A stretch of DNA of 49,376 bases from Synergistaceae bacterium (GTDB taxonomy: Bacteria > Synergistota > Synergistia > Synergistales > Aminobacteriaceae). The position numbers and the translations under genes were made by a program. The DNA lies in the NCBI GenBank assembly GCA_017444345.1, contig JAFSWW010000128.1, positions 1 through 49,376 of the forward strand, written 5' to 3'. This document shows, one piece after another, positions 1-49,376 of the stretch. A model generated the notes under the pieces. That model made no database searches, had not been told where the DNA came from, and was given only the letters and a program-made list of their open reading frames with translations. Within the stretch, counting starts at the first letter, position 1; each line of letters starts with the position of its first letter.

Positions 1-883
1 TATTCATTGAGTGATTAACAATATTTAAGATCGGCTCTGCTAGTCTTTCCCTGACGGAAATTATTTTCATGGTCTCATTAGCTATAAAAATAGGCGCATG
101 AATAGAATTTTTTGAATTCAGGATCTTAATAAATTCTATTCCCTTGCTTAATTGCGATAAACGGCATATAACTTTTTGCCCCTTTGCGGCATAATACAAA
201 ATTTCGTCAATATTTTTATATAAATCATCAGAATATCTGACATAATCGGGCTGTTTTGCATGGAGTCCGCATAAAATCAAAGTGTCAACTTCCAAATTTT
301 GCGGGAGTATATAACCTCCTGTTAAAGCTGTAGAATGCTGCGAATAATCGCCGGTGTAAAGAATTTTCTTTCTTGAAGTCTCAAAATATGTCATCATAGC
401 ACCCGGAATGTGCCCGGCTTGGAAAAATGACACTGTGAAATCATTAAATTTTTTTGACTGCATATAATTTACTTCTGTTATACGCTGTAATAAATATTGA
501 GCTGCGAGTCTTTGTTCTTCCCTATTTATAGCAGCAAAATCATTAAATTTTTTGTCATATAGCTGATACTCTGTTAAAAGTCTTGTAGCTGCTGTCATAT
601 ATACACCTGCATTTGAGGCCGACTGCATGAGCTTTAAAAGATAACCCGTGTGATCTGTATGAGCATGAGAAATAAAAATATAGCCGATTTGATTCAAGCT
701 CAATAAAAAATTAAGATCAGACGTTAGAAGCGGCATAAAATCAGGTTCAAACGTTAAGCCTTTATTTGTGCCAATTCCAGAATCCAGAATAATATTAGAA
801 TTTCCGAGCCTCAAAAAATAACAGCTTGCTCCTACGTGCTGGCCTCCCCCTAAAGGCATAAAATAAATTTCTCTCTCATTCAT
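1..883 (-). CDS. MBL-fold / beta-CASP RNase-like hydrolase, partial
   Basis: An open minus-strand frame runs from ATG at 883 off the left edge, so about 294 residues of the N-terminal part are present and the C-terminus is missing. The start is preceded by an AGAGGA ribosome site at 11-12 bases. The sequence shows the metallo-beta-lactamase zinc signature SHAHTDH near residue 80, a later AGHIPGA segment (a third metal histidine) and YTGDYS (metal-bridging aspartate), and then sequence placed where the beta-CASP insert of CPSF/RNase-J-like enzymes lies. Members of that family cleave RNA or act as exonucleases using two zinc ions in the cytoplasm. The exact subfamily cannot be set without the missing end; a generic MBL hydrolase is the alternative. 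It lies downstream of the NYN gene, separated from it by a terminator. Confidence 0.75.
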   Translation of the reverse strand, partial: MNEREIYFMPLGGGQHVGASCYFLRLGNSNIILDSGIGTNKGLTFEPDFMPLLTSDLNFLLSLNQIGYIFISHAHTDHTGYLLKLMQSASNAGVYMTAATRLLTEYQLYDKKFNDFAAINREEQRLAAQYLLQRITEVNYMQSKKFNDFTVSFFQAGHIPGAMMTYFETSRKKILYTGDYSQHSTALTGGYILPQNLEVDTLILCGLHAKQPDYVRYSDDLYKNIDEILYYAAKGQKVICRLSQLSKGIEFIKILNSKNSIHAPIFIANETMKIISVRERLAEPILNIVNHSMN

Positions 884-945
884 GAAAAAATTTTCCTCTT
901 GAAATTAAGTTCATGAGCATATTATAAATTAGAGATATAAAAATA

Positions 946-963
946 GGGAGAAATGACTCTCCC
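946..963 (-). terminator. Rho-independent terminator after NYN gene
   Basis: Read on the minus strand, a 6-bp stem GGGAGA/TCTCCC with a 6-base loop is followed by TATTTTTATA. It sits 12 bases past the stop of the NYN gene and separates that gene from the MBL-fold gene. Confidence 0.75.
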
Positions 964-974
964 CTCACAAAATT

Positions 975-2468
975 TTAATCTTTCAAAGTCGGCTTATTCT
1001 GAAGTATTGCGCTGCCGTTCTTGGCAAATCCTACATTCATAATAGTTATATATTTCTCTAGGAACTGACTAATTTCTTGATCGGTCATCTTTAAATCAAG
1101 TTTTGACAACGCCCTATTAATCACAGAGAGTAAATTTAACTTGCTTAAATAATTTTCTTCGATTTCGTGTATAACTTCCTGTAAGACTGCTTCTGTTTTG
1201 AGTTCGACATTTCCTGACATAAAATATTCGTCTATATAGAAAAATGGTATGTCGTTATTCTGCAAACGTTGATAATAAGCCTGTCCGCAGTTGTCATATT
1301 CGAGCATGATTAAAAATTTTAATTCGGGCGTTAATTCAATCAAAGGCCAGAAATCGCAATCACTTGAAATTATCACAGCAGAGTCAATCGGGTGGCCTTC
1401 TACTTTGTTTTGAGCGACTTCACGATAAAATTTTATTGTCAAAGCAACATCTACGGCTGATTTCTCATCTTTGACTCTATCAGTCAAATAATATTCAAGC
1501 GGTAAATTTTCGTTGCGCCTCAATGCCCGCCATTGTGAAGAAGTATGCTCATCATCAACGAGTAAAATTTTTGCTATTTTGCCGGTGAGTCCCCTCGCGT
1601 CTAAATCCTTAATTATGCCTATAACTTTGCACGGGTCAGCGTTTTCGCAGTCTATAGCAATAATGACTCTTTCTGAACGTTTAAAGAATTCTTCAGGGTC
1701 AGTGAGTGCCGCGTCGCCTGCGTCTGTTACCTTGCTCATGTCATAGAATCTATCTCGATTGCGTTCGTACAAAATCGGCAAAAATTTCGCGTCGTCCCTT
1801 AAAATATTGCCGTCTCCGTCCGATGGGTACCAGTTTATAAATGCCTGATACGGATATAAATCCCTGTATTCATTATAAGATCTCGCAGCTTCTTTATTGC
1901 CGTCTACAGTATTACCCTTAGGAATAAAGAACATATTACGAATATAGCTCCATTTGATCCATTCAGGGAGAAATTTTTGACAGTTAGGCACATGAGGAAT
2001 CAAATAATTATGTACATCGACAATATAATCTTCAAGTTTTCGTTTTGCCCTGACAAATGGGATCCCGTCCTGCTCAAGAGCCTGCAAAGAATCTTGAGGG
2101 ACTAAATCAGGAATTGAGTCTATATTCTTTAAATCTGAATTCATTTCGGTGTAAATATCGCGGAAATTTCTTTGTAGTTTTGTTCTGAGTCTGCATAAGT
2201 GCCTAACTATACGAGCTTCCTTGTCTTGATTTAATTCTTCATAGACGCTGCGATAAAATTGCGGATTCATGTTATCTAGCTGGCCAAGTCCGAAATATCT
2301 ATCATCAATGCCGAGTAAGTATGCAACTCTTGAAACTATATCCCGTTTTGATCTCGGTGCTGCCTCAGTGGGCAATTTCAACGCCGTAGTTGGTAAATTC
2401 TCCGAAAAATTTTGTAAAGATGCCCTCTTGCTGTCATCAAGAAGGCTGCCTATGCTGAAATCACTCAT
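975..2468 (-). CDS. NYN/PIN-like domain putative RNase
   Basis: A 497-residue soluble protein. The C-terminal half (about 268-410) has the acidic constellation of NYN domains: AIDCEN (Asp 273), a DEKSAVD stretch near 335 and SSDCDFW near 370, set in alternating hydrophobic strands. NYN domains are PIN-like metal-dependent endoribonucleases acting on structured RNA in the cytoplasm. The first 260 residues are charged and mostly helical in character and I do not recognise a family there. Start ATG 2468 has only a weak ribosome site, and the leader holds a 7-bp inverted repeat. An RNA-processing role is supported by the fold; the substrate is unknown. The neighbouring beta-CASP-like gene suggests an RNA-metabolism pair, but a terminator separates them. 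Confidence 0.7.
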   Translation of the reverse strand: MSDFSIGSLLDDSKRASLQNFSENLPTTALKLPTEAAPRSKRDIVSRVAYLLGIDDRYFGLGQLDNMNPQFYRSVYEELNQDKEARIVRHLCRLRTKLQRNFRDIYTEMNSDLKNIDSIPDLVPQDSLQALEQDGIPFVRAKRKLEDYIVDVHNYLIPHVPNCQKFLPEWIKWSYIRNMFFIPKGNTVDGNKEAARSYNEYRDLYPYQAFINWYPSDGDGNILRDDAKFLPILYERNRDRFYDMSKVTDAGDAALTDPEEFFKRSERVIIAIDCENADPCKVIGIIKDLDARGLTGKIAKILLVDDEHTSSQWRALRRNENLPLEYYLTDRVKDEKSAVDVALTIKFYREVAQNKVEGHPIDSAVIISSDCDFWPLIELTPELKFLIMLEYDNCGQAYYQRLQNNDIPFFYIDEYFMSGNVELKTEAVLQEVIHEIEENYLSKLNLLSVINRALSKLDLKMTDQEISQFLEKYITIMNVGFAKNGSAILQNKPTLKD

Positions 2469-2480
2469 AATTTATAAATA

Positions 2481-2525
2481 CTGCTGCGAGATATATTTTT
2501 ATAGCCGCCCTAACTTTTGCAGCAG
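2481..2525. promoter_or_regulatory. Inverted repeat in the NYN gene leader
   Basis: CTGCTGC at 2481-2487 and GCAGCAG at 2519-2525 are perfect inverted repeats 31 bases apart, just upstream of the NYN start at 2468. They could form a hairpin in the 5' leader or an operator. An RNA-binding product next to a structured leader would allow autoregulation, which is only inference. Confidence 0.35.
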
Positions 2526-2633
2526 ATTATTATTTCACTCCTTTATGTAATATATAATATATTTATTCTTGTTAAGGCTGACTGTAAATAATTAATAATT
2601 TTATCTATTACCCCCCTTTACATGAATATTTTA

Positions 2634-3527
2634 TTATAATGACCTCCAACTCTTAAAGCCCCGCCCTAATACTTCTGAAGCGTCGCAAATTGATACAAAT
2701 GCTTTATCATCATGTTCACGTAAAAAACGCTTGAGCATTATTACATGTCTGGGCTCTAAAAGTGTTAATAAAACCGGTCTGGGCTGGCCTGTATAGCCTC
2801 CTTTACCCTCAAGTCTCGTTACTCCCTTGCCTAAATCAGTTATGAATTTGCTTACTTCGTCGGGAATATTTGTGATTATAAATGCCTGCTTGCGTTTATC
2901 AAAACTGTGAGTAATATTATCAACTGTAACGCCGTTCACATATAAGCCGACAATCCCGTAAACTGCTGACTCAAGACCTATAACGCCTATTGAAAGCGAA
3001 ATTATTACGAGATTCAGAATTATAGAAAATTTGCCGATCTCTATTCCGTGTCGTTTACGCAAAGCAACAGCAATTATATCTGTCCCGCCTCCTGAGCCTC
3101 CAACGTTCAACATCAAGCCGCCCGCAAAGCCTTTTATTAATCCCGTAATAACAGTAGCCATGAATTTGTCATCAGGTAGAGGCAGCGGAAAATTTGCGAA
3201 AATCTGCAGTCCCGTCGAAAATGTAAATATCGCCGTTAAAGTCAAAGCAAGAAATCTCACTGTCAAATCACGCCATGCCCATATGACTAATAAAATATTT
3301 CCGGTCAAGATTACCCAGTTCGGCGAAATTCCAAACATGTAATTAGTAAGTACTGCTATACCTGACACGCCTAAATCAGGAAATTTATAATGCAGTGTGA
3401 AATAATTTACAGCAAAGGCCTGAAGAAGACTCGCGAAAATTATGACAAGTACTCCCTTCCAGTCCTGTTTGATTGCGTCAAAGATTACGGCAAAGAATGC
3501 CCGGAAAAATTTTTTCATGTTATTCAT
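2634..3527 (-). CDS. YitT family membrane protein (DUF161 + DUF2179)
   Basis: The start is placed at ATG 3527 (MNNMKKFF), because GGGAGG lies 13 bases upstream; the longer frame up to 3662 would run through the terminator at 3652-3679 and makes the protein longer than the family. The 297-residue product has about five to six membrane spans in the first 200 residues, with a glycine-rich GGSGGGTDI motif typical of YitT proteins. A cytoplasmic C-terminal domain of about 80 residues (DUF2179, with the segment KGVTRLEGKGGYTG) follows. The function of this widespread family is unresolved; a transport role is assumed. It appears to be a single-gene unit. Confidence 0.85.
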   Translation of the reverse strand: MNNMKKFFRAFFAVIFDAIKQDWKGVLVIIFASLLQAFAVNYFTLHYKFPDLGVSGIAVLTNYMFGISPNWVILTGNILLVIWAWRDLTVRFLALTLTAIFTFSTGLQIFANFPLPLPDDKFMATVITGLIKGFAGGLMLNVGGSGGGTDIIAVALRKRHGIEIGKFSIILNLVIISLSIGVIGLESAVYGIVGLYVNGVTVDNITHSFDKRKQAFIITNIPDEVSKFITDLGKGVTRLEGKGGYTGQPRPVLLTLLEPRHVIMLKRFLREHDDKAFVSICDASEVLGRGFKSWRSL

Positions 3528-3651
3528 TCGTGCGGTGATTCCTCCCTTGAAATAAAAATATAATTTTGCACGTGTAATAATATTAGCACAGATATATTTT
3601 TGCTTTATAAAATTTGCATGAAATATTACGAAAAATTTTGCGAAAAAATAA

Positions 3652-3679
3652 CCTCCTGCCATTGTGTCATAACAGGAGG
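3652..3679 (-). terminator. Rho-independent terminator after the 1383-residue protein gene
   Basis: On the minus strand CCTCCTG pairs with CAGGAGG (7 bp) and is followed by TTATTTTTTCG. It lies 15 bases beyond the stop at 3694. Confidence 0.8.
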
Positions 3680-3693
3680 CCGGGCGAATTTAT

Positions 3694-6600
3694 TTATTTG
3701 CTGACAAGAATAACAGGCGCATAAATTATATCTTTATTCAGCCACGCAGAGACAATAATTAATTTATTTTCCGGGACTGTAAAAATTTCTTGGCCTGATT
3801 CGTTATAGAATTCAGCGATTGAGTCATCTTCTGAAGGCTCATGATTTTGCGGACATGCCAGCCAGTATAATTTTGAGTTAATTTCTGCGTTCTCGTCTAG
3901 TTCGATTTCAAGTTCATAGAGACCGCTTTTATTAACGTGAATCTCAGGCAATACAGCAGCAATTATATAATCATCAGAAATATTTATATTGATAGAATTA
4001 ATATCACGTTCAGGGCCTATAAATAAATTCTCGTTTGAGCTAATAATTTTTTCAGGCTCGTTAATAATTTCTGATTCAAATTTTGAGCTTGAGTCCGATT
4101 CTGACTCGTCATTATTTGCAAGAATTGAATTTTGCGGAGTTATATATGCTTTTTTCGGGTCAGGATTATTATTTATTATGAGCGTAAAATTTTTACTCGT
4201 CTCACGTTGCGAATATTCAGCGGGAATCTTGCTATTATAAGCAGTAACAGTAATATTATATTCCCCCGGTGCCGCAGTCGGAGTCCCTGAAATTTTGCCC
4301 TTGCTAGAAATTTTTAAACCTGCCGGGAGATTATCAGCGCGCCACTTTATAGTTTTGTCGCCGGTTGCTGTGAGAATCGCATTATATTTTGTCTTGTAAA
4401 TTGCTTCAGGAAGTGAATCACTTGTAATTACAGGCGGATTATAGATTTGTAAGGAAAATTTTTTCTTTGCGGTTTTGCCCGAACTGTTAGAGAGATTTAT
4501 ATTAATCTTGAATTTTCCTGATTGATTAATAATTCCTGAAAGAATACCAGTTTTTACGTCATAGCTCATGCCTTCAGGGAATCCCGTAAAATCCCAGCTC
4601 AAAGGGGGCGTGCCTGTTCCTGTGCAGGAAATTATATAATTTTCGCCGATTATTGCAGATTTGAGTCCGTAATTATTTATTGAAGTTATTGCGGGTTTCT
4701 CGGCTGTTATCTTAAGCGTTAATTTATTAGCAGATTCTCCGGCGGCATTTGTAGCAATTATAGTAATTTTGCCGTTAAAGCCTTGAGTCGGAGTCCCTGA
4801 AATTATGCCGTTTTCTGAATCAAATTCAAGTCCGGGGGGTAATATTTCTTTAATGCTCCATGTGATAGGCTCTGACCCCTTAGAAATTTTTAACGGTGAT
4901 GAGCGATATTCTTTATAAACGTAGCCGGCTAGTAACTTCCCGGAGAACTTAGGCAAGACGGGATTTATTACAAGCGAGAAAGTTTTCTGTATTGAGTCAT
5001 TCCCATTTGAGGCAGTAATAATTATATTCTCAAAATTGCCGTATTCTTTAGGAGTGCCTGAAATTTTGCCGGTTGACTCGTTAATTGCCAGGCCGTCGGG
5101 AAGATTCGCAGCTTGCCATGTTAAAGATTTTGCGCCTTTTGCCTTGAGTGAAAAACTATATTTTTTGCCGTCAGTCCCGTTTTTAAGAGTCATTGTAGTG
5201 ATTTCGAGTGAAGCTCCTGACGCATTCACAATAATAGTAAATTTTTTCGAGGCCGAGTCAGTCCCGTTTGACGCAATAATAATAAATGTATAATTGCCTG
5301 ATTTCGTAGGAATGCCGCTTATAATGCCAGACTCGTTAAAATCAAGTCCCGGGGGAAGTTCGTCCGTGTGAGACCATTTTATATTATTTTCTGAGGCTTT
5401 GAGAGTAAAATTATATTTCTTCCCTGTGAATGCTTTATCAAGAGACTCCGTTATAATTTGCAAGTCTGACTCATTATCATCATAAACAATAGCGGGGCCG
5501 ACTGTAATATTTATTGACTCGGTTAAATTCTTAAATTTTGCTGTTAATGTCGTGCTACCTTCCTTGAGTCCATAAATACAGCCGTTATCGTTGACTTTTG
5601 CAAATTCCGTTGAAGTCCATTCAGTGCCGTTTAATGGCGATGATATATCGTAATAATTCCCGTTTTCGTCAATTGCGTAGAGTCCCGCGGGAGTCTCTGA
5701 GTCCTTATTTGTATAAAGTGTTGAATCTCCATTAAAATCAAGTTTGACTATATTTATATTATTTAAATCATTAAGCGCAACAACCTGCACAACATTTGAA
5801 ATATACATGCTTGTTCCGTCTGAATTATTAGGATTTTGCGAGAAACAAGAAATATTTATCATTCCTGTATCCTGACTTGTAAATTTAATTTTTGCTTCAA
5901 ATTTTGTGCTGCTTTTGCCATTAGCAGGAATCGTGAAAAGATTAAAATTTCCGCCGTTCACAATAGAGAAATATATATCATGCGATATAGATACTTGACT
6001 TGTTACTGTGAGATTTACAATTTGAGTATTTCTCTCAGAAAGTTTAAATACTGCCGGTTCTGCTTTTAGTGTAAGTCCGTCTATAAAGTTAAATTTTCCT
6101 GTCGTTATATTTTGTTTTGCTGCTAATATTTTGCTGATTGTTGATTTTGATGATTTTAAAGCATTTGCACCCGCTCCGAAAGTTTTAAAGCTGATTTTAC
6201 TGCCTTTCAAGAGTAATGCTACCTCGCAGCCTACATCTCTTTGTTTGCAAATTTCCCAGTGCCCGTGATCTATTTTTAATAGCGTTTCTTCTAACGGACT
6301 TAATAAATCATCAGCGTATACACTGCTATGTCCGGCGAAATCCCCCGCTGCACTTGTTCCGGATATTATTGTGTCGTGTGCTTGACTTGAAAAAATTACA
6401 TTTGCTGCAACATATGAAAATATTTTCATGAATGGAAGTATATTATCAATTATGAAAATTGCGGCGTTCATTTTTCCGGCCAGTTTGGGAATATATTTTT
6501 TTATTGCTCTCGGTATATGAAATAAAGCAACGGACTCTAAATCCGTGAATTCTACAGCGTCAATATTAATATTATCGCCTTTACTCCATCCGAATTTGAA

Positions 6601-7845
6601 AAGTTCCCATATAGATTTTCTTGTGAGAGTCCCCCGTATATCTCCATAGATTGCGTACATCGGCACATTTTCAGGAAATCCGTAATCACGATTTATATTT
6701 GTCTGAAGCTCACTTAATCCCGTTTGATTGAGTATTATATTACTCGTTAAAATTGTCGCTATAAATATTTTGAAAGCAGGATCAATTAATGCAGGATTAT
6801 TTAATAAATCAAGAAGTTTATCGCGGTTATTATCCGAACACAAAATATCAGCCCACGGACTCCCCCTGTGAGGTGTTAAAATAGTTATAACTCGTCTTAT
6901 AGCTCCCTGCTTATATGAACGTTTTGTCCAGTTATTGCCGTCGTCAAGTATTTCTCCTGAAGGTTTGTGCAAAAATTTTCGCGCCATTAGTCCGCCCATT
7001 CCGTGAGCTACTATATCAGTTCTTGTACATGCAATTTTTCTCGCTGAGTATTCAGCAAAAATTTTCGTCAATGTTCTGAATAATCCGTTAAAATCCCGTG
7101 CCAAAACTTTACTGGGAGGATCTATATTAAAATAGTCCCATGAATAAACTTTATAGCCTTTAGTAACGAGTTCATGCCAAACGCCCTTATTTTTGCCTAT
7201 ATTAAAAGTCTCATTGCAATTACTGAACATACCATGAATTAACATGACAGGTGCAGCCTCAATTGTAAGATTTATATTTTCTTCTGATGTTGTGCCGTCA
7301 TCAGCCTCAAATTTTACTTTGACAGTGAACGAGTCAGACGGAAAATTTTTATTTTCTGGGAATCTCTCAGGAGCTATTAAGACAGCTGAAGCCTGATATT
7401 TATTATCGTCTAAATAAGTAGTCGAAATTTTTGCAGTCGTAAACATGTTAGTGCGATATGCAAGAGACTCAAAAGTTGCGCCGAAATCTTCATCAAAATT
7501 AAATGACACATAGCCGGGTTTATTTGTCTGAACTCGTAAAATTAAGCGCGTATTTCCGTCCGCTGTCAGTCCCTTTTTGCCGTATGTGTTGTAAGAACGA
7601 TTGCGTATATATTTCTCGTCAACTTGATAACCATTTGAGTCAAAATACATTTTTTCATTCATGCCGGCAATTAGTATATCAGTGTCTTTACCTTGTCCGA
7701 GTACGTCAACTTGCATATTTGCGGGAGTCGGCGGTGAAGGAGGCGCAGGGTGAGGGGTTATTTCGTCGTTATCAGAATTATCAATGCAAATATTCACTAT
7801 CATATTATTATTAGCATCATTTATTAAATCTCTATATATATCCAC
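3694..7845 (-). CDS. Giant Ig-repeat protein with an alpha/beta-hydrolase (lipase-like) domain lacking the catalytic serine
   Basis: 1383 residues. Residues about 200-530 form a PGAP1/lipase-like alpha/beta-hydrolase fold: LIHGMF (oxyanion loop) near 203 and the nucleophile elbow near 280-285. The elbow reads AHGMGG, where active relatives have GHSMGG, so the serine is a glycine (codon GGA). A Big_2-like module follows near 700-790, then five He_PIG-type modules, each with an LPPGL...G.ISGTP core. The last 110 residues form a domain shared with the 1734-residue protein (IAAVLPEI ... SEDDSIAEF ... YAPVI). No signal peptide is visible: GTG at 7845 and in-frame ATG near 7803 both lack a ribosome site, and the frame stays open about 120 bases further upstream without a start codon. 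It is probably a surface protein that lost its 5' end; a role in binding is inferred, not shown. Confidence 0.7.
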   Translation of the reverse strand: MDIYRDLINDANNNMIVNICIDNSDNDEITPHPAPPSPPTPANMQVDVLGQGKDTDILIAGMNEKMYFDSNGYQVDEKYIRNRSYNTYGKKGLTADGNTRLILRVQTNKPGYVSFNFDEDFGATFESLAYRTNMFTTAKISTTYLDDNKYQASAVLIAPERFPENKNFPSDSFTVKVKFEADDGTTSEENINLTIEAAPVMLIHGMFSNCNETFNIGKNKGVWHELVTKGYKVYSWDYFNIDPPSKVLARDFNGLFRTLTKIFAEYSARKIACTRTDIVAHGMGGLMARKFLHKPSGEILDDGNNWTKRSYKQGAIRRVITILTPHRGSPWADILCSDNNRDKLLDLLNNPALIDPAFKIFIATILTSNIILNQTGLSELQTNINRDYGFPENVPMYAIYGDIRGTLTRKSIWELFKFGWSKGDNINIDAVEFTDLESVALFHIPRAIKKYIPKLAGKMNAAIFIIDNILPFMKIFSYVAANVIFSSQAHDTIISGTSAAGDFAGHSSVYADDLLSPLEETLLKIDHGHWEICKQRDVGCEVALLLKGSKISFKTFGAGANALKSSKSTISKILAAKQNITTGKFNFIDGLTLKAEPAVFKLSERNTQIVNLTVTSQVSISHDIYFSIVNGGNFNLFTIPANGKSSTKFEAKIKFTSQDTGMINISCFSQNPNNSDGTSMYISNVVQVVALNDLNNINIVKLDFNGDSTLYTNKDSETPAGLYAIDENGNYYDISSPLNGTEWTSTEFAKVNDNGCIYGLKEGSTTLTAKFKNLTESINITVGPAIVYDDNESDLQIITESLDKAFTGKKYNFTLKASENNIKWSHTDELPPGLDFNESGIISGIPTKSGNYTFIIIASNGTDSASKKFTIIVNASGASLEITTMTLKNGTDGKKYSFSLKAKGAKSLTWQAANLPDGLAINESTGKISGTPKEYGNFENIIITASNGNDSIQKTFSLVINPVLPKFSGKLLAGYVYKEYRSSPLKISKGSEPITWSIKEILPPGLEFDSENGIISGTPTQGFNGKITIIATNAAGESANKLTLKITAEKPAITSINNYGLKSAIIGENYIISCTGTGTPPLSWDFTGFPEGMSYDVKTGILSGIINQSGKFKININLSNSSGKTAKKKFSLQIYNPPVITSDSLPEAIYKTKYNAILTATGDKTIKWRADNLPAGLKISSKGKISGTPTAAPGEYNITVTAYNSKIPAEYSQRETSKNFTLIINNNPDPKKAYITPQNSILANNDESESDSSSKFESEIINEPEKIISSNENLFIGPERDINSININISDDYIIAAVLPEIHVNKSGLYELEIELDENAEINSKLYWLACPQNHEPSEDDSIAEFYNESGQEIFTVPENKLIIVSAWLNKDIIYAPVILVSK

Positions 7846-8008
7846 ATTATACTTATAGTGTAATATGGGTGAATGTACATCGTATTCGTAAAAGAATATA
7901 TTTCTAATCTTATCTGAATAGATACCACCATCGCGAAAAGCTAAGGAGCACCATAAGTTCTTAATGCTTTTATAAGATTATTTGAATTTTTTACATATTG
8001 AAATAAAT

Positions 8009-8266
8009 TAGCACTGCAATAGTAATAGCTATAGAATCAAAAAAATGTTTGCCCCTTATGAATCACTTGACGGAACCGGGCGAGTCTCTAAAAATGGATT
8101 TCTTGACGTTAAAGCAGCTTATGACATTTTAGAGTCAGAATTTAATAATAATGAGCCAATAAATTATTTCTCAGGTAGCGGCGGGGGCGGCTGTAATATA
8201 AATTATTCGTTTATATGCGCGTTAATTTTGCTTTGTGTAATATTATCTATCAAGAAAATTTTATAG
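8009..8266 (+). pseudogene. C-terminal fragment with Synerg-CTERM-like sorting signal
   Basis: The frame is open from 8009 and the first ATG is at 8045, without a ribosome site. The 73 residues from that ATG include SLDGTGRVSKNGFLDVKAAY, which resembles the tail of a secreted subtilase-like domain. They end in SGSGGGGCN, a hydrophobic helix of about 18 residues and a KK tail. That end matches the layout I know as the Synerg-CTERM sorting domain, a cell-surface anchor of Synergistota. With no start signals, no signal peptide and no upstream body it reads as the surviving 3' end of a larger secreted protein. The 5'-truncated-looking Ig-repeat gene starts 160-200 bases away on the other strand. 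Confidence 0.6.
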
Positions 8267-8331
8267 CGTGATATAATTTTTTAAATATTTCACATTTAGA
8301 TTTATTTATTATTTATAAGGGAGTTGTTATC

Positions 8332-9462
8332 ATGCGTAAAATTTTAGCGGCGTTAATTCTTGTATGTATGCTTTGCAGTGCTGCATTTGCTGATGATGAG
8401 ATTATCAAAGTCGGTATATTCAATTGCTTGACTGGTCAAAATGCTTTCGGCGGTCAGTTAGAGCTTGAGGGGACTCAATTAGCGCATTCTTTATTTCCTG
8501 AAATAGCCGGCAAAAAAGTGGAGCTTGTTATAGTCGATAATAAGTCCGACAAGGTAGAAGCAGCAAACGCAGTAACACGCCTGATCGAGAATGACAAAGT
8601 TAATGCGATAATCGGCACTTATGGATCGTCCCTAGCAATGGCAGGCGGAGAAGTTGCCGAGAAAGCCGGGATTCCCGTAATCGGGACTTCATGCACTAAT
8701 CCGCTTGTAACTCAGGGCAAAAAATTTTATTTCCGTGTATGCTTCATTGACCCATTTCAAGGCGCAGGGGCAGCAACTTACGCATTTAAGAATTTAAACG
8801 CAAAGAGAGCGGCGACTTTAATCGACATTTCTAATGATTACAGCGTAGGGCTCGGGAAGTTTTTCAGGGATTCATTCAAGAAAATGGGCGGCCAAGTTGT
8901 TGCTAATTTGAACTATCAGACGGGCGACACGGATTTTACAGCGCAGTTAACAGCTCTTATCGCGGCAGATCCTGAAGTCGTATTCTTACCGGCATATTTT
9001 GCAGAGGGTGCTATTGTGTTAAAGCAGGCAAAGGAACTCGGCGCAAAATTTAAATTTATCGGTGCGGACGCTATGGACAACCCCGAAATTGTAACACTCG
9101 GCGGCGATGCTGTAGAAGGTTTCTTACACACTACATTTGCGTATGATCCTTCAATGCCCGAAATGAATCCGGTAGCAAAGGCCTTCACTGAAGAATGGAA
9201 TAAGATTCACCCTGACAAAGCCCCTAACGTAAATTGCGCGCTCGGTTATGACTGTTATATCATGTTGAAGGACGCAATCGAGAGAGCAGGAAGCACTGAC
9301 CCCGCAAAAATTCGCGATGCACTCGAAACAGTTAAAGATCTTCCTACAGTTACAGGAATGACTACGATAAACGCGACTCATGACGCAGAGAAAGATATGG
9401 GAATTGTTGAGATTCGCGATGGCAAGAAAACTTTTATCGGAATAGTTAAACCTGAAGTATAA
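8332..9462 (+). CDS. livK: Branched-chain amino-acid ABC transporter, substrate-binding protein
   Basis: 376 residues with a signal peptide (MRKILAALILVCMLCSAAFA, cleaved before DDE). The mature protein is a type I periplasmic binding protein of the LivJ/LivK family: the opening IKVGIFNCLTGQNA, the VIGTSCTNPLVT hinge region and TLIDISNDYSVGLG are typical. It captures branched-chain or related amino acids in the periplasm and hands them to the LivH/LivM permease encoded downstream. An AAGGGAG ribosome site lies 9 bases before ATG 8332. It is the first gene of the operon and is followed by a strong hairpin, so it is probably made in excess over the membrane parts. Substrate specificity within the family cannot be read from sequence. 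Confidence 0.95.
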   Translation: MRKILAALILVCMLCSAAFADDEIIKVGIFNCLTGQNAFGGQLELEGTQLAHSLFPEIAGKKVELVIVDNKSDKVEAANAVTRLIENDKVNAIIGTYGSSLAMAGGEVAEKAGIPVIGTSCTNPLVTQGKKFYFRVCFIDPFQGAGAATYAFKNLNAKRAATLIDISNDYSVGLGKFFRDSFKKMGGQVVANLNYQTGDTDFTAQLTALIAADPEVVFLPAYFAEGAIVLKQAKELGAKFKFIGADAMDNPEIVTLGGDAVEGFLHTTFAYDPSMPEMNPVAKAFTEEWNKIHPDKAPNVNCALGYDCYIMLKDAIERAGSTDPAKIRDALETVKDLPTVTGMTTINATHDAEKDMGIVEIRDGKKTFIGIVKPEV

Positions 9463-9503
9463 AGCCCTGTAACCTGTAATAATAATTAACTTGCAAATTT
9501 CTA

Positions 9504-9540
9504 GGGGGGAAGGGTAAATAAATATCCTTCTCCTTTATTA
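9504..9540 (+). terminator. Intra-operon terminator/attenuator between livK and livH
   Basis: GGGGAAGGGTA (9506-9516) pairs with TATCCTTCTCC (9523-9533) over 11 bp including G-U pairs, followed by TTTATTATAT. A partial terminator here would set a high ratio of binding protein to permease. Confidence 0.7.
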
Positions 9541-9573
9541 TATATATATATTTGCGTGAAAGGTCGTGTAAAT

Positions 9574-10470
9574 TTGAATCTGAATATATTTGTGCAGCAT
9601 TTTATTAATGCGTTGAGTCTAGGCTCGTTATATGGGCTCGTTGCAGTCGGCTATACAATGGTATACGGGATTTTGCGTTTAATAAATTTTGCACACGGAG
9701 ATATTTTCATGTTAGGAGCATATTTTGTATATTTTGCTACGATTGTGTATGCTTTGCCGTGGGCTGTAGGTGTAGTAATTGCTATAATTTTGACGACTAT
9801 ATGCGGGCTCTTAGTTGATAGAATTGCTTACAAGCCATTGAGAGAAGCTCCCAGAATTTCCGCACTAATAAGCGCAATCGGAGTATCATTCTTTATAGAA
9901 AATTTCGCCGTAGTTGTCTTTACAGGAATGCCCCGCCCAGTTGTACAGCCTAAAATTTTAATGACTCCTATAATATTATCCGGTGATATTCGCGTGATTC
10001 CCTTGGGAATTCTCGTTCCTGTTGTTGCGTTTATCTTAGTCGGCGCGTTATTATGGCTGCTTTATAGGACAAAGCCGGGGCTTGCTATGCGTGCTATTTC
10101 GTTCGACATTGAGGCGACTAGAATGTTAGGCGTTTCTGTGAATAAAATTATAGCTCTTGCATTTGGACTCGGTTCAGCTTTGGCAGCAGTTGCCGGCATA
10201 ATGTGGGCTTTGCGTTATCCCCGTGTTGAGCCTTTTATGGGAATGACTCCGGGAATTAAGGCATTTATCGCGGCAGTATTCGGCGGAATCGGGTCAGTTC
10301 CGGGCGCAATGATAGGCGGGCTGATTCTGGGCTTTGTCGAAATCATGTCAGTAGCATTCTTCCCGACTCTGTCAGGCTACAAAGATGCATTTGCGTTTTT
10401 GCTTTTAATCCTGATATTATTATTCAGGCCGACGGGCTTATTAGGCGAGAAACTGGAGGATAAAATATAA
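9574..10470 (+). CDS. livH: Branched-chain amino-acid ABC transporter permease LivH
   Basis: A membrane protein of about 298 residues in the LivH family, with the hallmark N-terminus NALSLGSLYGLVAVGYTMVY and LINFAHGDIFMLGAY, and about eight membrane helices. With LivM it forms the channel of the transporter in the inner membrane. I place the start at TTG 9574 because AAAGG lies 10 bases before it, and because LNLNIFVQHFIN matches the usual family start. A GTG at 9556 in the same frame has no ribosome site. The stop overlaps the next gene's ATG by one base, so translation is coupled. Confidence 0.92.
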   Translation: MNLNIFVQHFINALSLGSLYGLVAVGYTMVYGILRLINFAHGDIFMLGAYFVYFATIVYALPWAVGVVIAIILTTICGLLVDRIAYKPLREAPRISALISAIGVSFFIENFAVVVFTGMPRPVVQPKILMTPIILSGDIRVIPLGILVPVVAFILVGALLWLLYRTKPGLAMRAISFDIEATRMLGVSVNKIIALAFGLGSALAAVAGIMWALRYPRVEPFMGMTPGIKAFIAAVFGGIGSVPGAMIGGLILGFVEIMSVAFFPTLSGYKDAFAFLLLILILLFRPTGLLGEKLEDKI

Positions 10471-12323
10471 TGCATAAAATAAGAAATTTATTACTCACTA
10501 TAATAAGCGTAATATTATTTGCATTATTTCTCGATAAAGCACCGGATTTACTTAACGGCTACTGGCAGAGAATATTAAATTTAATAGCAATAAATGCAAT
10601 TCTCGCACTGAGTCTAAATTTAATTTATGGCATTACCGGAATGTTTTCACTTGGCCACGCTGGTTTTATGGCGATCGGGGCGTATGTGTCAGCTTTATTA
10701 GTCTTGTCGCCTGCTCAGAAAGAGTCAATGTGGATTTTAGAAGATATTTATCCGTGGCTCCTGAATGTGAACACGCCTTTTATTGTCTCAATAATTTTAG
10801 CGGGGTTAATTGCTGCGTTTTTCGGGTGGCTCGTTGCTTTGCCTGTATTGAGGCTCGGCGGTGATTATCTAGGAATTGCTACACTGGGATTTGCGGAAAT
10901 TATAAGAATATTAATCACGAATTCAGCAAGACTCACAAATGGCTCGCTCGGACTTAAGGGGATTCCGGCTTATACTACTTTATTTATGAGCTGGACTTGT
11001 TTAGCAATAGTTTTGCTTTGTCTAGTATGTATGCTGCGTAGTAATTTCGGGGGCGTTTTACGTGCTGTGCGTGATGATGAAGTTGCTGCCCGTATGATGG
11101 GAATTAATACTTTTAGAGTCAGAGTCTTAGCTTTCACACTGGGATGTTTCGGAGCTGGACTCGGCGGTGCATTGATGGGCAACTTGATAACGACTATAGA
11201 CCCGCGAATGTTTATGATAACTCAGACGTATAATATATTAATGATTATAGTAGTCGGAGGGCTTGGAAGTATAACCGGCTCAATAATAGGCTCTGTACTA
11301 GTTACTACAATGTTAGAGTGGCTGCGTTTCGTCGAGAATCCTATTACAATAGGGAGTCTTAATATTCCCGGAATCCCCGGCATGAGAATGGTAATTTTTT
11401 CGCTGCTCTTGATAGTTGTGATAATTTTCAGGCGTGAAGGAATTATGGGAATGCGTGAATTTTCGTGGGATATATTATTTCCTAAGAGTAAGGCCAAGCG
11501 CAAAGACTCAGAAAATAAATATTCGGGTGCAGTTCTTGAAGTTGAAAATTTGACTCTGAAGTTCGGGGGACTCACTGCAATAGAAAATTTGAGCTTTGAT
11601 ATACAGCACGGCCAAATAATGGGATTGATCGGGCCAAATGGAGCAGGCAAGACAAGCGCATTTAACGTCATAAGCGGATTTTACAAGCCCACTTCAGGAA
11701 GCATAAAATTTTTAGGGAAGTCAATAGGAGGCTTGAGTCCCGATGAAGTCTGCAAAGCCGGAATGAGCCGCACATTTCAGAATATAAGACTATTCGGGCA
11801 TGAGACAGTTTTGCAGAATGTCATGATAGGCGCGAGAATCAGGCAAAAATATTCATGGTGGATGACTCTGACTCCGTTTATTTTCACGGACGTTATACAG
11901 GAGGACTCAAGCGTTAAAGCAAGCGCAATGAATTTATTATCACAGCTGGGACTCGCTGAATTTGCCGATGAGAAAGCCTCTTCACTTCCATACGGAGCAC
12001 AGAGAAGACTCGAAATTGCCCGGGCACTTGCAACAGAGCCTAAATTTTTATTGCTTGACGAACCTGCAGCGGGCATGAATCCTCAAGAGAGTGAAGAGTT
12101 AATGAATTTTATCAGGAAATTGCGCGATGAGTTTGACCTGACTATATTATTAATCGAGCATGATATGAAGGTCGTAATGAATGTATGTGATTATATTCAA
12201 GTTTTAGATCAGGGCGTTCACATTGCGAAAGGGACTCCGGCGGAAATTAAGGCAAATCCCAGAGTCATTGAGGCATATTTAGGTGCGGGGGCTTCAGATT
12301 TTGACGAAGGGAGCGGGGAATAA
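10470..12323 (+). CDS. livM-livG: LivM-LivG fusion: permease plus ATPase of branched-chain amino-acid ABC transporter
   Basis: 617 residues. Residues 1-330 are a LivM permease (YGITGMFSLGHAGFMAIGAY, then the EAA-like stretch around RAVRDDEVAARMMGI) with about eight to nine membrane helices. After a short charged linker (KAKRKDSENK) residues 345-617 are a complete LivG ATPase: Walker A GPNGAGKT, LivG-type SRTFQNIRLF, signature segment LPYGAQRRLEIARAL in place of the usual LSGGQ, Walker B LLLDEPAAGMNP and switch histidine in LIEHDM. The two are separate proteins in most bacteria; here they are one chain with no internal stop or restart signal. It is flanked by livH (1-base overlap) and livF (directly adjacent). 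Confidence 0.95.
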   Translation: MHKIRNLLLTIISVILFALFLDKAPDLLNGYWQRILNLIAINAILALSLNLIYGITGMFSLGHAGFMAIGAYVSALLVLSPAQKESMWILEDIYPWLLNVNTPFIVSIILAGLIAAFFGWLVALPVLRLGGDYLGIATLGFAEIIRILITNSARLTNGSLGLKGIPAYTTLFMSWTCLAIVLLCLVCMLRSNFGGVLRAVRDDEVAARMMGINTFRVRVLAFTLGCFGAGLGGALMGNLITTIDPRMFMITQTYNILMIIVVGGLGSITGSIIGSVLVTTMLEWLRFVENPITIGSLNIPGIPGMRMVIFSLLLIVVIIFRREGIMGMREFSWDILFPKSKAKRKDSENKYSGAVLEVENLTLKFGGLTAIENLSFDIQHGQIMGLIGPNGAGKTSAFNVISGFYKPTSGSIKFLGKSIGGLSPDEVCKAGMSRTFQNIRLFGHETVLQNVMIGARIRQKYSWWMTLTPFIFTDVIQEDSSVKASAMNLLSQLGLAEFADEKASSLPYGAQRRLEIARALATEPKFLLLDEPAAGMNPQESEELMNFIRKLRDEFDLTILLIEHDMKVVMNVCDYIQVLDQGVHIAKGTPAEIKANPRVIEAYLGAGASDFDEGSGE

Positions 12324-13052
12324 ATGAGAGTCTTGACAGTTAGAAATTTAAATGTAAATTACGGTGCTATTCACGCAGTAAAAAATGTCTCACTTGAGAT
12401 AAATTACGGCGAAATCGTTACACTGATAGGCGCGAACGGTGCAGGAAAATCAAGCGTAATACGTGCAATAATGGGACTCGTTAAAGCTCATGACGGGACA
12501 ATAATTTATAATTCACCGCGTGATAATAAAGCAGTCTCGTTAATAGGCAAACCCGCAGAAGATCACGTAAAGCTGGGAATTTCTCTAAGTCCTGAAGGCC
12601 GGCGAATTCTACCGCATTTGACAGTGCAGGAAAATTTGAATCTCGGCGCATATATTCGTGAGGACTCGCAGGGGATCGCGCAAGATTTAGAGTATGTATA
12701 TTCACTATTTCCGAGACTCAAAGAAAGACGCAAACAAAAAGGCGGGACTCTTTCAGGCGGTGAACAGCAAATGTTAGCAGTCGCACGGGCATTAATGAGT
12801 CGTCCGGATTTGTTGATGCTTGATGAGCCTTCACTGGGACTCGCGCCGATTCTAGTAGACGAAGTTTTTGAGGTAATCAAGACGATTAATTCACAGGGAC
12901 GAACTATTTTACTTGTCGAGCAAAACGCATTTGCAGCCCTGAAAATAGCTCATAAAGCATATGTCTTAGAAGTCGGAGCAGTGAGTCTATCAGGTACAGG
13001 CGCGGAACTCTTGAATAATCCCGAAGTCAAGGCGGCATATTTAGGCGGATAA
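12324..13052 (+). CDS. livF: Branched-chain amino-acid ABC transporter ATP-binding protein LivF
   Basis: 242 residues, the second ATPase of the transporter. Walker A GANGAGKS near 38, a Q-loop region followed by SPEGRRILPHLTVQENL (characteristic of LivF), signature LSGGEQQM, Walker B LLMLDEPSLGLAP and switch histidine replaced by Gln in LLVEQN, as is normal for LivF. It hydrolyses ATP together with the LivG half of the preceding fusion on the cytoplasmic side. ATG directly follows the stop of the fusion gene, and it is the last gene of the operon. Confidence 0.95.
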   Translation: MRVLTVRNLNVNYGAIHAVKNVSLEINYGEIVTLIGANGAGKSSVIRAIMGLVKAHDGTIIYNSPRDNKAVSLIGKPAEDHVKLGISLSPEGRRILPHLTVQENLNLGAYIREDSQGIAQDLEYVYSLFPRLKERRKQKGGTLSGGEQQMLAVARALMSRPDLLMLDEPSLGLAPILVDEVFEVIKTINSQGRTILLVEQNAFAALKIAHKAYVLEVGAVSLSGTGAELLNNPEVKAAYLGG

Positions 13053-13079
13053 GTCATAAAGTAAAATGATAAATTTTTT

Positions 13080-13104
13080 GCCGGGTTTGAGTAATCAGCT
13101 CGGC
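13080..13104 (+). terminator. Terminator of the liv operon
   Basis: GCCGGG and CTCGGC form a 6-bp stem with one G-U pair, followed by ATTTTGTTAT. It lies 28 bases beyond the livF stop. Confidence 0.6.
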
Positions 13105-13117
13105 ATTTTGTTATAAT
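13087..13117 (+). promoter_or_regulatory. Possible promoter of the leucine-rich-repeat gene
   Basis: A perfect TATAAT at 13112-13117 with TTGAGT at 13087-13092 (19-base spacing, long). It overlaps the liv terminator and lies about 50 bases before the start at 13168. The -10 is good and the -35 weak. Confidence 0.3.
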
Positions 13118-13167
13118 AAATGCACTTCACGGCTATATATTTTTGTCAAGAGAGGAGCAATGTCTAA

Positions 13168-14597
13168 ATGAGAAAATTTGCGGTTTATGTATTAATTCTT
13201 GCGTTGAGTTTAGTTATAAATTCGTCTGTATGGGCTGCTAATTTGTCTGTTCGTATTGATGCGGCGCATTTTCCTGATCCTCATTTTCGCGAATATGTAA
13301 AATATTTTGACTCGAACGGAGACGGCATATTGAGCGATAAAGAAATTGCAGCAGTAAGATCTATCTCTGAAGGAGGTTATGATGTGCTAAGTCTTGCAGG
13401 CATTGAATATTTTACGAATCTTGAATATTTAAGTACTGGTACCTCCCCCAATCTCACAAAATTAGATGTCAGTCGTAATACAAAACTTAAAGAACTTAGA
13501 ACAAGTAGCACTAATCTAATAGAGTTAAATATAAGCGGCTGCACAGAACTTCAATATTTAGAGTTATATGCAAAATTAAGCAACTTGGATTTAAGTAACT
13601 GCAAAAAACTTCAATATTTAAGTTTAGAAGTACATGAGATAAGCAACTTAGATTTAAGTAACAGCAAGGAACTCATAAAATTAAGCATAGTTAGTCGTAA
13701 TTTAAATCATTTAGATCTTAGCAATAATATAAAACTTCAAGGCTTATATTGTAACTGTTATAGTAGCTGTTATAATAGAGGCAATTTAGATAACTTAGAT
13801 CTGAGCAGAAATACAGAGCTTCAATCTTTAGGATGTAATTACAGCAAAATAACAAAATTAGATCTGAGTAATAATAAAAAATTAACTCATCTCGATATTA
13901 GTCATAATAGCATACAAAACTTAGATCTTAGTAATAATATAAATCTTCAATATTTGCAGTGTATAAGCACAAGTCTAGATGTATTAGACCTGAGCAATAA
14001 TATAATTTAGTATCTCTTGATATTAGACCTAATTTGAGTGGTAACAGCACATTAACACAACTCATCATTGATAATTGCAGAGCATTAAAATATCTAAATT
14101 GTTATTGAAATAAACTTAAATACTTAGATTTAAGCCGCAGCGTAAATTTAAAAGAGTTACACTGTGGCGGTAATAAACTCAAAAATTTAGATGTAAGCTG
14201 CAATGTAAATTTAAAGTATCTAAACTGTGTTTATAATAAAATCAAATACTTGGATGTAAGCCGTAACGTAAATTTAGAAGATCTTTACTGCAATAATAAT
14301 AATATGGCTGAACTAGATCTCAGTAACAATAAAAAACTTGCTTGTGTTACATATAGCCCCCAACATTTATATATAAAATTTAAACTGGGGAGTTTCCATT
14401 CAAATGAGTATAGTAAATGGGCGTATTTTCCTGATAACCCTTATCAACGTACTTATTACGACCCCGATAATCCCTCCGTTATGCTCTATAAATATTATTA
14501 TCTTCAACGAGCTGGATTTGTATATCTCTTGACTCTGCGGGAATGTCTCCTGATTTTATTTGCGAGTCAATTCTATTTATTGCTGCCCTCAAATTAA
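13168..14597 (+). pseudogene. Secreted EF-hand + leucine-rich-repeat protein, frameshifted and interrupted
   Basis: The gene starts well: AGAGGAG, ATG 13168, a signal peptide ending SSVWA, an EF-hand-like calcium loop DSNGDGILSDKE near residue 50, then repeats of about 21-23 residues with LDLSNNxxLxxL cores. The first frame ends at TAG 14008-14010. LRR coding continues in another frame from about 14016 (LDIRPNLSG...), so one indel lies between about 14000 and 14016. That frame meets an in-frame TGA at 14106-14108 in the middle of a repeat, and LRR sequence resumes to about 14340. The final 110 bases run antisense into the 3' end of the convergent subtilase gene, and no normal C-terminal domain is seen. 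Such proteins are usually surface adhesins; this copy is decaying. Confidence 0.8.
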
Positions 14598-15903
14598 GTT
14601 TTACTGAATAATCATACGGATACACAAGGGGATTTATTTCTTTGTCAGCTCCATTAAGCAGGGCCGATTTTATTTGCTGAGGTGTAGCGTCGGGAAATGC
14701 CGATAATAATAAAGCTGCTGCTCCTGTTACGTGAGGTGCTGCCATTGATGTCCCGCTTAAGACTCTATAAAGTCTATTATTTGCGAGCGGTGAATAAGTG
14801 CTTAAGATTCCTACTCCGGGAGCAGAAATATCGACACTTTCTCCCCAGTTAGTAAAATGTGCTGCTAAATCACTTGAGTCAATTGCTGAGACAGTTATAA
14901 AATTTTTAAGTCCCGTGAAATTTGCCGGATAAAAATATCCCCCTGTCTTAAAATCATTTGCACTTGTAGGATCATCGAACGGAGCAGGCTTGTTTATTTC
15001 GAGTCCTGAATTACCAGCACCGGCAATTACTAGAGTCCTGTCTAAATTATCAAGTGCCTTGAATGCCATATAATAAACATCATCGCACATTTTTTCGGGC
15101 GTTACGGGTAAACATGCGCTGAGAGACATATTTATTGCGGCAAGTTTTAAATCAGGATATTTTTGCAGGATTGAGATAATATAATTTATTGCCCGTATTT
15201 CTTTGCTTATTGTCTCGTATTCGTTGTCGTCAAAGACTCTGACAGAAAATAAGTTTACTTGCCAGTTTACTCCGGCGACCCCGATATTATTATTGCCGAC
15301 TGCTCCGATAGTGCCTGAAACGTGAGTCCCGTGTGCTATCCTGTCAACGTCCCAGCTTGTAAAATTTAAATCATGTTCGCCGCTGACTGTTGCGAAATTC
15401 TGACATAAATCAAGCGAAATATTTTCGAGTAAATCAGGGTGCTTATACATTCCCGAATCAATCACACAGACATAAATATTTTTGTTCCCTGTTGTGTTCG
15501 GCCAAACTTCAGGCGCGCGAATCTTATCAAGTCCCCAGCATTGATCAACACTAGGATCATTAGGGATAATAATTTCACTTGAATAAATATAATAATTAGG
15601 TGAGACGCTTATAACTTCCGGATTTGCTTTTAACGAGTCAATTAATTCTTGAGTCGTCTTATTTTCTGAACGTATTAACACAAAAATTTGTCCGTCAACT
15701 TCAGAAAGAGTCTCATAATTTTCTGCTATACCGGCATTAACTGACGCGGCAATATTTGCGACTCTTGCACCGGATTCAGAAATTTGCAGGCCGTCGGGAA
15801 CTCTGAAGACTGCTAACACTTCACCATCTTTATAATAATTTCCTGATAAGGCGGGCGAACTCACTATTAACACGAGAAGTAAAGCAAATAAAATTTTCCG
15901 CAT
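14479..15903 (-). CDS. Secreted subtilisin-like serine protease (S8)
   Basis: About 474 residues from ATG 15903, chosen because GGAAG precedes it at 9-10 bases and the signal peptide MRKILFALLLVLIVSSPALS then begins properly; an in-frame ATG at 15918 has no site. An inhibitor-like propeptide (about 25-105) ends in VISVSPNYYIY. The catalytic triad is intact: Asp in VIDSGM (about 148), His in HGTHVSG (about 190), Ser in GTSMAAPH (about 384), and the oxyanion Asn in AGAGNSG. It should degrade protein outside the inner membrane. The short tail after the catalytic domain has no sorting signal and overlaps the decaying LRR gene end-to-end, so its original C-terminus may have been lost. Confidence 0.9.
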   Translation of the reverse strand: MRKILFALLLVLIVSSPALSGNYYKDGEVLAVFRVPDGLQISESGARVANIAASVNAGIAENYETLSEVDGQIFVLIRSENKTTQELIDSLKANPEVISVSPNYYIYSSEIIIPNDPSVDQCWGLDKIRAPEVWPNTTGNKNIYVCVIDSGMYKHPDLLENISLDLCQNFATVSGEHDLNFTSWDVDRIAHGTHVSGTIGAVGNNNIGVAGVNWQVNLFSVRVFDDNEYETISKEIRAINYIISILQKYPDLKLAAINMSLSACLPVTPEKMCDDVYYMAFKALDNLDRTLVIAGAGNSGLEINKPAPFDDPTSANDFKTGGYFYPANFTGLKNFITVSAIDSSDLAAHFTNWGESVDISAPGVGILSTYSPLANNRLYRVLSGTSMAAPHVTGAAALLLSAFPDATPQQIKSALLNGADKEINPLVYPYDYSVKLNLRAAINRIDSQIKSGDIPAESRDIQIQLVEDNNIYRA

Positions 15904-16006
15904 AATAAACACTTCCAAATAATAAAATTTTCCTGTTTATTAAATGATTATACACTGAATTAATTATGATATTATATTCATTATTTAAGTCAGGAGGGCT
16001 ATAAAC

Positions 16007-16432
16007 TTGCAGGAATTCAAGCAATTAACACGCACCCGAGTCAGATATTCAGAGACCGACAAAATGGGAGTCGCCTATCACGCAAATTATTTTAACTGGT
16101 TCGAGATGGGACGGAGCGATTTATGCAGGGCAAACGGCAAAAGTTTCGCACTCTGGGAAGACGAGGGAATATTACTCCCAGTTGTAGAAGCTCATTGCAG
16201 ATTTAAATCATCACTCTTTTATGAGGACGAAATTATAATCGAGACGACTATATCAAAACTTTCACGGGTTAGCGTAACTTTTTCATGCAAAATTTTTAAT
16301 GCGAACTCTAATAAATTAGCCGCAGAAGGTTACACAAAACACGCTTTCACTTCCAAAGACGGCAAATTATTACGTGATGGCAACGCGCTCGAGTCATGGC
16401 TCAATGAACTATTAAGCAAATATGAATCATAA
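16007..16432 (+). CDS. Acyl-CoA thioesterase, YbgC/4-hydroxybenzoyl-CoA thioesterase family
   Basis: 141 residues, a single hot-dog fold. The N-terminal active-site motif RYSETDKMGVAYHANYFNWFE matches the YbgC family, with the catalytic Asp in ETDKMG and the HANY segment. These cytoplasmic enzymes hydrolyse short- or medium-chain acyl-CoA thioesters. The start is TTG 16009-16007 read forwards at 16007, supported by a strong AGGAGGG at 15992-15998, 8 bases upstream; no ATG is available nearby. A shared bidirectional terminator follows. In Proteobacteria ybgC sits with the Tol-Pal genes; no such genes are seen here. Confidence 0.85.
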   Translation: MQEFKQLTRTRVRYSETDKMGVAYHANYFNWFEMGRSDLCRANGKSFALWEDEGILLPVVEAHCRFKSSLFYEDEIIIETTISKLSRVSVTFSCKIFNANSNKLAAEGYTKHAFTSKDGKLLRDGNALESWLNELLSKYES

Positions 16433-16441
16433 TAATAAAAT

Positions 16442-16467
16442 CCCTCCGGCCGTGAATGACCAGAGGG
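16442..16467. terminator. Bidirectional terminator between thioesterase and hpf
   Basis: CCCTC (16442-16446) pairs with GAGGG (16463-16467), extended by GG/CC after one mismatch. A T-run follows on the plus strand and a T-rich stretch on the minus strand, so it can stop both converging genes. Confidence 0.75.
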
Positions 16468-16490
16468 GAATAATTTTTTTTTGCGTAAAA

Positions 16491-17024
16491 CTAGCTTATC
16501 GGCTCTAATAAACCGTAACCGCTGCTCTTGCGTTTATAGACTACGTTAATTTCTCCCGTCTCTGCATTCTGGAACATAAAGAAAGCATGTCCGACGAGTT
16601 CCATTTGCATAATTGCCTCGGCTGTGTCCATTGGGTGAATCTGGACTTTCTTAACTTTGTCGATTACGGGCGTATTTGTGTCAGGTTCGGGGACTTCATC
16701 AAGACTGAAGGAAAAATCTTCACCTGCTCCGAGCTGTGCTCTGTCTTTGAGATAAGAATTATATTTCTTGATTCTGCGCTCAAGATTCTTTAAAGACTGG
16801 TCAAATGCTTTTCTCGGTTCTAAAGCGTCTTCTTCTGCCCGCAAAATTACTCCGTTTGCATTTGCTGTAGTCTCTACGTTGAAGCTGCCCTTGTGATGAG
16901 ACACGACGATTTGACAGTTAAGAATCTTCCTGAAAAATTTTTCCATGCGGGAAATCTTTTTCTCCATATATTCCCTGAGCTTGTCATCGATTTCAGCTCC
17001 GCGCTGTACAAAGCGAATTTCCAT
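16491..17024 (-). CDS. hpf: Ribosome hibernation-promoting factor, long form
   Basis: 177 residues. The N-terminal RaiA/HPF domain (1-100) begins MEIRFVQRGAEIDDKLREYM and holds the basic RRIKKYNSYLKDR helix. The C-terminal domain (about 120-177, beginning near VKKVQIHPMDTAEAIMQMEL) is the dimerisation part found only in long HPF. Long HPF binds the 30S decoding site and joins two 70S ribosomes into inactive 100S dimers in starved cells. AGGAGG lies 10 bases before ATG 17024. A TATAAT-like element lies upstream, between this gene and the dehydroquinate-synthase-like gene, so it may have its own promoter. Confidence 0.95.
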   Translation of the reverse strand: MEIRFVQRGAEIDDKLREYMEKKISRMEKFFRKILNCQIVVSHHKGSFNVETTANANGVILRAEEDALEPRKAFDQSLKNLERRIKKYNSYLKDRAQLGAGEDFSFSLDEVPEPDTNTPVIDKVKKVQIHPMDTAEAIMQMELVGHAFFMFQNAETGEINVVYKRKSSGYGLLEPIS

Positions 17025-17069
17025 GATTGCAGCACCTCCTGAAAATATTTGATAGTATTATATTACATT

Positions 17070-18137
17070 TTAAACCTTAATGCCTGCATAAATAAATGAT
17101 TCTAGCTCGTGTAAATTCATTTCGCGCAAAATATAATTTCCGTTATCAATAGGCAAAGCAAATTTTATGCTGTTATCATGAGCCTTTGAAGCCCGCATAA
17201 TTTCTCGTGAAATAATTTCAGCTTTCAAATCTCCCATATAATTCACCGGCAAATTATTTAATTTTAATGCGTTTATGATTCTTGCTGATATATTCTCGCT
17301 GAAGATTTTAAGTTTTGCGCCTGCCTTAGCTGTTATTGCTGCACCCTGAGAAATTGCTATATCATGACTCACACGTCCGCCTGAAAATCTCTCTATTGCG
17401 TTACCTATTGCGCGCGCTGTATTCTGAAATCTTTTATTTCCGCCCTCGTCAAAACATTCCATGCGAAATTTTATACAAGCGTCTATTACTCGATCTATAT
17501 TTACGCGTAAATCTGACTGATTCAGAAAAAACCGCAGAATTTCACTGCCTGTCATTATAGCAATACTTAGGGACTCGGCAATACCTGATTTATATTCTTT
17601 TTCCGGGAGTGTTGCTAGACAGTCGGGATCGCAAAGAACTAGCGCGGGTTGATGGGTTATTCCTGCAATATGATAGCCTGAAGTCAAATTTAAATCCGCC
17701 CGGCCTCCCACTGAAGTCTCAATCATGGCGCGCAAAGTAGTCGGGACAAATATAATTTTTACTCCGTGCATATAACAGCCTGACGCAAAGGCCGCCGAAC
17801 TGCAAACGCTCATCCCGCCCAGTGCAATAACGCAGCATTTATCACTAAGGCCAAGCCCTGCCATATCGTCAAAAATTTTCGTGATGGGCTGATCAGGTTT
17901 TACAAGTAATTCGCAGATTCTGAGCTTCATTCCTTCAGGTCTAGGGCATTCCTGAAAATTTGTTATTACGCGCTGTAAATATAAGCTCGAAATATTTTCG
18001 TCAGTTATTAATGCTATCTCGTTGTATTTTTCCGCGCAGATTCTTAGAGTCTCAAGTCCGAGCCGACCCGTCAAACCTCTTTGAATCTTGACCGTATAAT
18101 TTCCTGTTAATGTGTTAATTCGTAGTGATGCAGGCAT
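17070..18137 (-). CDS. Dehydroquinate-synthase-like protein with degenerate active site
   Basis: 355 residues, aligning end to end with AroB (FVPTTL, SVGG, a GLAE-like GIAE, LPV near the C-terminus). Key positions differ: the NAD loop GGGVVGDL reads GGMSVCSS (about 107-114), GGKTAVN reads GGRADLN, GKNMIGAF reads SGYHIAGI, AEVIKYG reads AESLSIA (catalytic Lys lost), and GHTFGHAIE reads ARAIGNAIE (both His lost, including a zinc ligand). The zinc Glu in GIAE and one His (SHDIA) remain. It therefore probably cannot convert DAHP to dehydroquinate, and could be a pseudo-enzyme or act on something else. The reading frame is intact with normal neighbours' codon use. A terminator lies just upstream, so it starts its own unit. 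Confidence 0.75.
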   Translation of the reverse strand: MPASLRINTLTGNYTVKIQRGLTGRLGLETLRICAEKYNEIALITDENISSLYLQRVITNFQECPRPEGMKLRICELLVKPDQPITKIFDDMAGLGLSDKCCVIALGGMSVCSSAAFASGCYMHGVKIIFVPTTLRAMIETSVGGRADLNLTSGYHIAGITHQPALVLCDPDCLATLPEKEYKSGIAESLSIAIMTGSEILRFFLNQSDLRVNIDRVIDACIKFRMECFDEGGNKRFQNTARAIGNAIERFSGGRVSHDIAISQGAAITAKAGAKLKIFSENISARIINALKLNNLPVNYMGDLKAEIISREIMRASKAHDNSIKFALPIDNGNYILREMNLHELESFIYAGIKV

Positions 18138-18166
18138 TTAATACTTCACTCCCCTACATATAAAAA

Positions 18167-18204
18167 TATCACCCTCCGAGCATTCGACTGTTCAGAAGGT
18201 GATA
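18167..18204 (-). terminator. Rho-independent terminator upstream of the dehydroquinate-synthase-like gene
   Basis: On the minus strand TATCACCTTC pairs with GGAGGGTGATA over 10-11 bp, followed by TTTTTATATG. It lies 30 bases before the start at 18137, so any transcript from upstream ends here. Confidence 0.75.
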
Positions 18205-18434
18205 AATTTCTTTGATTGTCCTAAAAAATTTATTAAGTGCTTTATACTCACTGACTCAGCCGAATCAAATTAAGCTCCTGATAATACCAATACCAGCAGC
18301 TAAAATTAAAGCTAAAATATTCGGTTGTATTGAGTCTTACTTTTTGCACTGTAAAAATTTTCTCCCAATTAACAAAATTTCAAAACGAGTGAATCATTAC
18401 ATAACCGCCCGTAAATGTCAAGCAAAAAAAAAAT

Positions 18435-18456
18435 CCCCCGCCGTGATTGACGGGAG
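18435..18456 (-). terminator. Rho-independent terminator of the giant Ig-repeat gene
   Basis: On the minus strand CTCCCGTC pairs with GGCGGGGG (8 bp with G-U pairs, loop AATCAC), followed by a run of eleven or so T residues broken by one A. It lies 28 bases past the stop at 18485. Confidence 0.85.
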
Positions 18457-18484
18457 ATGTGTTAATTAATTGCTAAAGTCTGAA

Positions 18485-21400
18485 TTATTCTGATTGAGCC
18501 TCTGTTGAAGTCTCTTCAGGTTTTGATTCGTCATTAGCTGGCTCTTCTTCGGCTGGAGTCTCTGTTGTAGTCTCTTGATTCTCTGCGGGTGCTTCCGTAG
18601 TCTTGCCTTCTTCATCAAGTACTATTTCTTCAGTGGACTCTTCGCCTTCTTTTGCTTTCTCGACTGCTTCATCGAGTCCTTCTTCGCTGACAACATCGCC
18701 GGGTGCTGCCTCGCTGACTTTCGCGACAATAACAGGAGCATATTTCACGCCTTCACGGAGCCACGGGTAAACTAATACAATGTGATCTGCCGGGACGGTT
18801 GTTGTGTCTGCGCCGTCAATGTCAAAGAAGTCCGCTATCTCGTCATCTTCAGAAGGTGCCGCAGGTGATTGCGGGTAAGCCAGCCACTTTAATTCAGAGC
18901 CTGCCGGTACATCTGCAAGTAAATCAACTTCGAGTCCATATTGTCCGTCAACTGTTGCAGAAATTTCCGGAAGAATTGCTGCGATCATGTAGCCTTCTGC
19001 TTTGATTGCTGCCTTCTGCTCGTCAGTGAGTGCCGAGTCTGTTCTCTCTGCACCGATTGAGAGATCGCCCTCGCCGAGTTCCTTCGTGAGTTCTTCCTCG
19101 ACAAGCTCATCAGTCTTCTTATCAGTCTCGTGTAACTCTGCAGTCTCTTCGTCTATCTTGTCTTCTTCAGTGTCAGGATCTTCATCATCTGGATCGACTA
19201 GATCATCGGCACCAGTGAATACAATATCAATCGAGATCGGATCAGACATTGATACGTGCTTATTGCTCTTATTCGTTGCCGAGACCTTGAATGACGTATG
19301 TATCTTTGATAAATACTTACCGTCGCTCTTCATTGGCATTGCGTTCTTCTTGAGAGTCGCCGATAACGTTACGCTATCTTTAGCCTTCTCTGTAATCTTG
19401 AGAGTAACTCTGCTGTCAGGTTTCGTTACGATCTTCCAGGTCGGGACATCAGTAGCCTCTTTATCAAGTACGAGCTTGATATTCTCTACTGTTACAGCCT
19501 CATTGACTTTGTATTTATCGTTAAGTTCGCCCGTAATTGTTACAGGAACAGTCAAGCCGCTGTCAGGACTCAAGAGTGCTATAGGATCTAAGACGATAAT
19601 TTTAACGCTGAGATATGCCGTCGCTCCGAAGTGATCAGCTGAAACCTTTATAGTTTGTCCCTTAGTGCCTTTATCCGGGGTTCCGGTGATTACTCCGTTT
19701 GTGCTTATCGCCATAGACGAACCTAACGCTTTTAATTTCGTATTTTCCGCAGTATCAAGTGTCATCTTCATGTCAAGACTTGCAATGCCCTGAGCCTTTA
19801 TGGTGCGTAAATCTTCACTCATAACTTTGCTGGCCGCGGCTGTAACGTCGAGATCACGCGTCAATGTAAATTGCTTCGTGCTGCTGTCAAGTTTCGGTTT
19901 GCTGCCTGTAATCTTAACTTTTACGAGTGCATTATCTTCGCCGGCATCGTTGGAGACATTGATCCAAATATTCATGAAGTCCGCGCCGCCGGTGTCCTTA
20001 CTTGTAACTTTCTCAGGAGTTCCTGTGAGTGTCCCCTTTACAGGATCCATTGTGATACCGAATATAGATTTAATCTCGTCAGCGTTTAACTCTATTCCTA
20101 ACGGTATATCACCACTTGAGATTGCCCATGTCGCCGTCTTGTCTGCAGGGTCAAGAGTTCCCTTAAGGCTTAATTTCTTGCCTGTCTGTATTGTTTTACC
20201 AGCTGCAAGAGTTGTCTTATTGCCGATATTCGGCTTCTGCTGGGCTGTCAATTGTACGTTGACCTTTTCGCTCTTACCTGTTGCGGTATTCTTTGCCGTG
20301 AATGCAATTTTATTTGAGCCCGGTTTCTTGTTACTGTTATTTGCGGCCGTGTAAGAAATTTTAACATTGGGATTCGGGTTTGCTTCCGATGAAGTTATAG
20401 CTACACTTATTCCACCAGGAAGAGTCCCATAAGTTATTTCCAGCGGTAAATCGCCTGAAACATTCAAATCAACAAAGTTAGCTTTGTTTTCATCAAGATT
20501 GTATGTGATCAAAGTCTGTTCAACTTCTGATTTGCCCTTAGTGCCGCTTCCGAGTGTCTTGCCGGATACGTCAACAGCACTATCACTATCAATATCGCCT
20601 GACAGCCACACGGGAGATATTCCATCAACAACGATTGTATATGTCTTTGTCGCTGCGCCGAGTCCGTTATCTGCCGAGACAGTTACTTTAATGCCCTTGT
20701 GTAAAGGAGTATCTGCAATCTTAGTGATTGTAATATTTTCACCGGAGTCGCTGCCCATTTTGAGGCCAAATCCAGTTACATCTTCTGCTGAATTCTTGTT
20801 TAAGTCAATTTGCTCGCCGTTATTAAAGCCTGCTGCTTTAGCGTCGCTTGCCTTGATGTAAGCTGCCCACTCTATAGTAGGAGAACCTGTAGCCTCGATT
20901 GTTACAGAGCCTTCTGCCGTTGTCAGTTTGTCAATTTTTGAGGTCGTGATCTTGACTTTATCGCCCTTGATCTTGAACGTCAAATCTTTGCTGACAGTGC
21001 CGGCAACATTATGTGCCCATACTCTAACAGTTTGCTCTCCTGCAGCTACTTCAATCTTTCTGCCTAATTTAAGCTCAAGAACACCCTTAGTGTTAGTTAC
21101 TGCATCCGCAGATGTTATAGCTGTGTGGCCTGTTAAAGTCGTTTCGCCGTCTATCTCTGCTGCGTTGTCGTATGCTTCTACACTCGGAAGACTGACTCTC
21201 CACTCCTGTGCACCTTCGCCGGTAACTGTTACGGTGTCGAATTTGCCGATCGTTAAATCATTGAGCTTGCTTGTCTTAATCGTCGGTACGGCATATACAT
21301 TAACGCCCGTGAGTTTTGCTGTTGCAGACGGCTTAGCTGATGAGTCCTGATCCTGTGCTGTAATCTCTACAGTTGAGTTTGTAGCAGATTTTGTGAATGT

Positions 21401-23689
21401 TCCGGAGATTTTAGCTTCTCTGTCGCCGCTCATCTTGAGAGTAATTCCGCCCGGAAGTCCCTTAGCAGAGAACTTTGTAGCACCTGAATTTGGATCAGCA
21501 TTATAGACGAGTATATCAAGCGTATCGCCGACCTTTAAGTCACCAGAGAAAGGAGTCCCTTCGTCCTCATCATATTCGACATAGTCATTGCCGCTCTTGA
21601 CCTTATAAGCAATCACAGGAGTCGGAGCTGAAATATTGAATGTCAATTTAACATCAGTATGTCCTGCGCCGTTATGTGCTCTGATTGTAGTAGAGTAACT
21701 CTTGGCCGGTGCTGAAGGAGTTCCGGTAATTTTTACGGTCGATTTAAGACTACTCTTTGTCGGCGTTAAAGTCTTCGTTTCAGTGTCAGCCGTATTATCT
21801 TCGTCGCTAGCGTCAACAAGTTCAATACCATTGGGCAGCTTGTCATAACTCCATACGATATTGCCGGGTGCTGATGCCTCAAGTTCAATAGTAGCAGTTA
21901 TTGCACTACCAGCCGCTAATTTAGCATTATCTATCTTAGTCTGTGCTGATTTCTGGTTCTTGCTGGTATTCTCGAATGCCGGCTTTACAGTGCTAATTGT
22001 GATACTGCGCGACACTGTCGGGATTGTATCCGCCGGGAAGACATCACAGCTAAGAGTAAACTCTAAATTAAGAGTTACAGACTCGTTATCGCCAAATCCG
22101 TCTACTACATCATCATCAGCTCCAAGTGCCGTCTTAAGCGCACTAACATGAGCGTAAGTGTTAAATGTGCCTGTGAGTTTATTTGACGATATGCTCAAGA
22201 ATGAAGGCAGGGAAGTATTCCCATCATCGCCCATGACCTCAGCTTTCAAAATTGAAGCCGGGTGACTCTTATTTCCGCCGTCTAATGTTATTGATGTGCC
22301 GGAGTATGTTTTGCCGAAAGTCATAGCAGTAAGTCCTTTTTCGAGCGTAGGACTCTTTATACTGGGAGCAGCAAGGACTGTTAATGTGTATTTTGTCCCG
22401 TTGTTCTTCACGTTATAAACAGTATTTGACGGCGTTACAGTGATATTGAATGTCCCTGATTCTGTCGGGTTTCCTTCAAGTACGTAAACAAATTCAGTAA
22501 TTTTTACAGTAAGATTATCGCTAACTGTAGTATTTGTCTCGTCAAGCGTGAACGTGAGTCCAGCCGGGATAGTATCAATTTTGAGAATCTCCTCTGATTC
22601 TTCAGCTTCAGGAATTGCTGTTGTCTTGTTAGTCTTGAAGTAAATTCTGACAGCAGGTGTTTCCTCGTCGGCCTTTTTCTTGATTTTCTCGCCCTTGACA
22701 GATTCGTCCTCTGTCTCGCTGTCTTCGATAGTAATAGGATATGTGCCGAGATCAGTCCCTGATAATTTCTTTGCGTCTATACTAGCAACATGAACGGATT
22801 CAATTTTCGGAGCAATGGCCGTAAATTTCAGCGTGAAATCCCTTGTAACAACTGTCGAGCCGTCGTGTGCTTCTGCGTATTCCTCAGTTTTTGTGTAGTC
22901 GTTGTAGGTCGAGACCCTGAATTTAACAGTCTTATCAATGGGAGTAGGAGACGCTACTTTATCAGCTGCGAGAACTAATGTACTGTCGCCGCTCATTTCT
23001 GCTGTGATTCCGTAAGTTCCCGAGAGTTCTTCACTTGATAAGTAAACTACGCTGTCATCATCGTTCTCAATCTCATCAGGATCAACGATCGAAATATTTA
23101 CATACTCGCCTTCGTCTACGTCATAATTGTCCGTTGCTGTTATTGTAGCACTGAATGCACGCCCGTGAACAACTTGAGGCATTGTAGGGTTAGAGATTGT
23201 AGGTGCACTTGTTGAGGGGGCATTAGTCACCTTAACCTTAAGTGTTGCGCTTGCCGTGTTTTTTACTGTACCTGTCTGGCTGGATCTTGTAACTACAAAA
23301 GATACTGACCCTACTTTATTTGGAGTACCGGTTATTTTAAGAACGGCATGATTTGCGTCAGTCTGTGTTACTGAAACAGTAAGGCCGTTTCCTAAAGAGT
23401 AATCAGCAGTTTGTAGAGGTTGATTGTTTGCAATTGCAGCTGCACCTATGGATATATAACATGCTGCCAAAGCACCGTTAGAATTACCATAACCTAACGT
23501 TATTCCATTAAAATCATCAGGTAATTCTGTAGTACCATTAACTACAGAAGTATATTCATATCCATCTGCCGCTTTGCCTTCAGTATCAGACTCGAGAATA
23601 CATAAGGCATTTGGGAGTTTCGCCCATGCAGCCGAACACGTCAGCATAAAGCACAATACAAAAAATAGACTAAATATGCGTTTCTTCAT
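18485..23689 (-). CDS. Giant secreted Ig-repeat surface protein
   Basis: 1734 residues with a clear signal peptide (MKKRIFSLFFVLCFMLTCSAAWA) and AGGAGG before ATG 23689. The body is a series of about twelve to fifteen beta-sandwich modules of the He_PIG/cadherin-like kind, with recurring LPxGIxL, SGTF/TGTP and VSADNGAG-type strands. Near residues 1570-1650 is a domain shared with the 1383-residue protein (MIAAILPEI, SEDDEIADF, YAPVIVAKV). An acidic tail of about 70 residues rich in Glu, Thr and Pro follows, with no sorting signal or membrane anchor. It is probably exported and surface-associated or released; a binding or matrix role is inferred. Base composition is visibly more GC-rich and less repetitive at third positions than its neighbours. 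Confidence 0.8.
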   Translation of the reverse strand: MKKRIFSLFFVLCFMLTCSAAWAKLPNALCILESDTEGKAADGYEYTSVVNGTTELPDDFNGITLGYGNSNGALAACYISIGAAAIANNQPLQTADYSLGNGLTVSVTQTDANHAVLKITGTPNKVGSVSFVVTRSSQTGTVKNTASATLKVKVTNAPSTSAPTISNPTMPQVVHGRAFSATITATDNYDVDEGEYVNISIVDPDEIENDDDSVVYLSSEELSGTYGITAEMSGDSTLVLAADKVASPTPIDKTVKFRVSTYNDYTKTEEYAEAHDGSTVVTRDFTLKFTAIAPKIESVHVASIDAKKLSGTDLGTYPITIEDSETEDESVKGEKIKKKADEETPAVRIYFKTNKTTAIPEAEESEEILKIDTIPAGLTFTLDETNTTVSDNLTVKITEFVYVLEGNPTESGTFNITVTPSNTVYNVKNNGTKYTLTVLAAPSIKSPTLEKGLTAMTFGKTYSGTSITLDGGNKSHPASILKAEVMGDDGNTSLPSFLSISSNKLTGTFNTYAHVSALKTALGADDDVVDGFGDNESVTLNLEFTLSCDVFPADTIPTVSRSITISTVKPAFENTSKNQKSAQTKIDNAKLAAGSAITATIELEASAPGNIVWSYDKLPNGIELVDASDEDNTADTETKTLTPTKSSLKSTVKITGTPSAPAKSYSTTIRAHNGAGHTDVKLTFNISAPTPVIAYKVKSGNDYVEYDEDEGTPFSGDLKVGDTLDILVYNADPNSGATKFSAKGLPGGITLKMSGDREAKISGTFTKSATNSTVEITAQDQDSSAKPSATAKLTGVNVYAVPTIKTSKLNDLTIGKFDTVTVTGEGAQEWRVSLPSVEAYDNAAEIDGETTLTGHTAITSADAVTNTKGVLELKLGRKIEVAAGEQTVRVWAHNVAGTVSKDLTFKIKGDKVKITTSKIDKLTTAEGSVTIEATGSPTIEWAAYIKASDAKAAGFNNGEQIDLNKNSAEDVTGFGLKMGSDSGENITITKIADTPLHKGIKVTVSADNGLGAATKTYTIVVDGISPVWLSGDIDSDSAVDVSGKTLGSGTKGKSEVEQTLITYNLDENKANFVDLNVSGDLPLEITYGTLPGGISVAITSSEANPNPNVKISYTAANNSNKKPGSNKIAFTAKNTATGKSEKVNVQLTAQQKPNIGNKTTLAAGKTIQTGKKLSLKGTLDPADKTATWAISSGDIPLGIELNADEIKSIFGITMDPVKGTLTGTPEKVTSKDTGGADFMNIWINVSNDAGEDNALVKVKITGSKPKLDSSTKQFTLTRDLDVTAAASKVMSEDLRTIKAQGIASLDMKMTLDTAENTKLKALGSSMAISTNGVITGTPDKGTKGQTIKVSADHFGATAYLSVKIIVLDPIALLSPDSGLTVPVTITGELNDKYKVNEAVTVENIKLVLDKEATDVPTWKIVTKPDSRVTLKITEKAKDSVTLSATLKKNAMPMKSDGKYLSKIHTSFKVSATNKSNKHVSMSDPISIDIVFTGADDLVDPDDEDPDTEEDKIDEETAELHETDKKTDELVEEELTKELGEGDLSIGAERTDSALTDEQKAAIKAEGYMIAAILPEISATVDGQYGLEVDLLADVPAGSELKWLAYPQSPAAPSEDDEIADFFDIDGADTTTVPADHIVLVYPWLREGVKYAPVIVAKVSEAAPGDVVSEEGLDEAVEKAKEGEESTEEIVLDEEGKTTEAPAENQETTTETPAEEEPANDESKPEETSTEAQSE

Positions 23690-23792
23690 GTAAAATTAAC
23701 CTCCTTGTATAAAAATTTCCGTATTCCGAACAGTTATCAAAATTTCTGTCCCTTTTCCGTTAAGCGATTAAAAAATTTTGTTAAGTTTTGAA

Positions 23793-23880
23793 TCATTCGG
23801 CCTGACACTGATTAAATAATTCAGGCGTAGCACCCCTATTGTGAGGGATGGCGGATTCTCGCAAAGCCCGGAGAAATATT
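23793..23880 (-). ncRNA. Candidate omega/re-RNA region at the tnpB 3' end
   Basis: Two hairpins overlap the end of tnpB on the minus strand: CATCCCT/AGGGGTG (23831-23850) and GCCTGA/TCAGGC (23800-23826), the second ending 5 bases from the stop codon. TnpB nucleases use a guide RNA whose scaffold overlaps the 3' end of their own gene, and this layout fits. The element's right end and hence the guide sequence cannot be fixed here. Confidence 0.35.
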
Positions 23881-25052
23881 CCCCGCGCACCGTTATAATC
23901 ACGGTCTAGTTTGATATTGCCGTCTCTAATAAATTTCTTACCCGGAGACTTTATTTCGCCGTTCCATGAACATGTTTGCGAGGTCCAGTCTTCATTTTGC
24001 GCGATAATTTTCCGTCCGTACTGCTCGGCTTTTGTCCTGATGAAATCATGGAATCCCCTGTGAGCCCGATTGATTACTTCTCTCACCGTGCGCGAGTAAA
24101 ATTTTCCTGTTATGTCCGGCCTGAATTCCGGAAGTGCTATAACATCAAAATTTTTAACGATGAATAATGCAGTCTTACGGGTTAACTCGTCAGTGAGATT
24201 GATGATTCTCCAGTAAAGCCGCTCTGCCGCCCTCTTCATTTTTACGCGCTGCCTGTGATTTGCCTGCGACATTCTGAAATATAAATCATCGAGATAAACG
24301 CACAGACTGTAAATTTTTGAGAAAGCATTACGGCCGATTTTGCCGCACGAGTCAAGACTGTAGAACGTCATGAAATTTCTAATGCCCGGATCAAGAGAGA
24401 CCGCGCGCCCTTGCTTATCGGACGCAATAGAAATTTTTACGGGTACGCAGATAAACCATTGCCCAGATTCATAAATGAGTTTGCAATTTCCGTCGGGCTT
24501 GGGAATTTCTCCCGAATGAGTCATATTCCCTAAGAAATGCGTATAAATGCCGCGATTATTCACTGATGATTTAGGAATCTCAAGAGTTTGCTTTGCGTCT
24601 CGTCTGGCTCTGAAATTTGCGCCCCCGTTGTGTCGTGAAGTCATATAGGCATCATGAACAGCGAAAGATTTAATCTGTGAGGGAACATTCTGCGCCCATT
24701 CCGGTAAATCTTGCATTAACGAGCGTTTAATCTCTAGCCAGTCCGAATTATTGCCGCTTGAAAGAAATTCAATCGTGCGATTAAACATGTAACGAGCAGT
24801 GCCCAGCCATTGATTTAATATATCCTGCTGTCTTGAGTCAGGGTAAAGGCGAATCTTCTGCGTTGTCTTATAAGCTGCGTTAAACGGGAGATAATGACAC
24901 TCAGACTCGAACCAAGAATTATTTATATTTGAGTATATGTAATTAGAAGATTCATTGTTGAGCGAGTCTAAAATCTCATCACGAGGCAGCCATAAAGAAC
25001 GCGATAAATGCGCACATGTCTCGTCCCAGTACCCGCGATTAAATTTTTTCAT
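23793..25052 (-). CDS. tnpB: TnpB (IS200/IS605-IS607 OrfB) RNA-guided nuclease, no TnpA
   Basis: 419 residues. An unusual 62-residue N-terminal extension precedes the normal TnpB start (KTTQKIRLYPDSRQQDILNQ). The RuvC triad is present: Asp 221 in SLDPGIRNF, Glu 309 in LPEF, Asp 383/385 in KLDRDYNGARG. The zinc finger is decayed: TSQTCSWNGE keeps one Cys and the second CxxC reads RDGN, so three of four Cys are missing. TnpB proteins are RNA-guided DNA nucleases that help IS elements persist. No TnpA transposase is nearby. Its ATG overlaps the TGA of a 40-codon ORF (ATGA), so the two are co-translated. It could be a dispersed IS remnant or a retained host gene. Confidence 0.85.
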   Translation of the reverse strand: MKKFNRGYWDETCAHLSRSLWLPRDEILDSLNNESSNYIYSNINNSWFESECHYLPFNAAYKTTQKIRLYPDSRQQDILNQWLGTARYMFNRTIEFLSSGNNSDWLEIKRSLMQDLPEWAQNVPSQIKSFAVHDAYMTSRHNGGANFRARRDAKQTLEIPKSSVNNRGIYTHFLGNMTHSGEIPKPDGNCKLIYESGQWFICVPVKISIASDKQGRAVSLDPGIRNFMTFYSLDSCGKIGRNAFSKIYSLCVYLDDLYFRMSQANHRQRVKMKRAAERLYWRIINLTDELTRKTALFIVKNFDVIALPEFRPDITGKFYSRTVREVINRAHRGFHDFIRTKAEQYGRKIIAQNEDWTSQTCSWNGEIKSPGKKFIRDGNIKLDRDYNGARGIFLRALRESAIPHNRGATPELFNQCQAE

Positions 25053-25171
25053 GCTTTAACACCTCCGGCAATAAATGAATCGAGCGATAAAATTTTCCTT
25101 CCTTCCATGCCGAAATATGGGCACGAAATTATTAAATTGTCATGATACGTAAAGCCTTCAAATCCCGGCAT
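25049..25171 (-). CDS. 40-residue ORF translationally coupled to tnpB
   Basis: ATG 25171 is preceded by GAGAGGGTGAAATCA, a fair ribosome site. The peptide begins MPGFEGFTYHDNLI, contains SCPYFGMEGRK and ends IAGGVKA. Its TGA overlaps the ATG of tnpB by the ATGA arrangement. I recognise no family. It could be a leader cistron that delivers ribosomes to tnpB, a small partner, or a piece of an ancestral longer N-terminus. The coupling is seen directly; the function is unknown. Confidence 0.5.
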   Translation of the reverse strand: MPGFEGFTYHDNLIISCPYFGMEGRKILSLDSFIAGGVKA

Positions 25172-25281
25172 TGATTTCACCCTCTCTACATAAGATTTTC
25201 ACAAGTTACTGACTTGCTGCTTATAATCTCGGTGCTTTATTAGTGAATCTTTAGCGTTTACGAGATTTGCTAGAAATTTTA

Positions 25282-25692
25282 TCATGATTTCATAGGAATC
25301 AGACGCGGAAAATTACAGAAATATTGCAAACTTGGCCGGTTTATGCTGGCAATAAAAAATTTTTGCGGCCTGTGTGAATTTACGTGTATAGTTCGTGATA
25401 TATTCGCGGTCTTGTGAGGCTTTGTGAGAGATTGCGGCTTAACTTGTTTATTTTCTTTGCGAGTGTCAGTTATTGCCTTAATGCGAAATTTTTTAGTGAT
25501 TATTATATATTGCGTTATAGTGCCGGGTAAATTCTCCGGGTTTATTTTGCGCGATAATATAAGAACGCCTTTACTGTCTAATTTGCCTAAACATTTTTGC
25601 TTAGTTCTTGGTCTGCCGAGTTTGTCGCGATAACTTTTTTCTTGATATATGTAGATGACATTATTAATTTTCCGCTTTAAAATATGAGCCAT
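25282..25692 (-). pseudogene. IS1634-like transposase N-terminal fragment
   Basis: 136 residues from ATG 25692 with GGAGGG in front. Residues 1-48 (KINNVIYIYQEKSYRDKLGR, then PRTKQKCLGKLDSKGVLI) match the N-terminal region of IS1634/IS4-type transposases, which read 'Y..ES.wd...kr.r..r..lGKld..G'. The remaining 88 residues are basic and low in complexity and do not look like the DDE catalytic domain, which is absent. It is either a truncated transposase fused to unrelated sequence or a short protein that kept the N-terminal domain. Confidence 0.55.
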
Positions 25693-25961
25693 AAATATTA
25701 CCCTCCTGATTTAGATTAATATCATTTATGAGAGATTATAGCATATTTACAGCTACATTTACAGCTACAGGAAATTTTATTATTTATTGATGAGTGAAAG
25801 AGTTATAGAGAATTTTTTGCGTGATAATGATAATAATGAGAAATAAATTTTTTTACGAGTAATAATATATTTTGCAGGATAAAATTTTCTTGTCATGAAA
25901 ATATATTCGCATTCACGAGTCATTGCGCTAAAAATTTTTCTGCTATAATAACAAATAATTT
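25693..25961. other. AT-rich intergenic stretch, nothing recognised
   Basis: Very AT-rich, with short repeats such as TTTACAGCTACA twice in tandem near 25745. No ORF, hairpin of note or RNA gene was found. It separates the transposase fragment from the two microprotein modules. Confidence 0.5.
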
Positions 25962-25984
25962 GAGCCGGGAGAAATTCCCAGCTC
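25962..25984 (-). terminator. Terminator hairpin of microprotein module A
   Basis: On the minus strand GAGCTGGGA pairs with TCCCGGCTC (9 bp, one G-U), loop ATTTC, then an AT-rich tail. It lies 22 bases past the stop of the 38-residue ORF and has a close counterpart in module B. Confidence 0.65.
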
Positions 25985-26005
25985 TACCGTTAAATTAAGT
26001 GTTGT

Positions 26006-26122
26006 CTACTTTGGGTCATTAACCCGTTCGACAGTGGAGTTGAATTTGATCGAGAAGCGTATTATCCATCGGCCTACTTGGATGCAAAACCCGAGACAAA
26101 ACGCCTTAACGCGTCGAAGCAT
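26006..26122 (-). CDS. Microprotein A (38 residues), cationic amphipathic
   Basis: ATG 26122 has a near-consensus ribosome site AAAGGAGG 8 bases upstream. The peptide starts MLRRVKAFCLGFC, continues IQVGRWIIRFSIKFNS and ends in NDPK. It is basic with one amphipathic or hydrophobic stretch of about 22 residues. It resembles microprotein B: both have RR near the start, then L-x-F, G-R, a hydrophobic run and K-F/Y-x-S. It has its own structured leader and its own terminator. I know no family; a small toxin, a membrane-active peptide or a regulatory peptide are possibilities. Strong translation signals and paralogy argue that it is a real gene. Confidence 0.55.
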   Translation of the reverse strand: MLRRVKAFCLGFCIQVGRWIIRFSIKFNSTVERVNDPK

Positions 26123-26226
26123 TGAGTTCACCTCCTTTAACAGAAGCACTCATCCCGCCAGAATGAGTCCTCCCCGGTTTTGAAGCCGGGGTAATTTTTA
26201 AGGCATTGATGTACTGCGGCGGTACT
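26123..26226 (-). promoter_or_regulatory. Structured leader of module A
   Basis: Hairpin 1 pairs CCCCGG with CCGGGG (26172-26191) and lies in a 55-base block that is nearly identical in module B (26543-26598). Hairpin 2 is ACTCAT/ATGAGT (26148-26168), at the same place as a hairpin of unrelated sequence in module B. A TATAAT -10 element lies at 26258-26263 on the minus strand, about 30 bases before the conserved block. The layout is that of a 5' regulatory RNA. Confidence 0.5.
26172..26226. repeat. Direct repeat copy 1 (55 bases), also at 26543-26598
   Basis: The block from CCCCGG through GGCATTGATGTA to CGGTACT recurs at 26543-26598 with one inserted T and three substitutions. It covers the conserved half of each microprotein leader, and contains GGCATTGATGTA and a GTAC...GTAC (copy 1) pairing. 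The rest of each module differs in sequence, so this block is under separate constraint or is the recombining part. Confidence 0.8.
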
Positions 26227-26257
26227 CTATCATGCTCCGGCAATAACGGTTTGAAAA

Positions 26258-26263
26258 ATTATA
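26258..26263 (-). promoter_or_regulatory. Likely -10 element for microprotein A
   Basis: A perfect TATAAT on the minus strand, about 136 bases before the microprotein A start. The -35 region is poor (ATGGCT at 17 bases). Confidence 0.4.
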
Positions 26264-26325
26264 GCATAGTATTAATAAGCAGCCATAAAGAGAAATTTTT
26301 GCGGAGTTGATATATAATAATATTT

Positions 26326-26347
26326 GAGCCGGGAAGATTCCCGACTC
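26326..26347 (-). terminator. Terminator hairpin of microprotein module B
   Basis: On the minus strand GAGTCGGGA pairs with TCCCGGCTC (9 bp, one G-U), then an AT-rich tail. Its 3' arm is identical to that of module A. Confidence 0.65.
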
Positions 26348-26362
26348 TTAACGAGTTAATAA

Positions 26363-26491
26363 CTAACGCTTATTGGGTTTCGTTTTGGGCTTCTTACTAG
26401 ATTCAGAGCTATACTTAAACCCTAAGGACATAAGCAAACGCCCTAATCTGAATCTGAAGCTCAGTTGAATCCTTCTAATGTTGTCAGACAT
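26363..26491 (-). CDS. Microprotein B (42 residues), cationic
   Basis: ATG 26491 has GAAAGGAG 11 bases upstream. The peptide starts MSDNIRRIQLSFRFRLGR, continues LLMSLGFKYSSESS and ends in a very basic KKPKTKPNKR tail. Aligned with microprotein A it shares RR-I/V, L-x-F-x-x-x-L/V-G-R, a hydrophobic run and K-Y/F-x-S, so the two look like diverged copies. It sits in an identical leader/ORF/terminator layout 240 bases upstream of A on the same strand. No family is recognised. Confidence 0.55.
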   Translation of the reverse strand: MSDNIRRIQLSFRFRLGRLLMSLGFKYSSESSKKPKTKPNKR

Positions 26492-26598
26492 TTGAAGTGT
26501 TTCTCCTTTCTTTTAAGGATACTAGCCCCGTCCGGACTAGCTCCCCGGTTTTGAAGCCGGGGTAATTTTTTAAGGCATTGATGTATTACGACGGTACT
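26492..26598 (-). promoter_or_regulatory. Structured leader of module B
   Basis: Hairpin 1 CCCCGG/CCGGGG at 26543-26562 lies in the block shared with module A. Hairpin 2 is CTAGTCC/GGGCTAG (7 bp, 26523-26541), which replaces the ACTCAT/ATGAGT stem of module A with wholly different bases. The ribosome site follows directly after hairpin 2. Confidence 0.5.
26543..26598. repeat. Direct repeat copy 2 (56 bases), also at 26172-26226
   Basis: Second copy of the conserved leader block; see copy 1. The copies start 371 bases apart. Confidence 0.8.
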
Positions 26599-26642
26599 TC
26601 AGAATGTCATAACTCGGTGGAAAAATATATCACACGGAAAAT

Positions 26643-27884
26643 TTACTCTCTTTGCATTAACTCATCGAACAAATTCACATATTCTGTCATGCGGTCTTGA
26701 TAGTTAAAATTTTTATGCGCATAATTTATACATGATTCACTTGTAAACGGTTTTGTCTCGCAGACTCTTATAATTTCGCGCTTGAGTGAGTCATAATCAT
26801 TATAATCGACAACTACTCCGCATGAGTCATCTATACATTCAGGAGCTCCGCCGGTTCTGTACATGACGACGGGAGTCCCGCAAGCGTTTGCTTCAACATT
26901 TACCATTCCGAGCACTTCTTCACGAGTAGGATTTGCGAAAACGTTTGACTCCGTGTAAATTTCTGCTAATTCTTGAGCGTTCCAAGTTTGTTGTATGTGT
27001 AATAAATTCTCCGGCATTTGATCAGCGAGTCCCTTTGCATTGCCGACTATGACAACTTGAAATCTTGAGTCTAATTCCCGCGCTAATCTCATAAATATAT
27101 CAAAACCTTTGCGGGCTCCCCAGTAAGCAGCGACTCCGAGTACTATAAATTTTTCAGGGGGAATATTGTGATTTGCCCTGAAATGTCCGGGCGCGGGCTT
27201 GTAAATATCGAGATTTATGCCGTTGTGAATGACTCTTATATCATAACCGCCCAAATATGACTCTCTTGCTAGATCTGCGAGCCACTTAGACGGACAGACA
27301 ATTACAATTTTATCGCGGTCGATTCCCGTGAACCATTTGCGCTTTAATTTCCACATTAATTTTGTCATATCTATTGACATTGCGGGGTAGCCTTTCAAAT
27401 CCGGGCAATTATGGCAGCCAGTTTTCCATTTATTGCACTGTGAAATCGTGAAATGCGGACATCTAGCCGTGAAGCTCCAGCAGTCATGAAGAGTCCAGAC
27501 AATTTTTAATTTTTTTCGCTTGATATAGTCAAATAATAATCTTAGATTTATAAAATTTCCGTGTAAATTATGTAAATGTATCAATGAAGGATTCAGCGAG
27601 TCGATTTTGCGTAAAAATTTTTTTGTCGTGAAATAATTATAGCAGTCAAGCAAGCCCGTATACTTCCCGAGTCTTTGATTTAGCGCATAAATTAGGCTGC
27701 CTGTGATTCTTATCTCGTTTTCCTGAAGATTATATTTACCGCCGAAAAGCCCATCTTCCCGCCATTGTAATGGGAATGCATTATAAATTTTATAGCCGCG
27801 GGGTTTGCCTACTGGGTCTATGAGTCTTCCCAGTGCCGTACTGCCTCTAGGGCCTCCGTTGATTTCTATTACTGTTTTGCTCAA
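26643..27884 (-). CDS. Glycosyltransferase family 4 (GT-B)
   Basis: 413 residues. The N-terminal half has IHLHNLHGNFIN and WTLHDCWSFTARCPHF followed by a Cys-rich CNKWKTGCHNCP, a layout found in polysaccharide-synthesis GT4 enzymes of the WcaC/WbcM kind. The C-terminal GT1-type donor domain has GARKGFD, VIVGNA and the EVLGMVNVEANACGTPVV nucleotide-sugar motif with the catalytic Glu residues. It transfers a sugar from a nucleotide donor, probably during capsule or lipopolysaccharide assembly on the cytoplasmic face. The start is TTG 27884, with GGGAGG 10 bases upstream. It stands alone here, with a terminator between it and the aldo/keto reductase gene. Confidence 0.88.
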   Translation of the reverse strand: MSKTVIEINGGPRGSTALGRLIDPVGKPRGYKIYNAFPLQWREDGLFGGKYNLQENEIRITGSLIYALNQRLGKYTGLLDCYNYFTTKKFLRKIDSLNPSLIHLHNLHGNFINLRLLFDYIKRKKLKIVWTLHDCWSFTARCPHFTISQCNKWKTGCHNCPDLKGYPAMSIDMTKLMWKLKRKWFTGIDRDKIVIVCPSKWLADLARESYLGGYDIRVIHNGINLDIYKPAPGHFRANHNIPPEKFIVLGVAAYWGARKGFDIFMRLARELDSRFQVVIVGNAKGLADQMPENLLHIQQTWNAQELAEIYTESNVFANPTREEVLGMVNVEANACGTPVVMYRTGGAPECIDDSCGVVVDYNDYDSLKREIIRVCETKPFTSESCINYAHKNFNYQDRMTEYVNLFDELMQRE

Positions 27885-27920
27885 TTAATAATTACCTCCC
27901 TGATTATATATAACAAAAAA

Positions 27921-27951
27921 CGGCCCGAAATAAAATTTTTATCCCAGACCG
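27921..27951 (-). terminator. Rho-independent terminator after the aldo/keto reductase gene
   Basis: On the minus strand CGGTCTGGGATAAAA pairs with TTTTATTTCGGGCCG over about 15 positions with several G-U pairs, followed by TTTTTTG. It lies 27 bases beyond the stop at 27978. Confidence 0.8.
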
Positions 27952-27977
27952 GTAAATTATATTATATTTTCGAGAGT

Positions 27978-29102
27978 TTATGCCGTGAAAGTTTTTGCGA
28001 CCCGTTCAAGTTCTTTGCGGATCTCTATATGCTGCGGACATGCCTGCTCACACTTCCCGCACTTGATACAGTCATTAGCAGGTTTATGGCCTTGTCCCTT
28101 CACGTACCAGTCGTAATTATGCTGTGCCATCTTTAAATTATTATAAAGAGTCAGCATGTTCATTGAAGCAAATGACGCAGAAATCCCTATATCTTTAGGG
28201 CAGACTTTAGCGCAATAATTACATGTTGTGCATGGAATAATAGGAATCTTTGCGAGTTCGATTCTTGCATGCTCGATAACTTTTTTCTGTTCGGGCGTTA
28301 AATGAGTAAAATTGTTCATGACTGAAATATTATCGCGCATTTGTTCAAGTGTAGACATTCCGGATAATACTGTAATGACTCCTTCTAAGTCAGCGGCGAA
28401 TCTGATAGCCCATGAAGCACAGGAGGACTCGGGCTCGGCAGCCTTCAAAATTTTTTCTACGCTTTCAGGAGGAGTCGCCAAATTCCCGCCCTTAACAGGT
28501 TCCATAATGATAACCGGCTTGTTATGCTTGCGCGCGACTTCATAGCAGGCTCTTGACTGTATAGCCGAATTCTCCCAATCACCGTAATTAATTTGGAGCT
28601 GTACAAATTCCGCTTCAGGATGTTTATTTAGAATCTCGTCTAACTGTTCGGGCGTTGAATGAAATGAGAATCCCAAGTGTTTAATGCGGCCTGATTTCTT
28701 CTCATTCAGGAAATACTCCCATAAATTGAAGTCTTCAAAAAATTTAGTTCGTGAGTCGCCTAAATTGTGCAGTAAGTAAAAATCAAAATATCCCGCTCCT
28801 GACTGTTTGAGAGAAGTATTATATTGATTAATAGCGTCTTCTTTAGTCTTGCAATTAATCCACGCGGCATTTTTCGTAGCAATCTGATAATTTTCTCGCG
28901 GGTAACGTTCGACAAGTGCGACTCTCATAGCGTCCTCACTTCCCGGATAAGCCCAGGCAGTATCAAAATATGTGAATCCGGCCTGTAAAAACTCGTCGAC
29001 CATTTTCTTAGTCTGCTCAATATCGATTGTGTTCTCGTCAATGTGAGGCAGACGCATTAAGCCAAAACCTAATTTCTTGATATTTTCACCTAAATATGAC
29101 AT
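27978..29102 (-). CDS. Aldo/keto reductase with C-terminal 2[4Fe-4S] ferredoxin domain
   Basis: 374 residues. An aldo/keto reductase barrel (1-285) with the usual catalytic tetrad is visible: Asp in YFDTAWAY, Tyr in the same segment, Lys in ATKNAAW and His in YLLHNLGD. It is followed by a ferredoxin-like tail with two clusters, CTTCNYCAKVCP (about 296) and CIKCGKCEQACP (about 347). This fused type is common in anaerobes and is thought to reduce carbonyl compounds using electrons passed through the Fe-S clusters. The substrate is unknown. ATG 29102 has GGGGGG in front. It is cytoplasmic and forms a single-gene unit. Confidence 0.92.
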   Translation of the reverse strand: MSYLGENIKKLGFGLMRLPHIDENTIDIEQTKKMVDEFLQAGFTYFDTAWAYPGSEDAMRVALVERYPRENYQIATKNAAWINCKTKEDAINQYNTSLKQSGAGYFDFYLLHNLGDSRTKFFEDFNLWEYFLNEKKSGRIKHLGFSFHSTPEQLDEILNKHPEAEFVQLQINYGDWENSAIQSRACYEVARKHNKPVIIMEPVKGGNLATPPESVEKILKAAEPESSCASWAIRFAADLEGVITVLSGMSTLEQMRDNISVMNNFTHLTPEQKKVIEHARIELAKIPIIPCTTCNYCAKVCPKDIGISASFASMNMLTLYNNLKMAQHNYDWYVKGQGHKPANDCIKCGKCEQACPQHIEIRKELERVAKTFTA

Positions 29103-29165
29103 AAAAAATTTACCCCCCTGATAAATTTATTGCGCTTTATGATAACACATTAAATTAAACTTTAA

Positions 29166-30650
29166 TCAATGCTTGCGTGAATAATTTTTGCGTTCTCGTT
29201 TATCATTATCTGAATATCGGCCGGTTTTGCTTTTACTGGTATAATTTCTTGATTGCTTTACTTGTGATTTGTCGTGATTATAAGATTTTGATTTAGCCTG
29301 TTTATTATGGCCATTAAAATTTTTATGCTTATCTCGGTGTTCGAGTTCGTGTTTTAGTTCGCTTTCAAGATTATAGCCTTTATTTTTTGCGCTCAAGACG
29401 GATAATAATTTAGCGATAATGACTTTAGGAGCTGCACGTGTAATTAAATCAGCTGCCCACTTCACGCACTCCCCGTAATAAGAGTCAACAGGTGCCGCAA
29501 AAATTTCCTGTTCGGCCGCATCTCTCCACGCTGAATGAATTTTATCGATACTGGGAATATCAAGCCATTCAGTTTTTATGCTTGTGTCCTTGAGCATGTC
29601 CCGGAACTTGCGCATTTCAGGAGGTGAAAGCAGTACGAGATTTACGCCCTCATGACCTGCCCGGCCAGTTCTGCCGCTTCTGTGTATGAAAGTCTCTTTA
29701 TCGTCAGGGAGTCCCAATTGTATAACATGACTAACGCCCTCAATATCGAGTCCCCTTGCTGCGACATTTGTAGCGACTAAACAGGGAATCGACCCGGATT
29801 TAAACGATGCTAATACTGCGTTCCGTTCGCTTTGAGTCATATCGCCCTGTAGAGCCGCCGCACTGAAGCCGTGATCCTGCAATCTTTGAGCGATTTCTAT
29901 AGATTCAATTTTTGTATGACAGAAAACTAGACTTCTTGCCGGATGTTCCCATAAAAGCACGTCGACAAGCCCCTCAAATCTTTTCTTAGAAGGAATCTTA
30001 TAGACTCTATGTGAAATATCTTCATGCTGTGAGTCTTCGTCATCGATTGAAAGCGTTATAGGTTCATTCAAATATTTATTTGCGAGTGCTTTAACGTCAT
30101 CGGGCATAGTTGCAGAAAACAGCCACCGCCGGCCTTCAGGTAACGAGTCAAGAATTGATTCCAGCTCTTCACGAAATCCCATATCAAGCATTAAATCGCC
30201 CTCATCGAGAACGACATTTTTTATTTCGCTAGTGTCAAGAGTTCCGCGCTTTATGTGATCTCTGACTCGTCCGGGAGTTCCTGCTATAATTGCCGCGCCG
30301 TGCTTTAACGTTCTTAATTGCGGGTAAATGTCCATGCCTCCGACGAGTGAAGCCGTAGAAACTTTCAGAAATTTGCCGAGAAACTCGGACTCTTCTGCTG
30401 TCTGCTGTGCTAATTCTCTAGTGGGAGCGAGTATTAAAATCTGCGGCATTTTTTCGCCTATCTTCAATTCCTGCATTAACGGTAAAAGAAAAGCTAGAGT
30501 CTTCCCTGAACCTGTTTTAGCACGAACAATAAAATCATGATTCCAACCTTCAGATAAGACTCTGTCCTGAACTTCCATAGGTGAGTCAAAGCCGCGTTCA
30601 TTCAAAGCACGCAATAATTCTTTTCTGAGGCCGTAAGAAGTAAAATCCAA
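29166..30650 (-). CDS. DEAD-box ATP-dependent RNA helicase
   Basis: About 494 residues. All helicase motifs are present: Q-motif near EVQDRVL, AKTGSGKT (I), PTRELAQQ (Ia), GTPGR (Ib), a DEGD variant of DEAD (II), SAT (III), LVATNVAARGLD (V) and HRSGRTGRAG (VI). The basic C-terminal tail is rich in Lys, Arg, Asn and Ser and should bind RNA. It unwinds RNA in ribosome assembly or mRNA decay. The start is TTG 30650, since GGAGG lies 10 bases before it; an earlier in-frame TTG at 30668 would place the ribosome site inside the gene. The DEGD in place of DEAD is a mild departure and still keeps the Mg-binding Asp-Glu. Confidence 0.92.
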   Translation of the reverse strand: MDFTSYGLRKELLRALNERGFDSPMEVQDRVLSEGWNHDFIVRAKTGSGKTLAFLLPLMQELKIGEKMPQILILAPTRELAQQTAEESEFLGKFLKVSTASLVGGMDIYPQLRTLKHGAAIIAGTPGRVRDHIKRGTLDTSEIKNVVLDEGDLMLDMGFREELESILDSLPEGRRWLFSATMPDDVKALANKYLNEPITLSIDDEDSQHEDISHRVYKIPSKKRFEGLVDVLLWEHPARSLVFCHTKIESIEIAQRLQDHGFSAAALQGDMTQSERNAVLASFKSGSIPCLVATNVAARGLDIEGVSHVIQLGLPDDKETFIHRSGRTGRAGHEGVNLVLLSPPEMRKFRDMLKDTSIKTEWLDIPSIDKIHSAWRDAAEQEIFAAPVDSYYGECVKWAADLITRAAPKVIIAKLLSVLSAKNKGYNLESELKHELEHRDKHKNFNGHNKQAKSKSYNHDKSQVKQSRNYTSKSKTGRYSDNDKRERKNYSRKH

Positions 30651-30710
30651 AATAATATATTCCTCCAAAAAATTTTTATTGCTGCTTATTATCGCATATT
30701 TCTTGAAAAA

Positions 30711-31007
30711 TTAATTAACTGGTCTGATATAACGTCCTGAAACCCACGCGGACATTTCGTCATTTTCGGGGTCTTGGATTTCGTACCAGATTTCGCCGTC
30801 AACTGAAGTTTGAGACAAAACAGTAACTCTATCGCCAGTAAAAAGCCGGCCTAATATTTCTGATTCAGTGTCGGGGCCCTCACGATAACGAACATAATCA
30901 CCGGTGCAGACTCCAGGCGCTGGGAAGTCCTGAAATCTTGAAGCGGCATTAATGACTCCTGCTGACATGAAAGCAAATAATAATAAGAGTGCTAAAAATT
31001 TGCGCAT
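30711..31007 (-). CDS. Small secreted SH3b-domain protein
   Basis: 98 residues with a signal peptide (MRKFLALLLLFAFMSAGVINA) followed by one bacterial SH3 domain of about 65 residues: YVRYREGPDTESEILGRLFTGD, then WYEI and AWVSGRYI. Such domains bind peptidoglycan or protein partners in the periplasm. AAGGGAG precedes ATG 31007. No catalytic domain is attached, so it is probably a binding or accessory protein. Confidence 0.88.
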   Translation of the reverse strand: MRKFLALLLLFAFMSAGVINAASRFQDFPAPGVCTGDYVRYREGPDTESEILGRLFTGDRVTVLSQTSVDGEIWYEIQDPENDEMSAWVSGRYIRPVN

Positions 31008-31037
31008 TATAATATTCTCCCTTCATAAATATATAAA

Positions 31038-32114
31038 TTAATTTATTGCTGCTCGATAATTTTCGCGTATTTCTGAGATGCTGACAAGGTTATTATTTCG
31101 TATCACGTGCCAAATGTCGAATCCGTTTACTCGTTTTGCTTTGCTGTGTTTTGCTTGAGCCGCGCAGGTATGCATGTCTAAAATTGTCCCGTTGTATAAT
31201 AATTTGCCGTCTTGATTTAATTCTGCAATTTCTTGGCCGTCTTGTAAGTAAAATTTTTCTCCTGTGATAAAATATCCCGCTGAAATCATTTCCTGCATTG
31301 AGACTCTGACCGGTTTAACGTCAAAATCTGCCCGCGCTATGGGTGAATCTTCAAATTTTATGGAGTCGAGTCGTTTTTGCCCGGCCTCGCAGTAAATTTT
31401 ATCAGCCTCAATCATGATATATTTTCGTCCGAGTTTCTTTGCTGCTGCTGCTGTTGTCATAGTTCCTGCGAACGGGTCAAGGATTAAATCATTTATGCGT
31501 GAAGATATTGCTATGATTCTTTCAAGTAATTTCATGGGCTTCTGAGTCGAGTGCAATTTTTGCCCGTTTGAATCTTTCAGCCTCTCATTTCCTGAACAGA
31601 TCGGAAATTTCCAGATTGAGCCCATTTGATGATTATTTAATTCGGCGTTTAACTCCTTTGCTGTCTTATAATTGAATGTGAATCTTGAATTTTTCTCACG
31701 CGCTGCCCATATTAAAGTCTCATGGCTGTTATTGAGTCTCGTTCCCATAAAATTCGGTGTCGGGTTGCTTTTCTGCCAAATAACGTCATTTATAAGCCAG
31801 TAATTTAATTCTTGCATAATTGCCCCTATAGTGTAAATACATTGCATTGAGCCTATAACCCATATAGAGCCGTCATGTTTTAAGAGTCTTCTACATTCTG
31901 AGAGCCATTCACGTGAAAAATTTTCATAACTTGCAAGAGAGTCAAATTTGTCCCAGTAATCATTACAGCCGCGAAATTCCGTGCCTTCGACTCGGTGTAA
32001 GATTTTGCCGGTCCGCATATAATACGGGGGGTCAGAGAAAATTAAATCTATACTTGAGGACTTGAGAGTCTTTAAATATTCGAGCGAGTTAGAATTAATA
32101 ATTACATTTTCCAT
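31038..32114 (-). CDS. Orphan beta-class DNA methyltransferase, CcrM/HinfI-like with RAMA domain
   Basis: 358 residues. The order of motifs is beta-class: catalytic DPPY at 28-31 comes first, the target-recognition part with TQKPMKLL in the middle, then the AdoMet-binding LDPFAGTMTTAAAA near 215. Residues 270-355 look like the RAMA domain that CcrM-type enzymes carry (MISAGYFITGEKF ... NGFDIWHV). CcrM and HinfI methylate the adenine in GANTC, so this is the predicted target. No restriction endonuclease gene is near, so it is an orphan, suggesting a regulatory or cell-cycle role. The start ATG 32114 has only a weak ribosome site. It sits between a class I aldolase and an SH3b protein, with a terminator upstream. 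Confidence 0.85.
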   Translation of the reverse strand: MENVIINSNSLEYLKTLKSSSIDLIFSDPPYYMRTGKILHRVEGTEFRGCNDYWDKFDSLASYENFSREWLSECRRLLKHDGSIWVIGSMQCIYTIGAIMQELNYWLINDVIWQKSNPTPNFMGTRLNNSHETLIWAAREKNSRFTFNYKTAKELNAELNNHQMGSIWKFPICSGNERLKDSNGQKLHSTQKPMKLLERIIAISSRINDLILDPFAGTMTTAAAAKKLGRKYIMIEADKIYCEAGQKRLDSIKFEDSPIARADFDVKPVRVSMQEMISAGYFITGEKFYLQDGQEIAELNQDGKLLYNGTILDMHTCAAQAKHSKAKRVNGFDIWHVIRNNNLVSISEIRENYRAAIN

Positions 32115-32131
32115 GATATAAATATAATAAA

Positions 32132-32160
32132 AGCCTCCCGCTATAAATATAACAGGAGAC
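32132..32160 (-). terminator. Rho-independent terminator of the aldolase gene
   Basis: On the minus strand GTCTCCTGTT pairs with AGCGGGAGGC (10 bp with G-U pairs), followed by TTTTATTATATTT. It ends 18 bases before the methyltransferase start. Confidence 0.8.
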
Positions 32161-32180
32161 TCAAAAATTTTATATATTAT

Positions 32181-33257
32181 TTACGCAACTGTAATATCTT
32201 TGCAGAGATAAACGTCCTGCACTGCATTGATAATTTTAACGCCTTCACTCATAGGACGCTGGAAAGCCTTTCGACCGAGTATTAATCCCATTCCGCCGGC
32301 TCTCTTGTTAATTACTGCTGTTCTTACTGCCTCGCTTAAATCACTGGCACCGCTTGAAGCACCGCCCGAATTAATTAATCCTGCACGGCCCATGTAACAA
32401 TTTGCGACCTGATAACGAGCTAAATCGATCGGGTGATCTGTCGTTAATTTCTCGTACATTTCTTTAGAAGTCTTGCCGTAGCCCTTACCCATTGCCAAAT
32501 AACCGCCGTTATTTTCCGGTAATTTCTGCTTAATAATATCGGCCTCGATTGTTACTCCTAAGTGATTCGCCTGACCTGTCAAATCTGCCGACGCGTGATA
32601 ATCTGTTACAACGTCATCTTTCTTGATTTTGAACGCTGAATTACGCAAATAGCACCATAAAATCGTAGCCATTCCCATTTCGTGGGCTTTATGGAACGCC
32701 TTAGAAATTTCCTGAATCTGACGTGTTGACTCCGCGCTCCCGAAATAAATCGTAGCACCCACTGCAACCGCTCCGAGATTATAAGCCTGTTCAACTGACG
32801 CAAATAAAACTTGATCAAATTGATTCGGATAAGTCAATAACTCATTATGATTTAATTTGAGCACGAAGGGGATTTTATGCGCATATTTTCTAGCAACTGC
32901 ACCGAGTACTCCCAGAGTAGTAGCTACTGCATTACAACCGGCCTCCATTGCGAGCTTGATAATATTTTCAGGGTCAAAATAAATCGGATTCGGCCCGAAT
33001 GATGCACCCGCGCTGTGTTCGATTCCCTGATCAACCGGCAAAATCGAAATATAACCGGTGTTAGCGAGTCTGCCGTGACTAAAAAGTGTCTGCATTGAAC
33101 GCAAAACAGGGATCGGCCTGTCCGTGCAGCTTAAGACTCTATCAACGAAATCAGAGCCCGGCAATGATAATAAATCCTTTGAAATTGTCTCGCACTTGTG
33201 AGTTAATAAAGACTCGGCCTCAGAACCTAATAACGCTTCAAGTTTTCCGAATTCCAT
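32181..33257 (-). CDS. fbaB: Fructose-bisphosphate aldolase, class I (DhnA/FbaB type)
   Basis: 358 residues. The sequence [18 protein letters not shown] is typical of archaeal-type class I aldolases, and later segments [24 protein letters not shown] and [13 protein letters not shown] match the FbaB family. The enzyme uses a Schiff-base lysine in a TIM barrel to split fructose-1,6-bisphosphate in glycolysis or run the reverse reaction in gluconeogenesis. GGGAGG precedes ATG 33257. The next gene upstream, the HdeD-like one, ends only 25 bases away, so they may share a transcript. Confidence 0.93.
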
Positions 33258-33282
33258 AATAATAACCTCCCAAGAAATTTTT

Positions 33283-33789
33283 TTACTTCTTAATCATTAT
33301 ACAACCTTCTGCAATGACTAACACGCCCGCAATAATTAAGCCGTAACCTAAAACAATCATGACAGATAAAGCACTCACAACCGGAGAGAGACTCATTAAC
33401 AACGCGAGAATTATTAAAGCTATACCGTTTATCAGCATGACCCACCAGCCGGGAATTTGTCCGCCTCCCAGCCATAAAGCAGCACAAGCCCTCGAAATTC
33501 CTACACTGAACAGCCAGAAAGCTATAGCAAATGGAATCAAGAAAGCTGTCATGCCGGGCTGTAAAAATAATAATATTCCTGCTATTAAGTCAAGAATCCC
33601 CCAGATTAGAAATCTCTTCATTCTGAAATAATAGAATCCCGCGAAATCATTTAATCCCGACGCTATAAGGCCAAGACCGATAAAGAATCCTGCTGACATT
33701 AAAGCCTCGACAGGGTAATAAAGACTTAAGCAGCCGAGAATAATTAAAATTATTCCGTTTACGTAAAAATTTATTCGTGAAAATCTCAT
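33283..33789 (-). CDS. HdeD-like (DUF308) inner-membrane protein
   Basis: 168 residues with six hydrophobic helices arranged as two or three repeats of the DUF308 unit (helix-Gly-rich turn-helix). Examples are [17 protein letters not shown] near the middle and [13 protein letters not shown] near the end. HdeD itself is linked to acid resistance in E. coli, but most family members have no assigned role. GGAGG precedes ATG 33789. It is flanked closely by the HAD phosphatase and the aldolase. Confidence 0.85.
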
Positions 33790-33811
33790 TTTATTGTGCC
33801 TCCAAATTAAA

Positions 33812-34420
33812 TTAATTAGATTCTAATAATAAATTATTTAAATCCTGTTTAGCCTGCTCCTGATTGACGCATTGAATAGCTTTAAAGCCGTATAATATAG
33901 CTCCCTGAACGTTTGCAAATAAATCATCAATGAAGACGCATTTAGACGGTATCAAATTATATTTTTTTGCGAGTGTATCATAAATTTCGAGTTCAGGTTT
34001 AAGCAGCTTGACATCACAAGAGAACACGCCCCCGTCCATTAAAGGCAGGAAATCTAACACTTCAGGATTTGCTTGCATGACGAAATGCGAATAATTTGAC
34101 AAGTAATAAACTTTATAGCCGCGAGACTTTAAATTATTTATCCATTCATGAGTCCCCGCTCGTTTTGTTAAAGTTTCGCCGACTCTTGAAATAATTTTCT
34201 TGATTTCCGGCTCATTCTCAGGGCAGATATTTATAATGCTTGACCAAACTTTTTCGGGGTCGTCCCCTGCGTCGAGTCTTTCCCAGCGTCCATCGCCCCA
34301 GACTGCATTATTTAACTTTGCTATTAAATCATCTTGACCGGGGAATAATTTTTGCATATAGCCAGCCCAGTTGAAATTAATTAATACATTGCCGATGTCA
34401 AATATTATATTTTTAATCAT
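33812..34420 (-). CDS. HAD-superfamily phosphatase (YihX-like)
   Basis: 202 residues. Motif I IIFDIGNVL near residue 8 carries the nucleophile Asp; the second Asp of the usual DxD is Gly, as it is in YihX-type proteins. Motif II is the Ser in YLSNYSHF and motif III/IV is KLLKPELEIY followed by CVFIDDL. The cap is helical. Substrates of the family are small phosphorylated metabolites such as glucose-1-phosphate. Its ATG overlaps the stop of pncA by four bases, so the two are co-translated. Linked expression with a nicotinamidase might hint at a nucleotide-related substrate; that is inference. Confidence 0.88.
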   Translation of the reverse strand: MIKNIIFDIGNVLINFNWAGYMQKLFPGQDDLIAKLNNAVWGDGRWERLDAGDDPEKVWSSIINICPENEPEIKKIISRVGETLTKRAGTHEWINNLKSRGYKVYYLSNYSHFVMQANPEVLDFLPLMDGGVFSCDVKLLKPELEIYDTLAKKYNLIPSKCVFIDDLFANVQGAILYGFKAIQCVNQEQAKQDLNNLLLESN

Positions 34421-34971
34421 AAAATTTTGACTCCCATTGAAGCGAGCTCGCTGATATTTTTCTTGTGATTCTCTTCATTTACCCAGCCTATAGAATTATC
34501 AAGAATTTCAATTTTACGGCCGGACTTTAACAGAGCTAAGACACTTTCACGCACACAAAACTCACTTGCAATCCCGCAGACAATTACATTATTGCTTATG
34601 ACATCGCAAATTTTTTGACCAGCTTTATTTTTTGCCTCAAAAGCTGAATACTCTTCAACTGAGTCATTTGTCCCCTTGTAAAAAATATTATTCTCGTTCG
34701 GACGCTGTGAAGGATTCTTTACGTCGTTATAAAAATTTTCGTGAAGTTCAGCCCCGTGAGTATTCGCTTGACAGTGTACAGGCCAAGTCCCCCCGTTTTG
34801 AATATAACTGCAATGCTTAAGACTATGAGAGTCCGCAGAGTAATAAACTTTTATGTCATGGTGCGAATTTATGAACGCGACTATATTATTTACGGCCTCG
34901 ACTGAATGACCGCAGGCAAGAGTCCCGTCAATAAAATCATACTGACAATCTACTACTAATAAATCTGACAT
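34417..34971 (-). CDS. pncA: Nicotinamidase (isochorismatase-like fold)
   Basis: 184 residues. The catalytic triad is clear: Asp 8 in VVDCQYDF, Lys in FYKGTND and Cys in ASEFCVRES. Metal-binding residues are in SADSHSLKHCS, and TWPVHCQANTHGAEL is a family signature. It hydrolyses nicotinamide to nicotinate for NAD salvage in the cytoplasm. Nicotinate then becomes NaMN, the substrate of CobT encoded just upstream on the same strand. Its stop overlaps the start of the HAD phosphatase. Confidence 0.93.
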   Translation of the reverse strand: MSDLLVVDCQYDFIDGTLACGHSVEAVNNIVAFINSHHDIKVYYSADSHSLKHCSYIQNGGTWPVHCQANTHGAELHENFYNDVKNPSQRPNENNIFYKGTNDSVEEYSAFEAKNKAGQKICDVISNNVIVCGIASEFCVRESVLALLKSGRKIEILDNSIGWVNEENHKKNISELASMGVKIL

Positions 34972-35062
34972 GTAAAAAAATTTCCTTTCTTGTCTTGAAT
35001 CTAAATATCAGACATATTATATAATGCAAGGAAAATATTTGAATGAGTGCAATCAAGAATTA

Positions 35063-36103
35063 CTACAAAATTTCTTGAAACATTCCCATTTGATTAATTA
35101 TTGCAAGTGAATCGCTAATTATTTGCATGAACACCGCGCACCCGGTGCCTTCTCCCAGTCTCATTGAGAGTCTCAACGGGGGATTTACATTCAAAAATTT
35201 TGCTGCGCGGATATAAGCAGGCTCTAAAGACTCATGAGAAGCGAACATAAAATCACGGCACAAATTATTAAACTTGCAAGCCAGTACAGCCCCCGCAATC
35301 GAAATAACTCCGTCAATTATAACCGGAACGCGATATAATGCCCCGCCTATAAATAATCCCGTTATAGCCGCAATATCAAGACCTCCTACACAGGATAAAA
35401 TATTCATGGGAGAGTCTAAATTTTCTCCGTGAAAGTCAAGAGCCTCAAGAATTACATTTTTTTTGCGTAAAAATTGCTGATCGTTGAGTCCTGCTCCGCG
35501 TCCTATAAAATTTACATCTCGTGAATTCAAAGCCGCCATTATGCAAGCCGCCGCACTTGTTGTGTTAGCCATTCCCACTTCACCAGTGCCGATTAATTGA
35601 ATTCCCTTAGATTTTGCATCATGAACTAAATTAATAGCGAATTCAATAACTTTTTTTGCTGTATCTTGAGACATTGCGCGCTCATGTAAGAAATTTTTTG
35701 TGCCGTCATTCATGAATTTATGAGTGTAAATATTTTCGCATTCTCCTAAATCTTTAACGCCTAGATCATATATTTTCAAGTCTGAACCGGCCTGACGAGC
35801 TAAAATATTTATTGCTGCGTTTTGATTCACTGCGTAGACCTGCATTAATTTGCGCGTGAACTCTTGAGGCGACGAACATACTCCCTCGTTATAAATTCCG
35901 TTGTCTGCTCCGAATAAATAAATAATTTTTTGCGAGATTAAATTTTTAACTTGGCTTGTTATGCCTGATAATTTTATTGCGATATTCTCAAGTTCTCCCA
36001 GACTCCCGGCCGGTTTAACAAATTTTGCGTGAAGTTCGCGAGTCTCATTCATTGAGTTATAATCAAGCGGCTTGATATTTCTTAAAGCGTCATAAAGATT
36101 CAT
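35063..36103 (-). CDS. cobT: Nicotinate-nucleotide--dimethylbenzimidazole phosphoribosyltransferase
   Basis: 346 residues, the usual length of CobT. Family segments are KPAGSLGELE (about 31), FGADNGIYNEGVCSSPQE, GTGEVGMANTTSAAA, GLDIAAITGLF and LRLSMRLGEGTG with the catalytic Glu near residue 317. It transfers the ribose phosphate of NaMN to a lower-ligand base to build the cobamide nucleotide loop. The rest of the cobamide pathway is not in this window and no cobalamin riboswitch is seen in front. The neighbouring pncA supplies nicotinate for NaMN, which is a plausible functional link. Confidence 0.95.
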   Translation of the reverse strand: MNLYDALRNIKPLDYNSMNETRELHAKFVKPAGSLGELENIAIKLSGITSQVKNLISQKIIYLFGADNGIYNEGVCSSPQEFTRKLMQVYAVNQNAAINILARQAGSDLKIYDLGVKDLGECENIYTHKFMNDGTKNFLHERAMSQDTAKKVIEFAINLVHDAKSKGIQLIGTGEVGMANTTSAAACIMAALNSRDVNFIGRGAGLNDQQFLRKKNVILEALDFHGENLDSPMNILSCVGGLDIAAITGLFIGGALYRVPVIIDGVISIAGAVLACKFNNLCRDFMFASHESLEPAYIRAAKFLNVNPPLRLSMRLGEGTGCAVFMQIISDSLAIINQMGMFQEIL

Positions 36104-36160
36104 TTTTTCACATTTTCACCCTGCTATATTATAAATCATTTGCGCTGATACATTTTACAG

Positions 36161-36190
36161 TTTACAAGAAATCACATAGCGAAATATAAT
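36161..36190 (+). promoter_or_regulatory. Sigma70-type promoter of the GH28 gene
   Basis: TTTACA at 36161-36166 and a perfect TATAAT at 36185-36190, spacing 18. It lies 50 bases before the GH28 start, in the divergent gap with cobT. Confidence 0.6.
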
Positions 36191-36239
36191 AACAATAATT
36201 CATTTTCTACAAATTTTATATTATGGGAGGCATATTTTT

Positions 36240-38336
36240 ATGAAGAAGCTGCTATTATTCTTAAGCGTAATATTTATTTTTTCGTGCGCTTTGTCGGCAT
36301 TTGCTGATGATGACTACTGGAACTACGAAATTTATAAGGCAATCGAACAGCGAGTCAAGGCAAACACTCCGGCATTTCCAAAAGTTGACTTTGTTGTTAC
36401 TGACTCAAAATATTCGGCTTTAGTTGTCGACATGGAAGAAGAATATTTTATCACTGACGGCAAAGATGGGCATTTAAGACAGACTCAAACTGTGAAGGAC
36501 TACACAAAAGCAATTCAGGCAGCTATTGACGAGGCAAACAAGGCAGGCGGCGGGCGTGTAGTAATTCCTGCTGAAAAGGGAGCGACTCGCTCAAATCCTA
36601 CAGTTTATTATACCGGCTCAATCGAAATCAAAAGCAACGTAAATTTACATCTTGAAGAGGGCACGGAGCTGCGTTTTGTGCGAAATATCTCTAATAAATA
36701 TTATCCTGTTGTCTTGACAAGTTTTGAGGGCAACGACACTTATAATTACGCGTCCCCGGTCAGAGCTTTTCACGCGAAAAATATAGCTTTAACAGGTAAG
36801 GGCACTCTGAATCCTCAAGCAGATTTATTTAACTGGCAAGGCTGGAAAAATGGAATAAACGGATTCGAGAAACAATCAAAAGTTGTTGACGTTCTCGTTA
36901 AAGAATGGAGCGACAAAGCATATCCCATCGAGCGCAGATTATTGAATGACGGAGTAACGCCGCTCCCTGATAAGATTCCTACAATGGCCATAAACTGGGA
37001 CAATATAGAAGAAGTTATTTACATTGATACTCCTAAAGATGTCAAGCCGCTTAAATCACTTCTTAGACCCTGCACGTTTGAGCCGTATGCATGTGAAAAT
37101 ATTTTAATTGAAGATATTCGCATAATTAACTCGCCCATGTGGGAAGTTCACCCGTTGAGATGCAGAAATATTTTAATTCGGGGACTCGAAATCGACTCGC
37201 ACGGACATAATAACGACGGCGTAAACCCTGAATCGACTCATTATGTAATAATCGAAAACTGTTCATTCAGCACGGGTGATGACTGCATAGCGATAAAATC
37301 AGGCAAAAACAGAGACGGCTATAATCGCGGCAAAGTCGGCGGAGAGTCATGCGGAAATATCATAATCAGAAATTGCACATTTGCTGACGGACACGGCGGA
37401 GTTACTTGCGGTTCAGAGTGCACGGGCGGAATCAGTAACGTTTTTGCACATGATAATCACTTCGACAGCTTGAATTTACAGCAGGTTTTGAGATTCAAGA
37501 CTAATTCATACAGGGGCGGCTTAATCGAAAATATTTACTTCAAAGACAGCACAGTCGCAAAATGTTCAAATGCCTTAATGTACGGCGAGACTCAATATAC
37601 TTTAGGTTCAGCGCAGGACAAAGAAGGAGATTTAGGGCCCTATACTCCGCAGTTAAAGGGAGTCTACATGTCGAATATTACCGCAGGGAAGCCCGACGAT
37701 CCAGTTAAAGCAAAGAACGCTATTTTATGGAAAGCCTACGAGCGCGCGCCCATGACTAATATTAAAGTCAAAGATGTTACAGTTTATGGAGTCCAGAACG
37801 CAATAACTTTATCGAACGTGAAAAATTTTGAGCTTCACAACGTTAAAATCAGCCTAGAGTCAGATCCTGCAAAACTTGAGACTTACAACACCGAAAAAAT
37901 TGAGATCTCGGACGTTAAACTTTCAGCGGACGGCAAAGAATATAAACTCTCTGAGGGTGAACGAGTCAACATGCCCGATGATTTTGACAAGTCAAAACTT
38001 GTTACTATAACCGGAATAATTGAGACAAAAGATGCGATTTTTGCGGAGGGTAAGGGCTCATTAAATGCATTCTTAGACCGGGGGACTCTTGAAGCAGGAA
38101 ATAAAGCACCTGTTATTACTCCATTTGCTGCCGAAATCAAGAAAGTAGAAGACGGCAAATATTCATTCAACGTGAAAATTTCTTTAGCAGACAAGCCCGA
38201 CTATCAATATGCATACAGACCCGACACAGAAGCCGAGAATATGAACAGGGGCAATCATATTTTATCGCTCGTAGCAACAGGCCGGCCCTATGATCAGAAT
38301 ACTTATAATTACAACGTGAAGTGCAAAGCTGATTAA
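36240..38336 (+). CDS. Secreted GH28 polygalacturonase-like glycoside hydrolase
   Basis: 698 residues with a signal peptide (MKKLLLFLSVIFIFSCALSAFA). GGGAGG at 36225-36230 is 9 bases before ATG 36240. A pectate-type right-handed beta-helix spans about 90-560. GH28 catalytic signatures are all present: NNDGVNP (about 324), STGDDCIAIKSG (about 346), GHGGVTCGS (about 384) and RFKTN (about 416). The enzyme hydrolyses galacturonan of pectin in the periplasm or outside. A C-terminal region of about 130 residues looks like an Ig-like accessory domain. It is the only plus-strand gene between 17 and 48 kb, and no pectin-oligomer uptake genes surround it, so it may have been gained on its own. Synergistota are mostly amino-acid fermenters. 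Confidence 0.92.
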   Translation: MKKLLLFLSVIFIFSCALSAFADDDYWNYEIYKAIEQRVKANTPAFPKVDFVVTDSKYSALVVDMEEEYFITDGKDGHLRQTQTVKDYTKAIQAAIDEANKAGGGRVVIPAEKGATRSNPTVYYTGSIEIKSNVNLHLEEGTELRFVRNISNKYYPVVLTSFEGNDTYNYASPVRAFHAKNIALTGKGTLNPQADLFNWQGWKNGINGFEKQSKVVDVLVKEWSDKAYPIERRLLNDGVTPLPDKIPTMAINWDNIEEVIYIDTPKDVKPLKSLLRPCTFEPYACENILIEDIRIINSPMWEVHPLRCRNILIRGLEIDSHGHNNDGVNPESTHYVIIENCSFSTGDDCIAIKSGKNRDGYNRGKVGGESCGNIIIRNCTFADGHGGVTCGSECTGGISNVFAHDNHFDSLNLQQVLRFKTNSYRGGLIENIYFKDSTVAKCSNALMYGETQYTLGSAQDKEGDLGPYTPQLKGVYMSNITAGKPDDPVKAKNAILWKAYERAPMTNIKVKDVTVYGVQNAITLSNVKNFELHNVKISLESDPAKLETYNTEKIEISDVKLSADGKEYKLSEGERVNMPDDFDKSKLVTITGIIETKDAIFAEGKGSLNAFLDRGTLEAGNKAPVITPFAAEIKKVEDGKYSFNVKISLADKPDYQYAYRPDTEAENMNRGNHILSLVATGRPYDQNTYNYNVKCKAD

Positions 38337-38363
38337 TAAAAATTTTTGACTCGCATAAAATAA

Positions 38364-38390
38364 AGAGACAGGCTTTTGAAGTCTGCCTCT
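38364..38390. terminator. Bidirectional terminator between GH28 and tctA
   Basis: AGAGACAGGC pairs with GTCTGCCTCT over 10 positions with one mismatch, followed by TTTTGTTAT on the plus strand and TTTATTTTATG on the minus strand. It serves both converging genes. Confidence 0.75.
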
Positions 38391-38419
38391 TTTGTTATAT
38401 TGACTCGTGAATGAATGAA

Positions 38420-39946
38420 TTAACTAGATAATTTTTTCTTGTTAGCTGCTTCACGTTTATTAATTTTGCGCTGATTATAAATCGAGAAAAGTATAGTAGC
38501 GACTGACACAAGAAAGAATCCTACAGCGATGGGACGATTCAAAATCTCCCAGAAATTGCCGTTATTTACGTCGACAAAGCGCACAAAATTCTGTTCACAC
38601 ATCGGGCCAAGTATTAAAGCTAATAAGATAGGTGAGAGCGGGAACTCATATTTATTCATTAAGTAGCCGACCACGCCGAATAAAACACAGACTCCGACAT
38701 CGAAAATATTTTTATTAATCGAGAAAGCACCCAGTAACGAGACTATTAATATAATGGGATAAAGCATTTTTTTCTCGACTGATACGATTTTAGCAAAGAA
38801 TCTCACTCCCGCGCAGCCGACAACTAACATTGCAAGATTCGCAAGCATTAAAGCCGCAAAGACTCTATAAACTGTAGGGAGTTCATTAACATACATCATA
38901 GGGCCTGGCTGAATTCCCTTCATGATAAATGCTCCGAGAAGTACAGCAGTTACAGCATCACCGGGGACTCCTAAAGAAAGAAGGGGGATCATTGCACCGC
39001 CTGAACAGCCGTTATTTGCCGATTCAGTTGCAGCTACACCGTTGGGAATTCCTGTTCCCCATAATTCCGGATGTCTTGACGCGCTCTTGTTAAATCCATA
39101 TGAGACGAACACAGCAATATCTCCGCCGGCTCCGGGAATAGCTCCGATCATTGTGCCAATTAAGCCGCCTGATATAATATTCGGCCAAATCTGCCCGATA
39201 GTCTTTAAGTCCGGCAAAACGTTTGTAATTTTTTCCTCTGATTTCTGCTGCTTCTCTTCACCGTTAATAATTCTCTCAACTCCGGCTATGACTTCAGCAA
39301 TCGCAAATAATCCTATCAAAGTCGGAATAAACGAGAATCCCGACAATAACGGCCTGAATCCAAATACAAATCTTTTAGCTCCATACGTGGGATCTTGTCC
39401 GACTGTTGCGAGTAAAAGCCCGAAAAATGCCGAGATTAAACCTTTAGAAATTGACTTCCCGGAAATAGAGACAATTACAGACAGCCCGAAAAATGCAAGC
39501 ATCAACATTTCAGCACTCGTGAATTTCATGGCCATTTGAGCGACTAGGGGCGACAAGAAAGTCATAACTAACGCGCCGAGTACTCCCCCGCAAAATGATG
39601 CAAACATCGCAATTGATAAAGCCTTACCCGCTTGGCCTTTCTGACACATGGGATAACCGTCTAAAAGTGTCGCCGCAGCACTGGGAGTCCCCGGAGCATG
39701 TATTAATATTGCAGAAATCGAACCGCCGTACATCCCCCCGCAATAAATGCCGAGTAATAAGCCGATTGACGGTATTAAATCCATCCCGAACGAAAACGGA
39801 ATCAACAAAGCGACTCCCATTGTTGCAGTCATTCCGGGAACTGCTCCTAATAAAACGCCGCCTAAAGCTCCTAATAAAGTCATTAAGATAACTTGCCAGC
39901 TTGTGAAGACATTTATATAGCTCTCAAGTAATAAACTCCAATTCAT
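38420..39946 (-). CDS. tctA: Tripartite tricarboxylate transporter, large membrane subunit TctA
   Basis: 508 residues with about eleven to twelve membrane helices. Conserved segments are GVLLGAVPGMTATMGVALLIPF, GSISAILIHAPGTPSAAATLLDGYP and IGAIPGAGGDIAVFVSYG, which define TctA. It is the ion-coupled membrane channel that accepts carboxylates from the periplasmic receptor TctC. GGGGGTT precedes ATG 39946, and tctB ends 14 bases before it, so they are co-transcribed. The substrate may be citrate or another di- or tricarboxylate and cannot be read from sequence. Confidence 0.95.
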   Translation of the reverse strand: MNWSLLLESYINVFTSWQVILMTLLGALGGVLLGAVPGMTATMGVALLIPFSFGMDLIPSIGLLLGIYCGGMYGGSISAILIHAPGTPSAAATLLDGYPMCQKGQAGKALSIAMFASFCGGVLGALVMTFLSPLVAQMAMKFTSAEMLMLAFFGLSVIVSISGKSISKGLISAFFGLLLATVGQDPTYGAKRFVFGFRPLLSGFSFIPTLIGLFAIAEVIAGVERIINGEEKQQKSEEKITNVLPDLKTIGQIWPNIISGGLIGTMIGAIPGAGGDIAVFVSYGFNKSASRHPELWGTGIPNGVAATESANNGCSGGAMIPLLSLGVPGDAVTAVLLGAFIMKGIQPGPMMYVNELPTVYRVFAALMLANLAMLVVGCAGVRFFAKIVSVEKKMLYPIILIVSLLGAFSINKNIFDVGVCVLFGVVGYLMNKYEFPLSPILLALILGPMCEQNFVRFVDVNNGNFWEILNRPIAVGFFLVSVATILFSIYNQRKINKREAANKKKLSS

Positions 39947-39960
39947 GCAAGTAACCCCCT

Positions 39961-40491
39961 TTAAAATTTGTCGACAAAGTCGCGCAGAGGCTGAAGCACG
40001 CCCATGGGAATATTTACCGTCAATAATTTATAGAACACGAACCACATTATTAACGGGACTATTATAGACACGGGGATGATAATTTTTAGATCGCGCTTCC
40101 CGATTAACAGCATTATAATAATACTCACGCACGCAGATACTAGAACATAGCCGAGTCTGTCAAATAAATACGTGTACAATACGCATAAAATTATCACGAA
40201 CAGAGCAGCCGCCACGCCTTTATTTGTGAAGGGATTTATACTTGCTGAGAGTTCATTTTCCGGGTCGTCTTCAGTCATTCCGCGGGTTACTTTTATGAGA
40301 GACTGTACGAATAATATAATTGTAAATATAAACATGCCGCAGATCATAATTTGCGGAAATGTTGCAGGCTGTACAAATGCGCGCTTATGAACTCTAAATC
40401 CGGTCGTCTCGATATAAGCCCATACTTCAAAGATTAATAATATTATCGCACTGATTAGACTTGCAAAAGCCTTTGTTTGAGTCCTTCTCAA
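39961..40491 (-). CDS. tctB: Tripartite tricarboxylate transporter, small membrane subunit TctB
   Basis: 176 residues with four membrane helices in the pattern of the TctB family: one near the N-terminus, one near 50 and two after residue 90. The segment GFRVHKRAFVQPATFPQIM is characteristic. It is the small, poorly conserved partner of TctA. The start is TTG 40491, with AAGGACG 12 bases upstream; no in-frame ATG is near. It lies between tctC and tctA, and a terminator hairpin separates it from tctC. Confidence 0.88.
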   Translation of the reverse strand: MRRTQTKAFASLISAIILLIFEVWAYIETTGFRVHKRAFVQPATFPQIMICGMFIFTIILFVQSLIKVTRGMTEDDPENELSASINPFTNKGVAAALFVIILCVLYTYLFDRLGYVLVSACVSIIIMLLIGKRDLKIIIPVSIIVPLIMWFVFYKLLTVNIPMGVLQPLRDFVDKF

Positions 40492-40525
40492 GAAAATTCA
40501 CGTCCTTATCTATCATAATAAAAAA

Positions 40526-40548
40526 TGGGCAAGACCGCGCCCTGCCCA
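40526..40548 (-). terminator. Intra-operon terminator/attenuator between tctC and tctB
   Basis: On the minus strand TGGGCA pairs with TGCCCA around an 11-base GC-rich loop, followed by TTTTTTATT. It resembles the hairpin after livK and would keep receptor levels above permease levels. Confidence 0.75.
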
Positions 40549-40566
40549 CTCAATAATTAATCATTC

Positions 40567-41547
40567 TTAAATCTCAATTCCTGCCGCTTTCATAGCCGCC
40601 GGTACGTCGTGTTCTTCCTGCTGTTCGAGAAATGCCTTAAACTCCGCACCGTTCATGTAAGCAATTCCAAGTCCCGCATTTGTCATGTATTCAATGAAGC
40701 CGGGATCTTTGACTGCAGCCTCGCAGGCCTTAGCAAGTTTATCTTTTTTCGCAGGATCTACACCGTTCGGAAGTCCAAGCCCGCGCCATGTTGAATATAC
40801 GGCGTTAATGCCCTGTTCTTTGCAGGTGGGAATTTGGCCGAAAATTTTATTATTAATTCGTTCTTCTGCCATGAGTCCTAAGCAAATAAGATTACCGGAT
40901 TCAATAAATGAACGAGCTTCAGCAAGCGAAACAGTTACGCCCTCAATGTCGACGCCCTGAGCCGCAGCCTGTACAGCCGACGCAGCACCATCCGGATAAG
41001 TCACCATTTTGAGTTCAACTCCGGCAACATTCATGAAATAACCGCCCGCAATGTGCCAAACTGAATTAGCTGACGAGCCGCCCATACGAACTTGACCGGG
41101 GTGATCTTTGCAGTATTTAATGAAGTCTGCTAAATTTTTGATTCCGTTTTTCTCCGCCCATGCTTTATTAACAGTAATTCCGGCAGGGTCAGCGTTGAGT
41201 CTGCAAAGAGGGTCATAATTTACGTATGATTTATAATCTGAGACATCAAGAGCCTTATACGTAACGAACTCAAATGTAATCATTCCGAATGTGTAGCCGT
41301 CGGGATCAGCGTCCGCAATTGCTTCATGTCCTGTAACTCCGCCCGCACCTGTCTTGTTATCGACGATAATTGTCTGGCCAAGCTGTTTTTCGAGTGCCTG
41401 ACAGAAAGCGCGCAAACATGAGTCAGTACCTCCGCCTGCTCCCCATGGACATATAGCCGTGAGTGACTTTTCCGGGTATTCAGCCATAGCAGCCGAGACA
41501 CTCAACACTAGAACGAGAATCATTACAAGAGCAAATAATTTTTTCAT
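40567..41547 (-). CDS. tctC: Tripartite tricarboxylate transporter substrate-binding protein TctC (Bug family)
   Basis: 326 residues with a signal peptide (MKKLFALVMILVLVLSVSAAMA). The mature Bug-type receptor begins EYPEKSLTAICPWGAGGGTD, and has VDNKTGAGGVTGHEAI and GLGLPNGVDPAKK, all typical. It binds a carboxylate in the periplasm and delivers it to TctA/TctB encoded downstream. GGAGGA precedes ATG 41547. It is the first gene of the operon. Confidence 0.94.
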   Translation of the reverse strand: MKKLFALVMILVLVLSVSAAMAEYPEKSLTAICPWGAGGGTDSCLRAFCQALEKQLGQTIIVDNKTGAGGVTGHEAIADADPDGYTFGMITFEFVTYKALDVSDYKSYVNYDPLCRLNADPAGITVNKAWAEKNGIKNLADFIKYCKDHPGQVRMGGSSANSVWHIAGGYFMNVAGVELKMVTYPDGAASAVQAAAQGVDIEGVTVSLAEARSFIESGNLICLGLMAEERINNKIFGQIPTCKEQGINAVYSTWRGLGLPNGVDPAKKDKLAKACEAAVKDPGFIEYMTNAGLGIAYMNGAEFKAFLEQQEEHDVPAAMKAAGIEI

Positions 41548-41673
41548 GATTGTTCCTCCTTAATATAATATAAATCGCAAAAATATATTTAGAATGTAAA
41601 TTGATTATATTGTAATAAATGCAGAGATGTCAACAGACAGCCAAACAAATAATAAACCTGTTCAAACAAAAAA

Positions 41674-41708
41674 ATATCCCCCTCCTGAAAATCTTAAGAG
41701 AAGGATAT
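41674..41708 (-). terminator. Rho-independent terminator of the RND pump operon
   Basis: On the minus strand ATATCCTTCTC pairs with GAGGGGGATAT over 11 bp (with G-U pairs), followed by TTTTTTT. It lies 24 bases past the adaptor gene's stop. Confidence 0.88.
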
Positions 41709-41731
41709 ATCACACTATATGCGATTAAAAT

Positions 41732-42844
41732 TTACATTCTGACTTTTTGCCCCTCGTGTAAAAGATGAGCACCGGCAACAACTATTATATTTCCGTCTTT
41801 GAGCTGTTCACTTGAAATATCTACAAAGCCGTTATTATGAGGTGTAGCCTGCTTTACGTCAACGCGGTTTACTACATTGTTATCACAGCGCCATACATAA
41901 TTTTTATCTCCTACTGTAACAAGTGCAGTCTGAGGAATCGTGTAAACTCTTTCACCGCCTCCAAAATCTGACACTTCAACTTCTACAGTGGCATTCATTC
42001 CGGGAAGCAAAGCGACATCTTTTTGTTGAGGCATTACGGCAATTACTGGGAATGTGTTAGTGTTTCTATCAGCCTGTAAAACAAATTCTTTAACTTTCAG
42101 AGGGAATGACTTTCCGGGGATTGCGTCAAATTTTGCACGAATTGAGTCAGGTGCTGAAGAAGTCGATTTTGTCGCCCAGATAACATCATTCTCAGGGACA
42201 TTAAAGACTATTTCAAGCATAGATATATCCTGTAAAATAAAAATTGTCTGCTTTGCTGTTACGTCCTGAAAACTTTCGACCATTCTATCAACAATTACTC
42301 CGTCAAATGGAGCTCTGAGTTCTGTATCTCTTAACGAGTCACGTACTGCAACAGTTGACGCCCTAGCTACATTTAATGCAGATTTAGCTACGTTCATTTC
42401 AGTTTGATATGTGTCGTAAGTTGCTTTGGGAATAACTTTTTGTTTGTAGAGATTCTCATAACGTTTGAAATTTGCCGCTGCGTTCTCGTATTGAGCTTGA
42501 GCTTGTGCTTGATTGCTTTGTGCCTGCCTTAATTGAGTCTGATAGTCGCGAGGGTCTAATGTCGCAAGTAACTGGCCTTTCTTGACTGAAGCACCCTTTT
42601 CAACGTTAATATTTTTGATAGGTCCTGACACCCTGAATGATAAATCAACGCGCCGGCCTCCCTGCAATGTTCCGTAATACTGCCATAAACCGCCCTTGCC
42701 GTTACTTTTGAGTGTAACAGTTTTTACAGGCCTTATAACTTCTTTCTGAGGGATTTCTTCTTCTTGGCCCCGCATGAACTCAAGACCCTTATATGCCCCG
42801 AATACTAAACCTACAAGAATTACTATCTCGATTAATCTTTTCAC
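41732..42844 (-). CDS. RND efflux pump periplasmic adaptor (MFP)
   Basis: 370 residues with an N-terminal membrane anchor (LIEIVILVGLVFGAYKGL). The lipoyl halves are FRVSGPIKNINVEKGASVKKG and LRAPFDGVIVDRMVE, joined by an alpha-helical hairpin rich in Gln and Ala (about 105-165). A beta-barrel and a membrane-proximal domain follow. It links the inner-membrane RND pump to an outer-membrane channel across the periplasm. The start is GTG 42844, with AAAGGTGAT 9 bases upstream. The pump gene ends 28 bases before it. No TolC-like gene is nearby. Confidence 0.92.
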   Translation of the reverse strand: MKRLIEIVILVGLVFGAYKGLEFMRGQEEEIPQKEVIRPVKTVTLKSNGKGGLWQYYGTLQGGRRVDLSFRVSGPIKNINVEKGASVKKGQLLATLDPRDYQTQLRQAQSNQAQAQAQYENAAANFKRYENLYKQKVIPKATYDTYQTEMNVAKSALNVARASTVAVRDSLRDTELRAPFDGVIVDRMVESFQDVTAKQTIFILQDISMLEIVFNVPENDVIWATKSTSSAPDSIRAKFDAIPGKSFPLKVKEFVLQADRNTNTFPVIAVMPQQKDVALLPGMNATVEVEVSDFGGGERVYTIPQTALVTVGDKNYVWRCDNNVVNRVDVKQATPHNNGFVDISSEQLKDGNIIVVAGAHLLHEGQKVRM

Positions 42845-42872
42845 GATTTAGATCACCTTTCTGCAAAAAATT

Positions 42873-45800
42873 TTATTCGTCTTCGTCATCGTCATTGTCG
42901 CTGCTGTTATCGCTGTCAGGGTCAGGATTTGGAACGTTATAAGCGACCGCAGTCATAACAGGTATAAATACCATTGTGAGAACCGTGCTTACAGTGAGTC
43001 CGCCCATAATTGTAACAGCCATCGGGCCGAACATGCTGTCCCAAATTAGCGGGATCATTCCTAAAACTGTAGTTACTGCTGACATTGCAACAGGCCTTAA
43101 TCTGCTGACTCCAGTTTCAACGATTGATAAATAACGATCTTTACCTGAAGCAAAATCGCTAGCTACTTGATCCAATAATACAATTGAGTTTTTAGCAAGC
43201 ATTCCTACTAGACTCAGAATTCCCACTATAGAGAGAAAGTCCAGCGGTTTACGAGCTAAAAGAAGTCCGATTACAACTCCGATTACAATTAAGGGTATTG
43301 AGCCAAAAATTATAAATGGCTGTCTGAACCCGTTAAATAAGAATACCATTATTGTAAACATGAGTATTAAACACGGAAGGAATAATTTAGACATTCCATT
43401 CATTGCGTCCTTCTGGCTCTCGTCCTCGCCTCCCCATTCAAATCTATATCCAAACGGTAAGGGAATAGATTCAATTTTAGGGCGTATTCTTTCCTGCATC
43501 TCTGCGACATTAGAGCCGAGAATAACATCACTTGCTACAGTTAAAACTCGTCTTCTATTTCTGCGCATAATTACTTCATCTTCATATGAGACTGCAATAT
43601 CTGATATAACCGAGCCTAATGTTACAGATTTATTTGCAGACGGCGACCATATAGGCAGAGAAACTAAATTTTCAACTCTGTTGCGTTCTTCGGGGATTAA
43701 TCCAAATAAAATCGGGAGTGATTTATTTTTGTCTCTGAAGGCTCCGACTGTTACGCCTGTAGTGCCTGTTAAAATCGCATTATTTATCTTTGGACGGGTT
43801 AAGCCTAGACTCTGCATTCTATCTTTACGAATTAACGGCCTAAATACTGTAACTCGGTCATTCCAATCGAGTCTAACACAATTATGTATAGGGTCTTGTT
43901 CCATGATTTCGAGGGCTTTTTGTGCCAGCTCGCGCAGTACAACAGGATCATCACCGTAAAATCTAGCTTCTATAACAGGAGCCATGCTGGCACCCTTTGA
44001 GAATAATTTGCAGACTCCTATAACGCCGGGCATTTCTTCGTCAATAATTCGCTGGGTTTCGCTTAAAATCGCCTTAGGATCTCCGCCCTGATTGATTTCT
44101 ACGAGTAATTCCGAGAATGAATTATCAGAGTCAGGAGGTGAATATGTCAGCATAAATCTTAAATTTCCGCCCCCGATTGTGCTTGTAACGTTTTTAATGT
44201 CGGGATTCTTGCGTAAACGTTCGGCGAGTTTCTCCGTCATGTCCCTCTGAACATTTATTGAAGTTCCTTCACGCTGCCATAAATCTGCGACAAAATACAT
44301 TGCTGTTGACGAAGGGAAGAATACTTTTTCTATTGATGTAATTAACGTGATAAGCGAGAAAGCAAATATTATTACAACTACGGCTATTGTCATGAGTCTT
44401 CTATGTAAGCAGCCTTCAAGAAATGCCCGGTAAGCTCTGAATAATATGTTGTTATAGGGATCTCCGCCTGATTTATTATCGGGCTTAAGCATTAAATTTC
44501 CGATTACTGGTGTCGCAGTGATAGCAAATAACCAGCTTAACATCATTGATATTCCTACAACCTGAAGCAAACTCCGACAAAATTCGCCGGTATTGTCAGG
44601 AGATAACCCGATCGGAGCAAATGCAAGTACAGCTATAAAAGTCCCGCCGAGCATTGCCCATATTGAGCCTGATACTGTACTGGAAGCGGCATCTTCTGCG
44701 GATTGTCCATTTTGAACGCCGACAAGCATTCCTTCAGTAACGACTATAGCATTATCAACTAATGAACCTAAAGCGATTATCATTGCTGCGAGAGAAACTT
44801 GCTGCAGGAAAATTCCCTGTTGATTCATAACTATGAGAGTAGCCGCAACCGTCAATAATAAAACTATTCCGATAATGAGTCCGGATCTCATGCCCATGAA
44901 AACAAGCAGGACTCCGACAACTATAACGAGCGACTCAACTAAGTTAATTACGAAATCATTGACTGATTTGACAACTCCATCGGACTGCATATAAATAGGC
45001 TCAAGTTCCATACCGATCGGGCGTTCTTCTTCGAGTTCTGCGAGTCGTTTTTCTACAGCCTCACCCATAGTAACAACATTTCCGCCGGTAATTGTCGATA
45101 TACCGATTCCCAAAGATGGCCGGCCGTTGAAATACATCATCATTGTTTGAGGATTCGCGTAATCACGTCTTACTTCTGCAACTTCCTTGAGTCTTATTAA
45201 ATGGCCTTCAGTTCCGCCTATAACAGTCTCGCCGAAATCTTCAACGTTTAAGATTCCGCCGGTTGGATTTATTGTTACGTACTGATCGCCGTAAAAAGTT
45301 TTGCCCATTTCAGAAATAGTATTTTGTTGATTGAGAACGTCAAATATAGTATTTGAAGATATTCCCAAAGAACGCAGGCGGGAAGATGAAAACTCAACGT
45401 AAACGGCTTCTGTCTGTTCACCGATTATATTAACTTTAGCGACTTCATTAACCAGCACTAATTCTTTTTTCAGGAAATCAGCATAATCGTATAATTCTCT
45501 CATTGTGTAGCCGTCTCCGGTAAGAGCATAATATTGTCCGAAAACGTCGCCGAAATCATTATTAATTACAACTGAACAGCCAGCGGGTAAAGTAATAAGA
45601 GCGTCATTAACTTTCTGTCTTAAGACGTTCCAAACTTGAGGGAGATCTGCGGCCGTATATTCGTCCTTAATGTCAACATAAATAACTGCTTGACCGGGAC
45701 TAGAACGAGTCCTGATTTTCTTGATTTCTCCCATAGCTTGAATAGCGTCTTCCATTCTGCTGGCTGCTTCCTGTTCTGCTTCGTAAACTGTAGAACCGGG

Positions 45801-45953
45801 ATATATAATTGTAACGACAGCTGTCTTGATTGTGAAGGCTGGATCTTCAAGTTTTCCAATACTGAAATATGCAGATACTCCGCCTACAGCAACTAGAAAG
45901 CAAATGAACAGCACTACAACAGTACGTTTTATGCTCGCACGAGCAATATCCAT
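42873..45953 (-). CDS. RND family efflux transporter, inner-membrane pump
   Basis: 1026 residues with the twelve-helix RND layout: one helix near the N-terminus, a large periplasmic loop, six helices (about 330-540), a second loop and five more helices. The proton-relay Asp in LGSLVDNAIVVTEG (helix 4) and the Lys in GMLAKNSIVLLDQ (helix 10) are both present. It should export drugs, bile compounds or other amphiphiles using the proton gradient. The C-terminus is a very acidic tail of Asp and Ser/Asn. GGGGGA precedes ATG 45953. It follows the lipoprotein gene by 40 bases without a terminator, so the three genes are probably one operon. Confidence 0.93.
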   Translation of the reverse strand: MDIARASIKRTVVVLFICFLVAVGGVSAYFSIGKLEDPAFTIKTAVVTIIYPGSTVYEAEQEAASRMEDAIQAMGEIKKIRTRSSPGQAVIYVDIKDEYTAADLPQVWNVLRQKVNDALITLPAGCSVVINNDFGDVFGQYYALTGDGYTMRELYDYADFLKKELVLVNEVAKVNIIGEQTEAVYVEFSSSRLRSLGISSNTIFDVLNQQNTISEMGKTFYGDQYVTINPTGGILNVEDFGETVIGGTEGHLIRLKEVAEVRRDYANPQTMMMYFNGRPSLGIGISTITGGNVVTMGEAVEKRLAELEEERPIGMELEPIYMQSDGVVKSVNDFVINLVESLVIVVGVLLVFMGMRSGLIIGIVLLLTVAATLIVMNQQGIFLQQVSLAAMIIALGSLVDNAIVVTEGMLVGVQNGQSAEDAASSTVSGSIWAMLGGTFIAVLAFAPIGLSPDNTGEFCRSLLQVVGISMMLSWLFAITATPVIGNLMLKPDNKSGGDPYNNILFRAYRAFLEGCLHRRLMTIAVVVIIFAFSLITLITSIEKVFFPSSTAMYFVADLWQREGTSINVQRDMTEKLAERLRKNPDIKNVTSTIGGGNLRFMLTYSPPDSDNSFSELLVEINQGGDPKAILSETQRIIDEEMPGVIGVCKLFSKGASMAPVIEARFYGDDPVVLRELAQKALEIMEQDPIHNCVRLDWNDRVTVFRPLIRKDRMQSLGLTRPKINNAILTGTTGVTVGAFRDKNKSLPILFGLIPEERNRVENLVSLPIWSPSANKSVTLGSVISDIAVSYEDEVIMRRNRRRVLTVASDVILGSNVAEMQERIRPKIESIPLPFGYRFEWGGEDESQKDAMNGMSKLFLPCLILMFTIMVFLFNGFRQPFIIFGSIPLIVIGVVIGLLLARKPLDFLSIVGILSLVGMLAKNSIVLLDQVASDFASGKDRYLSIVETGVSRLRPVAMSAVTTVLGMIPLIWDSMFGPMAVTIMGGLTVSTVLTMVFIPVMTAVAYNVPNPDPDSDNSSDNDDDEDE

Positions 45954-45993
45954 AGCAAAAAATTCCCCCTTAAGTTATAAATTTATTTGACGA

Positions 45994-47433
45994 CTATTTT
46001 ACTCTAAATCTTAAAATAAACTCGCTTTCTCCCTCGCCTGTTTTCGCGGATTGAACAGATAAAATTAATTCATTGTCAGAGATAAACGAAAGATTATAAA
46101 TATCGCCGTCAAGTTCAAAATATAGGAAATTGCCGGATTTCGTCATAGTCAACTGTCCGCTTTCTTGTATGGGCAAAGTCTCTATAATTCCTAGTGCCTC
46201 AAGAAATTCATTAGTAAATGAGAACGCAGCATTAATATTAATTGTCGCTGTAATTGTGCCGTCATCATTAAGATTTACGCCTGAAAAGTTAAGTGATGCA
46301 TTATTCTTGAGAGTAAATGATAAGTACTCAAGCAATTTCAGGAATTCAGAGTCTATCTCATCATCAGCAGAAAAAATACTGGTGTCAAAATGTGCATAAC
46401 CGCCGCCATCACCCGGAGCCGCGTTCCAAGTTTTAGTTAAAGCCGTCTCAATATTAAAATCAGCTTTCTTTAACGGCAAAAATGTTGAAGTCTGCACGGA
46501 GTTCCCGCTGTCATTCTTGATTATAAAAATTTTGTCGGTGTCATCAATAAAAATAATGCTTTCATTGCCGCCCGTGTCTCTCACTCTGTAAACGTCATCA
46601 CATATTTGCGACAAAGTTACTTCAACGGAGGGATTTATTTTTTGCAGTAAAGTTGATTCCTCGTTCACATTGCCTGAAGAGTTCACGCTCAAAACATGAA
46701 AAGCTGACATATTAGAAACGTTATTAAATGATATTGAAGCCTCTTCAGGTGCAACAGCCGCAGCAATTTTTGAGTCACGAACTAGATAGCCGCCGCCTTG
46801 AGTCCCGTCTAATACCCAAGCACCGTCTAAAATTGTTTCAGGATCTATTAAATTAGAAGAATTCTTATTTATAACCGTGTTGAACTCGCAATCATAATTA
46901 AGATAATTTATTCGTCCTGACAGATTAATTTTTCCGTCTGAAGTCATATTTATTGACAAAGTCCCGCCGTCGGGAGTCGCTGCTGTCCATGAATCTGTGC
47001 CGTTGCCCTGTGTAGAGAGTTGAACGCCGTTAAATAATATCGGCAAATATATAGTGTCATTGCTTAAAATTATAATAGCAGTAAATTTTAGTGTGCCGCT
47101 GCTTTCTTCTACGCTGCAATCCTCAAAAAGTGCCATAGCCCTTGTTACAGGAGCATTTACAGAATTTGCTTTCTTGGACTGATTATTATATTGCTGTAAA
47201 ATGTCGCTGGGAATTTCGCCGAATGCCTTAATGAACTCTTCAAGCTCGTTGCTGTCATTATTATTAGTGCTTGTTATTGTAGCTGTGCCGTTAGTTTGTG
47301 CTGTCCATGCTCCGGATAAAGCTGTGTTAATGTCTGTTATATCAACTGCAAAATTATTACTGCTTCCCCCGCAGCCTCCCGCAAAAAATATAAGAGAAAT
47401 TATCAATAGGCCGATAAAAAATTTTTTATTCAT
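45994..47433 (-). CDS. Lipoprotein of unknown function with internal repeats
   Basis: 479 residues. A lipoprotein signal (MNKKFFIGLLIISLIFFAGGC) ends in a lipobox, followed by Gly-Gly-Ser-Ser, so the mature Cys should be lipidated. Three related units are visible: DINTALSGAWTAQTNG (about 33), ETILDGAWVLDGTQGGGY (about 198) and IETALTKTWNAAPGDGGGY (about 330). Each starts with a helix-like ALxxxW segment and runs into beta-rich sequence. I recognise no family. Being first in an operon with an RND pump and adaptor suggests a role at the cell envelope, possibly with the pump. The gene has a 420-base non-coding leader region with predicted RNA structure. Confidence 0.75.
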   Translation of the reverse strand: MNKKFFIGLLIISLIFFAGGCGGSSNNFAVDITDINTALSGAWTAQTNGTATITSTNNNDSNELEEFIKAFGEIPSDILQQYNNQSKKANSVNAPVTRAMALFEDCSVEESSGTLKFTAIIILSNDTIYLPILFNGVQLSTQGNGTDSWTAATPDGGTLSINMTSDGKINLSGRINYLNYDCEFNTVINKNSSNLIDPETILDGAWVLDGTQGGGYLVRDSKIAAAVAPEEASISFNNVSNMSAFHVLSVNSSGNVNEESTLLQKINPSVEVTLSQICDDVYRVRDTGGNESIIFIDDTDKIFIIKNDSGNSVQTSTFLPLKKADFNIETALTKTWNAAPGDGGGYAHFDTSIFSADDEIDSEFLKLLEYLSFTLKNNASLNFSGVNLNDDGTITATININAAFSFTNEFLEALGIIETLPIQESGQLTMTKSGNFLYFELDGDIYNLSFISDNELILSVQSAKTGEGESEFILRFRVK

Positions 47434-47855
47434 GTTATATTTACCGTTACTGAAAACTTATAAAAAGTTGCAAATTAACTTTTATGTTTCATTCCTTGTT
47501 CAGCGCGTCCGTTTTTGCGCCTGTTTTGCTACTTACGTTTGGTATAACGCTCCGAAGGCTTAAATTCCCGACTAACGTATCGGTACATAATTTCTTATGC
47601 TCATTGATGGTTGAACATTTTACAGACGAAACCTTCACTTGGTTATCGCTTATAAATTTCTTCGTCCAACGGCCTATGTTCAGTTTTCAAAGGCTTACCA
47701 ATGAAAGAAATTATATTCTATTCATTAGTTCGATATAAAAGCTAATTTACTAAATTTCCAGTAAGGTTTTACACCTACCTTTCTTAAAAGTTTAAAATTT
47801 TTAAGGTTTACTCACAGTTTTATAATTTTTACTTAACTGTTAGTTACCTCCCTGC
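47434..47855 (-). ncRNA. Structured non-coding region: candidate small RNA or long 5' leader
   Basis: No gene lies in these 420 bases. On the minus strand stems are nested: TGAACAT/ATGTTCA (47676-47682 with 47612-47618) encloses GACGAA/TTCGTC (47661-47666 with 47625-47630). A C(TTCG)G tetraloop lies in GCCTTCGGAGC near 47551, and a GCGC/GCGC stem near 47500. AAAAGTT/AACTTTT (47463-47483) plus TATAAGTTTT forms a weak terminator. A TATAAT-like -10 lies near 47710. CCTTTGAAAACTGAACA upstream of the stem resembles rRNA spacer or leader sequence. Either a separate RNA or the leader of the lipoprotein gene would fit. Confidence 0.4.
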
Positions 47856-48650
47856 TTAATTTATTGTATAAGTTGCTCCATCTTGTAAAGCTATGTCAGC
47901 ACTTGCAGAAGCCGTGTTACCTGAAATATCGCAGCTTGAAGCTATGAGTGTGCCGCTAGGAAGATAAACGCCGCCGCCGATCTCTTTTGCTGTGTTGCTG
48001 GTAACTTGAGAATTATTCATTGTTATAGTTACTGATGCCAAAGCAATCCCGCCGCCCTGAAAAGCACTGTTATTATTAATTTTGCAGCCGGTAATTTCAG
48101 CCTTACCGCCCAAGAAAGCAATCCCGCCGCCTAATAAATTAACTGTATTATCAGAAATATTGCAATTTGTTAATGTGAGAGCAGCTGCCTGTGAATAAAT
48201 GCCGCCGCCGCCCAATAAACTTTTATTGCCGGTAATGTCGCAGCTTATTATATTGACTTCGCCGCCGTCAAGTTTTACTCCGCCGCCGTTACTTGAATCT
48301 CCGCCCCTAATTACAAGATTTTCGAGGGTAATATTTCCTTCACATCTTATAACTCTGTCATTTGCAGCGGTGCCGTCAAGAATTGCTTTATTAGTAGTGC
48401 CTTTAATCGTGATATTTTTCTTGATGTTAATTTGCATTACCAGATTAAAATCTCCTGATAATAAAATTGTCCCGCCGTCTTGAATATGTGATACAGCGTT
48501 TTGAATGGCTGTACCGTCTGAACTTGTTATTAGGACGCTCGAAAAATTTTCAGGAACGTGATAACCCTCGCCGAGATCTACACCAGCAAAAGCACAGCCC
48601 GCCGATATAAATATTATCAACATGGCTGTAAACAAAAACTTTCGTATCAT
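47856..48650 (-). CDS. Secreted right-handed beta-helix protein (Pmp/PbH1-like repeats)
   Basis: 264 residues with a signal peptide (MIRKFLFTAMLIIFISAGCAFA). From about residue 60 come beta-helix rungs of 22-25 residues with GGGI/GGGV and NxxxGN/NNN turns (LLGGGGIYSQ, LLGGGIAFLG, FQGGGIALAS, IGGGVYLPSG). This pattern occurs in Chlamydia polymorphic outer-membrane proteins and in related surface proteins. There is no autotransporter barrel or sorting signal; the chain stops abruptly after the last rung (DGATYTIN), so it may be shortened. A surface-adhesion or carbohydrate-binding role is possible but not shown. Confidence 0.8.
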   Translation of the reverse strand: MIRKFLFTAMLIIFISAGCAFAGVDLGEGYHVPENFSSVLITSSDGTAIQNAVSHIQDGGTILLSGDFNLVMQINIKKNITIKGTTNKAILDGTAANDRVIRCEGNITLENLVIRGGDSSNGGGVKLDGGEVNIISCDITGNKSLLGGGGIYSQAAALTLTNCNISDNTVNLLGGGIAFLGGKAEITGCKINNNSAFQGGGIALASVTITMNNSQVTSNTAKEIGGGVYLPSGTLIASSCDISGNTASASADIALQDGATYTIN

Positions 48651-48926
48651 AATAAAAAATTTCCTTTCTTAGTTTAACTTGCCTAAATTGTGAATATCTC
48701 CCCGTAAAGCAAAGAAGAGGCTTAATTCATAACAAATATTATACTACATTTAAATTTAATCTCTTGAATGAGTAGTAATCATCTGTATACTCTAATTTTT
48801 ACATTATAAAAACTTCATAATCATGGTCTTGCATTATATAAACGCTTATATCAGATATTTACAAGTATTATTCTCAGTAGCAATACACATTCGTAACAGC
48901 ATAGTATGAACTCAAAGAATTAGAAT
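48651..48926. other. Intergenic region, nothing recognised
   Basis: About 275 AT-rich bases between the beta-helix gene and the terminase fragment. No promoter, hairpin or ORF that I can support. Confidence 0.4.
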
Positions 48927-49112
48927 TTGCCAAAGAACGAGAAGAATTACACCGAGCCTCAGCCATCAAATATTTATAAAGATTTCGAGTTAAGCAGCAA
49001 AGAAGAATGGGGCGTACCTTGTCCGACATGCGGAGAATTTAACGCGTCTTCATGGGAGCAGATAAAATATAAAGGCTGGATAATAGTCAATAAAGTGGAC
49101 AGAAACAGATAA
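48927..49112 (+). pseudogene. Phage terminase large subunit (GpA-type) fragment
   Basis: 61 residues from a TTG, with a stop codon two codons upstream in the same frame. The segment IYKDFELSSKEEWGVPCPTCGE followed by NASSWEQIKYKG matches the region of GpA-type terminase large subunits reading 'eW.VPCP.CGe.q.L.w..ik'. That region carries the first half of a zinc-ribbon-like CxxC. Nothing before or after it belongs to the gene: the frame ends four bases from the convergent transposase gene. It is a relic of a prophage, apparently cut by an insertion sequence. Confidence 0.6.
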
Positions 49113-49131
49113 AAAACTAAATTTTTGTCCA
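49095..49131. repeat. Putative end of the IS3-family element
   Basis: GTGGACA (49095-49101) and TGTCCA (49126-49131) form an inverted pair around the transposase stop. GTGGACA-like words occur near the ends of IS150-group elements, so the element probably ends near 49090-49100, inside the terminase relic. The other end is outside the window. Confidence 0.3.
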
Positions 49132-49376
49132 AAATTCTGCTGCTTTATCATTAGGAGAAAATTCATTATTAGCACTATGAGGACGTTTAGTATCATAAAA
49201 TCCGTCAATATAAGACATTATAGACTGCTTTACGTCTTCTAATTGCAAAAACTTTCGCCTACTTATTTCCTCTTTCTTCAAAAATTTAAAAAAAGACTCT
49301 GCAACTGCATTATCATATGGGCAAGCAGTATTTGAAAGTGATTGCAAGAAATTTATGCTATCAAGTAATTGTCGGA
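49117..49376 (-). mobile_element. IS3-family transposase OrfB, C-terminal part, runs off right edge
   Basis: The minus-strand frame is open from the right edge to TAG at 49119-49117, giving about 85 residues (upstream part RQLLDSINFLQSLS). NTACPYDNAVAESFFKFLKKE contains the last Glu of the DDE triad, and ISRRKFLQLEDVKQSIMSYI followed by FYDTKRPHSANNEFSPND matches the rve domain end of IS3/IS150 OrfB transposases. These catalyse cut-and-copy transposition through a circular intermediate. The element has probably inserted in, or next to, a prophage terminase remnant. Confidence 0.85.

Follow-up and report, generated by a model that had tools for sequence, protein, structure and literature searches.

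Why would a bacterium keep a gene for a dehydroquinate synthase (DHQS, or AroB) whose catalytic residues have been replaced? The question is raised by a gene on a contig from a Synergistaceae bacterium (JAFSWW010000128.1, from assembly GCA_017444345.1). We analyzed the entire contig of 49,376 nucleotides, which we will call the window. A first-pass annotation had reported that the whole AroB fold could be followed in the encoded protein, that its catalytic motifs were replaced in an intact reading frame, and that this selective loss suggested a new function or a regulatory role, not random decay.

The AroB-like protein and its relatives

The AroB-like gene (Table 1) has no internal stop codon. 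Its product matches PF01761 (75.5 bits; cut-off 24.2) and, towards the C terminus, DHQS_C (31.6 bits; cut-off 27.6). We predicted the structure from an alignment of the protein with 55 relatives (mean pLDDT 93.4, pTM 0.91). The top solved match to the model was the DHQS 5eks_A (Z = 38.5 over 341 residues, VIA-align), and Foldseek found the DHQS 3okf_A (E = 1.8e-24), so the predicted structure bears out the claim about the fold. This fold superfamily also includes glycerol dehydrogenases, and GldA aligned to the model with Z = 26.5.

Table 1. Features around the AroB-like gene, in the order of transcription
Feature	Position in window	Strand	Details
Intrinsic-terminator-like hairpin, bounds the unit after the upstream gene	18433..18458	-	10-bp stem and T run; consensus match only
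Promoter-like sequence of the attenuator-controlled unit	18393..18421	-	TTGACA-17-AATGAT; consensus scoring
Leader peptide	18248..18349	-	MQKVRLNTTEYFSFNFSCWYWYYQELNLIRLSQ; GTG start; 9/33 residues aromatic
Hairpin 1:2, within the leader coding region at Trp-Tyr codons	18273..18301	-	
Antiterminator, 5' strand	18255..18265	-	AUUCGGCUGAG; pairs with 18182-18190
Antiterminator, 3' strand (terminator loop)	18182..18190	-	CAGUCGAAU
Attenuator terminator hairpin and T-rich tail	18157..18203	-	arms 18191-18203 and 18168-18180
AroB-like pseudo-dehydroquinate synthase gene	17070..18137	-	355 aa; ATG start
TATAAT box within the 45-bp gap, probably a second promoter, for hpf	17057..17062	-	
hpf/YfiA, ribosome hibernation-promoting factor	16491..17024	-	177 aa; TIGR00741 60.1 bits (cut-off 40.9)
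Intrinsic-terminator-like hairpin after hpf, closes the unit	16442..16467	-	consensus match only

We assigned roles to residues (the metal ligands and the substrate/catalytic set) according to what we take to be the consensus of the AroB literature. All of the reported replacements are present in the window protein: the NAD loop reads GGMSVCS where canonical enzymes have GGGVxGD, the lysine of SVGGK is Arg146, the lysine of AExxK is Ser191, and GHTxGH has become ARAIGN (Arg242 and Asn246), with both histidines gone. VPTTL and SVGG are retained, also as reported. Two of the three metal ligands are still there (Glu188 and His258), while the position of the third, His242, is the arginine just mentioned, and only 1 of the 12 substrate/catalytic positions matches. 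For the AroB equivalog TIGR01357, the protein scores 147.3 bits and is below the cut-off of 305; two other members of its family reach 198.9 and 184.7 bits, and a canonical AroB (L008) reaches 335. It is not a member of TIGR04425 either (AroB-related phospholyase; 92.4 bits, with 400 needed). By these function-defining tests (equivalog score, metal ligands, and substrate/catalytic residues), the window protein is not AroB. It resembles AroB in its whole fold, its descent from Synergistaceae aroB, its Glu188 and His258, and, in most members of the family, its NAD site. It differs by its low score, by the missing metal ligand and most of the substrate/catalytic residues, and by the position of its gene outside any shikimate operon.

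We examined 43 genomes from the genus, counting that of the window; the gene is present in 31 and absent from 12. The protein is full length in 28 of these carriers, has 236 amino acids in two (G007 and G020), and is cut by the end of the contig in one (G016); the reading frame is open in all 31. The 236-residue form is the N-terminal part, without the C-terminal part, and ends before His258. In a tree of 65 proteins, the 31 family members form one clade (support 100/100, stem 0.84) that lies within the Synergistaceae AroBs, beside the canonical AroB of G019 (90/63).

All 28 full-length members have lost the lysine of SVGGK and both histidines of GHTxGH, as well as the equivalents of Arg124, Arg235, and Asp316. 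Among the relatives, the columns for Lys146, His242, and His246 are conserved in 36/36, 35/35, and 35/35 canonical proteins and in 0/28 of the AroB-like family. A scan of genome contigs retained 80 AroB loci, and the 78 that lie outside the family all keep these three residues; the only two with losses (L111 and L112) are from genomes that were already in the genus set (G010 and G008). Across the family, just 1–4 of the 12 substrate/catalytic positions and 1–2 of the 3 metal ligands match, versus 12/12 and 3/3, along with 9/9 NAD-site positions, in five comparison proteins. Lys191 is kept in 24 of the 28, Glu188 in 26, and His258 in all 28, and 24 of them match at 8–9 of the 9 NAD-site positions. 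Only the window protein and its closest full-length relatives (L059, L060, and L061; 4 of the 28) have lost the NAD loop and the lysine of AExxK, with 4–6 NAD-site positions remaining. So the description of a selective loss holds throughout the family for the SVGGK lysine and the two histidines, but the loss of the NAD loop and the AExxK lysine is particular to this subclade. Because the substrate/catalytic site is lost family-wide and the NAD site only in the subclade, the loss of the substrate/catalytic site came before that of the NAD site. The erosion of the NAD site also argues against NAD binding in the window's subclade. On the evidence of the tree and the alignment, the DHQ-synthase residues of a canonical Synergistaceae aroB were lost a single time, in an ancestor that belonged to the genus.

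The family alignment has 42 invariant columns, and some family-specific invariant residues arose, such as Cys75 and Cys112. (The cysteines in the protein include Cys64, Cys75, and Cys112.) In nine pairs of family members, dN/dS was 0.065–0.138, with bootstrap upper limits of at most 0.241; the eight canonical aroB pairs that were computable, out of nine tried, gave 0.065–0.205. For the truncated pair (G007 and G020), dN/dS was 0.083 (confidence interval 0.017–0.241). Several pairs have large dS, so their ratios are approximate, but pairs at low divergence (dS of 0.11–0.68) are in line with the others, and saturation is therefore not the cause of the low ratios. These ratios indicate strong purifying selection on the protein ever since its catalytic residues were lost. 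Relaxed selection and frameshifts, which the first-pass annotation had named as evidence that would count against its proposal, were not seen.

We also compared the presence of the gene to a tree of rpoB (46 rows, without G007, G008, and G037, where rpoB was unmatched or too short, and without G047). The pattern of presence and absence needs seven changes, which is best read as a single origin followed by multiple losses. Given that 12 of 43 genomes lack it and that it was lost repeatedly, the gene is dispensable. G019 and G038, which have the pathway, branch first in the rpoB tree; G015 and G025, which have neither the pathway nor the AroB-like gene, are next; and the carriers come after. The window's subclade (five members) is the sister of the other carriers, as it is in the AroB-like tree.

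The leader upstream of the gene

The promoter-like sequence and the aromatic-rich leader peptide that precede the AroB-like gene in the window have counterparts throughout the family. The promoter scored at least 9/12 in 29 of 30 loci (L060 scored 8; a different site scored best in L051 and L056). A homologous leader rich in Phe, Tyr, and Trp is found in each of the 30 loci in which this region can be seen, and 273 of its 931 pooled residues are aromatic, versus 7.8% in open reading frames of at least 250 amino acids from the same loci. In the other two frames, the counts are 70 and 95 for aromatic codons and 65 and 86 for stops. (The leader frame was anchored on a conserved TGG, choosing the most aromatic anchor, so it is free of stops by construction.)

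RNAalifold, unprompted, placed both hairpin 1:2 at the Trp-Tyr codons and the terminator hairpin. In the terminator helix, 98.8% of the cells in the alignment are paired, and 4 of the 12 pairs have two-sided changes. We proposed the antiterminator by hand, as a pairing of the stretch at the end of the leader with the loop and 5' arm of the terminator; 91.4% of its cells are paired, versus 23–56% when the strands are slid, with two-sided changes in 4 of 14 pairs. We considered that the hairpin might be a mere terminator of the preceding gene and rejected this because the preceding genes differ, with some facing the opposite way, and because a separate terminator-like hairpin precedes the promoter in the window. 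A search of Rfam over 16400–18600, with E up to 1, found no family that matches the attenuator; the sole match, a weak L10-leader at 18418–18570, is below its gathering score and lies off the attenuator. As judged from these conserved and covarying elements, the promoter, leader peptide, and antiterminator/terminator make up a ribosome-mediated attenuator.

To find related elements, we built a covariance model (R1) from 28 leaders and ran it over 71 genomes. R1 matches the window at 18161–18318 (107.7 bits) and finds every carrier whose leader is visible (30 genomes; 28 of these matches are expected by construction). Outside the training set, it matches G037 (63 bits, E = 3.5e-9) and G021 (51 bits, E = 9e-7). 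In these two genomes, the leader precedes tyrA (prephenate dehydrogenase), aroA, aroC, pheA (prephenate dehydratase), and a shikimate-kinase-like gene (the kinase was scored in G037 only), and a chorismate mutase gene lies upstream of the leader. Six further matches are weak (29.9–32.1 bits, E = 0.008–0.018), and three of these are the opposite strand of known sites. There were no matches among the 28 genomes from outside the genus in the 71-genome search. In G053, from a neighbouring genus, R1 scored 43 bits before aroF-tyrA-aroB-aroA-aroC-pheA-aroEK-aroQ, with a canonical aroB. The leader peptides are MMWKFNRTAGYFSYRYFSFTCFGKACLCLADTRRN in G053 and MKNINLFAVEYFYYFSRWYCFSGLDCVRLR in G037. R1 was unmatched in the stretches of G019, G038, and G047 that we examined, though both the pathway and the closest canonical aroB are present in G019.

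Because the element heads aromatic operons in G037, G021, and G053, we identify it as an aromatic-operon attenuator, and we infer that it responds to aromatic amino acids. For the same reason, the AroB-like gene appears to be the survivor of a dismantled operon. The leader does not seem to have been inherited from directly before a canonical aroB: in the 700 nucleotides upstream of 17 non-family loci, we found no convincing aromatic reading frame (L012 and L042 have one dubious one each), and in G053 the leader precedes aroF, two genes ahead of aroB. The G053 operon has a similar leader and the parent type of the AroB-like gene; it differs in its complete pathway, in its canonical AroB residues, and in that hpf is unlinked in the stretch that we read.

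Known ribosome-mediated attenuators include the trp, phe, and his leaders. Like them, the leader described here has a promoter, a peptide with many of the residues that are sensed, an antiterminator and a terminator that exclude each other, and a T run just before the first gene. Every feature of an amino-acid attenuator for which we ran a test is seen in the sequences: the aromatic leader, the terminator, the antiterminator, and the biosynthetic relatives. The differences are that this leader controls a putatively non-catalytic protein, in species from which the biosynthetic pathway is missing, and that its antiterminator pairs with the terminator loop.

The aromatic pathway and the neighbouring hpf gene

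The window's genome is 96% complete in 141 contigs, and absences from such drafts can be assembly gaps. We found no second aroB in it: its one PF01761 match is the AroB-like gene. Among all the carriers, only G034 has a second AroB relative (L042; G034:C20:7500-17500, gene at 4245-5318), with no second PF01761 match in the other 30. L042 has all 24 scored residues and is very divergent (TIGR04425 306 bits versus 400), and is perhaps another sugar-phosphate cyclase. Chorismate synthase (aroC) was not found in the window's genome and is present in 4 of the 43 genus genomes (G019, G021, G037, and G038); aroA is above its cut-off in 3 of the 43. In the window's genome, a weak match to aroA is MurA instead, and a match to DAHP synthase is KdsA. 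Type II dehydroquinase was found in none of the 43 genomes and type I in 18, which do not include the window's. The window's organism probably cannot make aromatic amino acids itself. The first-pass annotation had counted a genome with no other aroB, if the protein proved active, against its own proposal. There is indeed no second aroB, but the downstream pathway is missing too, so its lack is no argument for activity.

AroE-like matches are found in 35 of the 43 genomes. We considered the AroE-like gene in the window's genome (L208 = G000:C86:8000-15500, 570-3910) as a sign of a live pathway. However, we take its neighbours to be a TRAP-type transporter subunit, an HMG-CoA-lyase-like gene, and a TIM-barrel gene (which has no match in NCBIfam), and given these neighbours, a catabolic role, with quinate or shikimate, looks likelier. 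The aromatic operons in G021 (L212, 135-5398) and G037 (L213, 1921-7263) have the leader and lack aroB; AroE is encoded elsewhere in both genomes, as is type I dehydroquinase in G037. These bacteria may feed the pathway with quinate or shikimate that they scavenge. In the rpoB tree, G021 is nested among the carriers.

In 30 of the 31 carriers, the next gene on the same strand after the AroB-like gene is hpf, which encodes a long-form HPF/YfiA (TIGR00741), while the outer neighbours vary. The commonest family of upstream genes occurs at 12 loci. (In the window, the upstream gene at 18485–23689 encodes a secreted-looking protein of 1,734 amino acids without a match in NCBIfam, and about 12 loci of the genus have a relative of it ahead of the AroB-like gene. 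Farther out, an open reading frame at 23793–25052 resembles an IS605-type TnpB, with a relative at a similar place in L044. On the other side, a leucine-rich-repeat-like protein at 13168–14597 is apparently split into two reading frames, 13168–14010 and 14250–14597.) The gap between the AroB-like gene and hpf is 36–83 bp in 28 of 30 loci and is 310 and 340 bp in L050 and L057, where the extra length is probably due to insertions. We found no terminator in this gap in the window, so transcription probably reads through from the AroB-like gene into hpf.

A TATAAT-like box lies in the gap before hpf throughout the genus. The exceptional carrier is G013, whose AroB-like gene and hpf lie on different contigs, beside other genes; it keeps the leader and the AroB-like gene even so. 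Given this separation and hpf's own conserved promoter-like box, the link to hpf may be positional only. At ten hpf loci from genomes of the genus that do not carry the AroB-like gene, we found no remnant of it beside hpf (the locus in G023 is cut by the end of the contig and is uninformative). In G026 and G028, both the C-terminal domain of HPF and the AroB-like gene were unmatched, which could be a joint loss or a single assembly gap.

Competing explanations and a proposed role

Could the gene simply be a decaying relic, the last gene to leave after the pathway was lost? The repeated losses would fit, as would the NAD site, which has eroded further in the window's subclade, the same C-terminal truncation in G007 and G020, and the absence of other aro genes from the window's genome. 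But every frame is open, dN/dS is as low as for canonical aroB (even for the truncated pair), dozens of columns are invariant, some of them in ways specific to this family, and the promoter and attenuator are conserved upstream. Simple decay is not tenable, and we consider a relic of any kind very improbable. Slightly less credible still is that the protein is a passenger, with selection acting on the attenuator because it places hpf under the control of aromatic starvation. This would be consistent with the near-constant adjacency of hpf, the lack of a detected terminator between the two genes in the window, and the tolerance of truncation in two species, but it seems inconsistent with strong purifying selection on the protein and with G013, which keeps the leader and the gene with hpf elsewhere. 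We give almost no credence to a working DHQS with unusual residues. The fold, Glu188, and His258 are retained, and the window's genome has no other aroB; yet all 28 full-length members lack the SVGGK lysine and both GHTxGH histidines, and the product would have no evident use, as DHQ dehydratase, aroA, and aroC were not found in the window's genome. Furthermore, PMC7144000 describes His275 of the Aspergillus enzyme as the proton acceptor and also mentions a phosphate pocket.

The main rival to a regulatory or scaffold role is that the protein is an altered enzyme: an NAD-dependent dehydrogenase or lyase that acts on another substrate by means of Glu188, Lys191, His258, and the NAD site. Most members keep these residues, and the glycerol dehydrogenases share the fold superfamily. 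However, the metal ligand His242 is lost in every full-length member, the window's subclade has neither Lys191 nor the NAD loop and is still under selection, and the 236-residue form stops short of His258. We consider this explanation unlikely, though less so than the three above.

Instead, we propose that the AroB-like protein is a retained pseudoenzyme from a dismantled aromatic operon, that it is controlled by the attenuator, and that it has a non-catalytic role in the starved state (probability roughly 0.7). The proposal of a new function or regulatory role thus gains support from the single clade in 31 of 43 genomes, the open frames, the low dN/dS, and the conserved promoter and attenuator. 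That the protein is kept as something other than a DHQS seems to follow from its sequence and that of its relatives; what it does at the molecular level is our suggestion. As an indicator of expression during starvation, we also considered whether the protein is depleted in aromatic residues, but at 5.1%, versus 6.2% for canonical AroB from the relatives and 5.9% from other phyla, it is not special.

We suggest that aroB moved out of the operon, taking a copy of the leader along, and came to lie ahead of hpf, and that most lineages lost the other genes of the operon. By analogy with ribosome-mediated attenuation of amino-acid operons, as described in PMC9413887, a shortage of charged aromatic tRNAs would stall the ribosome at the leader's Phe, Tyr, or Trp codons. 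A stretch of the RNA close to the leader's stop codon would then pair with the loop and 5' arm of the terminator, and with this antiterminator formed, transcription would continue into the AroB-like gene and then into hpf. With aromatic amino acids in good supply, the ribosome would reach the stop codon, the terminator would form, and only hpf's own promoter would work. The least certain step is that the AroB-like protein, which ancestrally bound NAD, might act without catalysis in the starved state, as a regulator or a scaffold and possibly together with the hibernation machinery. More specifically, we speculate that in these aromatic auxotrophs, uncharged Phe, Tyr, or Trp tRNAs switch on the pseudo-DHQS and hpf together, that ribosomes thereby hibernate specifically when aromatic amino acids are lacking, and that the pseudo-DHQS tunes HPF or another partner. 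We regard this fuller scenario as tentative and more doubtful than not, and a partnership with HPF is conjectural.

Our literature searches turned up no apparent published account of the AroB-like gene or its leader, and nothing apparently related in a search on hpf with a leader peptide and attenuation. We know of no HPF unit that is headed by an aromatic attenuator or by a pseudo-DHQS. What is new here is the aromatic attenuator before the AroB-like gene in all 30 visible loci. It suggests that an operon was dismantled alongside the loss of its pathway, and that one gene and the amino-acid sensor outlived it and were kept for a use outside the pathway. With some forty species that show the dismantling at various stages, this is a testable case of how a pseudoenzyme originates and of a starvation sensor that outlives the pathway it served. 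If hpf is indeed part of the response, then the leader would be a direct, cis-acting link, free of transcription factors, from the shortage of specific amino acids to the hibernation of ribosomes.
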